DNA of 64,000 bases from Nitrospina sp. GTDB lineage: Bacteria; Nitrospinota; Nitrospinia; Nitrospinales; JACRGP01. Positions within the stretch are counted from its first letter, which is position 1. Each line of letters begins with the position of its first letter. Made by a program: the position numbers and the translations under genes. The DNA lies in the NCBI GenBank assembly GCA_024648695.1, contig JACAVV010000005.1, positions 186,001 through 250,000 on the forward strand, written 5' to 3'. Shown piece by piece: positions 1 to 64,000 of this stretch. The notes beneath the pieces were generated by a model, which saw nothing but the letters and a program-made list of their open reading frames with translations, ran no database searches and was not told the DNA's origin.

Positions 1-848
1 GTGAAGTGTTTGACGGCAATGCCGGTGACCCCAGGGCCACCCACAAAGGACTGTATGTGATGGACGGTGCAGTCATCCCCATGTCTCTTGGCGTCAATCC
101 CCTTTACACGATTTCTGCGGTGGCCGAACGGGCATGTTTTTTGATGGCCAAAAAAGAAGGTTGGAATTTGCCTTATGAGTTTCCCGGTGCGCCGCATGTC
201 TCTCTGCCGAACTCTCAAATCCCGGACAGCAGTTCCCTGGGCTATTCCTTCACCGAAGTGATGCGCGGGTTTGGCGATAAAGATCCTGCCTTGTCCGAAG
301 ATGAAGCCTATGCCCAAGGAAAACAGGCGGGAGAGGCCGCAAAGCTGGAATTCAAACTGACCATCACCATCGACAACCTGGACAAGTTCATTCGCGACCC
401 CAATCATTTGGGGTCTATCACTGGCCATGTGCTCTGTCCGGCCCTCGGCTCAAAACCTTTAGCTGTATCCCAGGGCCGGTTCAATTTGTTCACTCCGGAT
501 CCTTCCCAAAGCAAAACCCGCAATATGCTTTATTCGTTTGTATTGACCGGTGAGGATGGGACATCATTTTATTTCCAGGGCAAAAAGGATGTGAAAGACG
601 ATTTGGGTTTTGATGTCTGGAAAGACACGACAACTCTTTTCGTCAAGATTTATTCCGGAATAGAGCCGAAGGGGCCTACGGTTTATCAAGGCAAGCAATT
701 GATATTCATTCCCGACTTCATGAAGCAATTGCAAACCATGAGTCCGAAGAATGCAAAAGACCCCGCGGAGAAACTCGAAACCCAGGCGAAGTTTGGTCGC
801 TTCTTCATGGGTAATATCTGGGAAACTTATATGGCAGGTGATTTATGA
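1..848 (+). CDS. GMC-family oxidoreductase (cholesterol-oxidase-like), C-terminal part
   Basis: The reading frame is open to the left edge, so the FAD-binding N-terminus lies outside the window. The first visible residues carry the conserved C-terminal GMC segment (LYVMDGAVIPMSLGVNPLYT followed by an ISAVAERA helix), which in cholesterol and glucose-methanol-choline oxidoreductases contributes to the active site and the flavin pocket. After about residue 80 comes a roughly 200-residue extension rich in beta-type sequence, seen in long bacterial cholesterol-oxidase-like proteins. The stop overlaps the next gene by four bases (ATGA), so an oxidase and a hydrolase are translationally coupled. 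Such pairs are sometimes fused in other bacteria and suggest lipid or sterol-like alcohol metabolism. The substrate is not visible. Confidence 0.8.
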   Translation, partial: EVFDGNAGDPRATHKGLYVMDGAVIPMSLGVNPLYTISAVAERACFLMAKKEGWNLPYEFPGAPHVSLPNSQIPDSSSLGYSFTEVMRGFGDKDPALSEDEAYAQGKQAGEAAKLEFKLTITIDNLDKFIRDPNHLGSITGHVLCPALGSKPLAVSQGRFNLFTPDPSQSKTRNMLYSFVLTGEDGTSFYFQGKKDVKDDLGFDVWKDTTTLFVKIYSGIEPKGPTVYQGKQLIFIPDFMKQLQTMSPKNAKDPAEKLETQAKFGRFFMGNIWETYMAGDL

Positions 849-1942
849 AACGTGAAATTCCACTATATACTTTAGAAGGCGTCAAGGACGCCGATATCTC
901 GCATCATCCCTTCAATACCGGGGATAATCTGGGTTTGAGTATGCTTCGATTCAACCGCAAAGCGTGCGATGATGTGGTGCTCATCATTCATGGACTGACC
1001 ACTTCCTCGGATATGTTCATCATGCCGGAGCACACCGGGCTGGTGCAGTACCTTTTGGATAACGAGTTTACTGATGTGTGGACCCTGGATTTTCGCATGA
1101 GCAACCGGCACATTTATAACCTGGCTCCGCATCAATACAGCATGGATGACATCGCCTTGTTTGACCATCCCAAGGCCGTGGAAACGATGCGTGAAGTGAT
1201 TGGCGACCGCAATATTCATGTCATCTGCCATTGCCTGGGGTCGGTGTCTTTCATGATGAGCCTGTTTGGCAAGGCGGTGACGGGGGTTAAGAGTGTGATT
1301 TCCAACAGTGTTTCCCTGACTCCGCGGGTTCCCGGCTGGTCGAAGGTGAAGTTGACCCTGTTTCCTTTTCTCGCCGAGAATGTGTTCGGAATTGCGTACC
1401 TGGATCCCTTGTGGTCGACCCGTCCCAACTTTTCCATCGGCAAAGTGCTGAATAAGCTGGTGTCCCTGTTTCATCGAGAGTGCGACGTTCCCGCCTGCCA
1501 TATGCTCAGTTTCATGTGGGGCACCGGCTGGCCTGCACTTTACAGTCACGAAAACCTTGCAGAGGTGACTCATCGGCGTGGAGGTGACCTGTATGGCGGG
1601 ACCAGCATGAACTATTACCGGCACGTTCGAAAAATGCTTTCAGCCGACAATTATGCGATCAAGAACCGGCCGGACGATCCTGTATTGAAACCGCTCCCGA
1701 ACCATTATTTCGAATATGCCAGGGAGATTGAGACTCCGGTTTTGTTTATGACCGGGGAGAATAATTTTGTGTTCACAGACTCCAATATCCTTTGTCATCA
1801 GCGCCTGGAAAAAATTGTTCCCGGAAGACATGAATTGCATGTGTTTCCCGGGTACGGGCATCAGGATGTCTTTATGGGTGATAAGGTGCATCAGGATATT
1901 TTTCCGCGGCTTTTGCAATTCCTGCAGAAACATCGTGGCTGA
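845..1942 (+). CDS. Alpha/beta hydrolase with cysteine nucleophile
   Basis: This 365-residue alpha/beta hydrolase has the oxyanion-hole region at IIHGLTTSS (about residues 47-55) and a nucleophile elbow C-H-C-L-G-S, in which Cys130 sits where lipases have serine. The acid region is probably TGENNFVFTD (about 300-310) and the catalytic histidine lies in GYGHQD (about 339). A Cys-Asp-His triad is known from polyhydroxyalkanoate synthases, but overall this looks more like the acid-lipase or hydrolase partner of GMC oxidases. No signal peptide is seen, so it probably acts in the cytoplasm. It starts within the stop of the GMC gene, implying coupled expression. Whether it is an esterase, thioesterase or acyltransferase cannot be told. 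Confidence 0.8.
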   Translation: MKREIPLYTLEGVKDADISHHPFNTGDNLGLSMLRFNRKACDDVVLIIHGLTTSSDMFIMPEHTGLVQYLLDNEFTDVWTLDFRMSNRHIYNLAPHQYSMDDIALFDHPKAVETMREVIGDRNIHVICHCLGSVSFMMSLFGKAVTGVKSVISNSVSLTPRVPGWSKVKLTLFPFLAENVFGIAYLDPLWSTRPNFSIGKVLNKLVSLFHRECDVPACHMLSFMWGTGWPALYSHENLAEVTHRRGGDLYGGTSMNYYRHVRKMLSADNYAIKNRPDDPVLKPLPNHYFEYAREIETPVLFMTGENNFVFTDSNILCHQRLEKIVPGRHELHVFPGYGHQDVFMGDKVHQDIFPRLLQFLQKHRG

Positions 1943-1976
1943 GAGACTTGATTTTCCTGGTTTTGGAAAACGATTT

Positions 1977-2009
1977 CCTCCCCCTGGCGAAAAAAGCCAG
2001 TGTGGGAGG
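1977..2009 (+). terminator. Hairpin after the GMC-hydrolase pair
   Basis: CCTCCCCCTGGC pairs with GCCAGTGTGGGAGG across a seven-base A-rich loop, with a small bulge. It lies 35 bases past the hydrolase stop, as expected for a transcription terminator, but has no T-run behind it. Confidence 0.35.
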
Positions 2010-2118
2010 TAAATGGATCATGCTATATTCTGGATATTGAATAGACTTTCTTCAAGTTTACAACTTAATGTTTGATAACCCAATTTTCCCAGCTCCCCAG
2101 AATTATCCAAAGCCTGCT

Positions 2119-2147
2119 TTGACTTTTCAACAATACGGTTTTACAAT
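2119..2147 (+). promoter_or_regulatory. Sigma-70 type promoter for the hydroxylase gene
   Basis: TTGACT and TACAAT are separated by exactly 17 bases. The expected transcript start is around 2154, giving a leader of about 44 bases before the TTG start codon. Confidence 0.6.
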
Positions 2148-2197
2148 AGAGCCCGCAAATAAACCTGAAAACTCTTTGATTTAATAAGGATTACCCA

Positions 2198-2926
2198 TTG
2201 GCTTTCGGTTATCGGTTTTGGAAACAACAAACGTATTATCTGGACAAGATGAGTCTGGCCGATCTGGTGAAAGCGTATTTCACCTATCCGGCGATTCAAG
2301 TTTATATTCTATTTTGTGTTCTGGGGATTGGTTTGACGGTCGCCTGGTTTGAATCGATCTGGACGGTTCTTTTGGCGGTCGCAGTCACTCCGCCCATTTA
2401 TGCATTGGTTTGGTACGTATTGCACCGCTATGTTTTGCACGGCAGGTTCCTGTACAAATCGCCTCAAACGGCCAACCTCTGGAAACGGATTCATTTTGAC
2501 CATCATCAGGATCCGCACAATTTAAGCGTTCTGTTTGGTGCGCTGAAAACCACTTTGCCTCCTATTTTCCTGATGACGGTTCCTGCAGGCTATCTGATCG
2601 GAGGTCCCTCGGCAAGTGCCGCGGCTATGGCGATGGGAATGTTCACCACATGTGTCTACGAATTTTGCCATTGTATTCAGCATCTCGCTTATTCGCCAAA
2701 ACTATCCATTATTAAAAGGATGAAAAAACTTCATCTGGCCCATCATTTTCATAACGAGCAGGGAAATTACGGGATCACCGACTTTTCCTGGGACCGCCTT
2801 TTCGGAACCTTGTACCCGAGCGTGGACTTGAAACCGCGGAGTCCGACCGTCTTTAATCTCGGCTATGATGATGGTGAGGCCGAACGTTTCCCCTGGGTCG
2901 CTGAATTGACTCCCCAAAAAAAGTGA
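2198..2926 (+). CDS. Fatty acid hydroxylase / sterol desaturase family membrane protein
   Basis: This 242-residue integral membrane di-iron protein belongs to the fatty acid hydroxylase/sterol desaturase superfamily. Histidine clusters expected to bind the two irons are HRYVLH (about 72), HFDHH (about 97), HCIQH (about 153) and HLAHHFH (about 177). Hydrophobic stretches at about 35-65 and 115-155 are the membrane segments. The TTG start is chosen because AAGGA lies seven bases upstream and a good promoter precedes it. The family inserts a hydroxyl or double bond into lipids using oxygen; likely substrates are fatty acyl chains, carotenoids or sterol-like lipids. It follows the GMC-hydrolase pair but has its own promoter. 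Confidence 0.85.
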   Translation: MAFGYRFWKQQTYYLDKMSLADLVKAYFTYPAIQVYILFCVLGIGLTVAWFESIWTVLLAVAVTPPIYALVWYVLHRYVLHGRFLYKSPQTANLWKRIHFDHHQDPHNLSVLFGALKTTLPPIFLMTVPAGYLIGGPSASAAAMAMGMFTTCVYEFCHCIQHLAYSPKLSIIKRMKKLHLAHHFHNEQGNYGITDFSWDRLFGTLYPSVDLKPRSPTVFNLGYDDGEAERFPWVAELTPQKK

Positions 2927-2947
2927 TTTAAATCTCCTCCTTAATTT

Positions 2948-3751
2948 TCAGTGCGGGCCAGGCGACTGATTCAGCGTCCAGTCGTAGTGGATAAACTCTA
3001 CCTTAAAGTTCCCGTGAATGGGATCGCGACGGTAGCGGTTGATGTAAGCGATGAAAGATTTCGCCTGATCGGAATTGATAAAATCCTCTTCATAAAACTT
3101 GAAAATTTCCGACAATCTCACCGTATGGCTTTTTGCAAGCACCTGCACTTTTTCCGGGTTGTTGACGAATTCTTGCGCCGCGCGATCCAGTTGGTCGTCA
3201 ATATTTTCCGCCTGAAATGGTTCCCTGGGCAATCGCGGGCAACCGACTACCATGCAATTGAGTGCGAAATGAATACGCGGATCTCCTAACGGCCGGATGA
3301 TTTTATTTTCGTAGTCATAAAGGGAGATTTTCATTCCCCCCAAAAGAAACTCGTTAAACTTGAAAAATTTTGCCCTTTTGGCAAGAGTGGAAAAGTCTGC
3401 GGGGAAACCTTCCTGGATCACTCCATACATAGCCAAAGCGTTGTAGGAATTTAAAAAATACGCGAGTTCTTCTTCACCCGACGCAAACATCTGCGGATGG
3501 CTGAAGGGACTGACTTTGCTTATATAGGCAATGTATCGATAAAGATGGGTGTCGCGGGACGCTTTTTTGAAATTGATCTGTCCCTTTGAATTTACAACGG
3601 ACCGTAATACCTGCCCCCAGGCGGTATCCGCTTCCTGCGGAAACAAGGCCACCGGTTCCACTTGCGATCCGGCAGGCGGCGGGACCAGGGTGGTGCATCC
3701 ACCGATTACAAGTGTAAGAATGAATAGGCTGATTGTTAAGAAATGTTTCAT
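2948..3751 (-). CDS. DUF547 lipoprotein
   Basis: This 267-residue predicted lipoprotein has a hydrophobic signal peptide ending in the lipobox VIGGC at about residue 19. It matches the DUF547 family: FLNSYNALAMYGV, then FALNCMVVGCPRLP, corresponding to the family's usual N-C-x-x-x-x-C-P segment. The two cysteines are kept, although the intervening residues differ from the common ASxSC form. The family is of unknown function and typically outer-membrane or periplasmic. It converges with the hydroxylase gene with a 21-base gap. Confidence 0.8.
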   Translation of the reverse strand: MKHFLTISLFILTLVIGGCTTLVPPPAGSQVEPVALFPQEADTAWGQVLRSVVNSKGQINFKKASRDTHLYRYIAYISKVSPFSHPQMFASGEEELAYFLNSYNALAMYGVIQEGFPADFSTLAKRAKFFKFNEFLLGGMKISLYDYENKIIRPLGDPRIHFALNCMVVGCPRLPREPFQAENIDDQLDRAAQEFVNNPEKVQVLAKSHTVRLSEIFKFYEEDFINSDQAKSFIAYINRYRRDPIHGNFKVEFIHYDWTLNQSPGPH

Positions 3752-3816
3752 TGAAATTTATTCATCCCCCCGAAATAAACCCGTCAAACTGTTAAATTAA
3801 AAAGGCAGGATTTATC

Positions 3817-3854
3817 CCCCCTTTCCCCTGGTTGTAGAGGGAGGGGTGAGGGGG
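3817..3854. repeat. GC-rich hairpin repeat, copy a
   Basis: An imperfect 13-base inverted repeat (11 of 13 paired) of C and G runs flanks a 12-base loop. Read on the minus strand it contains the GGGGAAAGGG block also seen at 5403 and 15686. This is one copy of a small dispersed intergenic repeat in this window. Confidence 0.55.
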
Positions 3855-3973
3855 AATAATGAATTTTCCTTGTTCGGGATTGATTTTCGAACCTCAATAG
3901 TTTTTATTGTTTGGTATTTATTCGGTGTCTTAATAAAATACAAAATATATTGTAGCCCAATCCATCTTCAGGT

Positions 3974-5269
3974 TTAGGAGACAACTGGTTTTTTCCCATT
4001 TAAGGGATAAAAGGTATCTGGGCCGTTTTCAGTTTGAATGGGAACGGGTTGGAGAATGTAGCGATCCCGTTCGGCGTTATGCGCGCACATCGAAACCGGT
4101 CCCTCGTTGGTCATCACCATGAAGGAGCAAGCCTCAACACGTTCAGGATCCAGATTTTTCGCGTCCATAAAGTTTTGAATAAAAAATGAAGTCTTATGAA
4201 ATTTTCCCCGCGAAGCCCAAAGGTCCTTTCTGGCCCTCCATAATATTGGCAGTAGGTGGCGGGTTCCTTTCACAAGCCATCGCGGTTTTTTCCACATTTC
4301 GCGAAAATAAGTCCACGCGATCCCAAGCGCCGATTTGCGGCGATCATGACCGACATGCTGAAAATCATGCAGGAATTCGGCAAACTCTTTCTCTGAACAA
4401 AGGAAGTCATAACTATTTCCGTTGATAGTAAACACCGGCGCGTAACTGTGGCATTTGGGGTGACCCACAAGAATAGTGTCCCAGGGCAAATCCAGGCGCG
4501 ACCCCTGGTTGATTCTGCTCCGTACCGTTTCCAGAGAAATGATATCCTCCCGTGCTCCCAGAACACCTCGTCCCGTTTCCGCCTGCAATTGAAAAGACGC
4601 CATCCCGACGCGGTTGGAATGCTTGAGAAAAAACCGCACCAGTTCAGGCACCTCATGAAAATTTCCTTCGAACACCGTAGTGTTAAAGATGACCATGATG
4701 GGCAATCCCTCGGCCCTTCGCATATACTCTTCGCGAACGGCATTCAATTCCTTTTCATTGTTAAAGCCTGGCCGGTTTTGTGTCATGTCCACATGAAAGG
4801 CCACATCGCTCAAACCGTTCTCCGCCAATGCCTCCAGCAAACTTCGGCTGGCCTTGATGCCGTTGGTGAACAGCGAAGGAAGCAGACCCAGGTGGCGTGC
4901 GTATTTCACCAGAGCGACCAATTCCTTGCGCGGCCGCAATGTGGGGTCGCCACCACTGATCTGGATATTGGTTCCCACGCCAAATTGTTCGCGGGCTTCC
5001 CTCAGCCTGCGATACAACTCCTGCAGGGGCAAATCCTGCACCTGTTGCGAATTGGGTGACAGGTAACAAAGGGAGCAATCCAGATTACAACGCTGGCTGA
5101 TTTCAAGAGAGACACAACCGATAGCTCCCTTACGGCCTAACAATTGGTTTTCTTTGAAAAATTTTCCCATCCGCTTGCGAGAACGTTGCAAGGCGGACTG
5201 CCGTTCTATGTGTTCGGATTTATAAAATACGGCCTCTTGTCCGGGCCGATTGGTTTTGAATGCGTTCAT
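3974..5269 (-). CDS. Radical SAM protein with C-terminal Cys motif
   Basis: This 431-residue radical SAM enzyme has the iron-sulfur motif C-N-L-D-C-S-L-C at about residues 62-69, followed by ISGGDPT, the SAM-binding GGDP-type strand. The region after the barrel (about 260-400) contains further cysteines (CHSYAP, LCSEKE, ACSF) and ends with SMCAHN, so an additional metal site or auxiliary cluster is possible. It is larger than simple activases, and its substrate is not recognisable. Its neighbours, a DUF547 lipoprotein and CheB, give no pathway. GGDP and the triad of cysteines are direct observations; any link to lipid chemistry would be speculation. Confidence 0.8.
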   Translation of the reverse strand: MNAFKTNRPGQEAVFYKSEHIERQSALQRSRKRMGKFFKENQLLGRKGAIGCVSLEISQRCNLDCSLCYLSPNSQQVQDLPLQELYRRLREAREQFGVGTNIQISGGDPTLRPRKELVALVKYARHLGLLPSLFTNGIKASRSLLEALAENGLSDVAFHVDMTQNRPGFNNEKELNAVREEYMRRAEGLPIMVIFNTTVFEGNFHEVPELVRFFLKHSNRVGMASFQLQAETGRGVLGAREDIISLETVRSRINQGSRLDLPWDTILVGHPKCHSYAPVFTINGNSYDFLCSEKEFAEFLHDFQHVGHDRRKSALGIAWTYFREMWKKPRWLVKGTRHLLPILWRARKDLWASRGKFHKTSFFIQNFMDAKNLDPERVEACSFMVMTNEGPVSMCAHNAERDRYILQPVPIQTENGPDTFYPLNGKKPVVS

Positions 5270-5591
5270 AATATTATTCCTGTTCCAATGCCGTAAAGTT
5301 AGGAAATCAACTTTAAATGACTACTCAATTAATGCTAAAAGTTAAAACTAGAAATCTTTAAGATGGGCCTTCGGCCCCATATCCCCGTCCCTCTCTCGCG
5401 ACGGGGAAAGGGAGAATTTTTATCCTATGAAGAGATTTTACTTAACTTAACAGTCTTCACCAAGGATCATGGCTTCATAATAAAATTCCGATTTAAAAAA
5501 GACTGTATCTTTGTCGAGGGAGCATTCAAAAGCTTACATGCACGAGAGAAGGAACTTTTTTGGACAGGTTTTCGTCTGAGGAAAAATTCGC
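5270..5591. other. Intergenic region with repeat copy b
   Basis: This gap has no gene that can be supported. It holds GGGCCTTCGGC at 5365-5375, an inverted repeat TCCCCGTC/GACGGGGA (5382-5389 and 5400-5407) and the block GGGGAAAGGGAGA (5403-5415). The remainder is AT-rich and would carry the promoter of the radical SAM gene. An 82-codon reading frame here has no sign of being coding. Confidence 0.5.
5365..5415. repeat. GC-rich hairpin repeat, copy b
   Basis: GGGCCTTCGGC is shared with copy d at 37021. It is followed by an eight-base perfect stem, TCCCCGTC with GACGGGGA, and the 13-base block GGGGAAAGGGAGA that recurs exactly at 15686-15698. Confidence 0.55.
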
Positions 5592-6644
5592 TCAGGCGTG
5601 AATTCCTGTGAGCAATTCGAGGGTTTCCGGGGCGATGTGGTCGAGAGGCAGGAGGCGTTCAGAGGCACCAATCTCATGAGCGACGCGAGGCATACCGAAG
5701 ACGACTGAGGTGGCTTCGTCCTGTGCCATCGTGCGGGCACCGGCCTGACGCATGGCGAGCAAACCTTCCGCGCCGTCCTTTCCCATTCCCGTAAGCAAGA
5801 TACCGATAGAGTTCGGTCCCACACTGCGGGCCACCGAGTGCATGAGCACATCAACCGATGGACAATGCCCGCTCACCTTTTCCGCTTTGACGCAGGTGAC
5901 CTGAAAGTCGGTACGGGTCTTGTTGACCGTCATCTGGTATCCGCCGGGAGCTAACAGGATTTGCCCTTGCCGGACCGTATCGCCCGACTTTGCTTCTTTT
6001 ACCGTCATGGCGCAAACCTGATTCAAGCGATCCGCGTACATGGAGGTGAACCCTTCGGGCATGTGAATCACCATCACCACGCCGGGGGTGTTGGCAGGCA
6101 GTCGATTGACCACGGCGCGGATGGCTTCGGTACCACCTGTGGAGGCGCCTATGGCGATCACCTTGCGCGCGGCCAGATCCAGGGCCTTGCTGGCGGCGAG
6201 GCGCTTTTCGGTGAGATGGGTCTTAAACTTCCAATGGGAAACGTCGACGGAAGCGGCGGTTCTGATTTTATCTTTCAATTCGTCAATCAATACCGCCATC
6301 TCGGAATCGGAATCCTTGCTCGGTTTGGTGACAATATCCACCGCTCCGGCTTCGAGGGATTCCATAGCAAGGCGTTTGCCTTTTTCCGTAAATGCGCTCA
6401 CCATCACCACAGGCAAGGGACGTTGAGGCATCAATTGTTTCAAAAAATCCAGCCCATTCATCTTGGGCATCTCGACATCTAATGTCAGAACGTCGGGTTG
6501 ATGCTGAACGATTTTGTCGCGGGCCTGAAAAGCATCTTCAGCCGTGTCGACCACTTCAATTTCTTCACAGGTGAGGCCGTCCCGAAACACATCACGCACC
6601 AGAGAGGAATCGTCTACCACCAACACTCGGATTTTTTTATACAT
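5592..6644 (-). CDS. cheB: CheB: chemotaxis protein-glutamate methylesterase
   Basis: The protein has 350 residues in the standard CheB order: an N-terminal receiver domain (VVDDSS at the start, phosphoacceptor Asp near 55 in LDVEMPKMNG, Lys in TKPS near 108) and a C-terminal methylesterase domain. The catalytic serine is in IGASTGGT (about 165), the histidine in IHMPEGFT (about 191) and the aspartate in LTGMGKDGAE (about 286). It removes methyl groups from chemoreceptors, or deamidates their glutamines, when phosphorylated by CheA. No cheA, cheR, cheW or receptor gene is in the window, so it is an orphan locus followed upstream only by two small unknown genes. Confidence 0.96.
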   Translation of the reverse strand: MYKKIRVLVVDDSSLVRDVFRDGLTCEEIEVVDTAEDAFQARDKIVQHQPDVLTLDVEMPKMNGLDFLKQLMPQRPLPVVMVSAFTEKGKRLAMESLEAGAVDIVTKPSKDSDSEMAVLIDELKDKIRTAASVDVSHWKFKTHLTEKRLAASKALDLAARKVIAIGASTGGTEAIRAVVNRLPANTPGVVMVIHMPEGFTSMYADRLNQVCAMTVKEAKSGDTVRQGQILLAPGGYQMTVNKTRTDFQVTCVKAEKVSGHCPSVDVLMHSVARSVGPNSIGILLTGMGKDGAEGLLAMRQAGARTMAQDEATSVVFGMPRVAHEIGASERLLPLDHIAPETLELLTGIHA

Positions 6645-6788
6645 AGGATCTCATGAGCCCTTTCTTCCCTGATTATACTCAAAAAATTCAAAACCTTACA
6701 GGAATTTTAAGCAAATTTTGGGGGCCATAAAATGGCAGGTGTTTCAGCTGTTCTGATCGAGTTTGGTCTGTGGAAAGAGGTAGGAAAC

Positions 6789-7202
6789 CTAACCGGGGTT
6801 CAACACTTCGTCAATAATTTCAAGGGATTCTTTATAAAGGTCGGGGTCCAGGATGAATCCGGGAATGTGGGTATCCGGAAGGCTTTTCAGAAAAGGTATG
6901 AGTGACTGCAAAATTTCGTGAGCATTGGTAAGCGATTCGTTTTGTATCCTGAGGGATTCGCCCTTCGAAACGTTTTGCTGGATCGAGTCCAAAGCCTTCT
7001 GCAAACTTCGGCCTGTTTGCATTAAGGTGGCGAGGGATTCTTGAGTTTGTGCCATCAGCGGACTCAACTCTTCGGGAGGTTTCCTGTGCTCGTCGAAATA
7101 GGGTTGGCGGTTTTCGATCACCGCCTGGGAGATCCTGCTAAAGCGCGCACGCACCAGGTTTACTTTTCTCAGAGTGAACAGAATTTTTTCTTGTGCATCC
7201 AT
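6789..7202 (-). CDS. Small helical protein, paralogue 2 of a tandem pair
   Basis: This 137-residue soluble, probably all-helical protein is not recognised. It shares a clear pattern with the gene just upstream: V-x-L-x-RARFS-x-I near residue 17, then a P-PEE-x-x-x-LMAxTQ segment near 45. The ATG at 7202 overlaps the upstream stop (TGATG), which points to translational coupling; a GTG three bases earlier is also possible. The N-terminal helix spacing resembles small FlgN or chaperone-like helical bundles, but no named family can be claimed. Nearness to cheB makes a signalling or motility role possible. Confidence 0.75.
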   Translation of the reverse strand: MDAQEKILFTLRKVNLVRARFSRISQAVIENRQPYFDEHRKPPEELSPLMAQTQESLATLMQTGRSLQKALDSIQQNVSKGESLRIQNESLTNAHEILQSLIPFLKSLPDTHIPGFILDPDLYKESLEIIDEVLNPG

Positions 7203-7627
7203 CACAATTCTTTCTTGTCCAGAACCTGTTGCACCAACATCAATCCTTGTTCATACACTCTGGGTTCGAAGGAAATGCCGCCGGCTGAAAAGTCGGATAG
7301 ACCTTCAAAAAAATGTTTTACCTCTTTCAAGCGTTCCGCGGTTTGACCCAAAGCCCAATCCTCGATACAAACCCGAAACGCTTCTTCCCTGGGGGTGCTT
7401 TCCCGAATATTATTCCAGGAAGTCACCAGAATATCCGAAGCCTTTAACAATTCAGAAAACTGCCTCTGCGTTTCCGCCATCAATACGCCCCACTCTTCAG
7501 GAGGCTGTTCGTTGCGCCGGATGTATTCCATTCGATGGTCGTTGATCGTCTGCATGATTTTACTGAACCGTGCACGAAGCAGGCCCACCACAGAGAGGAC
7601 CGACTTTAAATGATCCTGATCCTCCAA
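7202..7627 (-). CDS. Small helical protein, paralogue 1 of a tandem pair
   Basis: This 141-residue soluble protein is the partner of the next gene on this strand. Shared positions include V-x-L-L-RARFSKI (about 13-22), QPPEEWG and LMAETQ (about 40-53), and a C-terminal helix that ends in LxQxVLDxxE here and in IIDEVL in the paralogue. The TTG start is supported by a strong ribosome site, GGGAGG, about seven bases upstream. Tandem duplication followed by divergence is the simplest history. The function is unknown, and secondary structure appears helical throughout. Confidence 0.75.
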   Translation of the reverse strand: MEDQDHLKSVLSVVGLLRARFSKIMQTINDHRMEYIRRNEQPPEEWGVLMAETQRQFSELLKASDILVTSWNNIRESTPREEAFRVCIEDWALGQTAERLKEVKHFFEGLSDFSAGGISFEPRVYEQGLMLVQQVLDKKEL

Positions 7628-7675
7628 AGAACACCTCCCAAACTAAATACGTGTCCACACCGGCATATGCCGATG

Positions 7676-8419
7676 TTACAGGATACCCACTCCCCGTACT
7701 GCGGCTTCCATCTGTTCTTTTTGAGAAAAATCAACCGCTATCTTATTGGCTTCTTTTTCAGAGTTGTAATCACCCAGGCGAACCGTGTGCCATTGGCGTT
7801 TCATAGAATCCCACATACTCAACACATAAGGAGAGTAACCTCGTTTCTTCAAATCATCTGCCAATATATCAGCATTGATGCGGTCAAGGAAGGCCCCCAC
7901 CTGAACGGTGTATCCGCTTCGAATCGACGTTTTGTGAAATCCTGCAAACAAGTCCGAATCATTGGCGCTGACGGACCGGATTTGGCCTCCGGCAGAATTC
8001 ATCCGCGATCCTTTTTCCGGAGAGGATGCCAGTGAAGTCTTTTTTCCGTCCGGCCTTTTCCCGGCCCGGTCTTTTTCTTCCAGAGGGAAATCGGTTTCAA
8101 TGGATGCGCCCGGTTTCCGGGCTTTCGCTTTGGGGTCACCACTTGCCGCTGGATCCACCGCTTTTCCGGGAGTGGACTTATCCAATTGCGGAATGTCCAG
8201 GCTCGCGACGGAAATTTTCGCATCGGACCCTTCTTTTAAGCTCACTTTTTTGGGCTTAACGTCTGAAGCCTTACGTTCCGCTAGCTGGGGTTTCTTATCA
8301 GTGGAGGGAGGAGGTATTTTAGCACCCACAACCATTCCAAAAAGGAAGATCATGAGGCCCAAAAAAGAAAAACCAAGGGATAAAAAAATGACACGTCGGG
8401 TATTCAGGGTCAGTTTCAT
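7676..8419 (-). CDS. SPOR-domain membrane protein
   Basis: This 247-residue bitopic protein has a short cytoplasmic start, one transmembrane helix at about 12-33, and a long Lys/Pro/Ser/Asp-rich linker (about 35-165). It ends in a SPOR domain (about 168-247) with YTVQVGAFLDR and WHTVRLGDYNSEKEA. SPOR domains bind denuded glycan strands of septal peptidoglycan, so it probably localises to division sites in the periplasm, like FtsN or DedD. The ATG at 8419 is preferred over an in-frame GTG nine bases earlier because GAAGAG lies eight bases before it. Confidence 0.85.
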   Translation of the reverse strand: MKLTLNTRRVIFLSLGFSFLGLMIFLFGMVVGAKIPPPSTDKKPQLAERKASDVKPKKVSLKEGSDAKISVASLDIPQLDKSTPGKAVDPAASGDPKAKARKPGASIETDFPLEEKDRAGKRPDGKKTSLASSPEKGSRMNSAGGQIRSVSANDSDLFAGFHKTSIRSGYTVQVGAFLDRINADILADDLKKRGYSPYVLSMWDSMKRQWHTVRLGDYNSEKEANKIAVDFSQKEQMEAAVRGVGIL

Positions 8420-8737
8420 GGTACACACTCTTCAAATGTAGTGGAATTGGATGTTTTTAAAAAACGTTATAAGTATAACATTTTCAATAAGATAAAGCAA
8501 TATACTTATGATTAATTGTTGTATTGTGGACCCCTTTGAAGACCCTTACCCCACCATTACATTTCCCAAGGGCTTCGATGTTTTGTAAAATCCCACTTTT
8601 TATCTGTTCATTTAAACCATTACCGTTGAAATCAACCTGGTTTTGACACCATTTCAACACGTTTTCACTATTCAAAACTCCAGCCTGACTACCAGATGAA
8701 CTTTACTTTATAAATAGTTACAGGATATTTTTTCTGA

Positions 8738-8754
8738 TTGGCACAGGACTTGAT
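8738..8754 (+). promoter_or_regulatory. Sigma-54-like promoter, imperfect
   Basis: TTGGCAC, five bases, then TTGAT fits the -24 element perfectly, but the -12 element has GA in place of the conserved GC. It points towards the small gene at 8902 and would give a leader of about 135 bases. Confidence 0.35.
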
Positions 8755-8870
8755 TTAATATTTGCAAGATGGCGTTACTGCAAAAACAACAACGGAAAAA
8801 ATTTGCAATTATTGCGGATACCGAGTCTCATCCAATCAATTTCTATTTATATATGGAGCTCGGTTGACTT

Positions 8871-8888
8871 GGTTAAAATGATTTAACC
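8871..8888. promoter_or_regulatory. Perfect palindrome before the small gene
   Basis: GGTTAAA and TTTAACC form a perfect seven-base inverted repeat with an ATGA loop, placed directly in front of the AAGGA and start codon of the next gene. It could be an operator or an RNA hairpin affecting translation. Confidence 0.4.
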
Positions 8889-8901
8889 TTTAAAAAAGGA
8901 A

Positions 8902-9204
8902 ATGTTTAAACTGAATGCAAAAAATATAATGGCTAAAGAAATGACATCAGGGGATGGCGTATCCTGCTCCAATGATTTTGCATTGGAAAACAATAGCGCT
9001 AAAGATGCTGAAGTTTTTATTATCCTTGGGGGTCGGCCTTTTTCCAAAGTACAGATCCCGCAACACGGTGTCAAAATGTACGATTTAAAAAAGAACCTTT
9101 CCATTGCAAAACTCAACGGAAAGCCGGTCAGTATGGACGATTGGGCCTTTGTAATTAATTCCCGGGATAATACAGTTCCCATTATGATACATTGTACAGA
9201 ATAG
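8902..9204 (+). CDS. Small protein of unknown function
   Basis: This 100-residue hypothetical protein is not recognised. It has no signal peptide or membrane segment. The N-terminal third is Ser/Asn/Lys-rich, while the remainder (VFIILGGRPFSKV ... DWAFVINSRDNTVPIMIHC) reads like a small beta-rich domain. It is judged real because it is followed by a strong hairpin terminator and preceded by promoter-like and palindromic signals. The AAGGA before this ATG is only one base away, so the in-frame ATG at residue 10 is an alternative start. Confidence 0.55.
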   Translation: MFKLNAKNIMAKEMTSGDGVSCSNDFALENNSAKDAEVFIILGGRPFSKVQIPQHGVKMYDLKKNLSIAKLNGKPVSMDDWAFVINSRDNTVPIMIHCTE

Positions 9205-9528
9205 TCTGGTTCTCACCGGCCATGGTCTCAATTTTAAGTTCTTAAACCGGATATTTTGTCTAAAACCTTTTTAGTTAATAATTCTTCTTTCAGGCCACTG
9301 ATTCCATTCACAAATGGAGTCAGTGGCCTTTGTGCGATGGTCACCCGGCCTTTTCAAAGGCAGTTTTGGGAAGAAATGAAAAAAATCACGAGAGTATTTT
9401 TTCCAAAAAAATAGCGGGGTATTGAGGCGTTGTGAAAGGATGTTAAATGCCGAAGCGTTCCCGGGCATTGGCCTCGCTGATCTGTTCCAGTTACGGCACC
9501 AATTGGAAATTAAAAAGAAAAAACCGGC
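9205..9528. other. Intergenic region with a strong hairpin
   Basis: About 320 bases lie between the small gene and the convergent rlmM. Apart from the 16-base-pair hairpin at 9293-9328, no gene, promoter or repeat is seen. Confidence 0.5.
9293..9328 (+). terminator. Long-stem hairpin terminator
   Basis: GGCCACTGATTCCATT pairs with AATGGAGTCAGTGGCC around a CACA loop. The stem is sixteen base pairs with a single G-T wobble. Only a short TTT follows, so termination efficiency is uncertain. Confidence 0.55.
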
Positions 9529-10668
9529 TCATTCCTCCAAAACTCCCGATACCGTGATTTCGTCGCGGTCGTGGTACAGCTGTTTAATGTAGTATCCGGG
9601 AACCGCCATACGTTCCATCATGTCCTGTATGCCTTCCACCAATGCAATAGGATTTTTTTGCGGAAGTTTGAAGTTCACTACAAAATGTTTCATCCAGCGA
9701 TTCACGATCCATTTGTCAAGTAGCTGAAGCGTTTGCCTTGGCGGACAAAGCATATCACAAAGCAACCAATCGTAAGGCGGCTCACCCTCTTCCAATGAAA
9801 ATAACAAACCGTCTCCATCCACCTTGATCAAAGTGCCCGGCAGGCCCTGACCTTTTTTAATTTTCAGCGCCCCACGATCAACGGCAACCACCCGGCACCC
9901 CTGCTTCAACATATAAAATGACCAGCCCCCAGGGGCGGCTCCAAGATCCACTACCTTTTGCCCTTTGCCAGGCTTGATTCCCATCCTGGAAACGGCTTCC
10001 GCCAGCTTTAAATAGGAACGCGACGGCGATTGGGAATCCAGCTTCATGCGGTTCTCCCCACCCGGATAAGGATGGATTTGCGGTGTTTTGGGGTGTGCCG
10101 AGGCATACACGTGGCTCCCCGAATCCATACACAACTGGACGATTAAATGCGGTTGGCGAATCCGGATTTCGTTGCTGGGAACGTATCGGCGATACATCCT
10201 TCCAAAACGTTTTTTGAGTTTCTGCAGAATCACCGAAGACAGGTTTTTCACTCGCTTGTTCAGCGATTTGGACTCTTCGACTTCCGGTGCAAATGGATGC
10301 AGTGTCCAGGGCAAATCGGACCCGTCAATCACCGGAAACAGGTTTTTGATGACAAACTCCGCGCAAGGCTTGAGTGAATCGGCAGGAATGGAGCTTGGCG
10401 CGATCAAACGCTGGCGCTCGAAAACGAAATCGGTATCGGCAAGGCAATCCCGGATTTCATCAGAAAGGCCGGATAAGGCGACCCTGCCGGGCCCGGGGGA
10501 AAACAACTTGCTATTGGACCCGGATTCTTGCTCCGGGGGAACCCAGGTTGATACCTCCCTGATCAAGGCCTGCTCGTACCCTACCCGGCATATCCAAAGA
10601 AAATCAAGTAAGGGGGATTCGGGGACGGAAAGAGGTTCTGCTGAATTATCTGATGATACGGTTTCCAT
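9529..10668 (-). CDS. rlmM: RlmM-like 23S rRNA ribose 2'-O-methyltransferase
   Basis: This 379-residue protein has an FtsJ-type SAM-dependent methyltransferase domain in its second half: VVDLGAAPGGWS (SAM motif I, about 238-249), VDGDGL, LLCDMLCPP and FVVNFKLPQK. These carry the Asp and Lys positions of the K-D-K-E tetrad of ribose 2'-O-methyltransferases. The N-terminal half fits the THUMP-like RNA-binding region of RlmM, which modifies C2498 of 23S rRNA in Escherichia coli. The overall architecture and length match RlmM; assignment to the exact target base is by family only. Divergent from the sensor kinase gene. Confidence 0.8.
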   Translation of the reverse strand: METVSSDNSAEPLSVPESPLLDFLWICRVGYEQALIREVSTWVPPEQESGSNSKLFSPGPGRVALSGLSDEIRDCLADTDFVFERQRLIAPSSIPADSLKPCAEFVIKNLFPVIDGSDLPWTLHPFAPEVEESKSLNKRVKNLSSVILQKLKKRFGRMYRRYVPSNEIRIRQPHLIVQLCMDSGSHVYASAHPKTPQIHPYPGGENRMKLDSQSPSRSYLKLAEAVSRMGIKPGKGQKVVDLGAAPGGWSFYMLKQGCRVVAVDRGALKIKKGQGLPGTLIKVDGDGLLFSLEEGEPPYDWLLCDMLCPPRQTLQLLDKWIVNRWMKHFVVNFKLPQKNPIALVEGIQDMMERMAVPGYYIKQLYHDRDEITVSGVLEE

Positions 10669-10723
10669 TGCTCAATATCTCTTGTTGATGAAAGAGAACA
10701 TAGTAACCCATTTTAAATATAGA

Positions 10724-10752
10724 TTGTAGATTGCCTTCAGAATGTATATTAT
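10724..10752 (+). promoter_or_regulatory. Candidate sigma-70 promoter for the sensor kinase
   Basis: TTGTAG and TATTAT are separated by 17 bases, upstream of the two-component operon. The -35 element is weak. Confidence 0.4.
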
Positions 10753-10810
10753 TTGCGGTCCTTTGTGTAATTAAAAGACGGCTCTAACCTTTCCCTGGTA
10801 TCTCCAAATA

Positions 10811-12400
10811 TTGAGCAACATCGATAAACAATTCAAAATAGCCTCCACCCTGGCAATGACATGCATCTGTGCTATCTGGGCTCTGCACTATTGGGGCCGT
10901 TCGGGATGGAGCGAACCCACCCTTTTTATCCTTCCGGTCTGGATCGCGTGGATTGCCCGTGGATACATTTTGGTGATGGTCTTCGGATTATTGGGAATCT
11001 TTTCAGTGTGTTTCCTGATGGTCTTTGGAACCACTCCCCTTTCAATCGCGGATGAGGAAAATGGAATCGTTTCCTGTCTGGTGATAGCTGGGTTTATTCT
11101 TTTGCGTTTGCGGATTAACCGCGATGAAAAACTGGAACTGGAACTAAGAAAAGAACTTGAACTCCGGATTTCCCAGGACGCGCAAAAACTGGAAGAGGCT
11201 ACCAGCCAATTGAAAAAGGACAGCGAGTATATCCGCTTTCACAAAGACATTGCCGTATGTTCCAATGATAATTTACCGGTGGAAGAATCTCTTCAAAAAG
11301 CCCTTCAGCGTATTTGCGAACAAACCGGCTGGCCTGTGGGCCACCTTTATTTGTATGACAAAAATCAGGAGGACAACCTGGTGTCTTCGAACATCTGGTA
11401 TCTGGAGGACCCGGACCATTTCGAAACGTTTCGAAACATCACCCAAACGACACAACTCGCACCAGGAATAGGATTGCCCGGCCGGGTGCTGGAAAGTCGA
11501 AAAGCGTCGTGGATTATGGACGTCACTAAAGATGGAAACTTTCCCAGGGCCAAGCAGGCTCAGGATATTGGTGTGCGTGCAGGATTCGGCTTTCCCGTTC
11601 TGGTGGGAAGCGAAATTGTGGGGGTGATGGAATTTTTCTCTGCGGAAGCCCTGGAACCCGATCCCAAGCTTCTTGAAACCATGGAAAACATCGGAACCCA
11701 ATTAGGCCGGGTAATAGAGCGGTCGCGTGCGGAAAAAGAAAAAGAACGCGCTCAAATGGAATTGAGGCGGCTTTTTCATCGCCTTCAGCTTGTGCGGGAG
11801 GATGAACGCACAGGGATCGCCCGGGAAGTCCATGATGAATTGGGTCAGGTATTAACGACATTAAAGCTGGAGATTTCTTTACTCGAACGGAAACTGGCAA
11901 AGCTGGATCCGGAATTAATGAAAAAAACGCGGTTCATGATCGATTTGGTGGATAACACCATTCAAACGGTGAAACGCATTTCTTCCGATTTGCGTCCGCC
12001 CATTCTTGACGCACTGCATTTGCCTGATGCTATTCGATGGCAGGGAATGGATTTTGAACAGCGGACCGGAATTTCCGTCAGGTTTTCCCAATACCCCGAC
12101 CAAATTAAAATGGACACCGAAAAGGCAACTTCCTTATTCCGAGTGTTCCAAGAGACCCTGACCAATATTGCAAGACACGCGCAAGCGAGTAAAATATATG
12201 TGAACCTTGAATGCAAAAATGGTATGCTATCATTGCAGATTCAGGACAATGGAAAAGGAATCACAAAAAAACAATTAAGCGATTCCAGCAATCTGGGTAT
12301 TATCGGCATGAGGGAACGTGCCGAAGCCTGCGGAGGCTCCTTCCAAATCGTTGGAGCTCCGCATAAAGGCACCACCGTAACTATTAAAATCAAGATTTGA
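10811..12400 (+). CDS. GAF-domain sensor histidine kinase (NarX/DegS type)
   Basis: This 529-residue membrane kinase has two or three hydrophobic segments in the first 100 residues and a coiled-coil linker (about 105-145). A GAF domain (about 150-305) begins around CEQTGWPVGHLYLYD. A HisKA_3 dimerisation helix follows with the phosphorylated His in REVHDELGQ (about 338). The HATPase domain has NIARHA (N box), DNGKGI (G1) and GIIGMRERA (G2). The start shown is TTG with no clear ribosome site; an ATG at residue 16 is possible. It overlaps or abuts the response-regulator gene, its evident partner. The GAF domain suggests a small soluble ligand or redox signal, not identifiable. Confidence 0.92.
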   Translation: MSNIDKQFKIASTLAMTCICAIWALHYWGRSGWSEPTLFILPVWIAWIARGYILVMVFGLLGIFSVCFLMVFGTTPLSIADEENGIVSCLVIAGFILLRLRINRDEKLELELRKELELRISQDAQKLEEATSQLKKDSEYIRFHKDIAVCSNDNLPVEESLQKALQRICEQTGWPVGHLYLYDKNQEDNLVSSNIWYLEDPDHFETFRNITQTTQLAPGIGLPGRVLESRKASWIMDVTKDGNFPRAKQAQDIGVRAGFGFPVLVGSEIVGVMEFFSAEALEPDPKLLETMENIGTQLGRVIERSRAEKEKERAQMELRRLFHRLQLVREDERTGIAREVHDELGQVLTTLKLEISLLERKLAKLDPELMKKTRFMIDLVDNTIQTVKRISSDLRPPILDALHLPDAIRWQGMDFEQRTGISVRFSQYPDQIKMDTEKATSLFRVFQETLTNIARHAQASKIYVNLECKNGMLSLQIQDNGKGITKKQLSDSSNLGIIGMRERAEACGGSFQIVGAPHKGTTVTIKIKI

Positions 12401-12402
12401 CC

Positions 12403-13050
12403 ATGACTACACAAGCAATAGGTAAAATAAAAATTCTGGTAGCAGACGATCATCCTATTTTCAGACAGGGACTCAAAAACACGTTTTCCGAAACCACGGA
12501 TATTGAAGTGGTTTCTGAGGCCTCAGACGGCAATGAATTACTTGAAAAAATCAAGGGAGAAGATGCCTCACTGGTTTTGTTGGACATCACCATGGCCGGG
12601 AAAAGCAGTCTGGATACGTTGAAACAACTAAAAATCGAAATGCCCAAACTTCCGGTTTTGGTCCTCAGCGTTTATTCTGAAGACCATTATGCAGTGCGTT
12701 TTATCAAGGCGGGAGCTTCCGGCTATTTGAATAAGGAAAGCTCGCCGGAAATTTTGATGGAAGCTGTCAGAAAAGTGGCTTCGGGCGGAAAGTACGTGAG
12801 CCCGGAACTTAAGGAAAAACTGGCATTCGATTTCACTAACCACGACAAACAGCCACACGAATTTTTATCGGACCGTGAGTATCAGGTCTTCTGCATGATT
12901 GGCAGTGGTTTGTCTTTAACCGAGATCGGTAAAGAACTGTCGCTCAGCGTGAAAACAATCGGAACCCATCGAACGCATATTCTTGAAAAGATGAAATTAA
13001 AGAATAATGCTCAACTTATTCAGTACGCAATTTTAAACAACCTGGTTTAA
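12403..13050 (+). CDS. NarL/FixJ-family response regulator
   Basis: This 215-residue DNA-binding regulator has a receiver domain with the acidic pair in VADDHPIFR, phosphoacceptor Asp in LLDITMAGK, Thr/Ser switch in VLSVYS and Lys in LNKESSPE. A LuxR-type HTH follows (LSDREYQVFCMIGSGLSLTEIGKELSLSVKTIGTH split over two helices). The ATG two bases after the kinase stop is taken as start; a TTG overlapping the stop is in frame. Phosphorylation by the upstream kinase is inferred from adjacency and matching subfamily. Target genes are not visible. Confidence 0.93.
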   Translation: MTTQAIGKIKILVADDHPIFRQGLKNTFSETTDIEVVSEASDGNELLEKIKGEDASLVLLDITMAGKSSLDTLKQLKIEMPKLPVLVLSVYSEDHYAVRFIKAGASGYLNKESSPEILMEAVRKVASGGKYVSPELKEKLAFDFTNHDKQPHEFLSDREYQVFCMIGSGLSLTEIGKELSLSVKTIGTHRTHILEKMKLKNNAQLIQYAILNNLV

Positions 13051-13095
13051 ATTCTAACGCCCCGTTGCGGTTCGATCCCGGTGGTGGAAGCGGAA

Positions 13096-14715
13096 TCAAA
13101 TTCCACGTTGTTGAAAATGCTTGTATTTGGAAAGAGTGTTGACAGTCAAACTGCAGGGATTTCTTTGAATGGCTTCCAGCATTTCTTTATTGGATATGAA
13201 GGTTTTTTCCCGCCGTAACGCCAATCGCGCCGCTTCATCGGTGATATGGCTGATATCGCTGAAGGGGTAACCTTCCAGCTTTCTGGCAATGCCTTCCGGA
13301 TCGACATTTTCCACAGGCCGGTCCATGAGGTACATTTTCAAAGCCTGCACACGCGCCTCGAAGTCCGGGGGCCCCACATAAATCATTTTATCCAGCCTGC
13401 CGGGTCTCCTTACGGCTTCATCGATTTTTTCCGGTTCGTTGGTTGCCGAAACCACGAAGATCTTTTTTTCCGCACATTCATTCAAAAGCACCAGGAATTC
13501 GTTCACCTCTTCGGCTTTATGCTGTTGTTGTCCGGAAAGGTCGACACGTTTAGGAACCAGTCCTTCGAACTCGTCTATGAACAGTAGCGTGGGTGCATGT
13601 TCGGCGGCTTTTTTAAAAATGTCCCGTATCGCCAACACCGTACCGTGGATGTATGTACTGGCTATGCTGGAAGCATGAATGTCCATGAAATGCCAGCCCA
13701 GTTCCTGCGCAAGGTTTTTGGCAATGAAGGTTTTGCCACATCCCGGAGGACCGTACAACAAGATTCCGTTAGGAATCGTCAAACGAAAGCGCTGGTACAA
13801 TTCGGGATTTTGTATGGGTTTGAGAACTTCTTCGTAAAGCAGACGTTTCAATCGGCCCATGCCAGCTACCCGGCCCAACCCTTTTCCGTTCCACCGCGGT
13901 GTTCCGAAGGGATCCGTTTCTGCCTTGATCTCACTTTCCGCTTTGGGGTTCACTGCTTTTAGCTTGCGGAGAGCTTCCTGCATGTTTTGGTGGATTTCGT
14001 ATAAATTCGGATTCAGTTTCAAGGCCCACTTGTAAGCATTGATTGCCTCCTGATACTGCTTCAAGCCATTATAAGCATAGCCTAAATTGGCAAACCCTTC
14101 AGAGCTTTTGGGATCTGCTTCCACCACCGATTTAAAAATTGTCACCGCTTCCTGAAAGCGTTCCAGCTTGCACAGCGTGAACCCGACATAAAATCGAGCG
14201 CGAAAATTTCCTGTGTTCACCTTCAAGGCTTCTTTAAATTGGTCCAAGGCTTCTTCAGAACGTTCCAGCTTTAATAAAGCCCGACCCAGCCCAAAATGCG
14301 TGGTTGAAGACGGAGGCCCGGCCCCCAATGCTTTCTGAAAATAATCCAGTGCCTCGCTTACCCTCTTCTGTCCTACCAAGGCTTCTCCCAATCCTCTATA
14401 GGCTTCGGCGCTGGCGGATCCTGAATCCAGAAGGACCTTGAAAACCATCTGGGCTTCTGAATAGCGTTTCAAATCGAGAAACAGTTGGGCCAGGGGCAGG
14501 CGGTACTGGGCACAGGGTTTTAGTTTTATCGCTTCCTGAAAATGGTGAATTGCCTGGGGAAAATATTTTTGTTGCTCGAATTCCATTGCCATTTGAAACA
14601 AAGCTTCGGCGTCATTAGGATCCTTCTTTAAAATATTTTTATATTTGGTAATTTGTCTCATCAGGCTCGGTTGCTCACCGGATCCACAATAATCCGGCGT
14701 TCGATTGATTGCCAT
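13096..14715 (-). CDS. TPR-AAA+ ATPase fusion
   Basis: The 539-residue protein has about seven tetratricopeptide repeats (residues 18-255) followed by a classic AAA module (about 285-520). The module has Walker A GPPGCGKT (about 320), Walker B LLFIDEFEG (about 375), sensor-1 SATNEP and the arginine-finger segment RRPGRLD (about 431). The AAA part resembles the FtsH/Cdc48/spastin class of remodellers, but there is no protease domain. A soluble ATPase using TPRs to select partners is the likely role. AGGA eight bases upstream supports the ATG. It converges with the response regulator and is otherwise alone. Confidence 0.9.
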   Translation of the reverse strand: MAINRTPDYCGSGEQPSLMRQITKYKNILKKDPNDAEALFQMAMEFEQQKYFPQAIHHFQEAIKLKPCAQYRLPLAQLFLDLKRYSEAQMVFKVLLDSGSASAEAYRGLGEALVGQKRVSEALDYFQKALGAGPPSSTTHFGLGRALLKLERSEEALDQFKEALKVNTGNFRARFYVGFTLCKLERFQEAVTIFKSVVEADPKSSEGFANLGYAYNGLKQYQEAINAYKWALKLNPNLYEIHQNMQEALRKLKAVNPKAESEIKAETDPFGTPRWNGKGLGRVAGMGRLKRLLYEEVLKPIQNPELYQRFRLTIPNGILLYGPPGCGKTFIAKNLAQELGWHFMDIHASSIASTYIHGTVLAIRDIFKKAAEHAPTLLFIDEFEGLVPKRVDLSGQQQHKAEEVNEFLVLLNECAEKKIFVVSATNEPEKIDEAVRRPGRLDKMIYVGPPDFEARVQALKMYLMDRPVENVDPEGIARKLEGYPFSDISHITDEAARLALRREKTFISNKEMLEAIQRNPCSLTVNTLSKYKHFQQRGI

Positions 14716-14882
14716 TCCTCATTGAATTCACACCTGCCAGGCAACCCTTTAAACTTTTGAAAATTAAAGACTTTTCCGAATTCTAACATAATTGAAAAAT
14801 AAACGGAAAGTTTTAATAACCGACAGGAGCCTTTTTAGGCTGAAAAAGTGAGTCAGACTTTAACGGAATGGTACCTTCCCTT

Positions 14883-14911
14883 TTGACTTTTGGCGATTTG
14901 TCTGGTATTTG
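14883..14911 (+). promoter_or_regulatory. Candidate promoter for the Cys-rich secreted protein
   Basis: TTGACT and TATTTG are separated by 17 bases. The -35 element is good and the -10 poor. It leads to the gene at 14991 with a leader of roughly 70 bases. Confidence 0.35.
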
Positions 14912-14990
14912 GTTGCAAAGTATTAGAAAAAGGTGGCGGCCCCGGGATCGAGGGCTCTATTAAATTGGCGATACTCTAAGGAGAAAATTA

Positions 14991-15290
14991 ATGAAAACAC
15001 AATTTGCGCTTGGACTGCTTTCAGGAATAGTGGGCATTGCAGTCCTGTTCTGGATGTTTCACACCACGGAATCAAGTGCCGAAATTCCTCTGTCCAATGT
15101 AGTGGCTCAAAAATGCGTATGCTCCGAGCCCAGCCCCAGATTTGACGACGACGATGCTTCGGAAGGCCAGATCGTCTCCAGCATATTGCATTATTGTAAA
15201 TGTGGAAACTTGACTTGTGTGATCGCCAAAGGAACGTTTGGAGGCATGGGCGGACGCGGAAAGAATTACGGAATTTCCTGCGTTAAATAA
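14991..15290 (+). CDS. Small secreted or anchored Cys-rich protein
   Basis: This 99-residue protein has an N-terminal hydrophobic segment (about 6-24) that could be a signal peptide or anchor. Its mature part has six cysteines arranged as C-x-C, C-x-C, C and C, together with an acidic DDDDASEG stretch and a glycine-rich GGMGGRG end. The paired C-x-C motifs would suit metal binding or disulfides in the periplasm. The AAGGAG ribosome site is well placed. No family is recognised. Confidence 0.7.
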   Translation: MKTQFALGLLSGIVGIAVLFWMFHTTESSAEIPLSNVVAQKCVCSEPSPRFDDDDASEGQIVSSILHYCKCGNLTCVIAKGTFGGMGGRGKNYGISCVK

Positions 15291-15394
15291 GTGGCCTGGC
15301 TATCTTGAGGACTTATTTAAGTTCCTAAGAAACCCGCTTTTTGAGAAAAATTTTTCGCGAATTTCAAATTTTAATTAACCTAAAACTACGGAAC

Positions 15395-15588
15395 GTCATT
15401 CTGGGGAGCGGTTTCGGCGACGAAGAATCTCGGGTAGATCATTGATTTGGCAGTAAGGCACGGTTACCCCCTTAGAATGTTCTTTACCGGCAAAGGAAGT
15501 TGCATTGGATCAGGAAGTATACTGTCGCAGAAAAATTTTTCTCGCGTTAAATGGTTTACTAGAGATCCTCCATTGCATTCAGGATGAC
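15395..15588. repeat. Dispersed element with inverted ends (GTCATTCTG type)
   Basis: The left end GTCATTCTG matches the right end CAGGATGAC as an inverted repeat at eight of nine positions. Inside them GAAGAATCTC on the left and GAGATCCTCC on the right form a second imperfect pair. The arrangement resembles the GTCATTCTG...GAAGAATCT repeats found between genes in many bacteria. It has no coding capacity, so it would be a non-autonomous or relic element. Confidence 0.5.
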
Positions 15589-15685
15589 ACTCTGAGCTCT
15601 TTACAGCTTAGGATATCTCATTTGTATGCTCAAAAGCGTTTTTTGAGGACCCATGTCTTCGCTCAGGGGTAACCCTCTACCTACT

Positions 15686-15698
15686 GGGGAAAGGGAGA
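15686..15698. repeat. GC-rich hairpin repeat, copy c (fragment)
   Basis: GGGGAAAGGGAGA is identical to 5403-5415 and is followed, as in the other copies, by an AT-rich end containing TTATCC. Only the right half of the repeat appears to be kept. Confidence 0.45.
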
Positions 15699-15717
15699 TT
15701 GATTATCCATAACCGGG

Positions 15718-16176
15718 TTATTTAATGATTTCCAACATCTCCACAATTGCGGAATAGTTTCTCGATTTCGCTTCATCCAGAGCAGTGTTGCCGCTTTTGT
15801 TTTTGAGCCTGGGGTCGCCGCCAAATGCCAACAGAAGGGACACTGCTTCTACATGACCTTTTCTGCTCGCCATCATCAATGCGGTGGAACCACTGTAGGT
15901 TTGAATGTTGGGATCAGCGCCGTGCTCCAGTAAATAATTGACAATTCCCGGGTGGCCTTTATGGGCAGATATCATTAGCGCCGTCAATCCCACTTCATTT
16001 TGCGCATTGGGGTCTACGCCCTGTTTGAGAAGGGATTCAATCGTCCGGAAATCCTTAAGGGACACAGCAGACAACAAGCGGTCCGCTTCTGTTTGCGCCT
16101 GGTTGCACGAAGTTAACAGTAGGAGGAAGCTGAACAGAAGGATTCGTCGTTGTGAAAATTTGAATACCGGGAACAT
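15718..16176 (-). CDS. Ankyrin-repeat lipoprotein
   Basis: This 152-residue protein has a signal peptide ending in lipobox LLTSC (about residue 24) and three to four ankyrin repeats. These are recognisable from G-x-TALMISAHKGH, G-STALMMASRKGH and GNTALDEAKSRN, with HGADPN-type turns. It probably sits on the periplasmic side of a membrane as a small protein-binding adaptor. It lies 43 bases beyond the end of the pentapeptide-repeat gene on the same strand and may be co-transcribed with it. Confidence 0.88.
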   Translation of the reverse strand: MFPVFKFSQRRILLFSFLLLLTSCNQAQTEADRLLSAVSLKDFRTIESLLKQGVDPNAQNEVGLTALMISAHKGHPGIVNYLLEHGADPNIQTYSGSTALMMASRKGHVEAVSLLLAFGGDPRLKNKSGNTALDEAKSRNYSAIVEMLEIIK

Positions 16177-16219
16177 TTAGACGGTTCCTGATGGTGAATT
16201 TATTAAATAGAACCCTTGG

Positions 16220-17740
16220 TTATTTTAAATTCCCTTTGGCGCCATCCATTTCAGTATGAGTCAAATCGACCCCATCAAGGCAGGCCGAAGTCAAGTCGGC
16301 GTTTTTGAGCACGGTGTAAATCAATTTGGCTCCTTTCAGGTTAGCGCCAGCCAAATTGGCCTCTGACAGGTCCGCATTTTCCAAATCGCTTCGATACAAA
16401 CAGGACTCACTCATATTGGCTTTGTGCAGTGAAGCTTTGATGAGTTGGGCTCCGGAAAAATCCGTTTTCTGGAGTTCCGCCGAATTCAATTGCGCTTCTT
16501 TTAAATTGGCACCGAGAAAAAAACAGTCCTGCGCGTTGGTATTTTCCAGGACCGCCCCCGAAAGATTGGCCCGGCTGAGATCGGAACCTTTTAAATTGGC
16601 GTCTGTAAAATCAGCACCCACCAAATCAGCGCCACTTAAATCCGCACCTTCCAGATCGGCATGAGTCATTTTGGCTTTGCCCATTTTAGCTTTACTCAGT
16701 TGGGCTCCCTTCATTTGTGCATGGTTCAGTTTAATCCTTCCCATCAAGGCACCGTGCAGTTCGACATTTTCAAGCACGGCATTATTCAAATCGGCAATAT
16801 CCAGATCTGCCTCGGATAAATTTGCTCCTGTCAAATCGACCCGGCGCATGATCGCCCCGTTCAATTTGGCCCGATTCACATTGGCAGAATGAAACACCGC
16901 TTCAGTGAGGTCCGCGCCACTCATATCGGCCCGCTCCAGATTGGATTTCAGAAACTTTGCACCAAACATTTTAGCTCCGCGCATCTGGGCGCGATTGATT
17001 TGAGTGCCTTCGAACAAAGTTTCATAAAAAACACCGACCATCAAACGCGCGTCGGTGAGAGTGGCTCCGGAAAAGTCTGCATTTTTGAAATTTCCGCGGC
17101 TGAGATCGGCTTCCGCCAGATTCGCATTTTTAAGATTCGCCTTGTTCAGGTCGGCTCGCGACAAATTGGCCTGAAACAAATTTGCTTCGCTCAAATCGGC
17201 CTCTTCCAGTTTGGCGGCGCGGAGTTCCGCAGTTTCCAGATTGGCCTTTTGAAACTGGGCTCCTTTCAAAACAGTTTCATTGAACTGGGTGTCGGCCAGA
17301 TTAGCTTCCTTGAAGGAAGATTCACTCATGTCGGCGCTACCAAAATCTTTGCCACTCAGATCCGCTTTGTCAAAATCCACACCAATGATTTTTGCTGAAT
17401 GAAACCGGGTTTCAGAGATCAACGCTTTATTAAGGATGGCTTTCTCCAGATTGGCGTCGGTGAAATTGGTATTTTTCAATTGAGTGCCGGTAAAATTGGC
17501 GCCACTCAAATCCAGGCCGGTGAAATCCAGATCGGACAAATCCAGTCCCGATAAATCAGCACCGGCAAAGGAAAGGACCTCTTCCTTTTCCTCAGGGGCC
17601 TCTTCGGATTCTCCTGATTCTGCAGGTTCAGAAGTACCTTCCTCAGGCGCTTCGCTTTCTTGCTCCTCCTCTTCAGGGACATCCTTTTCAGCTTGTTCGG
17701 CCAGTTTGGCTTCTATTTCTTCACGCGTGTAATCCGCCAT
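16220..17740 (-). CDS. Large pentapeptide-repeat protein with acidic N-terminus
   Basis: The 506-residue protein has a very acidic, Glu-rich tail in its first 55 residues, with no signal peptide. The rest is an almost unbroken run of A(D/N)LXX pentapeptides, about 85-90 by length, which should fold as a four-sided right-handed beta-helix of some 20 coils. Proteins of this class include DNA-mimicking gyrase inhibitors (MfpA, Qnr), but many, especially in aquatic bacteria, have no known role. Here length and the acidic tail exceed the Qnr type. AAAGGATG precedes the ATG. Cytoplasmic location is inferred from the lack of a signal. Confidence 0.93.
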   Translation of the reverse strand: MADYTREEIEAKLAEQAEKDVPEEEEQESEAPEEGTSEPAESGESEEAPEEKEEVLSFAGADLSGLDLSDLDFTGLDLSGANFTGTQLKNTNFTDANLEKAILNKALISETRFHSAKIIGVDFDKADLSGKDFGSADMSESSFKEANLADTQFNETVLKGAQFQKANLETAELRAAKLEEADLSEANLFQANLSRADLNKANLKNANLAEADLSRGNFKNADFSGATLTDARLMVGVFYETLFEGTQINRAQMRGAKMFGAKFLKSNLERADMSGADLTEAVFHSANVNRAKLNGAIMRRVDLTGANLSEADLDIADLNNAVLENVELHGALMGRIKLNHAQMKGAQLSKAKMGKAKMTHADLEGADLSGADLVGADFTDANLKGSDLSRANLSGAVLENTNAQDCFFLGANLKEAQLNSAELQKTDFSGAQLIKASLHKANMSESCLYRSDLENADLSEANLAGANLKGAKLIYTVLKNADLTSACLDGVDLTHTEMDGAKGNLK

Positions 17741-17812
17741 TTCAATACATCCTTTGAATACGGTGTTATCGGTTTCTATTTGATTATTTGGATCAGTCGC
17801 AGGCCGTCCAAC

Positions 17813-18586
17813 TCAAAAACATCGGAATTTGAGTGAGAACTTGAAAACAATCTGCTTCAAATGGTCGTCTAGGATAGCATATACCTTATCATAAATGGGT
17901 TCCGGAATACCTTTATAATACGCTTGAGCGATTCCACCGGCGATACAAGCCTGCGTATCGCTGTCTCCACCCAGAGAAACGGCCATGCGCAAAGCATCTT
18001 CAAAGTCCCGGGATTCCAGAAATGCGGTGATCGCTTGCGGGACCGAACCCTGGCAGGAAACGTCAAACTGATAGCTCTTCCGAATAGCATCTAAAGTTTC
18101 TCCCAGGGAATATTGAAACGTTGTTTCCACATAGCGCTTGATGTCCTCTTTGCCGGCCTCCTGCCGGGCCAGAAAAACACAGGCGGCAACCGCCATCGCA
18201 CCTTTAACACCATCCGGATGACTGTGAGTCACCTCTGCGCTTTTTCTCGCTTCCTGCAAAACTGTTTCCAGATTGGAACACGCGAAACCGATGGGGCAAA
18301 CACGCATCGCCGATCCGTTGCCCCAACTGTTGTAAGGTTCCATGGAATCGGATCGTGCCCACTCGGCAAACATCTTTCCATAACCGGCGTTGGGATACAG
18401 GTTATAATATTCTTTGAACAGGTCGACGTAATCCCGGCGGTGCAGAATGGCATCCGCAACGGCAACGCTTAACACAGAATCGTCGGTGAATCGACAGCCT
18501 TCTTTAAATAATGGAAAGTCGGTGCTTTTTATAGGGTTGAATTCGTAAACCGATCCTACAATGTCACCTGCAATTGCGCCCAGCAT
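17813..18586 (-). CDS. ADP-ribosylglycohydrolase (DraG-like)
   Basis: This 257-residue enzyme belongs to the DraG/ARH fold. Metal-binding motifs are GDIVGS at the N-terminus, FTDDS (about 33-37) and GGDSDTQA (about 208-215), the usual set that holds two Mg or Mn ions and binds ADP-ribose. It removes ADP-ribose from proteins or nucleic-acid-like substrates. No ADP-ribosyltransferase such as DraT, and no nif gene, lies nearby, so a nitrogenase role is not supported. AAAGGAATTGT precedes the start. Confidence 0.9.
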   Translation of the reverse strand: MLGAIAGDIVGSVYEFNPIKSTDFPLFKEGCRFTDDSVLSVAVADAILHRRDYVDLFKEYYNLYPNAGYGKMFAEWARSDSMEPYNSWGNGSAMRVCPIGFACSNLETVLQEARKSAEVTHSHPDGVKGAMAVAACVFLARQEAGKEDIKRYVETTFQYSLGETLDAIRKSYQFDVSCQGSVPQAITAFLESRDFEDALRMAVSLGGDSDTQACIAGGIAQAYYKGIPEPIYDKVYAILDDHLKQIVFKFSLKFRCF

Positions 18587-18663
18587 ACAATTCCTTTCGT
18601 CCTGGTATCTATGAAAAATGAGTATAACCTTAGCATAATCCGCCAGGTTTCAGGAGAGGTTCA

Positions 18664-20526
18664 ATGAGCGATCACGAAGATCTCCCGCAAAAACCCCTTC
18701 TCATTTATGACGGTGATTGCGACTTTTGCCGTAGATGGATCGCCTCATGGAACCGATTAAAGGATAGATCAATAAGACACGCGCCCTACCAGGAAGTGGC
18801 TGATCAATTTCCGGAAATTTCACAAGTCGAGTTTAAATCTTCGGTCCATTTGATTGATGAATTCGGCCAGCGATTCTCAGGAGCAGAGGCGGTATTTCGC
18901 CTGCTTTTGAAAACTCGATACAGATGGCTATATTGGGCTTACGAAAAGGTACCTGGATTTTCCACGGTATCTGAATTCGTTTATGGCTTTGTAGCCCGAC
19001 GGCGCTCCCTGTTTTCTTTTATAACCCGTTTGCTGTTGAGTTCGGGTTCCAAAGAATCCACCTATTATCTGACTGGCCCGATTTTTTTACTGGCTTTGGC
19101 CATCTGTTACCTGACCGCGTTTCTTTCGTTGGCAGTGCAGATCGAAGGCCTGGTGGGGGAACAAGGAATTTTACCTGCGCAAAGTTTCCTCGACCGTGTC
19201 GAACAAAAATTCGGGTCGCCTCCCCTTTGGAAACTACCGACCGTTTTCTGGCTTGGAGCCAGCGACAAGGCGTTGCGGCTCGTTTGTTATGCAGGCGCCA
19301 TGCTCGCCCTGCTGGTTCCCTTTGCTGTAGCTACACCCTGGGTTCTTTTTTGCCTTTGGTTCCTGTACTTGTCCTGTTTTAAAATAGGAGGAGTGTTTCT
19401 GGGCTTTCAATGGGACATCCTTCTGCTCGAAGCCGGGTTCCTCGCCCTGTTTTTCAGTCCCTGGACCCTTCTACCCGGGCGGGCACGACAAGTGCAACCA
19501 CCGACACCCGTCCTGTGGCTCTATCGATGGTTGTTGTTCCGATTGATGTTCAGTTCCGGAATCGTGAAACTGAAAAGCGGTGATACAGCCTGGCATGATT
19601 TAACCGCCTTACAATTTCATTTCGAAACGCAACCCCTACCCAGTTGGGCGGGATGGTATGCCCACCAGTTACCCGACTGGACCTTAAGCGCAATGGTAGC
19701 TGGCGTGTTTTTTGTTCAACTGGTTGTACCTTTGTTCATCTTCGTTTCACGTCGTGCACGGTTTTTGGTGTTCATCATTTTTGTCGGATTCCAGACATTG
19801 ATAGCCGTCACCGGCAACTATGGTTTTTTCAATTTGCTGACCGTGGCTTTATGCCTCCTGCTTCTTGACGATTCTCAATTAAAAAGTTTGATGCCAGATT
19901 CGATCAAAAGACTTGTTTCGTATTCAGCCATTGTCCAAACCCCAGAATCCAAATTTCAGAAAATCTCGGTGCAAATTCTAACTCCGGTGATTTTATTCTT
20001 AACAATCACCATGCTGGTTTTCCAGTTTGGTGATCGTACAAAGGTTCCTGATTTTATTAAAAAGGCTTTTGGCCATATGCAGTCCTTTCAACTGGTCGGG
20101 AACTATGGCTTGTTTGCGGTCATGACCACCACCCGGCCCGAAATAATCATTGAGGGAAGTGCAGACGGTAAAACCTGGAGGGCCTACAGTTTCCATTGGA
20201 AGCCGGGTCCTTTGGATCGCGCGCCTCGTTTTGTCGCTCCGCACCAGCCGCGTCTGGATTGGCAAATGTGGTTTGCGGCGTTGGGAAACTATAAGAGTAA
20301 TCCCTGGATCTTGAATTTCATGACCCAACTATTAAAGGGAACAAAGCAGGTTAATGGGCTTCTGGAGGGGAACCCCTTTTCAAATGAACCACCCAAATAC
20401 ATTCGAGCGGTTTTATACCGCTATCACTTCACGGATTGGAAGGACAAAGAACAAACCGGGAACTGGTGGAAACGCAAGCGCCTGAGCCTGTACGTCCCCT
20501 CCATGAAATTGCGGACTCGATCCTGA
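18664..20526 (+). CDS. DCC-family thiol oxidoreductase fused to lipase maturation factor
   Basis: The 620-residue fusion protein begins with a DUF393/DCC domain (about 10-115) with the redox-like motif YDGDCDFCRRW. This is followed by a multi-spanning lipase-maturation-factor region (about 135-400: LVGEQGILPA, FRLMFSSGIVKLKSGD, LTALQFHFETQPLP, GNYGFFNL) and a C-terminal soluble part (about 450-600: LVGNYGLFAVMTTTRPEI, WFAALG). LMF1 in animals is an ER membrane protein needed for folding disulfide-containing lipases. A bacterial counterpart with a fused CxxC-type domain suggests oxidative folding of exported proteins, although the function is not proven. AGGAGAGG precedes the ATG. Confidence 0.88.
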   Translation: MSDHEDLPQKPLLIYDGDCDFCRRWIASWNRLKDRSIRHAPYQEVADQFPEISQVEFKSSVHLIDEFGQRFSGAEAVFRLLLKTRYRWLYWAYEKVPGFSTVSEFVYGFVARRRSLFSFITRLLLSSGSKESTYYLTGPIFLLALAICYLTAFLSLAVQIEGLVGEQGILPAQSFLDRVEQKFGSPPLWKLPTVFWLGASDKALRLVCYAGAMLALLVPFAVATPWVLFCLWFLYLSCFKIGGVFLGFQWDILLLEAGFLALFFSPWTLLPGRARQVQPPTPVLWLYRWLLFRLMFSSGIVKLKSGDTAWHDLTALQFHFETQPLPSWAGWYAHQLPDWTLSAMVAGVFFVQLVVPLFIFVSRRARFLVFIIFVGFQTLIAVTGNYGFFNLLTVALCLLLLDDSQLKSLMPDSIKRLVSYSAIVQTPESKFQKISVQILTPVILFLTITMLVFQFGDRTKVPDFIKKAFGHMQSFQLVGNYGLFAVMTTTRPEIIIEGSADGKTWRAYSFHWKPGPLDRAPRFVAPHQPRLDWQMWFAALGNYKSNPWILNFMTQLLKGTKQVNGLLEGNPFSNEPPKYIRAVLYRYHFTDWKDKEQTGNWWKRKRLSLYVPSMKLRTRS

Positions 20527-20679
20527 TTTATTAGGAGTCCAAAAGAAAAAACAATTTTCGCAACCTGCCACTCTGAGTTTTTTTTAGGACTGGAACAATA
20601 TATGCCCAATGGTCCTCCATCCAGGCAAAACCAGCAAACCTGTTCCGACCGGAGCAAATATCCTGAGAAAAGATACAAA

Positions 20680-22248
20680 CTATTCTGAAGAGAGGCTTCG
20701 TTTTCCAATCGCCCTCTTGACCATCCGGATTCGAGCATCAATGTTTGGAAAATCCGGTTTGAGTGATTTCACTTTTTTAAATGTTTTTAACGCTTGTTCG
20801 CGCTTGCCCTGCATCTGCAAGGCCAGGGCCAGATTGAACAGCATGATGGGATCCTGGGGACGCATCGCCAATCCTTTTTTAAAAATTTCTTCTGCGATTT
20901 CAGGTTTTCCGGAGCGGCCATAAATGTTCCCGTAATTATTGTAAGCGGCGGAGAAATTTCGGGACATGCCTATGTCCTTATTAAAGAACACCAAAGCGGA
21001 CAAGACACCCACTGCCGCATACAACCTGGTTTGCCAATGGCCTCCCTGAAAAATCCGGCTCAGGGCAAAACCTGCGAAAAGGATTAAAAAAGGAACCGCG
21101 GGCAATCGGTAACGCGTAGCAATGCTGAACAAGAGAACCGATACGATATAAGAACCCAGGATCACATATAAGACCGACAGCTTTTTTCTATCTCGACAAC
21201 ACAGAACCAGACCCACCAGAGCCAATGAAGTGATGAGACTGATTGCTACGGGCAGGTACTTTAGGGTTTTTGAGAATTGTTTTGAAAAATCCACATTGAT
21301 GTTTATAGGGGCTTCGTAATTGTGAAAAAAGTAATACAGTTTACTGGCTTCCAGTTGGAGGTACTTGCCAGGATTTTCAAGAATAAACGCCAGCCCCTTT
21401 TGAAACCAGAATCGTGACACTTCTCCTGAGTTTAAACTTCTGCCGGCCTCTTTTTCGGCGATGCTTTTGGATATGTCTTCGTTAATTCCCATTGGAGTAT
21501 TGAAAAACTTTTGGGGAGGCGAGAAATGACCTGCTGTGTAGGGATTGTTGCCGACATAAAAGTTAATTCCTCCATGTGTAGAGATCAGTGAGAATTCTCC
21601 AGTGACGATCACATTGCGTACGGCTACCGGCGCAAGAACGAGAATCATTCCGAGAACAAAGGGCAATAGGGGCTTCACATGTTTACGGGAGATCATCATC
21701 CAGAGGATCAAGGCCGCGTGCACCAATAAAATATTAGGTCGCGCTAAAGCGGCCAGGGCCAGCACCGCTCCAGATCTACTTTCATGTCCGCGACCAAATA
21801 ACCAGGCTCCCAGGATCATAAAAAAAACCGCCAGGGAGGTTCCCAGCAGTTGCCACTCATATAAAATAAAAACCGGATAAAGCGAGTATAAAAGAACGGC
21901 AAACCAGGCGGGACGCGAGCCAAAATAACGGTGGGCCAAATCATACAGGAATCCGGCGGAAATGCTTCCCAGCACTAACTGGAAAATCCGGACGGGAACC
22001 AGGTTGTCGCCGAATACCTTAATGAAGGGTGTTAAAAAGTAGGGATATAAGGGGGAAAACGTGAAAGGACCGGAGCCCAGTAAATCGCCTTCCGCAATCT
22101 GCCTGGCCCAATCAAAATAAACTCTTGAATCGAGGATGAGTCCGTTAAAAAACAGTTGGTCCCGTATCTCAAAATAAAACAGCGCCCTCAATAAAAGGTT
22201 GAACCCTATTATCAGAACCAGAGGCGATTTTAAAATGGAGGCGATCAT
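20680..22248 (-). CDS. GT39/ArnT-like membrane glycosyltransferase with C-terminal TPR
   Basis: This 522-residue protein has about ten hydrophobic segments over the first 410 residues. The LDSRVYFDWARQIAEGD region in the first loop supplies the acidic residue expected of dolichyl- or polyprenyl-phosphate-sugar mannosyltransferases (PMT/ArnT, GT-C fold), and PFTFSPLYPYFLTPF follows it. Residues about 430-515 form two TPR-like repeats (NNYGNIYGRSGKPEIAEEIF and NLALALQMQGKREQALKTF). It probably transfers a sugar from a lipid carrier to a periplasmic acceptor. It converges with the DCC-LMF gene and has no visible partner. No good ribosome site is seen. Confidence 0.75.
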   Translation of the reverse strand: MIASILKSPLVLIIGFNLLLRALFYFEIRDQLFFNGLILDSRVYFDWARQIAEGDLLGSGPFTFSPLYPYFLTPFIKVFGDNLVPVRIFQLVLGSISAGFLYDLAHRYFGSRPAWFAVLLYSLYPVFILYEWQLLGTSLAVFFMILGAWLFGRGHESRSGAVLALAALARPNILLVHAALILWMMISRKHVKPLLPFVLGMILVLAPVAVRNVIVTGEFSLISTHGGINFYVGNNPYTAGHFSPPQKFFNTPMGINEDISKSIAEKEAGRSLNSGEVSRFWFQKGLAFILENPGKYLQLEASKLYYFFHNYEAPININVDFSKQFSKTLKYLPVAISLITSLALVGLVLCCRDRKKLSVLYVILGSYIVSVLLFSIATRYRLPAVPFLILFAGFALSRIFQGGHWQTRLYAAVGVLSALVFFNKDIGMSRNFSAAYNNYGNIYGRSGKPEIAEEIFKKGLAMRPQDPIMLFNLALALQMQGKREQALKTFKKVKSLKPDFPNIDARIRMVKRAIGKRSLSSE

Positions 22249-22315
22249 TGAACAGGAGGGGCAAACCGGTTTTCAGGTTGTGGTTGGGCTCAAATTAAGG
22301 GGCAGGAATCATGCC

Positions 22316-22597
22316 TCATTCATCTTTGCGGAGGAATCCTACTACGCCAATCACCAGCATGAATATACTGCAGAACCCGTAAAAATAAACACCCCAATTG
22401 GTAACGCTGAACATTTTAGTGAATTCCGCCCTTTGCATGATGAATATCCAGTAAAAGGTGAATCCATAGGCACCGATCAAGCCCAACTTGTGCTTTCCCA
22501 AAATTAAAAACACAGAAATCACCGTTACCAAATAAAGCAACTGATTCATGGGAATGGTGAACGGTGTATCCAGAAAGTTACTAATAAACTCTTCCAA
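22316..22597 (-). CDS. Small three-helix membrane protein
   Basis: This 93-residue protein has three hydrophobic helices (about 17-35, 40-55 and 66-86) and a charged RKDE end. A GGGAG ribosome site nine bases before the ATG supports it as a real gene. It is 67 bases upstream of the GT39-like gene on the same strand and may be its operon partner. No family is recognised. Confidence 0.7.
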   Translation of the reverse strand: MEEFISNFLDTPFTIPMNQLLYLVTVISVFLILGKHKLGLIGAYGFTFYWIFIMQRAEFTKMFSVTNWGVYFYGFCSIFMLVIGVVGFLRKDE

Positions 22598-22807
22598 TAT
22601 TGTTATCTCCCAAATGGCTAATCAGCAATAATTTTAATGTTCCAAACATGGATTCTATTTAAATGGGTTTTGATTGGCTTTTCAACGAAATTTTTTTCCC
22701 AATAGATTCAGGCTAAGGCTTATATTTTAGGTTCATCAAGAAAGCCGATGCTATAATACTACCTGATTTCAAACCTCTTTAATATTAGCAATTTTCAGGA
22801 AGGCATT

Positions 22808-23641
22808 ATGGCGGGTCCATTGGAAGATGAGTTGGGCGACATTCTGGAAAAAGCCCGTGATGGGAAATCCTGGTCACAGGAGGATTTATCCCAGGCTTCG
22901 GGAGTGGCAGAAAAAGATATCCAGGCGATGGAAAACTATGAGTTGGTTCCCGATGAGACCACGGTGCTCAAACTTGCTGAGGTTCTGGACCTGGACGGAC
23001 CCTCACTGATGGCTATCAGCCGGGATGCGTACTGCCCGCAAGCTGTTGCCGGGGACCCCGACTTCGAGTTGGTCACCCTGGAAGTACTGCTGGGGAGTTA
23101 TCCGGTCAAGTGCTACCTGCTCCGTTGCAAGCAAAGTGGAGAGTCTTGTGCCATCGACACAGGGGCCAATCCCAAAGCTCTGATTCAGAAAGCTAAAGAA
23201 ACAGGAATGACACCCTCTAAAATTCTCCTGACGCACACCCATTACGATCATGCCGGCGGGCTCGACGCCCTGGTTAAGGAGTGGAAATGTCCCACCTGGG
23301 TCGATAAAAACGAACCGCGGCCAAAAGGATATGGAAAGTTGAACCTCATCGGAGAAGGGGATGTGATCGAACTGGGCGCGTTGAGAATCCATTGCATCAG
23401 CACACCGGGCCACACACCGGGCGGGGTTTCCTATAAAGTCAATCAAACCGTTTTTTCCGGCGACATCATTTTCGCCGGTTCCATGGGCCGGGCGAATTCC
23501 ACCTGGTCGGGTTTGTTTGCAGGGATCACGCAAAAGATTTTAACCTTGCCGGATGCCACGATACTGCATCCCGGGCACGGCCCATCCACCACGGTGGGAG
23601 AGGAAAAACAGAACAACCCCTTTTTTTGTGGAAAAGTATAG
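22808..23641 (+). CDS. XRE HTH-metallo-beta-lactamase fold fusion
   Basis: The 277-residue protein has two domains. Residues about 8-65 form an XRE-type helix-turn-helix (WSQEDLSQASGVAEKDIQAMEN). Residues about 80-270 form a glyoxalase-II-like metallo-hydrolase with THTHYDHAGG (about 142), STPGHTPGG (about 200), FSGDIIF and HPGHGPST, giving a full set of metal ligands. The hydrolase domain resembles GloB-type thioesterases. Fusion to a DNA-binding domain suggests either a substrate-sensing regulator or an enzyme tethered to DNA. AGGAAGG precedes the ATG. Confidence 0.88.
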   Translation: MAGPLEDELGDILEKARDGKSWSQEDLSQASGVAEKDIQAMENYELVPDETTVLKLAEVLDLDGPSLMAISRDAYCPQAVAGDPDFELVTLEVLLGSYPVKCYLLRCKQSGESCAIDTGANPKALIQKAKETGMTPSKILLTHTHYDHAGGLDALVKEWKCPTWVDKNEPRPKGYGKLNLIGEGDVIELGALRIHCISTPGHTPGGVSYKVNQTVFSGDIIFAGSMGRANSTWSGLFAGITQKILTLPDATILHPGHGPSTTVGEEKQNNPFFCGKV

Positions 23642-23705
23642 GGAATACTTTTGGAATTTCAAGGGTCTATAAAGGTATTAATGGCCCGAAGTACTAGCTC
23701 TGCTT

Positions 23706-25238
23706 ATGGATCCCGAAACTGTCAATTACCATTATTGCGATGAATTGCCCACTCAACCGCTGGAGGGAAACCCTCGAATCCTGGTGACCGGGGCCACGGG
23801 CTACGTCGCTCATCGGCTGATTCCGGAGCTAATTTACCGGGGCTATACGGTGCGTTGCATGATGAGGGATACCAGCAATCCTTTGATCCTTTCCCATCCA
23901 CGCCTGGAGGTCATGTATGGCGACTGCCTGAACAAGGAGGAACTATGGCCTATTCTGAAGGACGTTCATGCGGCCTACTATTTAATCCATAGCATGCGGA
24001 TGAAGGAAAATGAATTCCAGGACCTGGATCGCACCGCCGCGAAAAATTTCATTGAGGTGGCCGAAGCGTCCAAAGTACAAAAGGTGATCTATCTCGGTGG
24101 CCTGGGAGAAACGGACAAACGCATGTCGCAACACTTGCGAAGCCGGCAGGAGGTCGGGCTCACCCTGGCGCAGGGAAACCTGACTGTGATCCGCCTGCGT
24201 GCGGGTATCATTGTCGGAACGGGTAGCACGTCTTACGAACTTTTAAAATCTCTGGTCCTTCACAATTGGTGGATTCCCTTTCTTTCGGAGTTTAATTCCC
24301 GATGCCAGCCGATAGCGATTCGAGATGTCATCAAATATCTGGTCGGTGTGTTGGAAACTCCCGGACTCACGAGCCATATGTATCCCATCGGTGGACCGGA
24401 CGTTCTTACCTACAAAGAACTGATCCAGCAATTCGCGGAAATTCTGAATAAGAAAGTTCGTTTTTTTAACATCGCCTGGGTCCCTATCCCCGTCTCATGG
24501 TTGTGCCGAATCTACGCTTACTGGATGGCCGTATTTGTTGCCGTGCCCGTCAACACCATCTCCCTGCTGTTGAACAGTTTAAAAACCGACGTGGTGTGCC
24601 CCAATATGGAAATACGCGACGTGCTCTCTTTCGAGCCGGTAGGTTTCACTCAGGCGGTGATCTGGGCGCAGGAAAAGGAAAAACATTCGCAGGTGTATTC
24701 GCACTGGGGCGGTGTAGCTCCGGAGTCGATGAAAGACCTGATGCCGCTCAGTGAATATGAAGCTTCCGAGGTTATCTTCGACGAACATTCCATCGATATC
24801 CCCGCCCCCCCTGACCGGGTGTTTCAATTTGTGAAACAGGTGGGTGGCGATTTCGGTTGGGTGCACGCCAACTATTTATGGATAATCCGCGGTACCATCG
24901 ACAAACTGTTAGGGGGCGTGGGCTTATCCCGCGGACGGCGCGATCCTCATGATTTAAGAGAAGGCGATGCGGTCGATTTCTGGCGCGTGGAAAAACTGGT
25001 GGATAATGAAGAATTGTTGCTCCGCGCGGAATTGCTTTCGCCGGGTTTGTCCTGGCTTCAGTTCAAGCTTTGTTCTGGCCCCAACAATTCGACACGCCTG
25101 ACCTTAAAAGCTCATTTCATTCCCTTTCCCTTCTGGGGGCGGGTGTACTGGGTGACTTTGGCAAAGTTCCACGACTACATTTTCAAAGGAATGCTGAATT
25201 ATTTCTATCGTGAGTCTATGAAAAGCACATCCTCTTAA
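23706..25238 (+). CDS. SDR/NmrA-type epimerase fused to DUF2867
   Basis: The 510-residue protein has an N-terminal atypical short-chain dehydrogenase domain (about 20-300) with the NAD(P)-binding motif VTGATGYVAHRL and later YLIHSM and YLGGLGE. The C-terminal domain (about 350-500) matches DUF2867 (PAPPDRVFQFVKQVGGDFGWVHANY split, then LREGDAVDFWRVE). YbjT-like proteins with the same pairing are common and are annotated as NAD-dependent epimerases; the reaction is unknown. No membrane segment is obvious except a weak one at about 255-285. It is transcribed with the preceding hydrolase or alone; the gap is 64 bases. Confidence 0.88.
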   Translation: MDPETVNYHYCDELPTQPLEGNPRILVTGATGYVAHRLIPELIYRGYTVRCMMRDTSNPLILSHPRLEVMYGDCLNKEELWPILKDVHAAYYLIHSMRMKENEFQDLDRTAAKNFIEVAEASKVQKVIYLGGLGETDKRMSQHLRSRQEVGLTLAQGNLTVIRLRAGIIVGTGSTSYELLKSLVLHNWWIPFLSEFNSRCQPIAIRDVIKYLVGVLETPGLTSHMYPIGGPDVLTYKELIQQFAEILNKKVRFFNIAWVPIPVSWLCRIYAYWMAVFVAVPVNTISLLLNSLKTDVVCPNMEIRDVLSFEPVGFTQAVIWAQEKEKHSQVYSHWGGVAPESMKDLMPLSEYEASEVIFDEHSIDIPAPPDRVFQFVKQVGGDFGWVHANYLWIIRGTIDKLLGGVGLSRGRRDPHDLREGDAVDFWRVEKLVDNEELLLRAELLSPGLSWLQFKLCSGPNNSTRLTLKAHFIPFPFWGRVYWVTLAKFHDYIFKGMLNYFYRESMKSTSS

Positions 25239-25303
25239 TACTCCTTTTTTACCTTTTTAAATTGCCCTGCTCACCGTATACAAAAGAGTGCCTAAAGGCT
25301 GTG

Positions 25304-25332
25304 TTGAGCAAATTTAAATCCTATGATATGCT
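25304..25332 (+). promoter_or_regulatory. Candidate sigma-70 promoter for the FG-GAP lipoprotein
   Basis: TTGAGC and TATGCT are separated by 17 bases. The expected start is near 25339, giving a leader of about 60 bases. Confidence 0.5.
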
Positions 25333-25401
25333 CATTTCTCATTAACATTGATTGATTTCCGTTAGCCTTGGACTATTCATCCTTTCCCTTCAGGTTTTTA
25401 T

Positions 25402-26574
25402 ATGAAAAAAGCGTTTATCCTGTCCCTCACTCTGTTTACATTAACCCTGGTTCTGCTGGGATGCCCGAAAGCTTCCAAAACCAAAAAACGAATGGCGCCT
25501 TTATTCGCCCTCTATTATGCCTTTGAAGCGGGCAAGGAACCTTCTTTTATTATTGCCGAGGATTTTAACAAGGACAAAAACTTTGATTTGGTGGTCACCA
25601 ACAGTGGCGACAATACCATGTCCTATTTCAAGGGAAACAAGGACGGCTCGTTTCAGGAACAGTTGGTCTTTAAAACGGGAGCGGATCCCATTTGCGTGGT
25701 GGCCGCCGATTTCAATCGGGACGGATACCCGGACTTGGCGGAACTCAATTACCGGGACCAGAATATCATGATTTTCATGAACACACGCTTCGGCAGTTTT
25801 AAAAACACCGGCAAAATTATTAAACCTGGACACATTCCGATCAATCTGGTTTCGGGCGATTTCAACAAAGACGGCTTTCCGGATCTGGCTGTCACGATGC
25901 GATATTTCAAACTTGTGGTGATGTTCGGTAAAGGGACGGGAGAGTTTTCGGAACCAGTAACCATCGATGCCGGTGGCCAACCGACCGCTATTGTGGTTGG
26001 CGATTACAATAAGGATAAAAACGTCGACCTGGCCGTGGCTTTGGCGGGATCAGGCAATGTTGGCGTCCAGGTGTTCTGGGGCAAAGGCGATGGTACCTTC
26101 GATCCATCGAAAGTATTTAAAGGCGGCGGACAACCGCTTACTCTTCTCAATCTGGATGCCAATAAGGATGGTTACATGGATTTGCTGACTTCCAGCAATT
26201 CCCTGCACGCTTTGACCACCGTCCTCAACAAACAGGATAAAACATTTGAACGATTAAAAGATTTCGCCTCAGGGGATTTCCCGAAATTCGTGGCGGCGGG
26301 TGACTTTTCGGGGGACGGCCTGCCGGATATTGCGGTTTCAAATTCCACCAACGACACCTTGTCGGTGAGTCTGGGACGAGGCGACGGAACTTTCACTTAT
26401 CCCCCGGTCTACCATACGGTGGACGAATACCCCCAAGGCATCGCGGTGGCTGATTTCAATCATGACGGCCTGCCGGATATCGCGGTTTCGTGTCGAGACA
26501 AGAACATCATCAATGTGCTGATCAAGAAAAAACCCAAGGTTCCGGATCCCGATGAGTCTTCAAAAACTCTTTAA
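25402..26574 (+). CDS. FG-GAP/VCBS beta-propeller lipoprotein
   Basis: This 390-residue protein has a signal peptide ending in lipobox VLLGC (about residue 21). About seven FG-GAP/VCBS repeats follow, each with a D-F-N-x-D-G/K-x-x-D-L-A-V calcium-loop-like core, for example DFNRDGYPDLAELN, DFNKDGFPDLAVT and DFNHDGLPDIAVS. The repeats should close a seven-bladed propeller of the integrin-alpha type, exposed in the periplasm or on the surface, with bound calcium. Binding partners are unknown. It has its own promoter. Confidence 0.9.
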   Translation: MKKAFILSLTLFTLTLVLLGCPKASKTKKRMAPLFALYYAFEAGKEPSFIIAEDFNKDKNFDLVVTNSGDNTMSYFKGNKDGSFQEQLVFKTGADPICVVAADFNRDGYPDLAELNYRDQNIMIFMNTRFGSFKNTGKIIKPGHIPINLVSGDFNKDGFPDLAVTMRYFKLVVMFGKGTGEFSEPVTIDAGGQPTAIVVGDYNKDKNVDLAVALAGSGNVGVQVFWGKGDGTFDPSKVFKGGGQPLTLLNLDANKDGYMDLLTSSNSLHALTTVLNKQDKTFERLKDFASGDFPKFVAAGDFSGDGLPDIAVSNSTNDTLSVSLGRGDGTFTYPPVYHTVDEYPQGIAVADFNHDGLPDIAVSCRDKNIINVLIKKKPKVPDPDESSKTL

Positions 26575-27079
26575 ATTCTCAAAATTACCTCGTGATTTTT
26601 GTGACTAAATTGTGACATTCTCTATATAGATTTTTAACATCAGGTCGATACAATATTTCCAGATGGGAAATTTTATTGATGGGATAACCTAATTTAGGGG
26701 AATTAGAAAATGGGCTCCATTTATAGAAGGCGACGCGTATTTAAAAATCGCGTATGGCCTCAATGGGAAACGGTGACCTCTCCCCTGTGGAATCGCCAGG
26801 GGAATATGGTTCCTTCCGTTGCAACCCGGGAAACTGTGATCAAACAAAGAATATTGCAACTGGTTTCAAAAGCCAAACACTAGCAAGTCCGGCCCACAAC
26901 CAGGGAAAACATGCCCGCGGGCAACCCCTGCAAGAGCTTGGCGGTTTGTCTCGCTTCGTTTTCACGCCGCGTACTACGATCCGGCTGATGACTTTATTGG
27001 TTTTGGAATTTAGGGTATAAGTTCCTCCTTTCCTCTGATTCGAAATTTGGCAAGAGGTTCGGAGGAATTTTTTATCCTC
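26575..27079. other. Intergenic region containing one short basic reading frame
   Basis: About 500 bases separate the FG-GAP gene and the convergent Fe-S/SCP2 gene. It includes a 57-codon frame (listed separately). Outside that, no repeat, promoter or hairpin stands out. A longer 88-codon frame beginning at 26754 overlaps it in another phase and looks non-coding. Confidence 0.45.
26710..26883 (+). CDS. Short basic protein, 57 residues
   Basis: An ATG-initiated frame of 57 residues carries a strong Arg/Lys bias at the start (MGSIYRRRRVFKNR), several tryptophans, and a helical KQRILQLVSKAKH end. AGGGG lies nine bases upstream of the ATG, a good ribosome-site position. No signal peptide, membrane helix or known family is seen. 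The composition would suit a nucleic-acid- or ribosome-associated small protein. Confidence 0.45.
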   Translation: MGSIYRRRRVFKNRVWPQWETVTSPLWNRQGNMVPSVATRETVIKQRILQLVSKAKH

Positions 27080-28423
27080 TTATATCGGGAAACAACGCTC
27101 AAATTTCTTTAATAGAGACCAAGATCCTTTTATCTTGATTTTTCCCATTAGAAGTGCCGGTACAATGGATCGCTCCCTTCGCAAATATCCAATCCATACC
27201 CGGCTATCCGCTCTCACCCAAACATCCGGATTTTCCGTACTACCTTCTTTAACCCGCAAGGTTTTTTGGCGAATCTCTATAGTGACTTCCACCTTTTCTT
27301 CACCGGCGAAAGAAAATCCGAAAACGGCATTCAATCCCTGAGACTGATTTTGATGAAACACGTGAGGCAGGCTTTTCAGAAAGCTTTCGATGGATACAGG
27401 CCGCAACCCGCTCGGGACCCGCTTGACTTTTTTTTGCGGAAAATATTTTTTTACATGGTCCTCCGCATCAGAGTTTGCGGTGACATACACCTCCTCCTTG
27501 AATCTGGTTAAGGGCTCGACCACTTCTTTCAGGAATTGCTTTTTATTTTCCAGCCAGGTTCCGATCACATCCTCACCGGCCGGGCAGACCGCCAGACAAT
27601 AGGCGGCTTTGTAGTTGGGTCCTTTCGCAAGACTTTGCCACCAGGACACACCTTCGGAATCACTCACCTTGCTTCGCAAATCCAGAGCATTCCGGCTGTC
27701 GGCAATCTGTTCGGTAAAAGTTAAAAAGCCCCCTAAAAATTCGCGGTAATTATGAGTGTAACACGAGGAAAAATTAAAATTTCCATCTGGGGCTATGGCA
27801 CCCACAGGGCAGGCGGCAACGCAAAGTTTGCATTCAAGACAGGGGTTGTATTCGATCGGAAAGGTTTCTTCTGAGACCGGACAATCGATCAATAAGGTTC
27901 CCAATAAAATAAAATTGCCAAACCTGGGATGGATCACGTTGCGATGAATCCCCATACGGCCAAGTCCCGCCGCAATTGCAATGGGCTTATGCGACACCAT
28001 CCACATTCTGGATGGGTATTTTTGCGTCTCCATGGGGAATCCCATTGAAGGATACATGCCCCGAACACCAGAGGCGGACAAGGTTTTGATGATTTTCCGG
28101 GCGACACCTTCAACTTCGTCTCCCGCATGATGAAACTCGACATTGGCAATCGATCGTTGCGGCGCACGAATATTGTCCGGATTCATGCGAATAATGAAAC
28201 TGATCAAATACTTTGTACGGGGAAATGCCGATACTATGTCCTCGCGTTGATCGTCCAGTTCAGATCGGTCGATTGCGACAAACCCCACATCATCGGCACC
28301 CGCTTCCAGACAGAGACGCCGCAACCAGGAGGCAGGAAGCGGTTCTCTTGCAAGGACAGTTGTGCTCTCCGTATTTTGCGAGCGAAATGTTTTTACGGTG
28401 GGGTGGTTTTCTAAACGGTTCAT
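27080..28423 (-). CDS. QueG/reductive-dehalogenase-like Fe-S protein fused to SCP2 domain
   Basis: The 447-residue protein starts with a QueG-like region (about 25-190: GADDVGFVAID, VSHKPIAIAAGLGRMGIHRN, FGNFILLGTLLID). A 4Fe-4S ferredoxin motif C-L-E-C-K-L-C-V-A-A-C-P follows at about 197-208, with further cysteines in YCLAVCPAGED that may complete a second cluster. Residues about 345-447 resemble an SCP2 sterol-carrier domain. The epoxyqueuosine reductase family uses cobalamin and two clusters; the lipid-binding domain makes a tRNA substrate unlikely here. It is the third gene of the MarR operon, 11 bases after the membrane protein. GAGAG precedes the ATG. Confidence 0.8.
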   Translation of the reverse strand: MNRLENHPTVKTFRSQNTESTTVLAREPLPASWLRRLCLEAGADDVGFVAIDRSELDDQREDIVSAFPRTKYLISFIIRMNPDNIRAPQRSIANVEFHHAGDEVEGVARKIIKTLSASGVRGMYPSMGFPMETQKYPSRMWMVSHKPIAIAAGLGRMGIHRNVIHPRFGNFILLGTLLIDCPVSEETFPIEYNPCLECKLCVAACPVGAIAPDGNFNFSSCYTHNYREFLGGFLTFTEQIADSRNALDLRSKVSDSEGVSWWQSLAKGPNYKAAYCLAVCPAGEDVIGTWLENKKQFLKEVVEPLTRFKEEVYVTANSDAEDHVKKYFPQKKVKRVPSGLRPVSIESFLKSLPHVFHQNQSQGLNAVFGFSFAGEEKVEVTIEIRQKTLRVKEGSTENPDVWVRADSRVWIGYLRRERSIVPALLMGKIKIKGSWSLLKKFERCFPI

Positions 28424-28434
28424 AAGAGTTCTCT

Positions 28435-29232
28435 CTATTGGTTTTGTTTGATGGTCGAAGCCGGGTTTGTTGGAAATGTTGTAAATCCCGATGAAGGATC
28501 CTCCTGATTCTCACGGGTTCTACACTTCTGGATCAGTTCCCAAGCCACCAGAGAATTTATAAGTACAAAAACGGGCACGACCAACGTCGGAGCCAGAGCC
28601 ATGGGGAACTGGAATATCGTTTCCAGACCCGGAGATTCATAAATCATATGCAGAGGACCTGGAAGACCGACATTGATTAAAACCATCCCAAAAGGAACGA
28701 TGATTAAAAAACCGATCCAATTGATTGCCACAGCCGCCCTTTCATTCCAGACACCCTGATAAATGAGGACTGCCGCCAAAAGGGAAACCACACCAAAGAT
28801 AAAATCAGGCATGCCAACAAACTGTGCATAAAAAAGAGAAAACTCACCACTAAAACCTTTGAAAATGCCACCAATGGCCAACACCCTCAGTCCTTCGAAA
28901 GCCATGATGCGATGAAGAGGGATATGGCTGATAATTAGACCGATGGCTACTCTAAAATTTTGAGAAAAAATCCATGGAATCATAACGATCAAAACCGGGA
29001 TTTGAGTGATCCATAACCCAGGTAAAGAACTCAGAAACCTTTGTCCGGCATAAAAATCATTAATTGCCAACCAAGAGGACAATATCCCCCATATCCCAAT
29101 AAAGGCCAGAATAATACCGATCCATTTTTTATGACCCAGATTGATCTGTTTTTCCTGATAAGCGCTTTGCGCGGCCCGGTAAATGACGACACACTGAATC
29201 AGAAACAGTAAAGGAACCAATGATAATTTCAT
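28435..29232 (-). CDS. Multi-spanning membrane protein of the MarR operon
   Basis: This 265-residue protein has about seven or eight hydrophobic helices spread over residues 3-240 and a polar tail. No family is recognised. The ATG at 29232 is preferred over an in-frame TTG two codons earlier, because AGGAGG lies six bases before it. The gene follows marR and precedes the Fe-S/SCP2 gene closely. A perfect GTGTATATACAC palindrome lies between marR and this gene, so MarR probably controls it directly as well as through the operon. Confidence 0.75.
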   Translation of the reverse strand: MKLSLVPLLFLIQCVVIYRAAQSAYQEKQINLGHKKWIGIILAFIGIWGILSSWLAINDFYAGQRFLSSLPGLWITQIPVLIVMIPWIFSQNFRVAIGLIISHIPLHRIMAFEGLRVLAIGGIFKGFSGEFSLFYAQFVGMPDFIFGVVSLLAAVLIYQGVWNERAAVAINWIGFLIIVPFGMVLINVGLPGPLHMIYESPGLETIFQFPMALAPTLVVPVFVLINSLVAWELIQKCRTRENQEDPSSGFTTFPTNPASTIKQNQ

Positions 29233-29250
29233 AATCAACCTCCTAAATTA

Positions 29251-29262
29251 GTGTATATACAC
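29251..29262. promoter_or_regulatory. MarR operator, perfect palindrome
   Basis: GTGTATATACAC is a perfect 12-base palindrome, 18 bases before the membrane-protein start. The ten-base core GTGTATATAC recurs at the marR promoter, which makes both likely binding sites of the same regulator. Confidence 0.65.
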
Positions 29263-29282
29263 TTTTTTAAAGTAAAAAAAAT

Positions 29283-29732
29283 TTAATACGGGTTGACTTT
29301 ATTTACAGCAAAGGTCAGTTGACCCATCAAATCCTCCCATCTTTTCTTGCCCAGGGATTCCACAATTTGCTTTTGGGTCTGCTTCCAGGGCACCATAGCT
29401 TTACCCAACACCTTTTTACCGCTTTTTGTCAGGGAGAGATTTTTGGTGCGCCTGTCTTCTCCAGGACTCACCTCCACCCAGCCATTTTCCTGCAAAGGAT
29501 TCAAATTCCGCGTCAATGTCGTGCGATCCATGATGAGCGCCTGCGATAGATTCGAAATTGTGGCTGAATCCATAACTGAAATCGCCGCCAATAAGGAAAA
29601 CTGCGTGGAGTAAAGTCCGCTGGGCTTCAAAGCATCGTCAAAAACCTTGGTGATCGCCCGAGTGGCTTTCCTCAAATTAAAACAGGTGCAATTCGCAACG
29701 AACTCGCTGTTGAGTTTTGATTTGGATTTCAT
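29283..29732 (-). CDS. MarR-family transcriptional regulator
   Basis: This 149-residue winged-helix regulator has recognition region ATISNLSQALIMDRTTLTRNLNPLQENGWVEV, here cut into its helices, and the wing R-R-T-K-N-L-S-L-T-x-x-G-K. An N-terminal NCTCFNLRKA segment offers two cysteines, so thiol or redox sensing is possible. The ATG at 29732 is chosen; a TTG twelve codons earlier would run the coding sequence across the operator and promoter. It is the first gene of a three-gene operon that it probably represses, with an operator overlapping its own -10 box. Confidence 0.9.
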   Translation of the reverse strand: MKSKSKLNSEFVANCTCFNLRKATRAITKVFDDALKPSGLYSTQFSLLAAISVMDSATISNLSQALIMDRTTLTRNLNPLQENGWVEVSPGEDRRTKNLSLTKSGKKVLGKAMVPWKQTQKQIVESLGKKRWEDLMGQLTFAVNKVNPY

Positions 29733-29739
29733 AATAAGA

Positions 29740-29770
29740 GTATATACACGTAATTTGCGCGAAGTCAAAA
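29740..29770 (-). promoter_or_regulatory. marR promoter overlapping its operator
   Basis: On the minus strand TTGACT and TATACT are 18 bases apart, and the -10 box lies inside GTGTATATAC, the core shared with the palindrome at 29251. The predicted start falls within a few bases of the marR ATG, so the transcript may be leaderless. Confidence 0.6.
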
Positions 29771-29801
29771 AAATTTTGGTGTTACTCCTTTAACTTACTA
29801 C

Positions 29802-31571
29802 TCAGATTCCTATTTGAATAGGTGAAGGATTGTTTTCCAGTGGCAGGATATTTCCGTCCCAAAGCACCCCCAACACGTTACGGCCTCCTAGTTCCTGAGC
29901 CACTTCTATAACGTTTTGAAAGCCATCGATATGATTGTTCGCTAGGGGAACCAGAATATAATCGTAGGTGCAGGATCTCAATTCCTCAACGAGGTCTGGG
30001 ACAAGGGTGTCTACTGAAAAAAACCCTTCTCCGTAAGAATGAAAACGTCCGGCAAAAGGGCTAGATTTGAATTCGCCAATCATGGAATCCTGGCCCAACA
30101 GGTCCGCTCGAATGCTCCGGGACTCTGACAGGCTTTCCAGAATCAAGTGGATCATCCACGGGCGTACGCTTCTTAGCAGTAAAACCCGAGCACCGGTGGG
30201 GATCGAATCCATTGAAAACGCATTTTCGGAATTTTTACAGGCGGCTTCTTTCCCGCGATCAAAGGCGGACAAGGCTTCCTGGAACATAGCCTGAATGGAC
30301 TCACGTGGGTAATGGGGATAGTTCACCACCACTTTGCCGTTACCGTCGTATTCTTCCCAAGGGGCGTTTTCCACAATCCAGCCATTCTTTACGGCTTCGT
30401 TGAAGAAATCGGTTCCCGGTTGGGGCGTGTTGATCGATACCTGAATCTCGTCGAGCAAACCTTGTGAGGAGAGATCATAAATCAGGTCTACGGTTTTTTG
30501 ATCTTCTTTCCTGGAAGACCCGACGCCACCCATGCTGAAGGTGGCGTAGAACATCAACCCCAGTTGCTTGCCGTGAGTCAGGATACGGTGCATTTTTTTC
30601 GGATCGTGCTTCTTGCCAAGAGTCATCCGCTCAGCCACCGCATCGCTTGCGGTTTCGATTCCGAACCGGATTTTGTAATAGCCCGCTTTGGCCATTTCTT
30701 CCATCGCCTCTTCATCCAGCGAATGGTATTCGCACATGGCTTCGTATTTCAAATCGTGCAAACCCGCTTCGCGAATCGACCGCGCCAGTTCAATATTGAA
30801 ACTGCGCTTGATGTTATGCACCTCTTCATCAAAGAAGACGCCTTCCATTTCGGGATATTTTTGCCGCAGGGTCCGGATTTCCTCCACCACGCTGGCTACA
30901 TTACGCGGACGCCAATTCAACTCGTCGTAATACAGGGTGGCCGCCGCGCAGAAATTGCAACGGCGCGGGCATCCTCTGGAGGCGTACATCTGGATCTGGC
31001 GATAATGGCAGTTGGGCTCATGGTATTCGAGCCGTGACACATCATCATCTTCGGGAAAAGGCAGATCGTTCACATCCAGCAATTCCCTTCGGGGGTTCGG
31101 ATACACTCCGGTAATCGTTTGGGGTGCCTGGCCTTGCACCAACTCCAGAACGGCATACTCGTACTCACCGATACAAACATAGTCAGCGGTCTTGAGAACC
31201 TCCTCTGGTTGCGCCATGGGATGCTGGCCCGTAAAAATGAGCCGGGTTCCAAAAGCTTCCCGCACTTTTGCGGCGAGACGAAGGTCTTCCCTCAAAGTCC
31301 GGGTCGAGCTTTCCATAATCAGCCAATCGGGAGCCTCTTCGGCGATGTGCTGGAAATAGGTCTCCACGCACCAGGCCTTCAGGACGCCGTCAAACATTCT
31401 AACTTTGTGTTTGGTTTCCCGCTTGAGCAGGGAGGAGGTGTAAGCCAACTGCCAGGGATAATAGCCGCAGTTGGTAAAGTTTTTAACTCCTAACGACCAG
31501 CGCGAGGGCACGTGCACCATGTGGTAGCCTTTTTGATCGACTCCCACAGAATTAGCAACGACGATGTTCAC
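29802..31571 (-). CDS. B12-type radical SAM protein with half-GT9 C-terminal domain (A)
   Basis: This 589-residue protein has three parts. Residues about 1-150 look like a degenerate cobalamin-binding Rossmann domain without the DxHxxG motif. Residues about 190-430 form the radical SAM barrel, with C-P-R-R-C-N-F-C near 202. Residues about 455-589 resemble the N-terminal half of heptosyltransferases (ARVLLLRSVRP start). A GTG start is supported by GGAGG directly upstream. It shares its whole architecture with the protein at 32211-34031. B12-dependent radical SAM enzymes often methylate unactivated carbons; the sugar-transferase-like tail suggests a lipid-linked saccharide or LPS-like substrate. 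That is inference. Confidence 0.82.
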   Translation of the reverse strand: MNIVVANSVGVDQKGYHMVHVPSRWSLGVKNFTNCGYYPWQLAYTSSLLKRETKHKVRMFDGVLKAWCVETYFQHIAEEAPDWLIMESSTRTLREDLRLAAKVREAFGTRLIFTGQHPMAQPEEVLKTADYVCIGEYEYAVLELVQGQAPQTITGVYPNPRRELLDVNDLPFPEDDDVSRLEYHEPNCHYRQIQMYASRGCPRRCNFCAAATLYYDELNWRPRNVASVVEEIRTLRQKYPEMEGVFFDEEVHNIKRSFNIELARSIREAGLHDLKYEAMCEYHSLDEEAMEEMAKAGYYKIRFGIETASDAVAERMTLGKKHDPKKMHRILTHGKQLGLMFYATFSMGGVGSSRKEDQKTVDLIYDLSSQGLLDEIQVSINTPQPGTDFFNEAVKNGWIVENAPWEEYDGNGKVVVNYPHYPRESIQAMFQEALSAFDRGKEAACKNSENAFSMDSIPTGARVLLLRSVRPWMIHLILESLSESRSIRADLLGQDSMIGEFKSSPFAGRFHSYGEGFFSVDTLVPDLVEELRSCTYDYILVPLANNHIDGFQNVIEVAQELGGRNVLGVLWDGNILPLENNPSPIQIGI

Positions 31572-31584
31572 GGATTTCCTCCGC

Positions 31585-32193
31585 TCAATAGGGCAGGCTG
31601 ACTTTTCCCGAACCGGTTCCGACGGAAGAAAGTTTAAATTCGGGTTCCTGTTCGGCCTGGGAATCTTCCTGACGGTTAAACACTTTACGATAGCACCATT
31701 CCAAAACGAGCCCTAAAGTGATCATGAGGAAAAGAATCAATGTTGCAAAAAAGTTCAGCGCTATCCAGAACAATGAGGTCCGCTCCAGTAAAAACTTTTT
31801 GAATATGGATCCAGGGGTCAGGCAAACCTTTTTGCCCTGCGGATTATAACCCCTCAATTCAGGAGCGCCCGACAAGGCGATCAAAATATCGATATTGGAA
31901 TAACCCAGACCGTGATCGATATTATAAAGCGAAACCGCCATATCAAACTTTCGTTCCCGCAACTGCCGGATCGCATTCAACCCCAGGTTGAAAACCGTCA
32001 TCCGGCGAACCCGGTCGGAAAGCGGGATCACATCATTCACCTGTGGATGGGCGCGCAGGGATTCTTCAGCCACAGCGGGGGCCAGAACGGTAATCTTTGA
32101 ATTCGGAAACTCGTCCTTCAAAGATTGCAGAGTGGCGTTCAAAACCAGGCTGGCAGAGCGAATGACCAGTATGTTTTTTTCAGCAGGTTTCAT
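31585..32193 (-). CDS. Membrane-anchored half-GT9 domain protein
   Basis: The 202-residue protein begins with a segment matching the N-terminal domain of ADP-heptose:LPS heptosyltransferases (GT9): KNILVIRSASL, LKDEFPNSKITVLAPAVAEE, HPQVNDVIPL. The C-terminal donor-binding domain of GT9 is absent. Instead a transmembrane helix (about 140-165) leads to a polar tail. In GT-B enzymes the N-terminal half binds the acceptor, so this could be a membrane-bound acceptor-recognition or scaffold protein. It sits between two radical SAM genes that carry the same half domain, separated by 13 and 17 bases, clearly one operon. Confidence 0.72.
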   Translation of the reverse strand: MKPAEKNILVIRSASLVLNATLQSLKDEFPNSKITVLAPAVAEESLRAHPQVNDVIPLSDRVRRMTVFNLGLNAIRQLRERKFDMAVSLYNIDHGLGYSNIDILIALSGAPELRGYNPQGKKVCLTPGSIFKKFLLERTSLFWIALNFFATLILFLMITLGLVLEWCYRKVFNRQEDSQAEQEPEFKLSSVGTGSGKVSLPY

Positions 32194-32210
32194 GGATATC
32201 TTTTAAATTC

Positions 32211-34031
32211 TCAAACAGCCGCTGTTTCACTTGCCAAAGGCCAATGCGAGCGCCCTTGATCGCCTGGATTTTCCAGGTCGAAAATTTTTCCTTCAATATT
32301 GATCGCCACCAGTTTCTTGATGCCCAACGAATGGGCCAGGGCTTTTACATGCGCGTAGCCGTTTCCGGAAATGTTGTTGAAGGGAATCACACCGAGAGAA
32401 TAACCGCGCCGTTTTTGATTTTCCAGCAAGGCATTGGGAAAGGCTTCTGGATTGAAGTGGCCTTTACCGTAAATCAGAACTTCATCAATCTTTGGATTTG
32501 AATTCAATTCTTCTTCCACATCGGATTGCGCCAAAACGGTCAGCTTGCATTTTTCATAACTGTGGCGCAGGGAATCTATCACATGGTTCATTTGTTTCAT
32601 CCGCGTACTTCGAAACACCAAAACTCTTTCGGGAGTTTCGATATCCAGCGATTCAAAAGTATCCTTCGCAGTAATGGAGTAACGGTGGTTGAACCCTTTC
32701 TCATAGGCCTTTTCCGCTTCACGGAAGTTGGTCATAATCTGTTCAGCGCTATATCCCGGCTGATCGACCACCACGCAGTTGCCCCCATCGAAATGTTTCC
32801 AGTCCAGGTCACGCAGGTATTTATTTTCCTTCGCCCAGTTATAATAAGGAGTGCCCGGTTGCGGGGTGCTGATGGATAATTGAAATCGCCAGAGTATTCC
32901 CTCATCAATCATTTCATTAATCATGGCGATGGTTCTCTTGTCGCAATCATCCGTAGCTTGCTGGCCGCCAAAAGTGAAAGTACCGTAAAACTTGAGTCCG
33001 ATACTCGTACCATAACGCATCAACTGCCTGAGGCGAGGCACATTAAATTTTTTCATCAACTGCATGCCCTCAGCGGCAGGTTGGCCCGCGGTTTCGATAC
33101 CCAACCGCACCATGTAATAGCCCGCACTTCGCATCGCGTTCAGCACTTCCTCGTCGAGGGGCCATTGCCCGCACATCACATCGTAGCGTAAATCGTCGAG
33201 TCCGTTTTCGCGGATAGCCTTGGTCAGATCCAAAATGTATTTTTTGCTTCCATTATGCACCTCTTCATCAAAAAAGATGCCTTCCATCTGCGGGTATTTT
33301 TCGCGCAGGGTTTGCAACTCGTAGACCACGTTTTCCGGATTACGCGGCCGCCAGTTGGGCCGCTCGTAGGAAATATTGCCGCATACGCAAAAGGTGCAGG
33401 AAAGCGGGCACCCTCTTGAAGCGTAAGCCTGAATTTCCAGGTATTCACTGGAAGGTTCCCCCGGCATGCCGTAATCCAGCCGTGAGACATCGTCATCTTC
33501 CGGTAACGGCAGATCGTTCACATCCAGCAGGGGTCGAATGCCATTCGGGTACAATCCGACGATATCATTGGGATCCTTTCCCTGAACGATATCTCGGCAC
33601 ACCAGTTCGTATTCACGCGACACCACAAAATCGGCATATTCCGCAACCTCGTCGGGAAACGTGGTGGCATGCGGACCACAAAATATAAGCTTCGTTCCGA
33701 ACCGTTTTTTGATTTCTTTCGCGAAGCGGCTGTCGGCGGCGATCGTCCGGGTGGCCGAGTCCATGATCAAATAATCCGGTCCGAACTCCGAAACCTTGTC
33801 AACGAAGGTGTCATGATCCCATTTTTTAAGACAGCCATCGAAAAATTTCACCTCATGGTCGGTGTCCCGCTTCAAGATCGAGGAGCAATAGGCCAACTGC
33901 CAGGGATAATAGGTAAAAATGCTTAAATCCTTACTGCTATTGGTCCAGCGGCTGGGCGAGTGGATCATGGCATAACCGTCTGCATCAATCCCAACCGAAT
34001 TGCAAACGGCGACTTTTTTAGAAGGTATCAT
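32211..34031 (-). CDS. B12-type radical SAM protein with half-GT9 C-terminal domain (B)
   Basis: This 606-residue paralogue of the protein at 29802-31571 has a similar start (VAVCNSVGIDADGYAMIHSPSRW against VVANSVGVDQKGYHMVHVPSRW, each split), radical SAM motif C-P-L-S-C-T-F-C near 207, and a C-terminal GT9-like half domain (about 470-606: ERVLVFRSTR, CKLTVLAQSDVEEEL, NPKIDEVL). The ATG at 34031 is chosen because it aligns with the paralogue's start; an upstream ATG adds 31 unrelated residues. It is the first gene of the three-gene operon. Two such enzymes could act on successive positions of one substrate. Confidence 0.82.
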   Translation of the reverse strand: MIPSKKVAVCNSVGIDADGYAMIHSPSRWTNSSKDLSIFTYYPWQLAYCSSILKRDTDHEVKFFDGCLKKWDHDTFVDKVSEFGPDYLIMDSATRTIAADSRFAKEIKKRFGTKLIFCGPHATTFPDEVAEYADFVVSREYELVCRDIVQGKDPNDIVGLYPNGIRPLLDVNDLPLPEDDDVSRLDYGMPGEPSSEYLEIQAYASRGCPLSCTFCVCGNISYERPNWRPRNPENVVYELQTLREKYPQMEGIFFDEEVHNGSKKYILDLTKAIRENGLDDLRYDVMCGQWPLDEEVLNAMRSAGYYMVRLGIETAGQPAAEGMQLMKKFNVPRLRQLMRYGTSIGLKFYGTFTFGGQQATDDCDKRTIAMINEMIDEGILWRFQLSISTPQPGTPYYNWAKENKYLRDLDWKHFDGGNCVVVDQPGYSAEQIMTNFREAEKAYEKGFNHRYSITAKDTFESLDIETPERVLVFRSTRMKQMNHVIDSLRHSYEKCKLTVLAQSDVEEELNSNPKIDEVLIYGKGHFNPEAFPNALLENQKRRGYSLGVIPFNNISGNGYAHVKALAHSLGIKKLVAINIEGKIFDLENPGDQGRSHWPLASETAAV

Positions 34032-34355
34032 AATCTCAAAAGATAGGTCGATTCGGGCTTGCGTCCCGGGTTCGAGGTTAATCGAAAAAATACTTGATGT
34101 TTTCCAATACCGAACAGAATCCATGCCCGCACGGCGCGTGATTATTCAGTCCCGCCGTACGTTTTCTCAGGCCAGTGGCCGATGTTTTGATTCTATGACT
34201 CGTAACGGCTGAAATCAAACAAAACTTTAGATTTGAGGCCTATTGAGACGGTTCGCCCCCCGGTTTCTGCAGGGATGCCTTGTAAAAAGAAGCGCGTTTC
34301 TATAACATAAATATCCATCTGAATTTTTTAAAACAACCGTTGGAGCGTTACCATA
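34032..34355. other. Divergent intergenic region before ftsY
   Basis: About 320 bases between the radical SAM operon and ftsY. No gene is supported. A possible ftsY promoter, TTGTAA with TAACAT 17 bases later, lies near 34277-34305. The 93 bases nearest the radical SAM gene are in frame with it and could belong to a longer form. Confidence 0.4.
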
Positions 34356-35297
34356 ATGAGCGAAACCCAGGAAACGGAAGAAACCTCTTCCGGTTTTTTT
34401 TCCAAATTAAAAAAAGGCCTGTCTAAAACACGTCAATCGCTGGCAGGCGGATTCGATAATATTATTCACGGTAAAGCCAAGGTAGAAACCAGAAACCTGG
34501 AAGACCTTGAAGAAGCTTTGCTTATCGGTGATGTCGGATTCGAAACGACATCGATAATCCTTGAAAAACTCAAGAAGGGCGTGGCCGATGAGCGACTGCG
34601 AACTCAGGAGGAAGTATTTGAGCAATTGAAGAATATCATGGTGGACATGCTGGAAACTTATCAGAAAGCTCCTGTGCAACCCGACTCGCCCCCTAAGGTC
34701 ATTCTTGTGATTGGCGTGAATGGATCCGGGAAAACCACCACCATAGGCAAGCTGTCGCAAAAATGGACGGAGGAAGGCAAAAAAGTCATTCTCGCCGCAG
34801 GCGACACCTTTCGCGCCGCCGCCATTGAGCAACTGCAACAGTGGGCGGACCGCGTCGGTGTTTTCATCGTAAAGCAAAAAAGCGGATCAGATCCTTCAGC
34901 GGTGGCGTTCGATGCCGTGCAGGCGGGAAAAGCGCGTGGGGCCGATATTGTGCTTGTGGACACCGCCGGCCGACTGCAAACCAATCAGAACCTGATGGCG
35001 GAGCTGGTCAAAATCAAGCGCGTGATCGGTAAAGTGATGCCGGAAGCGCCGCACGAAACCCTGCTGGTGCTGGACGCCAGTATCGGGCAAAACAGTGTGT
35101 CGCAGGCCAAACTTTTCAATGAAGCGTTGTCTATTGACGGGCTGGTGATGACAAAACTGGATGGAACGAGTAAAGGCGGAGTGTTACTGAACATCACTCA
35201 GGAATTAAAACTTCCGGTGCGTTATATCGGAATCGGAGAAAAAACCGAAGACTTGCAGGAGTTCGATCCCAAAGCCTTCGTAGAAGCCCTCTTCTAA
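34356..35297 (+). CDS. ftsY: FtsY, signal recognition particle receptor
   Basis: This 313-residue SRP GTPase has an N domain (about 15-100) and an NG core with P-loop GVNGSGKTTTIGKL (about 128), the DTFRAAA motif, VDTAGR, TKLDGTSKGG and the closing IGIGEKTEDLQEF. Its acidic N-terminal A domain is very short, as in many non-enteric bacteria. It docks ribosomes carrying SRP at the inner membrane for co-translational membrane-protein insertion. It lies alone on the plus strand within a minus-strand glycan region. GGAG precedes the ATG. Confidence 0.98.
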   Translation: MSETQETEETSSGFFSKLKKGLSKTRQSLAGGFDNIIHGKAKVETRNLEDLEEALLIGDVGFETTSIILEKLKKGVADERLRTQEEVFEQLKNIMVDMLETYQKAPVQPDSPPKVILVIGVNGSGKTTTIGKLSQKWTEEGKKVILAAGDTFRAAAIEQLQQWADRVGVFIVKQKSGSDPSAVAFDAVQAGKARGADIVLVDTAGRLQTNQNLMAELVKIKRVIGKVMPEAPHETLLVLDASIGQNSVSQAKLFNEALSIDGLVMTKLDGTSKGGVLLNITQELKLPVRYIGIGEKTEDLQEFDPKAFVEALF

Positions 35298-35389
35298 CCG
35301 CCTCCCCCGCGGAAGGCGAACTTGCGGGCGGTTGAAATTGCGACCAGCCATTATTAAGGGCGTTTCAAAAGTCGGGATTCTAACCAGTT

Positions 35390-35875
35390 TTAGCTCGAAT
35401 GATCCTGTCGGCGAATCCAGTCAATTTGTTTTTTCAGGATGAACTGGTGAATCATGTCTTCGCTATCCACATCCAGTCCGCTGGTGAATTTGAATCCCAG
35501 GATTTTTGAAAGCGGCGTGCCGTTGTTCCTTTTATTGATGTAGTCTGCTTTGGCCTCCAGAACCACCGGTCGCTCATTAGGCAAACCTATCTTGATCTTT
35601 ACCTTGTCGAGCCCATCCGTCATGGGTTCATAAAACTTCAGGGAAACTCCGCCAGCACTCAAATCGTGGATGTCTGAAGTGATGATCTCACCTTTTCTCG
35701 TCATCAGCATGGCTTCCATCGGGAACGTTTCCTCAATATTCAGACGAAAACATTGGCGGTTTTCCTGTGGAATCAACACCGAGTCATTACGCCTGCTGAA
35801 TAGCCGCTTGTACCAGGGAGTTTTCAATCCTTTTTGATTGTGTTTTTGAATATTCGTTTTTACCTGGCTAGCCAT
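35390..35875 (-). CDS. PilZ-domain protein
   Basis: This 161-residue protein has a basic N-terminus and a PilZ domain (about 45-150), with both c-di-GMP-binding signatures: the R-x-x-x-R of NRQCFRLN and the D-x-S-x-x-G of DLSAGGVSL. It should bind cyclic di-GMP and may adjust motility, pili or exopolysaccharide. The ATG at 35875 is chosen because AAGGAGA lies nine bases upstream; a longer frame exists. A near-perfect sigma-54 promoter lies about 90 bases upstream, which suggests shared control with the pilin operon at 49.7-52.6 kb. Confidence 0.88.
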   Translation of the reverse strand: MASQVKTNIQKHNQKGLKTPWYKRLFSRRNDSVLIPQENRQCFRLNIEETFPMEAMLMTRKGEIITSDIHDLSAGGVSLKFYEPMTDGLDKVKIKIGLPNERPVVLEAKADYINKRNNGTPLSKILGFKFTSGLDVDSEDMIHQFILKKQIDWIRRQDHSS

Positions 35876-35963
35876 GTTCCGGTTCTCCTTTTTGAAAATA
35901 CCAATCTGAAATACATCCATGTAACTACCCTTACGGATTTTCTTTCGAATTGGTTTAGTAAAA

Positions 35964-35980
35964 AGCAAAAGCGGTGCCAG
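35964..35980 (-). promoter_or_regulatory. Sigma-54 (RpoN) promoter for the PilZ gene
   Basis: On the minus strand CTGGCACCGCTTTTGCT has TGGCAC and TTGCT with the correct five-base spacer. It matches the consensus at all key -24 and -12 positions. The predicted leader is about 78 bases. Confidence 0.7.
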
Positions 35981-36136
35981 AAAAATTTATTTCCGGTAGC
36001 AAGGCTAAAGCCCCAAAATTCAACAGAAAATCAAGAAGTTAAATCTATGGAAAACAAAAGCTAAATAGCTACCCGGCAAACTTTTCCCTGTCAAGGGACA
36101 TAAATTCCATACTCGAAAAATACTCTTATTGCCATT

Positions 36137-36967
36137 TTAGCGCGTTACTTGATTCATTAGTTTCGGTTTCCTTGCCAACAAATTGAAGGTGTTTTGAGTG
36201 TGCAATATGGAGTTGGTCAGGAAAGCGGGAAAGGCATGGCGGCGGGCGCAGTATTTTTTTAGTTCTGTGATTTCCATGTTGCATGACTTTAATACTTCGA
36301 CAACTCGGTGGGGATCGATGCCGCCTTGCTGGCGTTGGAAATCGGCCAGGTGGTAGTCTTCTTCGAAAATGGGGATGTTGAGTCTGTTCATTGCGCGTTT
36401 GTAATACCACTCGTCGATTTGGGCGATCCAGCGGTGAAACTGGTAGCGGATGGGGGAATCGATATCCTGCTTCAGGGGCTCGAAGAAGACCAAAAACCAT
36501 CCGCCGGGATTTAACTTTTGCACGAATTGTTCTATGGCTTGATCATAATCGTAGAGGTGGTGCAGGAGGGCAGACAGGACTATCGCGTCGTAAGTGTTGG
36601 AATCGTTTTCGGCGAATTCCAATACGTCGGCTACTTCCAGACGGGAACGGGTTTTTGCCTCTTTGGGCACATTTTTTTTGAGAACGTCGATCAATTCTTC
36701 GGAAAGGTCGACTCCAGTCATGTCAAAGCCGCGTTTTAAAAACTCCAGATAGAGGTAGCCGGTGCCGCATCCCAGGTCGAGGACTTTTGCTTCCCTTTCC
36801 GGAATCTGGTTGCGTATATAGCGGACGGTGTTTTTGAGGATTCGTGTCTGGTATCGGTTGGTTTGTTCAGGATGGCGATTAAGGTAAAGCGATCCTTCCT
36901 TAGCGTGGACGCGTCGGTTTTCTTCCAGAATTTTCTGTTTCAGTTCTTCAGTTTCTGTTGGGGGCAT
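36137..36967 (-). CDS. Class I SAM-dependent methyltransferase
   Basis: This 276-residue soluble enzyme has motif I VLDLGCGTGYLYLEF (about 80-94), the acidic motif II GVDLSEEL, and IVLSALLHHLYDYD after strand 4. It resembles the UbiG/Methyltransf_11 type acting on small molecules, lipids or glycans. The N-terminal 70 residues are charged and helical. It lies between the PilZ gene and the glycan radical SAM cluster on the same strand as the latter, so a role in modifying the same product is possible. No clear ribosome site is seen. Confidence 0.82.
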   Translation of the reverse strand: MPPTETEELKQKILEENRRVHAKEGSLYLNRHPEQTNRYQTRILKNTVRYIRNQIPEREAKVLDLGCGTGYLYLEFLKRGFDMTGVDLSEELIDVLKKNVPKEAKTRSRLEVADVLEFAENDSNTYDAIVLSALLHHLYDYDQAIEQFVQKLNPGGWFLVFFEPLKQDIDSPIRYQFHRWIAQIDEWYYKRAMNRLNIPIFEEDYHLADFQRQQGGIDPHRVVEVLKSCNMEITELKKYCARRHAFPAFLTNSILHTQNTFNLLARKPKLMNQVTR

Positions 36968-37020
36968 GTGGAGAATGGTTAAACTTTCTATTTGAATTTA
37001 CTCGGTAAATATTTAAATGT

Positions 37021-37084
37021 GGGCCTTCGGCTTTTTTATTTCCCCCTCACCTTGATCCTCTGCCTCCAGGGGAGAGGATAAAGT
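37021..37084. repeat. GC-rich hairpin repeat, copy d
   Basis: It begins with GGGCCTTCGGC, identical to 5365-5375, and continues through a C-rich block to the inverted repeat ATCCTCT/AGAGGAT around CCAGGGG. It separates the methyltransferase from the next gene. Confidence 0.55.
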
Positions 37085-37102
37085 ATCTTTTACTGGGATA
37101 AT

Positions 37103-37987
37103 TTAACCTTTAGCAGAAACCGACGGAAAGAAGAACCGCCGCTCGGCCTTGCTGGTGGGGCATTCGTTGCAATCGGTGCAGGTATCGGGAAACTCGCCTT
37201 CCACATGCATTTTGCGCAAGGACTCCATTTCTTTCGCCTGCCACAAATCCATGACGCGCTCTTCCCAGGCATTGCCCAGTTTCAGGGTCGCATTGTAATC
37301 GACGCAACAGGGGATGACTGTTCCGTCCCACAACACAACAAGCTTGCCATAGTCCTTGCCGAACAGTTCGGGGCACACTTCGTCACGAGGCGCCCGTACC
37401 AGTTTTTGCTGGGTGCGCACGTGATCTACAATTTCTCCCCAATAGGAGATAAATTCATCGACATCGCCCTCCGTACCTTCGTCGACGGTGAACACAACGC
37501 CCATACTGAGTTCCGGCCGTTCCTTGTCCTTGAGCGCTTTCAACTTGCGGATACTGGCTTCGATTTTATCCAGTTCCACGCCCCGGATTTTCTTGAAGGT
37601 TTCTGCGGAGCCATCGATGGAAAAACGAATGATGTTCAGGGGACTGTCCACGATCTTTCGAATCATTTTGTCGCTCAACAGGGTGCCGTTGGTGTTCATC
37701 ACCACCCAGTTCACGCCTTTGTTGTGGGCGTATTCGATCATGTCGAAAATTTGTTTGTGCAGAAGCGGCTCGCCCCAATTGTGCATGCACAGGTGTTCGA
37801 GTCCGGGACTGTCATCCACGATTTTTTTGAACAGGTTCAAATCCATGAACCCGCCCTCGCGCGTCATGCCTTCGGTGACAAAACAGAAGGTGCAACGCAA
37901 GTTGCAGGTATTGGTCGGTTCAATGATGAGAGACGTTAAATTCTTTATCGCGGGAGCCGGATTGATTTGTTGGGGTTGGACACTCAT
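37103..37987 (-). CDS. Radical SAM/SPASM protein
   Basis: This 294-residue protein has the radical SAM motif C-N-L-R-C-T-F-C (Cys28, 32, 35), the GEPLLH strand and a C-terminal SPASM-like set of cysteines: VIPCCVDYN, then CTDCNECP near 270. SPASM enzymes carry auxiliary 4Fe-4S clusters and act on peptides, sugars or cofactors. The ATG at 37987 is used because it falls 17 bases after the GT2 stop; a TTG thirteen codons earlier would overlap that gene. It belongs to the operon running from 42475 down to here. Confidence 0.85.
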   Translation of the reverse strand: MSVQPQQINPAPAIKNLTSLIIEPTNTCNLRCTFCFVTEGMTREGGFMDLNLFKKIVDDSPGLEHLCMHNWGEPLLHKQIFDMIEYAHNKGVNWVVMNTNGTLLSDKMIRKIVDSPLNIIRFSIDGSAETFKKIRGVELDKIEASIRKLKALKDKERPELSMGVVFTVDEGTEGDVDEFISYWGEIVDHVRTQQKLVRAPRDEVCPELFGKDYGKLVVLWDGTVIPCCVDYNATLKLGNAWEERVMDLWQAKEMESLRKMHVEGEFPDTCTDCNECPTSKAERRFFFPSVSAKG

Positions 37988-38003
37988 TAATTTTAATGAT
38001 CCT

Positions 38004-38936
38004 TCATGATTCAATAATTTTTTCAATCACATAACTCGGCCGGCCCTGCACCTGGAAATGGATACGGCTCAAATATTCTCCCAAGATTCCCATGCAAAAC
38101 AAATGCACACCCGCAAAAAAGGAGAAGATTGCCGACAACAAAATGAATCCTTCAATGAGGATTCCATTATAAAACCGCTGGTACAACAAAAAAATCACAA
38201 GGAGGAAACCTAGTACCGCGCTTCCAAATCCCAGATACGTCACCAGGCGCAACGGAAAACTCGAATAACCGGTGACCATATCCCAAGCCAGTGATATCAG
38301 GGCCAGGATACTGTATTTCGTTTGCCCGATTTGGCGTTGATGATGCTCGACTTCAATTTCGACGGTTGGTACTGAAAGCCAACTCATCAAAACCGCCATG
38401 TAGCGCGAACGGTCGGAACAATGATCCACCTTTTCGATAACGCTTCTGCGCATAGCGCGGAACGAACTCAGGTTGATGTGGCACCGCTTGCCTAAAATCG
38501 AGCGTCCGATCCACTTTAAAAACCGCGATCCCCACACCCGCAACTGACTGTCGCGCCGTACCCGGGACACGGTGGTCACCAGATCGACATCGTCTTTCAT
38601 TGCCGAGATCAGTTTGGGGATTTCTTCTGGGGGATGCTGTAAATCCGAGTCGAGTTGAACGATGATCTCTCCCCGGCTGTTTCGAAACCCTGCCAAAACC
38701 GCCGCCTGCTGACCGAAATTGCGAGTCAGCTGAATCACACGCACCGCCGGATCCTCCGCTTGCATTTGGATCAATTGCGGAACCGAATCGTCGCTACTGC
38801 CATCGTCAACGAAAACGATTTCATAAGAAGACCCCTGGGCCTCGCACACGGCCTTCAGGCGCTTGTATAAATCCGGGAGGACTTCCTCCTCATTGAAAAC
38901 GGGGACTACGATTGAGAGTTCAACCCCGTGGGCCAT
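38004..38936 (-). CDS. GT2 polyprenyl-phosphate glycosyltransferase (GtrB/ArnC-like)
   Basis: This 310-residue enzyme has an N-terminal GT-A domain: SIVVPVFNEEEVL, the VDDGSSDDS loop, QLDSDLQHPPEE (the DxD-type metal site) and the QRQIGQTKYS motif. Two C-terminal transmembrane helices follow (about 232-255 and 268-290). This is the layout of GtrB, DPM1-like and ArnC enzymes, which load a sugar onto undecaprenyl phosphate at the inner membrane. Its start overlaps the end of the upstream radical SAM gene by 31 bases, so the two are co-translated. The sugar cannot be told. Confidence 0.92.
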   Translation of the reverse strand: MAHGVELSIVVPVFNEEEVLPDLYKRLKAVCEAQGSSYEIVFVDDGSSDDSVPQLIQMQAEDPAVRVIQLTRNFGQQAAVLAGFRNSRGEIIVQLDSDLQHPPEEIPKLISAMKDDVDLVTTVSRVRRDSQLRVWGSRFLKWIGRSILGKRCHINLSSFRAMRRSVIEKVDHCSDRSRYMAVLMSWLSVPTVEIEVEHHQRQIGQTKYSILALISLAWDMVTGYSSFPLRLVTYLGFGSAVLGFLLVIFLLYQRFYNGILIEGFILLSAIFSFFAGVHLFCMGILGEYLSRIHFQVQGRPSYVIEKIIES

Positions 38937-40318
38937 GGATTCGTCATTCTCAGCATGGTTAAAAATTTCTTCGCCAACAAACCTTTGGCGGGTGTGGTTT
39001 TGTATATAGTCCAGGCCCGTTTGGGCGTGAAGTAAAACCGGCGGTACGCTTTCTTTTGCATGTCGACCAGTTCCTGCGTCTCGACCTTACTGGAGTTGCT
39101 ACTGATGGCATCAATGGAATACTGGCCGAAACTCTTGTTGGCCTCCTCACCTTCCTCAATCACCATACTGCGCAGTTCCGTGCCCGGATTGGGAATGACC
39201 AGCGAAAACAAGGCCGTGCTCAAATCAAGATCGCAGGCGAATTGAATCGTCTCTTCCATCTCCTCGCGCGTCTCTCCCGGAAAGCCAAGCATGAAGAACC
39301 CGTTGACACTTATATTGGCCCGCGACAATTTGCTGACCACATCCTTAAGTATCGTGATGTCGAGACTCTTCGAGATCATCTTCTGGATACGTTGCGACGC
39401 GGTCTCAATTCCCAAAGCCAGCCGGTACACTCCGGCGGCCTTCATTTTTTTGATCATTTCTTCGTCGATAAAATCGGCACGCACGCCGTTCGGGAACGAT
39501 ATCTTCATCTGCAATCCACGCTCGACGATCATGTCAAAAACCTTGTTGGCTCTGGGCATGTTGATATTGAAGACATCGTCAACAATATGAAACTCCTCGA
39601 CGCCATAGGTTTTTTGCAAAAATTCAATTTCATCCAGAACCACTTCGGGGGAACGAAACCGGATGCTTTTACCAAAGATGTCATGGCAGTAAGTGCAAGT
39701 GAAGGGGCACCCTCTCGAGGTCACCAGTGGCATGAAGCGCTTGGAGGTCGGCAGATATTCATGGGAACAGTCGAACTCGAAATAACGCGGGACATCCAGC
39801 AAATCGTATTCCTGATAAAGTGTGTCCAAGTCTTCAATGGCTTCGCGTGGCGAAGTGGTGATGTATTGCTCATCCTTCTTATAAGCAATTCCCGGAACCT
39901 CATTGACATCCCCTCCCCGGTCCAGAGTATCTAACAACTCGACGATGGTGATTTCACCCTCGCCCACCACCATGAAATCAACATGAGGGTCGTGCAGAAT
40001 GAATTGCGGTTCGTGTGCACAGTGAGGTCCGCCAAAGATCACATGCGCTTGGGGGGCCAGCTCTTTCACCTGTTTTGCCAGGTCAAAGGCATCGTCACTT
40101 TCTATGGTCATCAAACCGATACCAACAGCGTCTGGCTGGTATTCGGCAATCACCTCCGCCAGGTCTCTGTCCGGATCGGATGAAAGCCGTAAGTCCAGAA
40201 TCATGACCGGGTGGTCGGCCCGTTTTAAAACCGATCCGATAGCCAAAAGCCCCAAAGGCATCACCTTGGACATGTTTCCTTTAGGTGTGGCTTTGGGTCT
40301 CAACAATAATGTTTTCAT
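38906..40318 (-). CDS. B12-binding radical SAM protein
   Basis: This 470-residue protein is a standard B12-type radical SAM enzyme: an N-terminal Rossmann domain (PLGLLAIGSVLKRADH, DAVGIGLMT, VIFGGPHCAHEPQFI) and a barrel with C-P-F-T-C-T-Y-C at about 204-211, then VDDVFN and FFMLGFPGET. It resembles the hopanoid, bacteriochlorophyll and antibiotic C-methylases and cyclases of this class. The DxHxxG motif is not seen. GGGAG lies nine bases before the ATG, and a small CCCGG/CCGGG hairpin precedes that. It overlaps the GT2 gene downstream, suggesting that it modifies the lipid-linked sugar or its polyprenyl carrier. Confidence 0.87.
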   Translation of the reverse strand: MKTLLLRPKATPKGNMSKVMPLGLLAIGSVLKRADHPVMILDLRLSSDPDRDLAEVIAEYQPDAVGIGLMTIESDDAFDLAKQVKELAPQAHVIFGGPHCAHEPQFILHDPHVDFMVVGEGEITIVELLDTLDRGGDVNEVPGIAYKKDEQYITTSPREAIEDLDTLYQEYDLLDVPRYFEFDCSHEYLPTSKRFMPLVTSRGCPFTCTYCHDIFGKSIRFRSPEVVLDEIEFLQKTYGVEEFHIVDDVFNINMPRANKVFDMIVERGLQMKISFPNGVRADFIDEEMIKKMKAAGVYRLALGIETASQRIQKMISKSLDITILKDVVSKLSRANISVNGFFMLGFPGETREEMEETIQFACDLDLSTALFSLVIPNPGTELRSMVIEEGEEANKSFGQYSIDAISSNSSKVETQELVDMQKKAYRRFYFTPKRAWTIYKTTPAKGLLAKKFLTMLRMTNPWPTGLNSQS

Positions 40319-40483
40319 ATATAGGGTCTCCCCCGGATTTTACCGGGCAAGGGGAAATTTAATAGCACTACAAGTGCAAAATTTTAGCAAAGGGGTGTCA
40401 GCGTTACAAGGCTAATCTCCGGTTTCCCTTTATTTTTAAAACACTTAGCACATGCAACGGATGCAACCAGACATCCAATTCCA

Positions 40484-41743
40484 TCATGGTTCAACCGTCT
40501 GTGGCGACCGGGACAGGCCGCAGGCTTCTTTGGGTCCCGCACCCGCAGTGGTTAAACCCGGAACTTTATTCAAATCAATTTTGGCGACATTTGCATCCAC
40601 GGGAACCGTGGTTTGACCGATGTACTCCGATTGGCAACAGCCCAGACAGCCTGGAAAAATTTTTTCCTGTTTGACCCTGTTGCGAAATTCTTCATAACGA
40701 GGATCTCCGTTCCAGCGAATATCGCCACCGTTTTCGAGAATATTGCCTTTGCGAAAATGCGGGCAACTGAACACATCCCCATACGCTGAAACACCCACTT
40801 TGGCCCAGGGAGAAAAACAGCGGTAATCCTGATACGAACTTTCGTTTCTATAATACCGGACAATTTCGTCGTTGGTGATGCCGTTGGGGGAAAACCGCAA
40901 TTGGGTTTTGAACCGTTCGCCAAGCGTGGAAAGCTTTTCCAGTTCACTTTGTAAAATATGCGGATCGATTTCTTCCACAGGGGGCGCAGGATTCATCAAT
41001 TGGTCTTCCTGCTCGTAGTCCTTGCCATGCCAGTAGGTGGCGGGGTTGCTGAGCACCAGATTGTAGACATCGACTCCCAGGCTTTCGGTGTATTCGTATA
41101 AAGGTACCAAATCCATCACGTTATTTTTGCCGATCACGCAGGTGACATGCACCATCGGGTAGCGCCCACCGGTTTCTCTGCGCTTTCGAATGATGCGTTC
41201 GAGTCCCTGAGTCGATTTGCGATACGATCCCTGTTGCGTGGTGATGGCGTCATGCAGTTTTTCCGATCCTTCCAGCGACACACCAATGAAGAACAGTCCC
41301 GGACGCCAAATCGCCGTCGAGCGGTTTTGAAAGATGCGATCTACCGTGGCTTCGGTGAGTGTGGTTCCATTTGTAATCACATGCACCTTGTTACGTTTGG
41401 CGGCAAATTCGAGAATCTCCCAAAAGTCCTGCTTCATGAAAGCCTCGCCGCCGGTGAAGGTAATCACCGTAAATCGAGGCAAAGAGGCGATAGCGGTTTT
41501 AATTTGGTCAGCGGTCAATTCCTGGTTGTATTTCCGGCCCGATTCGGTTTCCTCTATGATTTCAAGGAAATGGCACATATCGCAACGCAGGTTACACCGG
41601 TACGTGACCTCAAAGTACGCATGTATGGGCGGAAAGGCAAACTTCGGGTAGAAGTAATAAGGCAACGCGCTATACACCTGTGGCATGATCTTCTGCAGGT
41701 TCTTGATACTGAACAATTTTCCCAATCGAGTGAGGGTCGTCAT
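40484..41743 (-). CDS. Radical SAM/SPASM protein
   Basis: This 419-residue protein has a radical SAM motif C-N-L-R-C-D-M-C (Cys50, 54, 57), TFTGGEAFM and VITNGT. The C-terminal region carries SPASM-like cysteines: YRCFSPWAKVG, VFSCPHF, and CLGCCQSEY near 390. The central region (FLEIIEETESGRK after the cluster) is long. It follows the WbqC gene by 15 bases and so belongs to the same operon. The substrate is unknown; other SPASM enzymes of glycan loci include epimerases, dehydrogenases and aminoglycoside-type enzymes. Confidence 0.85.
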   Translation of the reverse strand: MTTLTRLGKLFSIKNLQKIMPQVYSALPYYFYPKFAFPPIHAYFEVTYRCNLRCDMCHFLEIIEETESGRKYNQELTADQIKTAIASLPRFTVITFTGGEAFMKQDFWEILEFAAKRNKVHVITNGTTLTEATVDRIFQNRSTAIWRPGLFFIGVSLEGSEKLHDAITTQQGSYRKSTQGLERIIRKRRETGGRYPMVHVTCVIGKNNVMDLVPLYEYTESLGVDVYNLVLSNPATYWHGKDYEQEDQLMNPAPPVEEIDPHILQSELEKLSTLGERFKTQLRFSPNGITNDEIVRYYRNESSYQDYRCFSPWAKVGVSAYGDVFSCPHFRKGNILENGGDIRWNGDPRYEEFRNRVKQEKIFPGCLGCCQSEYIGQTTVPVDANVAKIDLNKVPGLTTAGAGPKEACGLSRSPQTVEP

Positions 41744-41758
41744 TGTAACTCGGTTAAC

Positions 41759-42475
41759 TTATTCTGGGCCTGATGACCGGCCTTGCCGGAGCACGTCCAA
41801 ACTGCGGTCGCCGTGATTGAACATCAAATCGACTACGGACAAATAGGGGACAAAGCCGGGATATTGTTGTATATATTCCGGATGTTTGTATCCATGATAT
41901 TCTAATTCAACCTGATGTTCTATAAAAACTTGAGGATCCAGGTAATCCGCCGACTTGTCTCCCGTAAGATAATGAGTCGCCTCCAAAGCGTCGCATATCC
42001 TGATGATCTTGTCCCCTTTCGCGCCACCCGCATTCAAATCCGAGGATTTTTGGGTCGGCGTGTCGATTCCGAGGGCGGACCGTAAATAGTCCAGCGACTC
42101 GTAACACAGGTCGACCAGGAATTCCCATTCTTTATTATATATCGACTCGAACCGGGGAAAATAAAGATCAAAGTAAGGCGCCTTGCGATAATGATGGCGC
42201 AAACTCTCACAATGCTTACTGCGCCAACTGACTGAATTGTCAATCCGCGTGTCCCTCAGTGATTGTTCGAAACGTTTTTTCTGGAGAACGGGAACAGTGA
42301 GCCAGGAACTGCCCTCGGAGGTTCGGATGCGATTGCGATTGCGCCAATCGCGACGCGTGAACTGGACGTCATCCAGGTAAACAAAGCGGTCAGCCCAAGC
42401 CATCTGGTCCATAAATCCCAGCCAGGGCAAATAGGAAGGTTGTAATATAACGAGACGAAGGGGTGGTTTGTTCAA
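41759..42475 (-). CDS. WbqC-family protein
   Basis: This 238-residue protein matches the WbqC family from its opening LVILQPSYLPWLGFMDQMA, followed by DDVQFTRRDWRNRNRI, WLTVPV and the late HQVELEYHGYKHPEY. WbqC proteins are found in O-antigen and other surface-glycan clusters; their chemistry is not settled. A TTG start is supported by AGGA eight bases upstream. It is the first gene of the operon of radical SAM and glycosyltransferase genes. Confidence 0.88.
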   Translation of the reverse strand: MNKPPLRLVILQPSYLPWLGFMDQMAWADRFVYLDDVQFTRRDWRNRNRIRTSEGSSWLTVPVLQKKRFEQSLRDTRIDNSVSWRSKHCESLRHHYRKAPYFDLYFPRFESIYNKEWEFLVDLCYESLDYLRSALGIDTPTQKSSDLNAGGAKGDKIIRICDALEATHYLTGDKSADYLDPQVFIEHQVELEYHGYKHPEYIQQYPGFVPYLSVVDLMFNHGDRSLDVLRQGRSSGPE

Positions 42476-42863
42476 GGGGTTGGTCCTGGGGGTAATTTTT
42501 AGGAAATCTGGTGTTTTGGATTATTAGATTGAAATCAAAGTATCTTCAATAACCTTAAATACATCAATAAAATTAGAAAAATCCTCTTCATTTCCATTTG
42601 CGAAGAGCCAATTACAAAAAACTACCCTTTTCATCGCTGTTTATCTTCTTAGTCCCGAATTTCTTTATTTTAAATTTTACCTGCTATATGCTCAAATTTA
42701 AACCATGTTTAGATATGTAATCGAAAATTTTATCAAGGCGAAACAATTTAAAAATTTCACCCAATGCGTTTATCCTGGTTTTAATCTATTTGATTTATCT
42801 TGAAGGAAGGGGAGAAGCATTAATACCCCATTGAAGTAGCACTTTTATTCTATTGAGCTTATA
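42476..42863. other. AT-rich intergenic region before HigBA
   Basis: About 390 strongly AT-rich bases between the divergent WbqC operon and the toxin-antitoxin genes. No gene, clear repeat or good promoter is seen. The drop in G+C relative to both sides fits a junction of acquired DNA. Confidence 0.4.
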
Positions 42864-43157
42864 ATGGAAATTACAATCAAAGAAACCATCGGGTTTACTC
42901 GTCGAGTAACAGAGCTTCTTACTGATGACGAATACACTGCATTGCAATGGTTTTTGAATTTTCAGCCTAAAGCCGGGGTGGTCATTCCGGGAACAGGTGG
43001 TTCCAGAAAGCTTCGATGGAATCAAGAAGGTAAAGGGAAAAGGAGTGGATTAAGAGTCATTTATTATTTTCATTCCAAGAGGAATCAGTTGTGGATGCTA
43101 TCTGTTTTTAGCAAAATAGTCAGTGAAGATCTATCTGCATCCGACAAAAAGATTTAG
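42864..43157 (+). CDS. higB: RelE/HigB-type toxin
   Basis: This 97-residue protein fits the RelE/HigB mRNA interferase family of the type with GGSRKLRWNQEGKGKRSGLRVIYYF, here broken at the core, and a C-terminal hydrophobic strand LWMLSVFSKIVSEDLS. The basic KLRW and GLRVIYY elements are the usual RNA-cleaving face. It is followed 26 bases later by an XRE antitoxin; this toxin-first order is the HigBA arrangement. AT-rich coding and its position on the plus strand between minus-strand operons suggest acquisition. Confidence 0.85.
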   Translation: MEITIKETIGFTRRVTELLTDDEYTALQWFLNFQPKAGVVIPGTGGSRKLRWNQEGKGKRSGLRVIYYFHSKRNQLWMLSVFSKIVSEDLSASDKKI

Positions 43158-43183
43158 AAACAGCTTACTGAAGAAATCAAAAA

Positions 43184-43471
43184 TTGAACACAAAAAGCGA
43201 TCTTTTGGGCATCGATCTCGAAGAAGAACTCTCTGCAATTCGAGCGCACAAAGCAGGGGGAAAAACCTTAAAAACCAAAAAATTGAAAGCACCTTCGGAC
43301 GCTTCAAAAATCCGAAAGCGCCTGGGTCTTACTCAGGAAGCCTTTGCGGCCTTATTGGGTGTTTCTGTGCAAACCCTTCGAAATTGGGAACAGGGGATTC
43401 GTAAACCCCGAGGCCCAGCTTTGGCCCTTCTCCGTATTGTTGAGAAAAATCCGGAAGTCTTGTTCACTTAA
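43184..43471 (+). CDS. higA: HigA-type XRE antitoxin
   Basis: This 95-residue protein has an N-terminal toxin-binding stretch (DLEEELSAIRAHKAGGK) and a C-terminal XRE helix-turn-helix (IRKRLGLTQEAFAALLGVSVQTLRNWEQG, divided between helices 1-4, about 43-72). It should neutralise the upstream toxin and repress the operon. A TTG start is implied because no ATG fits the family's beginning. It converges with trkH. Confidence 0.87.
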   Translation: MNTKSDLLGIDLEEELSAIRAHKAGGKTLKTKKLKAPSDASKIRKRLGLTQEAFAALLGVSVQTLRNWEQGIRKPRGPALALLRIVEKNPEVLFT

Positions 43472-43514
43472 GTATTTTTTTTATTTCAGCTATGTGATTT
43501 TTAAAGAACACCTT

Positions 43515-44987
43515 CTATTTCCTCCAGGCGATGGGTAGGAACAGGAGCATCACGCCGTAAACTTCCAGGCGGCCCATCAACATCCATAATATCAATATCC
43601 ATTTTCCCAGAATCGGGATTTCTGCATAACTGCCGGTGGCACCGACCATCCCCAATCCGGGGCCAATGTTGAACAGCGATGCGATTGATGCTGTGATCGC
43701 TGTTGTCATGTCCAATCCCATGAGCGACAACAATATCGAGCTGATCACAGTGACGCCTAAAAATAAAAAGGTCAGGCTGATAACGTTCATCACGTGGTCG
43801 GATTCCACCGTTTTCTCACCCACCTTCACGCGAATCACCGCGCGGGGATGAACCAGTTTCTGAAATTCGCGAAATATGACCCGGGCCAGAATAATGATCC
43901 GAATGCATTTCAACGATCCGCTGGTCGACCCGGCACAGCCCCCTATCATCATGATGATGACTAACAATATCCGTAAAAAGTCGGGCCACCGATCGAAATC
44001 ATCGGTAACGAATCCGGTGGTGGTGTTGATGGACACGATAGTGAAGGTGGCTTTCCGAAACGATTCACCCAAATGCTGGTCACCTGCTTGATGCCACAAC
44101 CCCCAGGTCGCTACCAGCACGCCTACGGTGATCAACAATAAATATACTTTGAACTCGGTATTCTTGAAGATGTCGCTCCATTCGTTATGCACCGCCTTGT
44201 AGTGCAGGGAAAAATTAATGCCACCTAAAATCATGAACACGATCACCACCGTTTCCACATACACACTGTTGAATTCTGCGATACTGGCCTGATGCGGGGA
44301 AAATCCGCCGGTGGCGACCGTAGAAAAGGTGTGGCAGATGGCGTCGAAATAGCTCAGTCCTCCAAGCCGCAGTAACAGGAATTCTGCCAGTGTGAGGACG
44401 AGGTACACTTTCCAAAGGACCTTGGCTGTTTCCGCAAGGCGCGGTTGCATGCGCTCCACAGTGGATCCGCCGGGCACTTCCGACTTGAACAGATGAATGC
44501 TTCCGATTCCCAAAGCCGGAAAGATCGCCAGGGACAACATGATAATCCCCATACCCCCCAACCATTGCGTGAGGTTACGCCAAAACAGAATGCCTTTGGG
44601 AATCGCGTCGATGTCGGTGAAAATCGATGCACCTGTCGTGGTGAATCCACTCATGGTTTCGAAAAACGCGTCTACGTAATGGGGGCACACGCCGGTCAGG
44701 TAATAGGGAAGCGAACCAAACACACAAATCGAAACCCAGGAAAAGGCCACGATGGCAAAACCTTCCCGGTCCCGCAACTTCTCAATACCCGTGGGAAACC
44801 CTTTCCACAACACCAGGCCGCAAACTCCGGAAAGGATCAGAGTGGCCCAAAAGGCGTCTTGCACGGTGAAATGGTTTTCCAATGCAGGAGTCGGATAAAT
44901 ATACGAAACGCCCAGAGGAACGATCAGGATGACGGACAATAGCAGGAGCAAAATGCCCACTACATTGAGAATGGCTTTCAGGTTCAT
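43515..44987 (-). CDS. trkH: TrkH potassium uptake channel subunit
   Basis: This 490-residue integral membrane protein has the four-fold M1-P-M2 layout of TrkH/KtrB and selectivity-loop segments such as MSGFTTTGASIF, STVATGGFSP, SINTTTGFVTDD and SLFNIGPGLG. It forms the K+-translocating pore; the peripheral TrkA, encoded 9 bases upstream on the same strand, gates it with nucleotides. Length and motifs are typical. Confidence 0.96.
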   Translation of the reverse strand: MNLKAILNVVGILLLLLSVILIVPLGVSYIYPTPALENHFTVQDAFWATLILSGVCGLVLWKGFPTGIEKLRDREGFAIVAFSWVSICVFGSLPYYLTGVCPHYVDAFFETMSGFTTTGASIFTDIDAIPKGILFWRNLTQWLGGMGIIMLSLAIFPALGIGSIHLFKSEVPGGSTVERMQPRLAETAKVLWKVYLVLTLAEFLLLRLGGLSYFDAICHTFSTVATGGFSPHQASIAEFNSVYVETVVIVFMILGGINFSLHYKAVHNEWSDIFKNTEFKVYLLLITVGVLVATWGLWHQAGDQHLGESFRKATFTIVSINTTTGFVTDDFDRWPDFLRILLVIIMMIGGCAGSTSGSLKCIRIIILARVIFREFQKLVHPRAVIRVKVGEKTVESDHVMNVISLTFLFLGVTVISSILLSLMGLDMTTAITASIASLFNIGPGLGMVGATGSYAEIPILGKWILILWMLMGRLEVYGVMLLFLPIAWRK

Positions 44988-44996
44988 AGCGACGCC

Positions 44997-46361
44997 TTAA
45001 AAGAATCTTCTTTTACCAAACAGTTTCTCTATCTTTTCCAGAGCCTCGGGCAGGGTGACCACGATCACGGAATCGCCTTCCATAACAATGCAATCGCCAG
45101 TGGGGACAATCATTTCCCCATTGCGCAAAATGGCACCGATGATGGCGGCTTTGGGGAATTTCAGCTTGTTGATTTTCTTGTTCACGATAGAAGAGTCTTT
45201 TCGGACGGTCACCTCGATGACCTCTGCTTCGCCTTCGATCATTTTATAAACCGACCGCACCTGCCCTTTTCGCAAGTGGCCCAATATGGCGCCAACGGTG
45301 ATCAGGCGGGGGTTGACGGTAACGTCCAGTCCGATGGAATCCAGAATGGGTAGATAATCAGGGTCGTTCGTGATGATGATCACCCGGTGCGCACCGTGTT
45401 TTTTCGCCAGCAGGGCCGAAAGAATGTTCGATTCATCGTCATTGGACAAAGCGATGAAATAATCGGCATCGCTGATGTTGATATCGTTGAACAAGTCGGG
45501 ATCGGTTCCGCTTCCATGCAGGACCACCGTTTTGGAAAGCTGGTCGGCGGCTTCATTGGCGGCTTCGATTTTGGGCTCAATCATGGAGATATCGTTAAAC
45601 CCTACCGCTTCCAGTCCTTTGGCCAACTGAATGCTGAGGGCATTTGCGCCGAACAACACCAGTTTGTGAATCACCTCCATGGTTTTGTTGAACATGGGCA
45701 GGACCAAAGGCAAAAATTCCTTGTCCACCAGCGTGTACACCTTATCCCCAGCCTCGATAACCTGTTGGCCATCGTTATGAATGAGAATTTCACCATTACG
45801 CACAATGGCGACGATGAGGAAGGAATTGAACTCAAACAGTTCCCGCAACTCGATCAGGCGTTTGCCCGCAAGCGGTGCGTTTTCCGGAACTTCAAATCCG
45901 CGTAACTGGATTTCTCCCTGGGCGAATTCAGCGGCATTCACGGCGCCTGGTGTTTTGATGATCTTCAAAATGAATTCGACAATGATTTTGCCCGGATTGA
46001 TTGCCAAGTCGACGTGCAGTTCTGAGGGATCAAATATTCTTTCGTCGCTGGTGAATTCGATGTGGCGCAGGCGGGCGAAGCGGTTGCTGACCTTGAATTT
46101 TTCTGCAAGGATGCAGACCATCAGGTTGATTTCGTCCTTGTCGGTGACGGCGATCACCATTTCCGCCTGGCGAATTCCAGCCGTTACCAGAATACTGGGC
46201 AGGCAGGCGTTTCCTTGTACAGAGAGGACGTCGAGTTTTTCCTGGATGACCTTGATGCGTTCCGGATCTTCATCGATGATTGAAATATCGTGTCCCTCAT
46301 GGGACAACTCCTGGGCCAGATTGAACCCGACGATGCCTGCACCTACGATGAGAATTTTCAT
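44997..46361 (-). CDS. trkA: TrkA potassium uptake regulator
   Basis: The 454-residue cytoplasmic protein has two RCK units in tandem, each a Rossmann RCK_N followed by RCK_C. The first begins ILIVGAGIVGFNLA with the acidic residue of the NAD pocket at IIDED. The second is near LVLFGANALSIQLA (about 237). It gates TrkH in response to NAD(H)/ATP. It is directly upstream of trkH and 58 bases downstream of hflC. Confidence 0.96.
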   Translation of the reverse strand: MKILIVGAGIVGFNLAQELSHEGHDISIIDEDPERIKVIQEKLDVLSVQGNACLPSILVTAGIRQAEMVIAVTDKDEINLMVCILAEKFKVSNRFARLRHIEFTSDERIFDPSELHVDLAINPGKIIVEFILKIIKTPGAVNAAEFAQGEIQLRGFEVPENAPLAGKRLIELRELFEFNSFLIVAIVRNGEILIHNDGQQVIEAGDKVYTLVDKEFLPLVLPMFNKTMEVIHKLVLFGANALSIQLAKGLEAVGFNDISMIEPKIEAANEAADQLSKTVVLHGSGTDPDLFNDINISDADYFIALSNDDESNILSALLAKKHGAHRVIIITNDPDYLPILDSIGLDVTVNPRLITVGAILGHLRKGQVRSVYKMIEGEAEVIEVTVRKDSSIVNKKINKLKFPKAAIIGAILRNGEMIVPTGDCIVMEGDSVIVVTLPEALEKIEKLFGKRRFF

Positions 46362-46419
46362 AAAACCGGATCGGGTGGGTGGGTTTCAGGGTCTTTGTTC
46401 GGGGTTCCTGACGGTGCGC

Positions 46420-47448
46420 CTATTCAATTGCAGAATCGTGCATATCTGCAGGCGCTTCGGGAGTCTCATCGGACATCACAGCATCAACCGGAGTCTCAGG
46501 CGCACTTTCGGCTGTATCTTCTGCTGGAGTGACTGGTGCATTGCTGGCAGGAGTAACGGGTGCGGCTTCAGCCCTGAGACGGTTACCCCTTGCCAGGGTA
46601 TCGGGCGTATTTAGAAACTCCAGAAATTCCGAGTTTTCAGACAGGAGAATGGTTGTGCCCGATTTCAGCGATTTCTTGTAAGCTTCCATGGACCGCATGA
46701 ATCCGTAAAACTGCGGATCCTTTAAATAGGCGTCCGCATAAGTTTTTGTCGCTTTTGCGTCACCCTGACCTCGAATGGCCTGCTCTTTTTCATAAGCTTT
46801 CGCCATGATGATGATTTTTTCCTTATCCGTTTTAGCGCGGATCTTGGTTGCTTCTTCTTTACCCTCGGATCGGTATTCCTTGGCGATTCGTTCACGCTCG
46901 GTACGCATGCGGTTGAAAATGTTGTTGGCGATTTCCGGCGGCAGGTCGGTGCGCTTGATTCGCACATCCATAACATCAATCCCGTACTCTTGCGCCTTCT
47001 CATTCGTCTTTTTGGTCACCTTGTCCATGATTTCCTGACGGGTATTGGTTACAATGTCGATCAGTTCGTGAGTACCCAGTTCCACCCGCAATTCCGAATA
47101 CAGGATATCGTCCAGCCGCGACTGCGCAGTGGGCAGGGTACGGACGGTTTCCAGGAATTTCTGGGGATCGGAAATCCGCCACATGGAGTAATTATCAACC
47201 AGCAAATTTTTCTTGTCTTTGGTGATGACCTCGGCAGGAGGCGAATCATTCACCAGGAGTTGGCTGGAAAAAAACCTGATTTGCTGAAGGAATGGAATTT
47301 TAAAATACAAACCCGGTTTGGTGATCACTTCTTTCGGTTTTTGAAGTTCCAGAACCACAGCACTCTGCGTCATATGTACCGTGAACACGGACATATAAAT
47401 TACCGAGAATACCAGGACCAGAATAACGATTAACGCATTTTTTTTCAT
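46420..47448 (-). CDS. hflC: HflC, SPFH-domain protease modulator
   Basis: This 342-residue protein has one N-terminal transmembrane helix (about 5-24) and a band-7/SPFH domain (about 25-200: VITKPGLYFKIPFLQQIRFF, DYSMWRI-type strand, DVRIKRTDLP). A helical stretch follows with SEGKEEATKIRA. With HflK it forms the membrane cage around FtsH and controls its proteolysis from the periplasmic side. The last 45 residues are an unusual Pro/Ala/Thr/Glu-rich tail with a repeated APVTPA unit not found in typical HflC. It ends 6 bases after hflK. Confidence 0.94.
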   Translation of the reverse strand: MKKNALIVILVLVFSVIYMSVFTVHMTQSAVVLELQKPKEVITKPGLYFKIPFLQQIRFFSSQLLVNDSPPAEVITKDKKNLLVDNYSMWRISDPQKFLETVRTLPTAQSRLDDILYSELRVELGTHELIDIVTNTRQEIMDKVTKKTNEKAQEYGIDVMDVRIKRTDLPPEIANNIFNRMRTERERIAKEYRSEGKEEATKIRAKTDKEKIIIMAKAYEKEQAIRGQGDAKATKTYADAYLKDPQFYGFMRSMEAYKKSLKSGTTILLSENSEFLEFLNTPDTLARGNRLRAEAAPVTPASNAPVTPAEDTAESAPETPVDAVMSDETPEAPADMHDSAIE

Positions 47449-47454
47449 ATCGAT

Positions 47455-48537
47455 TTATTTGCTTCCTGAGGGGTTGAGAGGGTTTTTGCCCAGAGGTAAA
47501 ATCGGGAGCACACCGTTACCTTGCCTGCTTCCCAAAACAAACTTATCCATCTGCGGAAGGATCTCTTCCATGGTTTCCAGATAGATACGTTTGCGGGTTA
47601 TTTCCGGGGCTTTCCTGTATTCGTCGTACTGAGCCAAAAAACGGTCGACGTCACCCTGCGCTCTTTTGATTTTTTCTTCCTTATAAGCTTCCGCTTCGCG
47701 AATGATTTGCTCGGCTTTACCGCGGGCTTCCGGGATCACTGCATTACGATATCCCTGAGCTTCGTTGATCATACGCTCCTTATCTTCGCGGGCACTGACT
47801 ACGTCTTTGAACGCGGCGACCACTTGCGCAGGCGGGTGTACGTCCTGCAACTGGGCGGCAACAATCTTTATACCGGACTCATAGGAATCAAGAAGTGACT
47901 GCATCTGATCCTTGATCAGGATTTGAATTTCAGCTTTACCTGTGGTCAGGGATTCATCAATTTTCTTTTCCCCGACAATCCCTCTCAATACCGTCTCTGC
48001 GGAATCGCGTACCAGCTTTCTTCTTTTTCTGACATTAAAAAGGTACGCGGCAGGATCTTTAATATTATATTGAATCACCAAATCCATATCGACGATGTTC
48101 TGATCTCCGGTCAGGATGAGAGATTCTGCAGGTACGTCGCGGACCTTCTGCGGAGGACCTTGTGACGTGATACGAAACCCGATCTCGGTTCGGCGCACCT
48201 GCCGCACCTTGGGTGTGCTCACATGTTCGATGGGTGACGGAAACTTGAAATGCAGTCCCGGCTGAGTGGTCCGGTTGTATTTTCCGAACAACACCACAAC
48301 GCCTTCCTCATCCGGAGCTACAAAATAGAACACTCCGGGAAGAATCCAGATCGCCAGCAATAAAATACCCAGACCCATGAAGGTCGAAGGTTTGAATTTC
48401 GGCAGTTTGATTTGCGGAATTTCCATTTGCGGTCCGCGCGGGCCACCGCCTCCGGCACCACCGCCGCCTTGACCTCCAGAACCTCCTTTATAAGGTTCAT
48501 CCGGTCCTTTTGAATCGTGTAAATCGTCCCAAGCCAT
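47455..48537 (-). CDS. hflK: HflK, SPFH-domain protease modulator
   Basis: The 360-residue partner of HflC has a Gly-rich cytoplasmic N-terminus (GGSGGQGGGGAGGGG), a transmembrane helix at about 53-72, an SPFH domain (PDEEGVVVLFGKYNRTTQPG onward) and the helical region with QLQDVHPPAQVVAAFKDV and REDKERMINEAQGYRN. Gene order hflK-hflC is the usual one. AAGGAACCCT precedes the ATG, and a good promoter lies upstream. Confidence 0.95.
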   Translation of the reverse strand: MAWDDLHDSKGPDEPYKGGSGGQGGGGAGGGGPRGPQMEIPQIKLPKFKPSTFMGLGILLLAIWILPGVFYFVAPDEEGVVVLFGKYNRTTQPGLHFKFPSPIEHVSTPKVRQVRRTEIGFRITSQGPPQKVRDVPAESLILTGDQNIVDMDLVIQYNIKDPAAYLFNVRKRRKLVRDSAETVLRGIVGEKKIDESLTTGKAEIQILIKDQMQSLLDSYESGIKIVAAQLQDVHPPAQVVAAFKDVVSAREDKERMINEAQGYRNAVIPEARGKAEQIIREAEAYKEEKIKRAQGDVDRFLAQYDEYRKAPEITRKRIYLETMEEILPQMDKFVLGSRQGNGVLPILPLGKNPLNPSGSK

Positions 48538-48574
48538 AGGGTTCCTTGTGCATTATTAAGTAATTGAAGGAGTA

Positions 48575-48603
48575 ACGCTAACAAACTGTCAGGGCATTGT
48601 CAA
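48575..48603 (-). promoter_or_regulatory. Sigma-70 type promoter for hflK-hflC
   Basis: On the minus strand a perfect TTGACA is followed after 17 bases by TAGCGT. It lies about 40 bases before hflK. Confidence 0.5.
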
Positions 48604-48685
48604 CAGCCTAAGCTTTCAGTGTGACGCAGACCTGCCTTGCGGTATAACGGGGATACTTATTTAAATCGACAGCGATAATATACCC

Positions 48686-49552
48686 TCAATGTTTTAACAT
48701 TTTCTGGGCTTCATTTATCACCTGTTCCGCTTCTTCGAGTCCCAGTCCGTTGATCTGATGGCACATGAAGTAGGAATGATCGATGGGGCATTCGTCATCC
48801 ATGAACCCGAATTCGGAATTGGACTCATACAGGTATTCATAAATCGGCGTTTCCCTGGACGTGAAAAACAGTTCCAGGTCGGAAGGCTGAATCTGTTTGC
48901 CTGCCATAGCATTGATATCATCCGGATTGATCTGAAAATCCTGTTCCAGGAATTTTAACGCTTCTTCCAGGGTTTTGCCTCCCTTCACTTCCGCATTGAC
49001 CGCTTCTTCCAGGGCTTTATTACGTTTCCTGAATATAAAATGCGGGTAATGTATCGGTTGGCCTAACAGAAAATCCAGATTATGAAAATACAACTGGACC
49101 CAGTCGTCGAAGTTCACTTCAACGCCATCGGACACATTGAACTCTTTCGCCTTTTCGGGGTTATCTTTAACCAGTTTGTTGTAGATTTTTACAAAACGCT
49201 CCAGGCAATCGTAGACCAGGGCGAAATAATAACCGTTCAGGCGATACCAGTTGTTGGTGGAATTTTGCGCATTGATCAACTTGCGAAGCATCATCAACAG
49301 GGTGTCGGGATCGGTGAATTTGTGTGAATAGGGAAACGCATTTTCCGCGTATTCCTTCAATTTGGCCTCATCGCCTTCGCAATCCGACTGGTTCTTTTGC
49401 AAGTAGGTTTTGGCGTGGTCCAGGGCATGGAAGATGAGTTGATCGTGTTTCAACTTCCGCTGGTAGTCCATGTAATCTTTTAATTGAGGATGCTTTTCCT
49501 CTTCCGGATGGTCAGGATCCGTGATGCTGATGTCTTTGGCAAACGCTAACAT
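48686..49552 (-). CDS. Unknown acidic soluble protein
   Basis: This 288-residue protein is not recognised. It has no signal peptide or membrane helix, is acidic and mostly helical, with aromatic-rich stretches (NNWYRLNGYYFALVYDCLERF, split, and YFHNLDFLLGQPIHYPHFIF). A C-terminal segment, CPIDHSYFMCHQINGLGLEEAEQVINEAQ, is also divided here for length. Cys and His spacing near the end (CPIDH, CH) could bind a metal. AGAGGTGG precedes the start, and a perfect ten-base inverted repeat lies just upstream, so its expression is probably regulated. Confidence 0.75.
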   Translation of the reverse strand: MLAFAKDISITDPDHPEEEKHPQLKDYMDYQRKLKHDQLIFHALDHAKTYLQKNQSDCEGDEAKLKEYAENAFPYSHKFTDPDTLLMMLRKLINAQNSTNNWYRLNGYYFALVYDCLERFVKIYNKLVKDNPEKAKEFNVSDGVEVNFDDWVQLYFHNLDFLLGQPIHYPHFIFRKRNKALEEAVNAEVKGGKTLEEALKFLEQDFQINPDDINAMAGKQIQPSDLELFFTSRETPIYEYLYESNSEFGFMDDECPIDHSYFMCHQINGLGLEEAEQVINEAQKMLKH

Positions 49553-49569
49553 CGATTTCCACCTCTGTT

Positions 49570-49594
49570 AAATTTTGATTAGTGATCAAAATTT
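49570..49594. promoter_or_regulatory. Perfect 10-base inverted repeat
   Basis: AAATTTTGAT and ATCAAAATTT are perfect complements with a five-base spacer, 18 bases before the start of the unknown 288-residue protein. Without a T-run it looks more like an operator than a terminator. Confidence 0.5.
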
Positions 49595-49671
49595 ATTGTG
49601 ATGGAAAAAGTTCAGGATTTCAAGAGATTTTGCGAAGCTAAAGCGCGGGTAAAAAACGGAGAGAACCACAC

Positions 49672-49690
49672 AGGGGGCGCGAGGCCCCCT
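49672..49690 (-). terminator. Hairpin at the end of the pilin operon
   Basis: AGGGGGC and GCCCCCT form a perfect seven-base GC stem with a five-base loop, starting three bases after the stop of the last pilin gene. No T-run follows on the minus strand. Confidence 0.5.
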
Positions 49691-49693
49691 ATT

Positions 49694-50965
49694 TTAATCG
49701 ACTTCGCGCCAGGAAATGGTTTGGAAAGATCCACTCAGTCCCATGGCTTCACCAGCAACATTAACCCCCTCACAACTGTAATTGATTCTAGCGCTACCCG
49801 TGAACGTAGCTGTGGGATCGCCGGAATCATCCGTATTGACGGGGTTTCCGACTACCATCGCGCCATCGATATCGGAGGAACCGGTTCCTACCAGAGATCC
49901 GTCGCAGGTCACACAAACTCCTACCAGGATGATTCCATCAAAATCGAGATTACCAGAAATATTCAGGTCTCCGTCAATAATAAGAATTCCCGCTCCGGAA
50001 ACATTACCCTTTAATTCCACATCTCCAGTCGCATAGGTAACTTGAGGATTATCAATGGTGCCCAGGGTTCCACCCGTAGTTTTGCCATTAGCCAACGATA
50101 CTGCAGTTGGTGTGAGTTCATTCCACATATCCTGTGCATCCTGCAAAGTGAATTCCGTTTGATCATTGACCAGATCAGGTTCGCCACCATCTTTACCGGT
50201 AATATTGTCTTCAGAGTTTCCACCAAAATTTAAACCCGTATTGGCCGCAGAGGCCTCAATAGCGATACCATTGGTATCCGGACAATCCGGATCGTCGGTG
50301 CCATCGAGTTGAGTCGAAAATCCACTTACGGAGAAACCACTTCCCTGGTTATCAATAAAAGCCGCGGGGCCTACCAGGGTCACAGCAGCAGGAAAGTTTG
50401 GAGGGTTTGCCGCTGTGCTTTGTACCATGACCAAAAGTTCTTTGGTAATACCATTTGGAGACTGACCGATCGAGTGAACGTAGCCTAGCTGATCGGAATC
50501 CTGAGTCAGGTCGCCGTCTCCATCGTCGTTATCGTAGACCCTGATTATATAATCTCCTACTGAATTACTTCCGGTTGCCAATCCGACTTTCGTGAAGGTA
50601 TTGCCATCATGAGTGTAGGAGGAGGAACCGGTAATATCAATAGTTCCATTATCGGCAGTCTGGTCCGGGTCACCATCCGGCCCCGCAAACATGCTGTCCA
50701 GATTTTGTGCCCGAATGATAGACGTGGCATGGTGGACTCCGGCTTCCGCCAGAAAAAATGCCTGGCGTTCTTCCCGAAAATCTCGCACGCGCTCGATTTC
50801 CCGGGCAGTATTTTGTTGTGCGACCGGAGCCAGTATGGCTAAAAGCGCCAAAAACAGGACCACAATAATGAGGGTCGCTCCCTCCTGGTTTTGCAAAGGT
50901 CCTTCTAATGTGGTTGGAGACGTATTATTTATTCGAAAAATTTTATTAAATTTTGAGTTTATCAT
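49694..50965 (-). CDS. pilX: PilX-like pilus assembly protein
   Basis: This 423-residue protein has a prepilin-like N-terminal hydrophobic helix (EGATLIIVVLFLALLAILAP) that lacks the usual Glu5, as in GspK/PilX-type minor pilins. The PilX-family segment FFLAEAGVHHATSII follows. The remaining 330 residues are Asp/Gly/Ser-rich and beta-type, with an internal repeat-like part (TGDVELKGNVSGAGILIIDGDLNISGNLDFDG, split) resembling a beta-helix. It would cap or initiate a type IV pilus or pseudopilus. It is the last gene of the operon. Confidence 0.78.
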   Translation of the reverse strand: MINSKFNKIFRINNTSPTTLEGPLQNQEGATLIIVVLFLALLAILAPVAQQNTAREIERVRDFREERQAFFLAEAGVHHATSIIRAQNLDSMFAGPDGDPDQTADNGTIDITGSSSYTHDGNTFTKVGLATGSNSVGDYIIRVYDNDDGDGDLTQDSDQLGYVHSIGQSPNGITKELLVMVQSTAANPPNFPAAVTLVGPAAFIDNQGSGFSVSGFSTQLDGTDDPDCPDTNGIAIEASAANTGLNFGGNSEDNITGKDGGEPDLVNDQTEFTLQDAQDMWNELTPTAVSLANGKTTGGTLGTIDNPQVTYATGDVELKGNVSGAGILIIDGDLNISGNLDFDGIILVGVCVTCDGSLVGTGSSDIDGAMVVGNPVNTDDSGDPTATFTGSARINYSCEGVNVAGEAMGLSGSFQTISWREVD

Positions 50966-50974
50966 AAGGTTACC

Positions 50975-51757
50975 TCAGCCCATATTTCTCACACGGACTT
51001 CTGTTTCCAGAGAAATGTTGATCGAAGTGTCATCAGAATCCTGAAATAAAATAGTCACATCAATTTCCCGGATATTTGGTAAATTTGCATTTGATACCGG
51101 GGTAGCGATAGCAGTACCATCCCCATCCCGGTAGGCAAACGTGACATTGCCTACATTTTGCATGAATTGAGTCGCCGTTGCTCCATCGATGGATCGTGTG
51201 ATTTGATGGGCACCGTTATTAAAAGCAAAGGCTATGGTCCTGTACCGACTGACGACCACCGCATCGGTGGTTGGATAAGCAACAGTTACACCCGTATTTA
51301 GAGTCATTATATTTGCTGTAACGTCACTAACAGTATCGAGGTCGAAGTTACCGTTATCAAGGTCCCGGACTATTACGCTTTGATTGTCATCGAATCCGGT
51401 GGCGCTGGATAAAATTAAGGAAGTGGCGTTTGCCGCAAGTGCGTTTGTGATGGAGGTTGTGGTGTCATCGGTATTAGCTCTATATGTGATGCCCGTGGCC
51501 GTAGCCGAAGTGATCGCTACATCTGAAGTAAGACCATAACCCACCATATGAAGTTCTTTAATAAAACGGTTGAAGTTGAATCGTGCCAGGGACCGGACAT
51601 TATTCTTGGCTACCTCATCCTTGAAAATGTCGTCTTGCTGGTAAAAAGTTATCATCGCCGCAGTAAGGATGAAGGTACTGATTGCCAAGGCAATCATTAT
51701 TTCAACCATACCGACTCCACGCTGGTTCTTTATGTAGCTGGCTGATGAAAAATTCAT
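50975..51757 (-). CDS. pilW: PilW-like minor pilin
   Basis: The 260-residue prepilin has cleavage-site region NQRG|VGMVEI, with Glu at position 5 of the mature form, then a hydrophobic helix (IALAISTFILTAAMITFY). The body is Thr/Asn/Asp-rich beta structure, ending EVRVRNMG. PilW-type pilins help start pilus assembly. The ATG at 51757 is chosen over a TTG 14 codons earlier, which would overlap the pilV-like gene. Confidence 0.8.
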   Translation of the reverse strand: MNFSSASYIKNQRGVGMVEIMIALAISTFILTAAMITFYQQDDIFKDEVAKNNVRSLARFNFNRFIKELHMVGYGLTSDVAITSATATGITYRANTDDTTTSITNALAANATSLILSSATGFDDNQSVIVRDLDNGNFDLDTVSDVTANIMTLNTGVTVAYPTTDAVVVSRYRTIAFAFNNGAHQITRSIDGATATQFMQNVGNVTFAYRDGDGTAIATPVSNANLPNIREIDVTILFQDSDDTSINISLETEVRVRNMG

Positions 51758-51788
51758 TATATTGATCCGGTCTGGTCTAACAGGGTTG

Positions 51789-52184
51789 TCAAGGTGCAAA
51801 TGCGGACTGGTCCAACAGTGTTGTCAGGGAAACCGATTGGGCAGAAGACCCTTGCCAGGCCACAGTAACGGTCAATTGCGATACATTTGTAATTGCCGTT
51901 GCGGCAATGGTCCAGGTCCGGTTAAATTCGCTGTCTACAGTATCTGTGCCATTATCACTGGAATCAATCAGGCCCGCCCGTGCCAAATTGCGCAAATCTT
52001 CCAGTTTGTCTTCAGCGAGTGTGGTGGCGATCGTGGTCTTTTGATTGATCGCGCTTCGGTCTACAACTCCCGCAGTGAATCTTCCATAGGCGAGGATTCC
52101 GGTGGTGAGTAAAATCATGGCCATCAGAACCTCCATCATGGAGATACCTTGTTCATTGGATAATGAATTCTTCAGAAATTTCAT
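51789..52184 (-). CDS. pilV: PilV-like minor pilin
   Basis: The 131-residue prepilin has cleavage site NEQG|ISMMEV with Glu5, followed by the helix VLMAMILLTTGILAYGRF. A PilV-like helix with TTIATTLAEDKLEDLRNLA precedes the final beta strands. GAGGATCC precedes the ATG. It lies between the TPR gene and the PilW-like gene. Confidence 0.82.
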   Translation of the reverse strand: MKFLKNSLSNEQGISMMEVLMAMILLTTGILAYGRFTAGVVDRSAINQKTTIATTLAEDKLEDLRNLARAGLIDSSDNGTDTVDSEFNRTWTIAATAITNVSQLTVTVAWQGSSAQSVSLTTLLDQSAFAP

Positions 52185-52237
52185 TGGATCCTCTTTTTTC
52201 GGAGTTGCAGACCAATTATTGCCAGACTACGAGCCAT

Positions 52238-52597
52238 TTAGTCCTGGCTCGTATAGGAATTGACCAATGAAGAACCGAGAATACTGGAATTGTCCCCGGC
52301 CCGTTTAGCCGCTTCTTTAAAATACATGGTCGCCTTGTCCGTTTCGCTCATCTTGTGGTAGCACAGGCCCAGGTTATAAAGAGCTTCGCCATGCGTCGGA
52401 TCTTTTTTGGCCGCAATGGACCAGGAAAGGACAGCGTTGGGACAATTGTCTTGATTAAACTCCTCGATGCCAGTCTCGTTATGCCCTTTAGCTTCACCAG
52501 ATGCCTCTTCAGACAGATTCATTGGGTTTTCAGCAAAAGCGTTTTGAGCGAAAACCAAACATACTAAAGCAACGGAAGTTACGATTAATTTTTTCAT
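52238..52597 (-). CDS. Periplasmic TPR protein of the pilin operon
   Basis: This 119-residue protein has a signal peptide (cleavage after AFA near residue 22) and about one and a half TPRs (ALYNLGLCYHKMSETDKATMYFKEAAKRA, split). It is the first gene of the minor-pilin operon and may be a periplasmic adaptor for pilus assembly. AGAGG precedes the ATG. A perfect sigma-54 site lies about 255 bases upstream. Confidence 0.82.
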   Translation of the reverse strand: MKKLIVTSVALVCLVFAQNAFAENPMNLSEEASGEAKGHNETGIEEFNQDNCPNAVLSWSIAAKKDPTHGEALYNLGLCYHKMSETDKATMYFKEAAKRAGDNSSILGSSLVNSYTSQD

Positions 52598-52851
52598 GAC
52601 GAATACCTCTTTTTAAAAGATGTTAATAGAAGCGGTTTTCTACGGAACATCGGGAATCGTTAACATTAAAGGTTACACCTAAATCAAAAATTTTAAAAGT
52701 CCTAATTTTCGATATAACATTTAAAGTTTTCAATCCTTTAAGTTCCATTTTAAAAAACCTTTTTCGAAAAATTCATGACCGGCTCAAGTCCGGATTAAAG
52801 CAGGTCCCAAAATCCTTATTCAGGAACGTTTTTTACTAATACCTTGATAAA

Positions 52852-52868
52852 AGCAATCCTCGTGCCAA
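52852..52868 (-). promoter_or_regulatory. Sigma-54 (RpoN) promoter for the pilin operon
   Basis: On the minus strand TTGGCACGAGGATTGCT fits the full YTGGCACG-N4-TTGCW consensus without a mismatch. It points to the TPR and minor-pilin genes, with a leader of about 240 bases, long but free of other genes. Confidence 0.7.
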
Positions 52869-53146
52869 AACTGCAACCAAACAGAAAAACGGACAAATCC
52901 CTTTAAATCAAGCATTTTAGATGCTTAAAAAAACATTACCAGCTAATTCATATGTTTAATTTTTTACAAATATTTAATATTAGTATGAATTTTCATAACA
53001 AATTAAGTCGAGATCGCTAGAATTTAAAAAGCTTTTATACAGAAGAAGGAATGATTTTGGAGCGATGGAAAGGAATGTTCAAACCCGCATTGGGAACCGT
53101 TGCGCCTGTTTATGGTTTCGATTTGATACGAGTTTTTATATGTTGA

Positions 53147-53160
53147 TGTCAATAATGACA
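53147..53160. promoter_or_regulatory. Small inverted repeat before vapB
   Basis: TGTCA and TGACA form a perfect five-base inverted repeat with ATAA between. About 60 bases before vapB, it could be an operator for the AbrB-type antitoxin. Confidence 0.3.
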
Positions 53161-53221
53161 CCTAGAATCGCTTTACAAAATAGGATATAGTAAAGCATTT
53201 AATTTTATCGAGACTGATATT

Positions 53222-53440
53222 ATGCGACCAATAAAACTTTCATCAAAAAATCAAATTGTTTTGCCCAAAGAAGCGCGTGAAGCAATGCACGTTAAAAGCG
53301 GCGATGAACTATTAGTCGTGGTCAAGGGGGAAACAACAGTTATTATGCCCAAACCCAAAAATTATGTAGAAGCTTTGTATGGGAAAAGCAAAGGGACATA
53401 TAATGAAAACTACCTTAAAGATGAACGAGATTCATGGTAG
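53222..53440 (+). CDS. vapB: VapB-type AbrB antitoxin
   Basis: The 72-residue protein is a SpoVT-AbrB swapped-hairpin protein: IKLSSKNQIVLPKEAREAMHV, then GDELLVVVKGETTVIMPKP, each shortened here. The C-terminal tail (YGKSKGTYNENYLKDERDSW) would bind and block the PIN toxin. It overlaps the toxin gene by seven bases, implying translational coupling, and should repress its own operon. Confidence 0.88.
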   Translation: MRPIKLSSKNQIVLPKEAREAMHVKSGDELLVVVKGETTVIMPKPKNYVEALYGKSKGTYNENYLKDERDSW

Positions 53441-53880
53441 ACCCACAAACCCTCGAACGTTTTTTAAATAAACATGAGCGCATTGGCCTGGATTCAAAAA
53501 TTCTTATTTATTTTTTAGAAGGTTCTCCAATATTTGGAAACCTCAGCTGGAAAATTTTTGAATCCATTAGGACCAGAACAAATCATGGAATTTGCTCCAC
53601 ACTTTCTTTATTGGAAATATTAGTCGGACCCTACCAAAATAAAAACGAAGGACAGGTAAATAAATTTTATGCAATATTGACCACTTTTCCAAATTTAACC
53701 TGGGTCGATTTGACTATGGAAATTTCAGATCAAGGTGCCCGATTGAGGTCAAAATATAACCTTAAGACTCCGGATGCAATTTTGCTTGCCACGTCCCTTC
53801 ATTCTCACACCCAAGGGTTCATCAGCAACGATATTCGCCTAAAAAAAGTTGACGATCTGGATATACTCACTCTGCAATAA
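53434..53880 (+). CDS. vapC: VapC-type PIN toxin
   Basis: This 148-residue PIN-domain nuclease has acidic positions in GLDSKILIYFLEG (Asp near 19), LSLLEILVGP (Glu), KTPDAILLATSL (Asp) and ISNDIRLKKV (Asp near the end), the metal-binding set of VapC RNases. They cleave specific tRNA or rRNA sites when freed from the antitoxin. The coding sequence is AT-rich compared with elbB downstream. Confidence 0.9.
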   Translation: MVDPQTLERFLNKHERIGLDSKILIYFLEGSPIFGNLSWKIFESIRTRTNHGICSTLSLLEILVGPYQNKNEGQVNKFYAILTTFPNLTWVDLTMEISDQGARLRSKYNLKTPDAILLATSLHSHTQGFISNDIRLKKVDDLDILTLQ

Positions 53881-54016
53881 TCTTTCCCCCGCCTCATCTT
53901 CATTCACTCGCTGAAAGGAATATGGTAAACTCTTAGCAAAATTGAATCGAGGGTGCTTGAATGCAACGCAAGCTGGGTTTCTACCTTCGCTAAAAAACAA
54001 AAAAAGGGAGACGGTT

Positions 54017-54682
54017 ATGAAAAAGAAAGTTGGCGTCGTGCTTTCCGGCTGTGGCGTCTACGACGGCTCGGAAATCCATGAATCTGTGATTTGCCTGCTG
54101 GCTCTTGACCGGGCAGGTGTGGAAGCGGTATGCATGGCGCCCGATGTCGATCAAATGCATGTGATCAACCATCTGACCGGGGAAGAATCGGCGGGCGAAA
54201 AACGTAATGTTTTACAGGAGTCTGCACGCATCGCGCGGGGCAATGTGAAAGATATCTCCACGGTTTCTGCCGAGGATATCGACGGTTTACTCATTCCCGG
54301 TGGGTTTGGCGCGGCCAAAAACCTGTGTGACTTTGCGGTAAAAGGTGAGAACTGTGACGTCCACCCCGAAGTGGCGCGCCTGGTGAGAGATTTTGCAACT
54401 AAACAGAAACCGCAAGCGGCGTGCTGTATTGCCCCTGCCATGGTGGCTAAAGTTTTCGATGGCGGGTCGATTCACCCGACGCTCACCATCGGTACCGACA
54501 AGGAAGTGGGCGGCAAGATCGATCAGATGGGATCGAAGCACCAGGAATGCGCGACAACCGATTTCGTGATCGACAAAGAACACAAAATCGTTTCCACGCC
54601 CGCTTACATGTCGGGGCAATCGATTTCCGAAGTGGCCGACGGTATTGAAAAAACGGTCCGGGAATTAGTGAAAATGTTATAA
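54017..54682 (+). CDS. elbB: ElbB glyoxalase-like protein (class I amidotransferase fold)
   Basis: This 221-residue protein matches ElbB: KVGVVLSGCGVYDGSEIHE, then GLLIPGGFGAAKNL and the nucleophile region AACCIAPAMVAKV with its cysteine pair. The fold is DJ-1/PfpI-like; ElbB of Escherichia coli was linked to isoprenoid synthesis and shows weak glyoxalase activity. The ATG at 54017 is chosen because GGGAG precedes it; the frame runs further upstream without signals. Confidence 0.93.
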   Translation: MKKKVGVVLSGCGVYDGSEIHESVICLLALDRAGVEAVCMAPDVDQMHVINHLTGEESAGEKRNVLQESARIARGNVKDISTVSAEDIDGLLIPGGFGAAKNLCDFAVKGENCDVHPEVARLVRDFATKQKPQAACCIAPAMVAKVFDGGSIHPTLTIGTDKEVGGKIDQMGSKHQECATTDFVIDKEHKIVSTPAYMSGQSISEVADGIEKTVRELVKML

Positions 54683-54748
54683 ATAGCAGGGAGTTCAATT
54701 TCAGGCTCCCAGTTTTGTGTAATTTTCCGTTCCGTTTTAATTCAGGAA

Positions 54749-54762
54749 CGTCCTACGGGACG
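54749..54762 (+). promoter_or_regulatory. UACG-tetraloop hairpin in the exporter leader
   Basis: CGTCC and GGACG close a TACG loop, the stable C(UACG)G tetraloop form when transcribed. It lies in the leader of the polysaccharide exporter operon, about 95 bases before the start. There is no T-run, so a leader structure is more likely than a terminator. Confidence 0.35.
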
Positions 54763-54854
54763 AGAAATTCCGCTCGTGCTTCCCGCGAGGGACTCTATTC
54801 GCTTTTAAATATTCCGGTATCCGCAAAACAGAACCGGGAGCCTACCTGCCGAGT

Positions 54855-55631
54855 ATGTTCGAAAAATTCAAAGAAATTGTACGCCATCGGGAATTGCTGA
54901 TGAGCCTGGTTTCCAAGGACCTTAAAATCCGCTACCACGGCACCATATTCGGTTACCTTTGGTCCTTGCTGAATCCTTTTCTAATGATGATGGTTTACAC
55001 GATGGTGTTTGCGATCATCATGCGGATTCAAATGGACCATTATGCCCTGTTCCTGATATCCGCATTGCTCCCCTGGACCTTTTTTGCCAACAGCCTGATG
55101 GTAGGCACCATCTCGATTGTTTCCAACAGTTCCTTCATCTCGAAATTTTACTGTCCACGGGAACTGTTCCCCTCAGCGATTATTTGCTCCAACGCGGTGA
55201 TCCTGATGTTGAGCTTTGTCCCCTTCCTGCTGTTTCTGGTGTACCTGAAAGGGACGATTGGCTGGAGCCTGATTTTGTTGCCAGTGGTGGTGGTTATTCA
55301 CATCGTGTTTACGCTGGGTCTGGTGCTGATGCTGTCGAGCCTGTACGTGTATTACAGGGATGTGCAACACCTGCTCGATTTTCTGATGCTGATCTGGTTT
55401 TACCTGACCCCGGTGATCTATCCCTTGTCGATGGTTCCCGAGAAGTTTCGTTTCATATTTTATTTCAATCCGGTGGTTCCCATTCTTTCATTGTACCGGG
55501 ACGTTTTGTATCATTTGCGGTTTCCGGGCATAGGATCTTTGCTGGTGGCTTCGGGTCTTGCGCTGTTGAGCTTGCTAATTGGATGGAAGGTATTTTTGAA
55601 GCTGGAAAAAGGGTTTATAAAGGAACTTTGA
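54855..55631 (+). CDS. wzm: Wzm-like polysaccharide ABC exporter permease
   Basis: This 258-residue ABC-2 type permease has six hydrophobic helices and the family's RELLMSLVSKDLKIRYHGTIFGYLWSLLNPFLMM opening, here cut: RHRELLMSLVSKDLKIRY, then GYLWSLLNP. With the ATPase gene 51 bases downstream it exports lipid-linked O-polysaccharide or teichoic-acid-like chains across the inner membrane. A GGGAG lies 14 bases upstream, somewhat far. Confidence 0.92.
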   Translation: MFEKFKEIVRHRELLMSLVSKDLKIRYHGTIFGYLWSLLNPFLMMMVYTMVFAIIMRIQMDHYALFLISALLPWTFFANSLMVGTISIVSNSSFISKFYCPRELFPSAIICSNAVILMLSFVPFLLFLVYLKGTIGWSLILLPVVVVIHIVFTLGLVLMLSSLYVYYRDVQHLLDFLMLIWFYLTPVIYPLSMVPEKFRFIFYFNPVVPILSLYRDVLYHLRFPGIGSLLVASGLALLSLLIGWKVFLKLEKGFIKEL

Positions 55632-55682
55632 CGATAACCGTTGAATGAGTTTTTCGAACAATACTTTTAAAAGGTTTTTCAG

Positions 55683-56978
55683 GTGATACGTTGCCAGGAC
55701 GTGTGGGTGCAGTACACGCGCAAATTTTACCGCGAACAGTCCATCAAGGATTTCTTTCTCGCGTCGTTTAAGAAAGACAAACCCGCGCACCATTTCTGGG
55801 CTTTGAAGGGCATCACCTTTGAATTGCCGCCCGGACAAGTGATGGCTGTGATTGGCACGAACGGTTCCGGAAAAAGCACGTTGCTCAAAACCCTGGGCGG
55901 ACTGCTTCCGCCGGACCGTGGGGAAACCCTTGTCGAGGGCGTGGTGGCACCTTTGCTGGAGTTGGGAACGGGATTCGAGCCGTCCCTGACCGGGGCCGAA
56001 AATGTGTACATCAACGGGTCTATTTTAAAAATGCCCCGGAGCGAGATTGCGTCCAAATTCGATACGATTGTAAAGTTTGCCGACCTGGAGGAAGTGATCG
56101 ATTCTCCCTTGATCCATTATTCCACCGGCATGACCATGCGGCTGGGGTTTTCCATCGCCGCCCACAGTCAGGCCAACATTTTATTAATCGACGAAATTCT
56201 GGCGGTCGGCGATCAAAATTTTCAGGAAAAATGTATGGAGCGGATCAAACAAATGATCGCCGAGGGGCGCACTGTTTTGTTCGTTTCGCACAACATGGAA
56301 CTTGTGAAATCGCTTTGCCAGACCGCGCTCTGGATCGACAAAGGTGAAACCCTGGCGTATGGTCCCGCAGAGGAGGTGGTCGAAAGATACCTCATCACAA
56401 CAAACGAGCCGTACCGGAAAATGCGAATGGAAGAAACGCGGCGTAAGGAAGAAGAAGCCCGACTCAAAGAATTAGAGGCACGCAGGCTGGAAGAGGAAGC
56501 CATCAGGCAAGCAGAACAGGAAAGGCAAAAGCAGGAAGTATTGGCGCGTAAGGGAAGTGAAGTCGCCATTAAGAAAATATCTTTTTTGAACGCCGATCGC
56601 GAAGAAACCGGCTCGTTCAGGATGCACGAAAAGTTTGTGGTAAAATTGGATTTTCATGCTAAAGTCGAGGTCACTGGCCCCATATTTGGCATGGCCATCC
56701 ATCACAAGGACGGGGTTCACATTTGTGGACCCAACACCCAGGATTGCCGCTTTCCCATCGACTCCATCCAGGGGGAAGGTGCAGTGTTCCTCACGGTTCC
56801 TTCCTTGAACCTGGTTCCCGGAACCTATCAGTTTTCCGTGGCAATATGGGATGCGACTCATACCCACGCCTATGATTGGGAAGAAAAATCAGCCGAATTT
56901 CAAGTAGACCTGGTGGGTGACTACGAACCCCGCGGGTATGTTCCCCTCGAATTTCAATGGAAAATGCAAGATGACTAA
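55683..56978 (+). CDS. wzt: Wzt-like polysaccharide ABC exporter ATPase
   Basis: The 431-residue ATPase has Walker A GTNGSGKST (about 59), signature STGMTMRLGFS, and Walker B ILLIDEILAVGD. It continues into a C-terminal Wzt carbohydrate-binding domain (about 300-425: GPIFGMAIHHKDGVHICGPNT, split). Between them, about residues 243-286, is a highly charged coiled-coil insert (EETRRKEEEARLKE...). In described systems Wzt_C recognises the capped end of the glycan. A GTG start follows an AAAGG site. Confidence 0.93.
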   Translation: MIRCQDVWVQYTRKFYREQSIKDFFLASFKKDKPAHHFWALKGITFELPPGQVMAVIGTNGSGKSTLLKTLGGLLPPDRGETLVEGVVAPLLELGTGFEPSLTGAENVYINGSILKMPRSEIASKFDTIVKFADLEEVIDSPLIHYSTGMTMRLGFSIAAHSQANILLIDEILAVGDQNFQEKCMERIKQMIAEGRTVLFVSHNMELVKSLCQTALWIDKGETLAYGPAEEVVERYLITTNEPYRKMRMEETRRKEEEARLKELEARRLEEEAIRQAEQERQKQEVLARKGSEVAIKKISFLNADREETGSFRMHEKFVVKLDFHAKVEVTGPIFGMAIHHKDGVHICGPNTQDCRFPIDSIQGEGAVFLTVPSLNLVPGTYQFSVAIWDATHTHAYDWEEKSAEFQVDLVGDYEPRGYVPLEFQWKMQDD

Positions 56979-58362
56979 AGTCTGTGTGATCGCCAGCGAT
57001 CCCATCTATCCGCAAATGGCCGGACCCGCCATTCGTTCTCTGGAACTCGCGCGGGGTTTGAGTAAAAAGTTTGATGTCACTTTCACGACCCCCAACGAGG
57101 CGGACCACCTGGGAGAAGAACCCTTCACCTGGAAACCTTACGATTTTCATTCTTTAAAGGAGATCGTGGCTGATCAAGATGTGGTGTGTGTCTTTGGATT
57201 CCAGTTGCGCCTGTATCCCTATCTGAAAAAAATTTCCGCCGCCTTGGTGGTGGATATCTATTGCCCGACGTTCTTCGAAGCGTTATCCAACCACAGCCAT
57301 TTTGACCTCGACGCGCAGGTGCCGTTCTGCCGGTCGCTCATAGACATTTTCACGGAGCAGTTGCTGGCCGGGGATTTTTTCATCTGCGCCAGCGAACCCC
57401 AACGCGATATGTGGGTGGGCATGCTGATGAATGCTGGCCGGATCAACCCTTATACTTACGCCAACGACAATACTTTAAGGTCGCTGATAGATGTGGTTCC
57501 CTACGGTCTGCCGAAAGAACTTCCGAAGAAACAGCAAAGCTCCCTGAAAGGCATCCATCCCGCCATCAAACCCAATGACCTGGTACTGTTGTGGGGAGGC
57601 GGTGTGTACGATTGGCTGGACCCGGTCACGGGAGTGAAAGCGATGGAAATCGTCTGCAAAAAACGCCAGGATGTGAAACTGTTTTTCATGGGATGCCAGC
57701 ATCCGCAATCGAACGTCATCATGGAGGAGTTGGTCAAAACCCGCGAGTTGAGCAAGGACCTGGACCTGACTGGAAAAAACGTTTTGTTCAACGATTACTG
57801 GGTCCCTTATGATGCCCGCACCGATTACCTGCTGGAAGCGGATATCGGATTGAACCTGCACAAAAAATCCATTGAAACCGATTACTCTTTCCGTACCCGG
57901 ATCATGGATTACATCTGGTGCGAACTGCCAATCCTGACCACTCGCGGCGGAGCACTCAGCAATCTGGTCGAGGACAAACAATTGGGAGTTTCGGTTGACT
58001 ATAACGATCCCGAAGGGCTGGCCGAGGCCATTCTTGAGATTGCGGAGGGCAAATATGACCTGGAACAATACCGCGCCAACTTAAGAGAAATTCGTTCGCA
58101 ATACACCTGGGACCGGGCCATCGAACCGCTGGTGAAATTTTGCCAATCGCCGCACAAGGACATCGATAGCCATTTTGCGGTTGAAATCTGGAGCGTGCGC
58201 AGTCCGACCTACTATTATAAAGTGTTATCAGCGGTGATGCGGTCGAAAGGCATGAAAGGTGTAGTTGCGAAGGTATTATTGTTCATCCTGAATAAAGCAA
58301 ATGTGTTGCTGGCCCGATCCATAGGTTCGCTCGCCCAGATCATCAATAAGAAAACGGATTGA
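56971..58362 (+). CDS. GT4-like glycosyltransferase
   Basis: This 463-residue glycosyltransferase of GT-B type has an N-terminal domain beginning VCVIASDPIYPQMAGPAIRS and a C-terminal part with LLWGGGVYDWLDP, FNDYWVPYDAR, DIGLNLHKK and RTRIMDYIWCELPILTT, a GT4-like donor site. It overlaps the end of wzt by eight bases and so belongs to the exporter operon. It probably adds a sugar to the exported glycan; no membrane helix is present except a hydrophobic C-terminal stretch. Confidence 0.87.
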   Translation: MTKVCVIASDPIYPQMAGPAIRSLELARGLSKKFDVTFTTPNEADHLGEEPFTWKPYDFHSLKEIVADQDVVCVFGFQLRLYPYLKKISAALVVDIYCPTFFEALSNHSHFDLDAQVPFCRSLIDIFTEQLLAGDFFICASEPQRDMWVGMLMNAGRINPYTYANDNTLRSLIDVVPYGLPKELPKKQQSSLKGIHPAIKPNDLVLLWGGGVYDWLDPVTGVKAMEIVCKKRQDVKLFFMGCQHPQSNVIMEELVKTRELSKDLDLTGKNVLFNDYWVPYDARTDYLLEADIGLNLHKKSIETDYSFRTRIMDYIWCELPILTTRGGALSNLVEDKQLGVSVDYNDPEGLAEAILEIAEGKYDLEQYRANLREIRSQYTWDRAIEPLVKFCQSPHKDIDSHFAVEIWSVRSPTYYYKVLSAVMRSKGMKGVVAKVLLFILNKANVLLARSIGSLAQIINKKTD

Positions 58363-58410
58363 TACGAATGTGAAACCGGTTTTGTGTTCTCCTCACTACC
58401 TGGTGTGTTT

Positions 58411-59733
58411 ATGGAGACTTTAAAGGCTTTTGCGAAGTTCGCCATTTTCCTCGTCCTGTGCTGGGGCTTATTGGAAATATGTTCGTGGATCGCTTTCAAA
58501 CCAATCACCGGAACAGAATGGGACCGTGATCAGCAGACTCGGGCCCGTGCGGACCGATTCAAAATTGTCAGTCGGCTTCTTGAAGAATCCGAAAGCCAGG
58601 AAAAGTCGGGTTTATACTACCTTCATCCTTACCTTGGCTATAATGGGCGACCTGGAGCAAAAACCTGGGGCAATGCCAAAGGAACAGATATGGAAGGCAT
58701 CGCCTATAATAAATATGGGTTCATGCCCATTCCTGAACGTCGCTATCCCTATAAGAAGAAAAATAATGAATTTGTCATCGCTGTAGTGGGGGGAAGCGTT
58801 GCTGATATATTTACCATTTTTGGTCCGGTTCACCTGGAACGGGAATTACGTCAAAGAGATCCGAAATTTAAAGATAAGAAATTAGTGGTCTTGACTCTGG
58901 CGACTGCGGGATTCAAACAACCTCAGCAATTGTTTGCCATCCTATACTCCCTCCTCCTGGATTTTGACATCGATCTCATTTTAAATATTGACGGTTTCAA
59001 TGATATGGTTTTATCCGTCGAAAACTTTAAGCATGGAATTCACCCAATGTATCCTTCGGGTTTTCATATGGGATTGCTTTCGAAGCGGGTAGGCGGAGTG
59101 GATCGCAAAACAGTGAATCTGATTTACAGGTTTTATGAATTGCTTGAAAGGGAAAAGTCGATTCACCTGTTTATAAAAAAGGCTTATTTCCGTTGGAGCC
59201 TGTTTCTCAATCTGTTTGCAGAAATTCAGTTAAAAAACCTGCAGGGCCAGATCGAAAAAATTCAATATAAAATGGCGGAAAAGGCGCAAAATACGATTAT
59301 CGAAGATTTCAAAGGACCTGCAATAGATCCCGATTCCAATCCATTAAAGACCGCTCTGGAGATTTGGAAAAGATCCACCGAATTATTGTACTCCATTGCC
59401 CGAGAACAGGAGATACCTTATATACACGTCATCCAACCCAACCAATATTTTGAAGGCAGTAAACCCTTAAGCGAACAAGAAAAGAAAGTAGCATTTGACC
59501 CCGGACTGGAATGGTCTCAGGTAGCTCGCAAGAGCTATCCTGTCCTGGTTAAAATGGCAGAACAAATGAATTCCAAAGGGTTCCCTATAGCAGATTTAAC
59601 CCAGATTTTTAAAGAGGTCAGGGAAGATGTTTATACAGATGTTTGTTGTCATTTTGGGTTAACAGGCAACGCAATTCTTGCACACCATATTGCTCCCATA
59701 ATTTTGAACGAATTAAAAGTTCAGGGTCCATAA
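58411..59733 (+). CDS. Membrane-anchored SGNH-like protein (1)
   Basis: This 440-residue protein has an N-terminal transmembrane anchor (about 6-26) and a periplasmic SGNH/GDSL-like domain: VVGGSVADIF carries the block I serine, LNIDGFNDM the block III Asn-type region, and YTDVCCHFGLTGN holds the late histidine. The Asp-to-His spacing is three residues rather than the usual two. Similar anchored SGNH proteins in polysaccharide loci add or remove acetyl groups. The ATG at 58411 is preferred to an in-frame GTG earlier. A long coiled helix separates the two halves. Confidence 0.72.
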   Translation: METLKAFAKFAIFLVLCWGLLEICSWIAFKPITGTEWDRDQQTRARADRFKIVSRLLEESESQEKSGLYYLHPYLGYNGRPGAKTWGNAKGTDMEGIAYNKYGFMPIPERRYPYKKKNNEFVIAVVGGSVADIFTIFGPVHLERELRQRDPKFKDKKLVVLTLATAGFKQPQQLFAILYSLLLDFDIDLILNIDGFNDMVLSVENFKHGIHPMYPSGFHMGLLSKRVGGVDRKTVNLIYRFYELLEREKSIHLFIKKAYFRWSLFLNLFAEIQLKNLQGQIEKIQYKMAEKAQNTIIEDFKGPAIDPDSNPLKTALEIWKRSTELLYSIAREQEIPYIHVIQPNQYFEGSKPLSEQEKKVAFDPGLEWSQVARKSYPVLVKMAEQMNSKGFPIADLTQIFKEVREDVYTDVCCHFGLTGNAILAHHIAPIILNELKVQGP

Positions 59734-59779
59734 ACATTATTCATTCATCGTTTTGTTTTAAAAAGGATAATCCATCCCC

Positions 59780-61105
59780 TTGAAAAAGTTTGCTTTTACT
59801 TTGACAGTATTAATTCTTTCCCTGGCGGGAAGTTTGCTGTGTTGTGAAATCATAGTCCGGGTGTCAAACCTTTTTGAGTCACAGAGAAAGGTCTCCCGTG
59901 AGCAAATGGTGGTTCCTTTTACCAATGTATCGGGTATGTTTATGAATCACCAGATTCACCCTTTTAACGGTTGGAGCAAACGTTCCCAGATTGATCGGCC
60001 TCTTGAGGCATGGTATTTGTCGGCAATTTTTCCTGACCGGTTTGACACCACAAAATATTTCGATGAATTTTATATCAATCCCCTGGGGTATCTATCTCCT
60101 CAACCTGATTTTCGAAACAACCCATTTAAGAAAGATGATGTTGTTATAGGTGTTTTTGGTGGCTCAGTGGCTGAATTATTTGTCAATTCTGTCGTCCGTA
60201 CCCTCAAGCCTGAACTTGCCAAGAAACTTTCTATACCACTTGACCGTCTCAAGATTTTAAACTTTTCTTCCTCTGCTTATAAACAGCCTCAACAGGTGAT
60301 TGGTTTAGTTCAAGCCATTCTTTTAGGAGTTCCTTTCAACTACATCATCAACATTGATGGATTTAATGAAATTGGATTGGGTGGAAAAGATTGCGTGGAC
60401 AGGTTTCATCCTATGTTTCCATCTCGAAAACATTATTATCCTATGCTAGATCATATAACCAGTTTTTCGGAAGAAAACCGTGAGTTGACCAATCAGATGC
60501 AGGTAGAAAAAAACAGACCGTCTGCTTTGGTAAAATGGGTCCATCTCCCTGTTTTAAAAAACCTGGAATTAGTAAAATCCATCATAGGGGCTTTGATAAT
60601 TCAATCAAAAAAGAAACTGGTGCTCTTGGAACAAAAGCTTCAAGAACAAGCTAAATCCCAGGGCTTGGGGGAGACCTTAGTGCTCGATTTGCCAGATCCT
60701 ATTCTGGGCAATAAAGACCTTTGCTTGAAAAGTATCGCTCAAATGTGGGTGGATTCTTCGAAAATGATGGCTAGTTTAGCAAATCAAATTGGGGCACGAT
60801 ACATTCATATACTGCAACCCAATCAATATGTTCTAAATAGTAAACCTTTAAGCCAGGAAGAATTAAAAATCGCTTACTTGGAAACTTTCGAATGGAAACC
60901 ATTCGTCCAGGAAGGCTATTTGATTTTACAAAAATTCAGTTCTCAATTATCAGAAGAGGGAATACACTATTACGATTTCACAGAGTTATTTAAAAGTTAC
61001 CCTGAAACTATTTATATGGATTTATGTTGCCACTTCAATTTAAAAGGGAACAAAATTTTTTTTAAAAGATTTTCTGATGTCATTCAGTCGATTCATCAAT
61101 CGTAA
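59780..61105 (+). CDS. Membrane-anchored SGNH-like protein (2)
   Basis: The 441-residue paralogue of the preceding protein shares an anchor helix with two cysteines (LLCCE), VFGGSVAEL, the AYKQPQQVIGL segment (compare GFKQPQQLFAI in the first), INIDGFNEIG, HILQPNQY and the end YMDLCCHFNLKGN. A TTG start is implied, with AAAGG 13 bases upstream. Codon use here and in the next gene is more AT-rich than in the exporter genes. Tandem duplication is likely. Confidence 0.72.
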   Translation: MKKFAFTLTVLILSLAGSLLCCEIIVRVSNLFESQRKVSREQMVVPFTNVSGMFMNHQIHPFNGWSKRSQIDRPLEAWYLSAIFPDRFDTTKYFDEFYINPLGYLSPQPDFRNNPFKKDDVVIGVFGGSVAELFVNSVVRTLKPELAKKLSIPLDRLKILNFSSSAYKQPQQVIGLVQAILLGVPFNYIINIDGFNEIGLGGKDCVDRFHPMFPSRKHYYPMLDHITSFSEENRELTNQMQVEKNRPSALVKWVHLPVLKNLELVKSIIGALIIQSKKKLVLLEQKLQEQAKSQGLGETLVLDLPDPILGNKDLCLKSIAQMWVDSSKMMASLANQIGARYIHILQPNQYVLNSKPLSQEELKIAYLETFEWKPFVQEGYLILQKFSSQLSEEGIHYYDFTELFKSYPETIYMDLCCHFNLKGNKIFFKRFSDVIQSIHQS

Positions 61106-61442
61106 ACCCAAAAATTAAACGCAACACTGTCAGAATCGAGCTAGACTAGCTACAAGAGTCTAAAAAATAAATTTTCAATAGAGCGTAGCTCAAAAAAAAT
61201 CATTGAACGGCTTCGATTCGTTCTTGCAAACCCAGGATTACTCCGAGTAAGTAAAAATAGCTAAATGTTTCAAAAAATCTGATGACTTGCTGAAAATGGT
61301 TCAATGTTGTCTCTTAGGGACGTTAAAACTCCAGAAAAATAGGGGCTTTGTGGGATATTAAAAATTTCCCCAAATCCCCTGCAATAAATATATAATAATA
61401 AGAATTCACAAGTTATTGATATTTCCTAGGAACAGGAAAGTA
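61106..61442. other. AT-rich intergenic region
   Basis: About 340 AT-rich bases without a supported gene. It contains a six-base hairpin TAGACT/AGTCTA (61142-61162) shortly after the SGNH gene, without a T-run. No clear promoter or repeat was found. Confidence 0.4.
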
Positions 61443-62273
61443 ATGTTGCTACCCGATACTTTTGTTAAAGCCGTAGAGGCATATGCGAAACCAATTGATG
61501 ACGAGGTTTCCCAAAAAAGAATTTTAGAAACTCATTTGGATACCACCCGTTTTTTTCCTTATGCTGATGCTATTGAACAATACCATACATTAAAAGATCA
61601 ACGGGTTTTGAGTTCAGGTTGTTCTTCGGCTGGATGCGTGTCAGTTTTTCTCGAAAGAGGGGCATCCCGCGTTCACGGGGTGGAAGTCGATCCTACATTG
61701 ACAAACCTTGCCCAGTTGAGGTTTTCAGGGACAGAATGGGAACCTAAGGTAGAAATAGAACAATATTCTGGGCATGGCCTTCCCTATGAAAACGACACCT
61801 TCGACATTATTTCCAGTTTGCACGTTTTGGAACACACTTATGATAACAACCTGTACCTCTCTGAATCATTCAGGGTATTGAAACCAGGCGGGGTTTTGTT
61901 CCTGGAAATTCCCAATCGATATTTCAGACTGGAGCAACATACCCTGATTCCTTACGTCCATTTTTTACCCTTGGCCCTGAGGAACTTACTGACGGGCTGC
62001 ATCACAAAGACTTTCCTGGCCCAAAAGGTAACTCCCGGATTCCTGCACTGCATGAATTTGCTGACAAACTTTCATTTCCCTTCTCCCGCCCAATTAATGA
62101 GTATGATCCAAAACTTGAAGTCCCGTTTCGATTTGAAAGTTGAGGATGCCTTTTACCATCTTCCCGGTCATGCAAAATTTCGAAAGGAATTCATGCCTTA
62201 TCTTATGGGCCCTCAAAAAAAATTGCATTGTTTCCGCGTTGTTGTAAAAAAGATTGGAAATGCGTCTGCTTAA
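61443..62273 (+). CDS. SAM-dependent methyltransferase
   Basis: This 276-residue class I methyltransferase has motif I VLSSGCSSAGCVSVFLERG (about 47-65), an unusual Ser/Cys-rich version of the GxGxG loop, followed by the acidic GVEVDPT, ISSLHVLEHTYD and LKPGGVLFLEIPN, the Methyltransf_11/23 pattern. AGGAAAG precedes the ATG at 61443. The gene follows the SGNH-like pair and may complete a glycan or lipid modification set. Confidence 0.85.
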   Translation: MLLPDTFVKAVEAYAKPIDDEVSQKRILETHLDTTRFFPYADAIEQYHTLKDQRVLSSGCSSAGCVSVFLERGASRVHGVEVDPTLTNLAQLRFSGTEWEPKVEIEQYSGHGLPYENDTFDIISSLHVLEHTYDNNLYLSESFRVLKPGGVLFLEIPNRYFRLEQHTLIPYVHFLPLALRNLLTGCITKTFLAQKVTPGFLHCMNLLTNFHFPSPAQLMSMIQNLKSRFDLKVEDAFYHLPGHAKFRKEFMPYLMGPQKKLHCFRVVVKKIGNASA

Positions 62274-62326
62274 ACCCTTGAAACAAGAGAGTATGCCGGG
62301 AAGCCTAAAAGGGAGAGAATATCAAT

Positions 62327-64000
62327 TCATTCCTCCGGTCTGTAAGGAAAAGAAACGCTAAAAATACTTCCCTCACCTTTTATACTTTCCACCGCTAATT
62401 CCGCTCCCATCAATTTCACCAATTGTAAAGTGATCGTCAGGCCGATGCCAGTGCCCTGAATTTCCCGGGACGGGTCCTCCAGACGTACAAAAGGTTCGAA
62501 TAATTGTTCTTGAAACTCTTTGGAAATGCCGATTCCGGTATCGATAACTTTTATTAAAATTCGTTCTCCCTCGCTCTCTTCCAGAGAAACCATCACCGAT
62601 CCGCCCTTGCGATTGTATTTGATGGCATTGGATATCAAATTAATCAATATCTGCTTGAAACGCATTTTATCGGCCTGAATAATATCCTTTCCACCCAGAT
62701 GATCCTCGAATTTGAGGACGACCTCATTCTTCCTGGTTAATGGAGTATGTTGTGATAATACTTCCTGGATCAGGGTTCGAACCGATACCGACTCCATAAC
62801 CAGGTTCAATTTTCCAGATTCAATTTTCGCCAGATCAAGCACTTCGTTGATCAGGTCGAGCAAATGGATTCCTCCATCAATAATATGGTTGACGCTATTC
62901 ATACTGGCTTCATCTAATTTGCCTTTAGGATCAATTTGTAACAATTGCGCGAAGCCCAAAATAGCATTGAGAGGTGTCCGCAATTCATGGCTCATCCTTG
63001 AAAGAAAATCCGATTTGGCGCGATTGGCTTTTTCAGCTTCCTGAAGAGCATTGCTGAGTTCTTCTTCTGTTCGTTTTTTCCAGGTGATATCCGTGTGAGT
63101 GCCGACCATTCGTAAGGGTTTGCCCTGAGAATCCCATTCCATCACCTTGCCGCGGTCGAGAATCCAGACCCAGTGACCCTCTTTATGTTTCACCCGATGT
63201 TCGGTTTTGTAATAGGGTAATTTACCTTCCAAATGTTCATCCAGAATTTTCAAGACGCGCGGCATATCATCCGGATGCACCAGTTTTTTCCAGGTGTTGA
63301 CATGGCCTTCCAATTCTAAAGGCTTGTATCCCAACATATTCATCCACTGTTGACTGAAGTAGACGGCCCCGGTTTGCACGTTCCAGTCCCATAACCCATC
63401 ACTGGACCCTTCTAATGCCAGCTTTAACCGCTCTTCGCTATTTTTCAATGTCTCTTCATCCTCTTTGCGCGAAGTGATATCCCTTGCGAAAGCGATGATG
63501 TATTCTTCCCCCTTAAAATTTACCAGATGCGGACTGATCTCCACCGGAAACACTTCCCCATTTTTCCTCTGGTGCGAAGATTCAAAGGAAGTAACCTGTT
63601 GGCTTCTCATATTTTCGAGGTAATTGGGCCAGGTTTCCCTTCGAACCGAGGGGTTGATATCAAACACGGTTAAGTTGAGCAATTCCTCTTTAGAATACCC
63701 GAGGTTTGTGCAGGCTTTCTCGTTAACATAAACAAACTGTGCGCTTTCCGGAAGCAACCAAAAAGCGGCATCCCCAGCATACTCCACACCATATTCTATA
63801 AGGTAATTCTTCTTCGCCAGAGACTCTTCCAATTCCTGCCGATTTGACGGGTTCGCCAGGTTTCCTATCCATTCGTGAATATCCAGGCAAGTGCCTGAAT
63901 ATCCAAAAAATTCGCCCTGGTCGGAAATTCTTGGATGGCCTTTTTCGGATACCCAACGATAAGAACCATCGGCCGTTTTTAAGCGATACATCAATTCCAT
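62327..64000 (-). CDS. PAS-containing histidine kinase, partial
   Basis: The gene runs off the right edge; 557 residues of its C-terminal part are visible. The first 45 residues are the tail of a PAS/PAC domain. Two complete PAS domains follow (about 65-180 and 186-312), then the HisKA helix with SRMSHELRTPLNAILGF (about 337) and an HATPase domain with NLISNAIKYN (N box), VIDTGIGIS (G1) and GTGIGLTITLQLV (G2). There is no C-terminal receiver domain. The cytoplasmic PAS modules suggest a ligand-, redox- or light-sensing kinase; its partner is not in the window. Confidence 0.93.
   Translation of the reverse strand: MELMYRLKTADGSYRWVSEKGHPRISDQGEFFGYSGTCLDIHEWIGNLANPSNRQELEESLAKKNYLIEYGVEYAGDAAFWLLPESAQFVYVNEKACTNLGYSKEELLNLTVFDINPSVRRETWPNYLENMRSQQVTSFESSHQRKNGEVFPVEISPHLVNFKGEEYIIAFARDITSRKEDEETLKNSEERLKLALEGSSDGLWDWNVQTGAVYFSQQWMNMLGYKPLELEGHVNTWKKLVHPDDMPRVLKILDEHLEGKLPYYKTEHRVKHKEGHWVWILDRGKVMEWDSQGKPLRMVGTHTDITWKKRTEEELSNALQEAEKANRAKSDFLSRMSHELRTPLNAILGFAQLLQIDPKGKLDEASMNSVNHIIDGGIHLLDLINEVLDLAKIESGKLNLVMESVSVRTLIQEVLSQHTPLTRKNEVVLKFEDHLGGKDIIQADKMRFKQILINLISNAIKYNRKGGSVMVSLEESEGERILIKVIDTGIGISKEFQEQLFEPFVRLEDPSREIQGTGIGLTITLQLVKLMGAELAVESIKGEGSIFSVSFPYRPEE

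Follow-up and report, generated by a model that had tools for sequence, protein, structure and literature searches.

A domain homologous to the N-terminal lobe of GT9 heptosyltransferases is fused to radical SAM proteins in a three-gene unit of Nitrospinota

Introduction

Radical SAM enzymes of the cobalamin type are numerous, few of them have been assigned, and their accessory domains are a main clue to their substrates. In OxsB, TsrM and TokK, cobalamin-dependent radical SAM enzymes of class 1, cobalamin is bound Base-off without a histidine ligand; OxsB ends in a helical bundle, which the C-terminal domains of TokK and TsrM resemble (PMC13331322). Sugars serve as substrates of HpnJ, by which a cyclitol ether is formed from hopanoid-linked glucosamine, the lipid-linked sugar BHT-glucosamine (PMC12583986), and of AprD4, a radical SAM diol dehydratase acting on an aminoglycoside sugar (PMC5461906). 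Glycosyltransferases of the GT-B type hold the acceptor on the N-terminal lobe and the donor on the C-terminal lobe, and in WaaC the aspartate of the GD motif, Asp13, has been put forward as the catalytic base (PMC5713226).

The locus described here brings these two kinds of protein together. It lies in a window of 64,000 nucleotides (the whole stretch of DNA that was analysed) from Nitrospina sp. (GCA_024648695.1, JACAVV010000005.1:186001-250000) and consists of three genes, here called A, B and C. Nitrospinota are major marine nitrite oxidisers.

Results

Layout of the A-B-C unit

The three genes are arranged head to tail, with 17 nt between A and B and 13 nt between B and C. Their features, with the evidence for each in brackets, are the following:

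32211-34031, minus strand: gene A, a B12-binding/radical SAM protein with a C-terminal GT9 N-lobe, 606 aa (ORF, Pfam, NCBIfam)
33387-33410, minus strand: CxxxCxxC [4Fe-4S]/SAM motif of A, C208-C215 (sequence; invariant in 35 A sequences)
32262-32636, minus strand: GT9 N-lobe domain of A, ~residues 466-590, with Gln480 in place of the catalytic Asp (hhalign)
31585-32193, minus strand: gene B, a stand-alone GT9 N-lobe with a long membrane helix, 202 aa (hhalign, PDB, AlphaFold/Foldseek)
31816-32184, minus strand: GT9 N-lobe domain of B, residues 4-126 (hhalign, AlphaFold, Foldseek)
31657-31815, minus strand: long helix of B including the membrane segment, residues 127-179 (AlphaFold model, hydropathy)
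29802-31571, minus strand: gene C, a B12-binding/radical SAM protein with a C-terminal GT9 N-lobe, 589 aa (ORF, Pfam, NCBIfam)
30948-30971, minus strand: CxxxCxxC motif of C, C201-C208 (sequence; invariant in 33 C sequences)
29811-30194, minus strand: GT9 N-lobe domain of C, ~residues 460-587 (hhalign, AlphaFold, Foldseek)

The ORF of A, when called mechanically, reaches an ATG at 34124; its relatives align from approximately residue 4-6 of the 606-aa form. The start codon of C is GTG, preceded by GGAGGAAA. The helix of B is most hydrophobic at about residues 146-164, and its hydropathy maximum is at least 1.84 in all 41 B sequences. An earlier, sequence-only reading of this DNA had described three consecutive genes at 29802-34031 sharing one segment, located twice at the C-terminus of a radical SAM protein and once alone with a membrane helix; both its coordinates and this arrangement (A and C versus B) are right.

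Radical SAM core of A and C

Both A and C contain the CxxxCxxC motif and the domain that define the radical SAM superfamily (Pfam Radical_SAM E-values of 1.9e-8 for A and 8.8e-14 for C, both over the cut-off), the three cysteines being invariant in each. An N-terminal B12-binding Rossmann domain was recognised over the Pfam cut-off in C (1.7e-8) and 2 bits under it in A (4.6e-7). The DxHxxG motif, which carries the histidine lower ligand, was seen in neither sequence, and an arginine (R95 in A, R91 in C), placed by eye roughly at the end of strand 3, is invariant. Since the B12 domain of A stays just below the cut-off and DxHxxG is lacking, the use of cobalamin by A and C is possible, yet putative only. 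The succession of a cobalamin-type Rossmann domain, a radical SAM domain and a C-terminal domain is that of OxsB, TsrM and TokK; in A and C, however, the last of these is a GT9 lobe instead of a helical bundle or the like.

Among curated families, the best score over the B12-binding/radical SAM core was obtained for HpnJ (TIGR03471; E-values of 1e-36 and 5e-43), whose substrate is a lipid-linked sugar. However, the respective 127 and 148 bits lie far under the 577.6 bits demanded of this equivalog, a value which no gene of the genome reached in a profile search, and A and C differ from HpnJ also in having the extra GT9 lobe. As the fusion, moreover, occurs in genomes without a hopene cyclase (see below), A and C cannot be taken for true HpnJ. 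The solved structure nearest to C by sequence (5.6e-10) is that of AprD4 (6fd2), likewise an enzyme with a sugar substrate, but one that belongs to an aminoglycoside pathway and in which we know of no GT9 lobe.

The same core, 41-44% identical to that of C, is present in four relatives in which a C-terminal TPR replaces the GT9 lobe, followed in one of them (L109) by a GT2 in the same chain; their loci contain GT2, GT4 and methyltransferase genes. Two further relatives of the core have no lobe, so that enzymes of this kind can do without it.

The shared domain is a GT9 N-lobe

Pfam found nothing convincing in B or C-terminally in A and C, and NCBIfam nothing convincing in the last ~130 residues of the latter two. 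The GT9 model of Pfam, PF01075 (247 positions), matched neither A, B or C nor, in a genome-wide search, anything at the locus. B alone had heptosyltransferase matches in NCBIfam (heptosyltransferase III and II, 1e-4 and 6e-4), confined to residues 17-91, which correspond to the N-terminal quarter of the models.

Family alignments were built from relatives; compared by hhalign, they matched GT9 with E-values of 3e-16 (B), 3e-12 (A domain) and 1e-4 (C domain), and one another with 4e-23 (A-C), 2e-17 (A-B) and 5e-11 (C-B). Because hhalign E-values are those of a single pair, reversed profiles and profiles of SDR, GT2 and NeuB were run as controls, all of which gave 0.02 or worse. These controls rule out a chance likeness between Rossmann folds, and chance resemblance to GT9 is excluded for A and B; the link of C to GT9 is drawn from its homology to A and B, together with its fold.

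In a PDB profile search with the B profile, the GT9 structure 3tov ranked first (0.0017) and WaaF, 1psw, third (0.96), and with the fused domains alone no GT9 match was obtained. AlphaFold models of B (pLDDT 85, pTM 0.70) and of the C domain (pLDDT 85, pTM 0.82) were folded, and the fold search that the sequence-only reading had proposed was run on both: among 350,542 chains, Foldseek placed 1psw and 3tov at ranks 1-2 for either query, with E-values of 8e-6 and 1e-4 for B and modest ones of 3.5e-3 and 2e-3 for the C domain, TM-scores being below 0.6. The domains are not of an unrelated fold, since GT9 structures top the Foldseek ranking and the domains align with each other. In agreement with the kinship to the N-terminal half of GT9 that had been read from the sequence, hhalign, the PDB profile search and Foldseek concur: the domains of A, B and C are one family, homologous to the acceptor-side N-lobe of GT9.

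What they share with the heptosyltransferases WaaC, WaaF and 3tov, by profile and by fold, is this N-terminal Rossmann lobe; what they lack is the donor lobe and the catalytic aspartate, the lobe being fused instead to a radical SAM core or a membrane helix. The absence of the donor-binding half, also claimed earlier, holds for all three proteins: B runs into its membrane helix, neither A nor C extends past the first lobe, and the ADP-heptose lobe with the equivalents of Lys192 and Asp261 is missing. The position of the catalytic aspartate is occupied by glutamine in 35/35 A sequences (Q480) and by Met, Phe or Leu in 33/33 C sequences, and in B the loop is shortened, whereas the GD-motif aspartate is kept in all 28 GT9 proteins of the same genomes. 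With both the donor lobe and the aspartate gone, A, B and C are not glycosyltransferases, and ordinary GT9 enzymes are ruled out.

Ligands are held by GT-B lobes at the ends of the strands. Seven residues are invariant in 45 sequences of the fused domain, five of which lie no more than 4 residues past the C-terminal ends of strands (p 5e-4); in B alone such clustering is weak (p 0.04). Invariant positions include R467, R470, Q494, N545 and G550 in C, and R474, R477, Q480 and N553 in A. Since the conserved cleft-side residues of the fused lobe at these strand ends are not those with which GT9 contacts its acceptor, the ligand of the lobe may be other than the GT9 acceptor.

Distribution and origin

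The neighbourhood survey suggested by the sequence-only reading revealed a conserved triad, present whole or in part in ~44 of the 77 genomes of the phylum. A scan of contigs found the A-B-C order in 29 of 33 loci, the remaining four stopping at a contig edge. The triad is absent from genus g8 and several other genera; in three genomes of family f3 only B and C occupy this site, and in G005 a deletion has left the beginning of A fused to the end of C, with the loss of B and one frame broken. The only B-like protein outside the order is a stand-alone lobe of 187 aa without an adjoining radical SAM gene. In the loci read gene by gene, the triad adjoins ftsY and housekeeping genes and has no glycan genes as neighbours.

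In a search over 387 genomes, most of them of other lineages, full-length homologues, 41-47% identical over approximately residues 1-580, were detected in nine genomes outside the phylum. Aligned with the A and C domains, their C-terminal domains give 2e-35 and 4e-40, and no B was found near these fusion genes. Plasmids yielded only generic radical SAM matches with less than 80% query coverage. In the tree of the core, A groups with L116 (98/95) and C with L115 (95/89), two fairly supported pairings with members of a single other family. This placement rules out a simple duplication within Nitrospinota as the source of A and C; either they diverged earlier or both arrived by transfer. A distant second clade of two members has a GT9-like C-terminus of its own (5e-9 to GT9), and in one of them the gene adjoins a GT4 gene; because of this clade, the fusion may be old with subsequent losses, or may have arisen twice.

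Gene context outside the phylum and the co-occurring GT2

The out-of-phylum homologues are mostly single genes situated in sugar or glycan loci, as judged by reading these loci without a random-gene comparison. The neighbours include PseG together with HddA-like, HddC-like and GmhA-like genes (L117), HldE with a GmhA-like gene (L120 and L121), a NeuB-like gene (L119), GDP-fucose synthase (Fcl) with an epimerase and an aminotransferase (L113), and WbuZ/HisF2 (L116).

In four of the nine cases (L113, L114, L117, L118) the next gene downstream encodes a GT2, which is found nearby in L119 too; the five GT2s are mutually 43-71% identical. Their orthologue in Nitrospinota shows 44-51% identity (292-341 bits, the next paralogue giving 127 bits), and its distribution follows that of the triad. 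Both are present in 32 of the 77 genomes and neither in another 32; 12, including the broken G005, have the triad without the GT2, and in one (G018) the GT2 occurs but not the triad (Fisher 1.5e-10; within order 2.7e-7; relatedness is ignored in these values). Thus 32 of 33 GT2-bearing genomes carry the triad. Against the link count G018 and the genomes with a triad and no GT2, which make up most of genus g9 and part of g14.

In three of the five loci read, the GT2 of Nitrospinota adjoins a PseG-like gene, just as PseG adjoins the fusion gene in L117.

Discussion

Comparisons of the core with HpnJ, AprD4 and the TPR/GT2 relatives, together with the sugar-locus context, point to sugars. That the radical enzymes act on a glycan had been put forward by the sequence-only reading, and the glycan link is well supported by the genes around the homologues of other lineages and by the co-occurrence with GT2, although the non-glycan neighbourhood of the triad within Nitrospinota counts against it. 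The more specific ideas of that reading, a lobe that recognises the acceptor and a substrate that is lipid-linked or akin to LPS core, are conjectural; the triad of Nitrospinota does not lie in an LPS locus. Our tentative proposal, to which we would give a little less than an even chance, is that A and C, radical SAM enzymes akin to HpnJ and AprD4, modify a sugar of a surface glycan, and that the acceptor is docked by the dead GT9 lobe. The sugar would belong to a cell-surface glycan or to a carrier-bound precursor, and the reaction, be it methylation, dehydration or epimerisation, for example, would proceed by means of a 5'-deoxyadenosyl radical and possibly cobalamin. The lobe of A and C, unable to transfer sugar, would present the glycan acceptor to the radical core, and B, the same lobe on a membrane helix, might bring the acceptor or the two enzymes together on the inner side of the membrane. 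As A and C belong to separate subfamilies, there are probably two modifications, made one after the other or as alternatives.

An operon that holds the same domain three times, once with a membrane helix, and the loss of the catalytic residue along with the donor lobe would also suit modules of assembly: the lobes of the three proteins would pair with one another and B would anchor a two-enzyme complex, with no part for the lobes in ligand binding. However, outside the phylum the fusion is a single gene with no B nearby, and the best-conserved residues of the fused domain, judged by their position in sequence and strands rather than on a 3D surface, are at the strand ends where a GT-B ligand would lie; we consider this explanation rather unlikely. 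Yet more improbable, in our opinion, is that the donor lobe is supplied by another protein and that A, B and C are still glycosyltransferases: the lobe is clearly half of a GT9, and there are seven other GT9 genes in the genome, but A and C no longer have the aspartate retained by 28/28 GT9 proteins of these genomes and B has a shortened loop, which makes the idea barely credible.

Different substrates for the radical core have to be weighed as well. HpnJ being the top family by score, and squalene-hopene cyclase being encoded in this genome and most of the phylum, A and C could be HpnJ-like enzymes tailoring the polar head of bacteriohopanepolyols. Nevertheless, 127-148 bits against a cut-off of 578, unattained by any gene of the genome, speak otherwise; the cyclase is found in groups without the triad, genus g8 among them, and it is absent from 9/9 out-of-phylum fusion genomes (G284 has a fragment far below the cut-off). 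Given these nine genomes, hopanoids are unlikely to be the common substrate, and the tailoring role seems quite improbable. A core acting on protein or peptide, with the lobe recognising a glycosylated protein, is brought to mind by the RiPP enzyme ApyD, which is among the better family scores; however, the gene context is that of sugar biosynthesis, and in an unsystematic look no precursor peptide or RiPP gene was noticed near the triad or its homologues, so that this option appears slightly less probable still than hopanoids.

The sequence-only reading had further regarded the architecture as undescribed. Within the open-licence literature, no paper describing a radical SAM protein with a GT9 lobe was found; the architecture, however, is not confined to the triad, as single-gene versions exist elsewhere.

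Beyond the docking of an acceptor by A and C, one may imagine that the acceptor lobe of a glycosyltransferase has become a reusable docking module for radical chemistry in several lineages, and that in Nitrospinota it is part of a two-enzyme, membrane-anchored editor of the sugars of lipid-linked or surface glycans; this broader view we hold to be doubtful. If true, it would represent a new fate for half a glycosyltransferase, and the dead GT9 lobe would direct attention to a testable class of substrates, surface glycan sugars, for a subfamily of radical SAM enzymes across lineages. In Nitrospinota, the system would point to an unstudied modification of the cell surface.

Homologues of the triad in other genomes

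L107:8853-10624, A-C junction gene of the Nitrospinota genome G005
L116:8447-13578, two copies of a radical SAM-GT9 lobe gene in one out-of-phylum genome
L127:7839-8399, free-standing 187-aa GT9-like lobe of G043, a member of another Nitrospinota family
L109:7845-10730, relative of C, 962 aa
L125:8912-10759, distant B12-radical SAM protein that has its own separate GT9-like C-terminal domain
L126:9708-11564, a second distant protein of the same composition

The G005 gene consists of the front of A fused to the back of C, with the junction located directly after the CxxxCxxC motif, while B is gone and the reading frame is disrupted; this locus is a triad in decay. One of the two out-of-phylum copies is divided between two frames. 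In G043, an aldehyde dehydrogenase-like gene lies close to the lobe gene, and no radical SAM gene was found beside the latter at this locus. Other C-terminal modules are also encountered; the relative of C carries the radical SAM core, TPR and GT2 in a single chain. At L125, a GT4 gene adjoins the B12-radical SAM gene.

Other genes of the window

18664-20526 (+), putative DCC thiol-disulfide and membrane protein
27080-28423 (-), 4Fe-4S protein with a C-terminal SCP-2 sterol-carrier domain
36137-42475 (-), second radical SAM-rich gene cluster

By eye, the first product appears to combine a DCC (thiol-disulfide)-like domain with, behind it, a membrane portion similar to lipase maturation factors. 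The 4Fe-4S protein is similar to QueG and reductive dehalogenases. The cluster encodes a methyltransferase, a radical SAM/SPASM protein, an ArnC-like GT2, a B12-radical SAM protein, a second radical SAM/SPASM protein and a WbqC-like protein and, like the triad, looks to be devoted to glycan or glycolipid tailoring.

Follow-up and report, generated by a model that had tools for sequence, protein, structure and literature searches.

YcgR of Escherichia coli and YpfA/MotI of Bacillus subtilis are c-di-GMP-binding PilZ proteins that act on the flagellar motor, and transcription from a sigma-54 promoter requires a specific activator. In Pseudomonas putida, the gene of the PilZ protein FlgZ (PP4397) is transcribed under sigma-54 and FliA, as stated in excerpts of the study (PMC6093933), while excerpts of the work on Desulfovibrio DVU1063 place the activator sites at least 100 bp upstream and give the consensus tGGcacg/tTGCt (PMC4641369).

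The gene discussed here lies in a Nitrospina genome (4.2 Mb, 56 contigs), within the window, that is, the whole stretch of 64,000 nucleotides that was analyzed. With a probability of about 0.7, it is transcribed from a sigma-54 promoter by an activator acting on flagellar sigma-54 promoters as well, and its product tunes motility. Placement in the phylum Nitrospinota is borne out by FtsY, whose two nearest named records, Nitrospinaceae OFTM191 and Nitrospinota B2T1L10, are each 70% identical. A literature search for Nitrospinota and PilZ found nothing, the word Nitrospina was absent among the matches listed in a further search, and, by term search, PilZ and Nitrospina are absent from the main text of PMC12316311 and PMC3162934.

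The sigma-54 site and the PilZ protein

The features of the locus, with a second promoter in the window, are as follows.

35964–35979, minus strand: sigma-54 promoter, −24/−12 elements TGGCAC-N5-TTGCT, sequence TGGCACCGCTTTTGCT (exact match, read directly)
35953, minus strand: predicted transcription start, placed from the −12 position (C at 35965)
35390–35875, minus strand: PilZ-domain protein of 161 aa carrying the motifs RxxxR and DLSAGG (Pfam PF07238)
34356–35297, plus strand: ftsY, the convergent neighbor, which fixes the orthology of the PilZ gene
36075–36087, minus strand: proximal putative activator-binding dyad GGAAAAGTTTGCC, 108 bp before TGG (sequence match)
36096–36108, minus strand: possible distal dyad GGAATTTATGTCC, weaker, 129 bp before TGG (sequence match)
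52852–52867, minus strand: second sigma-54 site, on the TPR/minor-pilin side, without the dyad (exact match)

The first-pass annotation had placed TGGCAC-N5-TTGCT on the minus strand at 35964–35980, about 90 bases before the PilZ gene. The match is indeed exact, at 35979–35964, position 35980 being the C that precedes TGGCACCGCTTTTGCT on the minus strand, and the ATG (35875) lies 88 bases downstream of the last base of the site. The GG and GC elements stand at the spacing correct for sigma-54 (TGGCAC-N5-TTGC). The same annotation considered two such sites improbable by chance, and the counts agree: TGGCAC-N5-TTGCW has two exact matches in the window against a mean of 0.10 in 100 shuffles, none of which had two, and the whole genome holds 14 exact matches, all ending in TTGCT, where the reversed pattern has 2, from which it follows that some single matches, roughly one in seven, may be due to chance. 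One of the 14 (L003) sits within a coding frame. With one mismatch permitted, the excess in the window is weak (4 vs 2.15), while the TGGCAY variant occurs at 21 sites in the genome against 4 for the control and, summed over 61 genomes, at 674 against 83. The genome has one rpoN match (PF04552, 204 bits); the sigma-54 activator domain matches 25 times, with 17 scores above 150 bits and the eighteenth at 88 bits. Judged from its sequence, the PilZ gene has a sigma-54 promoter and not a chance match.

The encoded protein scores 31.1 bits against PF07238 (cutoff, 22.5). RxxxR and (D/N)xSxxG are present and the PilZ motifs are kept in the orthologs; the product is predicted to bind c-di-GMP on the strength of RxxxR and DxSxxG, both conserved. 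At an E-value threshold of 0.001, Pfam reported PilZ alone, without an N-terminal YcgR/PilZN domain, and for this reason the protein is not filed as YcgR. Among solved structures, YpfA (PDB 5vx6, E 2e-8), which we take to be the MotI clutch, is the nearest by profile, with a match that spans the PilZ domain only. An alternative in-frame ATG at 35920 is a less likely start, because the orthologs align from 35875.

The PilZ promoter in related genomes

A protein search found relatives of the PilZ protein in 32 of 61 genomes, and 30 loci were read, the Nitrospina locus (hereafter, own) included. In 17 of 18 larger loci ftsY was found by tblastn, facing the PilZ gene and mostly adjoining it; in L049 the distance is about 3 kb, none was seen within the 2.2 kb remaining to the contig end in L047, and in L055 the PilZ gene itself falls under the tblastn cutoff. 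An exact TGGCAY-N5-TTGCT occurs upstream of PilZ in 7 of the 30 orthologs, or 6 of the 29 relatives, namely the own gene (g1), four of the five in g10 (G020, G022, G044, and G050), and one each in g15 (G038) and g16 (G047); shuffled upstream regions yielded it in 0 of 6000. None of the four same-family genomes (g2, g3) has the exact site, although one of them (G002) carries CGGCAT-N5-TTGCT, with one mismatch, together with the dyad. The site is degenerate in G033 (g10), and no site was found upstream of PilZ in any g4, g14, g13, or g6 locus read. Upstream DNA was short at two loci, L043 (g4, 23 bases) and L022 (g3, 203 bases). Conservation in close relatives had been named beforehand as a check on the site, and its absence from orthologous upstream regions as the reason to give it up. 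The check is passed in part, since the site is kept in orthologs of three other genera (g10, g15, and g16), while the four same-family genomes lack its exact form.

A second kind of element, resembling sigma-28 promoters (TAAAG-N14/15-GCCGA-like), was found in 18 of the 30 ortholog upstream regions, with a shuffle rate of 0.28%. Elements resembling TAAAG-N15-[GT]CCG precede PilZ in 5/5 g10, 4/4 g14, and 9/11 g4 loci, where L043, with its 23 upstream bases, is one of the two g4 loci without it, and in g10 they lie downstream of the sigma-54 site. Sigma-28 control was rejected for the own genome, which has no matching element before PilZ. In other genera, these patterns are suggestive of a sigma-28-like element that joins or replaces the sigma-54 site of PilZ, a reading kept at that strength because a related pattern shows no genome-wide excess (259 vs 308 in the control) and because g4 and g14 are related. 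FliA scores above the cutoff in 52 of 61 genomes, many of them without PilZ, and thus its presence does not separate the models.

The upstream dyad and the genes behind it

A dyad, GGAA-N7-CC (ideal form, GGAA-N5-TTCC), was newly found about 108 bp before the PilZ promoter. It was noticed by aligning 22 sites (one from G004) and scanning 260 bp upstream, and a putative activator site at least about 100 bp upstream is thereby present at −108 and, in weaker form, at −129. In the own genome, the element GGGAAANNTTTTCC is common to five promoters at −104 to −112, matching 11 of 12 positions at PilZ and fliK, 10 at flgB, and 12 at two further sites, C15 and C34; a score of 10 or more is reached at 25 of about 64,000 window positions. 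The strict GGAA-N7-CC occurs at −129 to −101 in 4 of 21 own sites (PilZ, flgB, C15, and C34), the imperfect fliK dyad failing this form, and in none of 12 other 29-bp bins upstream of the same sites. In 5000 shuffles, three or more own sites never had the dyad in the −129 to −101 bin, a test that is partly circular because the discovery set included the PilZ promoter. The position of the dyad in relatives is an independent test and is not circular: of the seven exact-site orthologs, own included, six carry a dyad within −108 to −110, −127 to −129, or both, and the seventh, G044, has it at about −142.

The joint pattern (dyad, 88–116 bp, promoter) gave 64 rows from 38 of 61 genomes, corresponding to 61 distinct promoters, all of which were read; the control gave 0 in any genome. 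The following lie behind these promoters.

TpsB/ShlB-type: 20 of 61
FliK: 7 of 61
PilZ: 6 of 61
FlgB: 5 of 61
Sigma-region-4 proteins, about 80 residues: 5 of 61
FliL: 4 of 61
Promoter directed toward the 3′ end of a kelch gene: 4 of 61 (own genome, G001, G003, and G038)
Other or none: 10 of 61

Names were profile-checked on examples (FlgB, TIGR01396, 100.6 bits; ShlB, PF03865, 95.2 bits; FliK, PF02120; FliL, PF03748; Sigma70_r4), the remainder being assigned by blastp grouping, and the kelch identity was checked with Pfam for the own gene only. FlgB, FliK, and FliL recur behind dyad promoters in several genera, and no recognizable flagellar gene lies downstream of the own sites C15 and C34. 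Because TpsB stands behind 20 of the 61 sites, the activator may serve more than flagellar genes.

Several observations concern sigma-54 promoters in their own right. The gene most often found with the dyad promoter is that of the ShlB-type two-partner secretion porin (L180, L182, L185, L186, L189, L190, L198–L203, L211, L213, L214, L221, L223, L225, L229, and L232), and stand-alone sigma-70 region 4 proteins of about 80 residues follow the dyad and sigma-54 promoter in five g14 genomes (L222, L226, L227, L230, and L231). The kelch-facing promoters of four genomes (L206 4218–4300, at G000:C34:116217; L209, L177, and L184) have about 40 conserved nt and no clear gene behind them, a candidate noncoding RNA. 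Two own sigma-54 sites each precede a copy of one 61-nt noncoding stretch; the copies have 92% identity and contain a strong hairpin (z −6.95 and −3.66), which makes them a candidate sigma-54 small RNA pair (L011 1431–1490, minus strand, at G000:C39:18189–18248; L014 1528–1591, plus strand, at C53:117538–117601). An Rfam search of four loci gave no match at the gathering score and one subthreshold riboswitch match, with none at the pair. Copies in relatives were not convincing, as 34 of 61 genomes match at E up to 1, all with at most 32 nt outside the own genome.

The PilZ gene among flagellar and pilus regulons

The dyad of the PilZ promoter is common to flagellum genes, namely flgB (strict) and fliK (imperfect) in the own genome and FlgB, FliK, and FliL in relatives, so that production of the sensor most likely accompanies that of the flagellum and the PilZ gene most likely belongs with the flagellar sigma-54 regulon, not with a pilus regulon. 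The enhancer-binding activator of flgB and fliK (fliL in relatives) would bind upstream of the PilZ promoter, at about 108 and 129 bp, where it would recognize one or two dyads similar to GGAA-N5-TTCC, and so switch the promoter on. The DNA would loop between dyads and promoter, RNA polymerase with sigma-54 would start near 35953, and the PilZ product would be made alongside the flagellar rod and hook; on binding c-di-GMP, it would most likely tune or brake the flagellum in the manner of YcgR, FlgZ, and MotI. A candidate for the activator system, by domains and name resemblance, is a PAS kinase (6699–8027) with an NtrC-type regulator (8011–9381) at G000:C1:6699–9381, the regulator having FlbD as third among its NCBIfam matches, below the cutoff of that model.

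The first-pass annotation had instead proposed one RpoN regulon joining c-di-GMP response and pilus function. One PilR-like activator serving the PilZ gene and the type IV pilin genes would suit the exactness of both window sites, the action of PilZ proteins on pili in other bacteria, and a PilR-like regulator candidate (L158, named by eye). A common sigma-54 is not sufficient for a common regulon, though, and the dyad is absent from both own pilin-side promoters, the site at 52867–52852 and that of a PilA-type pilin (L008), just as no recognized pilin gene lies behind any of the 61 dyad promoters in the 61 genomes; the pilus regulon is rejected on account of these dyad-free promoters and is now quite improbable. 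The first gene behind 52867–52852 encodes a small TPR protein, starting 254 bases downstream and followed by minor-pilin-like genes, and without a dyad this site falls outside the activator regulon of the PilZ promoter. It was seen at the own locus alone among 12 loci read, the other 11 being those of TPR homologs in relatives; this is weak evidence because the homologs are multicopy and may be paralogs. A G004 site sharing the pilin-side spacer was discarded, as it is not pilin-linked and has a transglycosylase-like frame downstream.

The high count of TpsB, the most frequent downstream gene (20/61), could also mean that the PilZ promoter is under an activator of TpsB and adhesion (surface attachment), with flagellar genes as secondary members. 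This is unlikely, since flgB and, with an imperfect dyad, fliK are the members assigned in the own genome, none of its dyad sites was seen to precede TpsB, and FlgB, FliK, and FliL recur in several genera. That the site is a chance match and the PilZ gene uses another promoter is very improbable indeed; the two reversed-pattern matches and the absence of the exact site in the nearest relatives speak for it, but it is rejected because of the conservation in orthologs, with the exact site at the PilZ gene in six relatives of three genera (0/6000 shuffled regions) and the dyad at matching distance.

Other repeats accompany the sigma-54 sites of this genome. A TTTAAAGGG-like stretch lies 32–40 bp before the TGG of several of them, both pilin-side sites included (window 52899–52907, minus strand; upstream of L008 and L009). 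Upstream of L008, TGTCA-N8-TGACA was seen by eye, which we take to resemble PilR half-sites, and a palindrome ATCTCAAATTGA(G/A)AT, possibly the site of another activator, is common to the regions upstream of L010 and L141.

Membership in the flagellar regulon moves the PilZ gene out of its supposed pilus regulon; on this reading, control of motility by c-di-GMP would be installed while the cell makes its rod and hook. For the Nitrospinota, a phylum that is largely uncultured and includes marine nitrite oxidizers, the analysis also yields a definite enhancer motif, by which members of the regulon can be predicted in related genomes. More tentatively, and with the odds somewhat against so broad a statement, Nitrospinota may share a GGAA-N5-TTCC sigma-54 regulon coupling rod/hook assembly, a c-di-GMP receptor, a two-partner porin, and small noncoding RNAs, with the receptor gene having switched between sigma-54 and sigma-28 in evolution.

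Among known proteins, the gene product is like YpfA in its best profile match among solved structures, confined to the PilZ domain, and unlike YcgR in that no N-terminal YcgR domain was found; its regulation would differ from that of YcgR and YpfA/MotI. The closest precedent is P. putida FlgZ, likewise a PilZ gene under sigma-54 and coupled to flagellar genes, which in excerpts of the paper lies in the flgM-flgN operon and has a YcgR-type N-domain (PMC6093933), whereas the gene here adjoins ftsY, has the PilZ domain alone, and varies in promoter class between genera. As for the activator, the proposed system resembles DVU1063 of Desulfovibrio in its NtrC-type activator, sigma-54, flagellar genes, distant upstream sites, and tGGcacg/tTGCt consensus, as given in the excerpts (PMC4641369), and, as far as the partial account goes, FlrBC of Vibrio in joining an activator and sigma-54 to flagellar genes. 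What sets it apart from both, within those excerpts, is the GGAA-N5-TTCC dyad and the membership of TpsB and PilZ.
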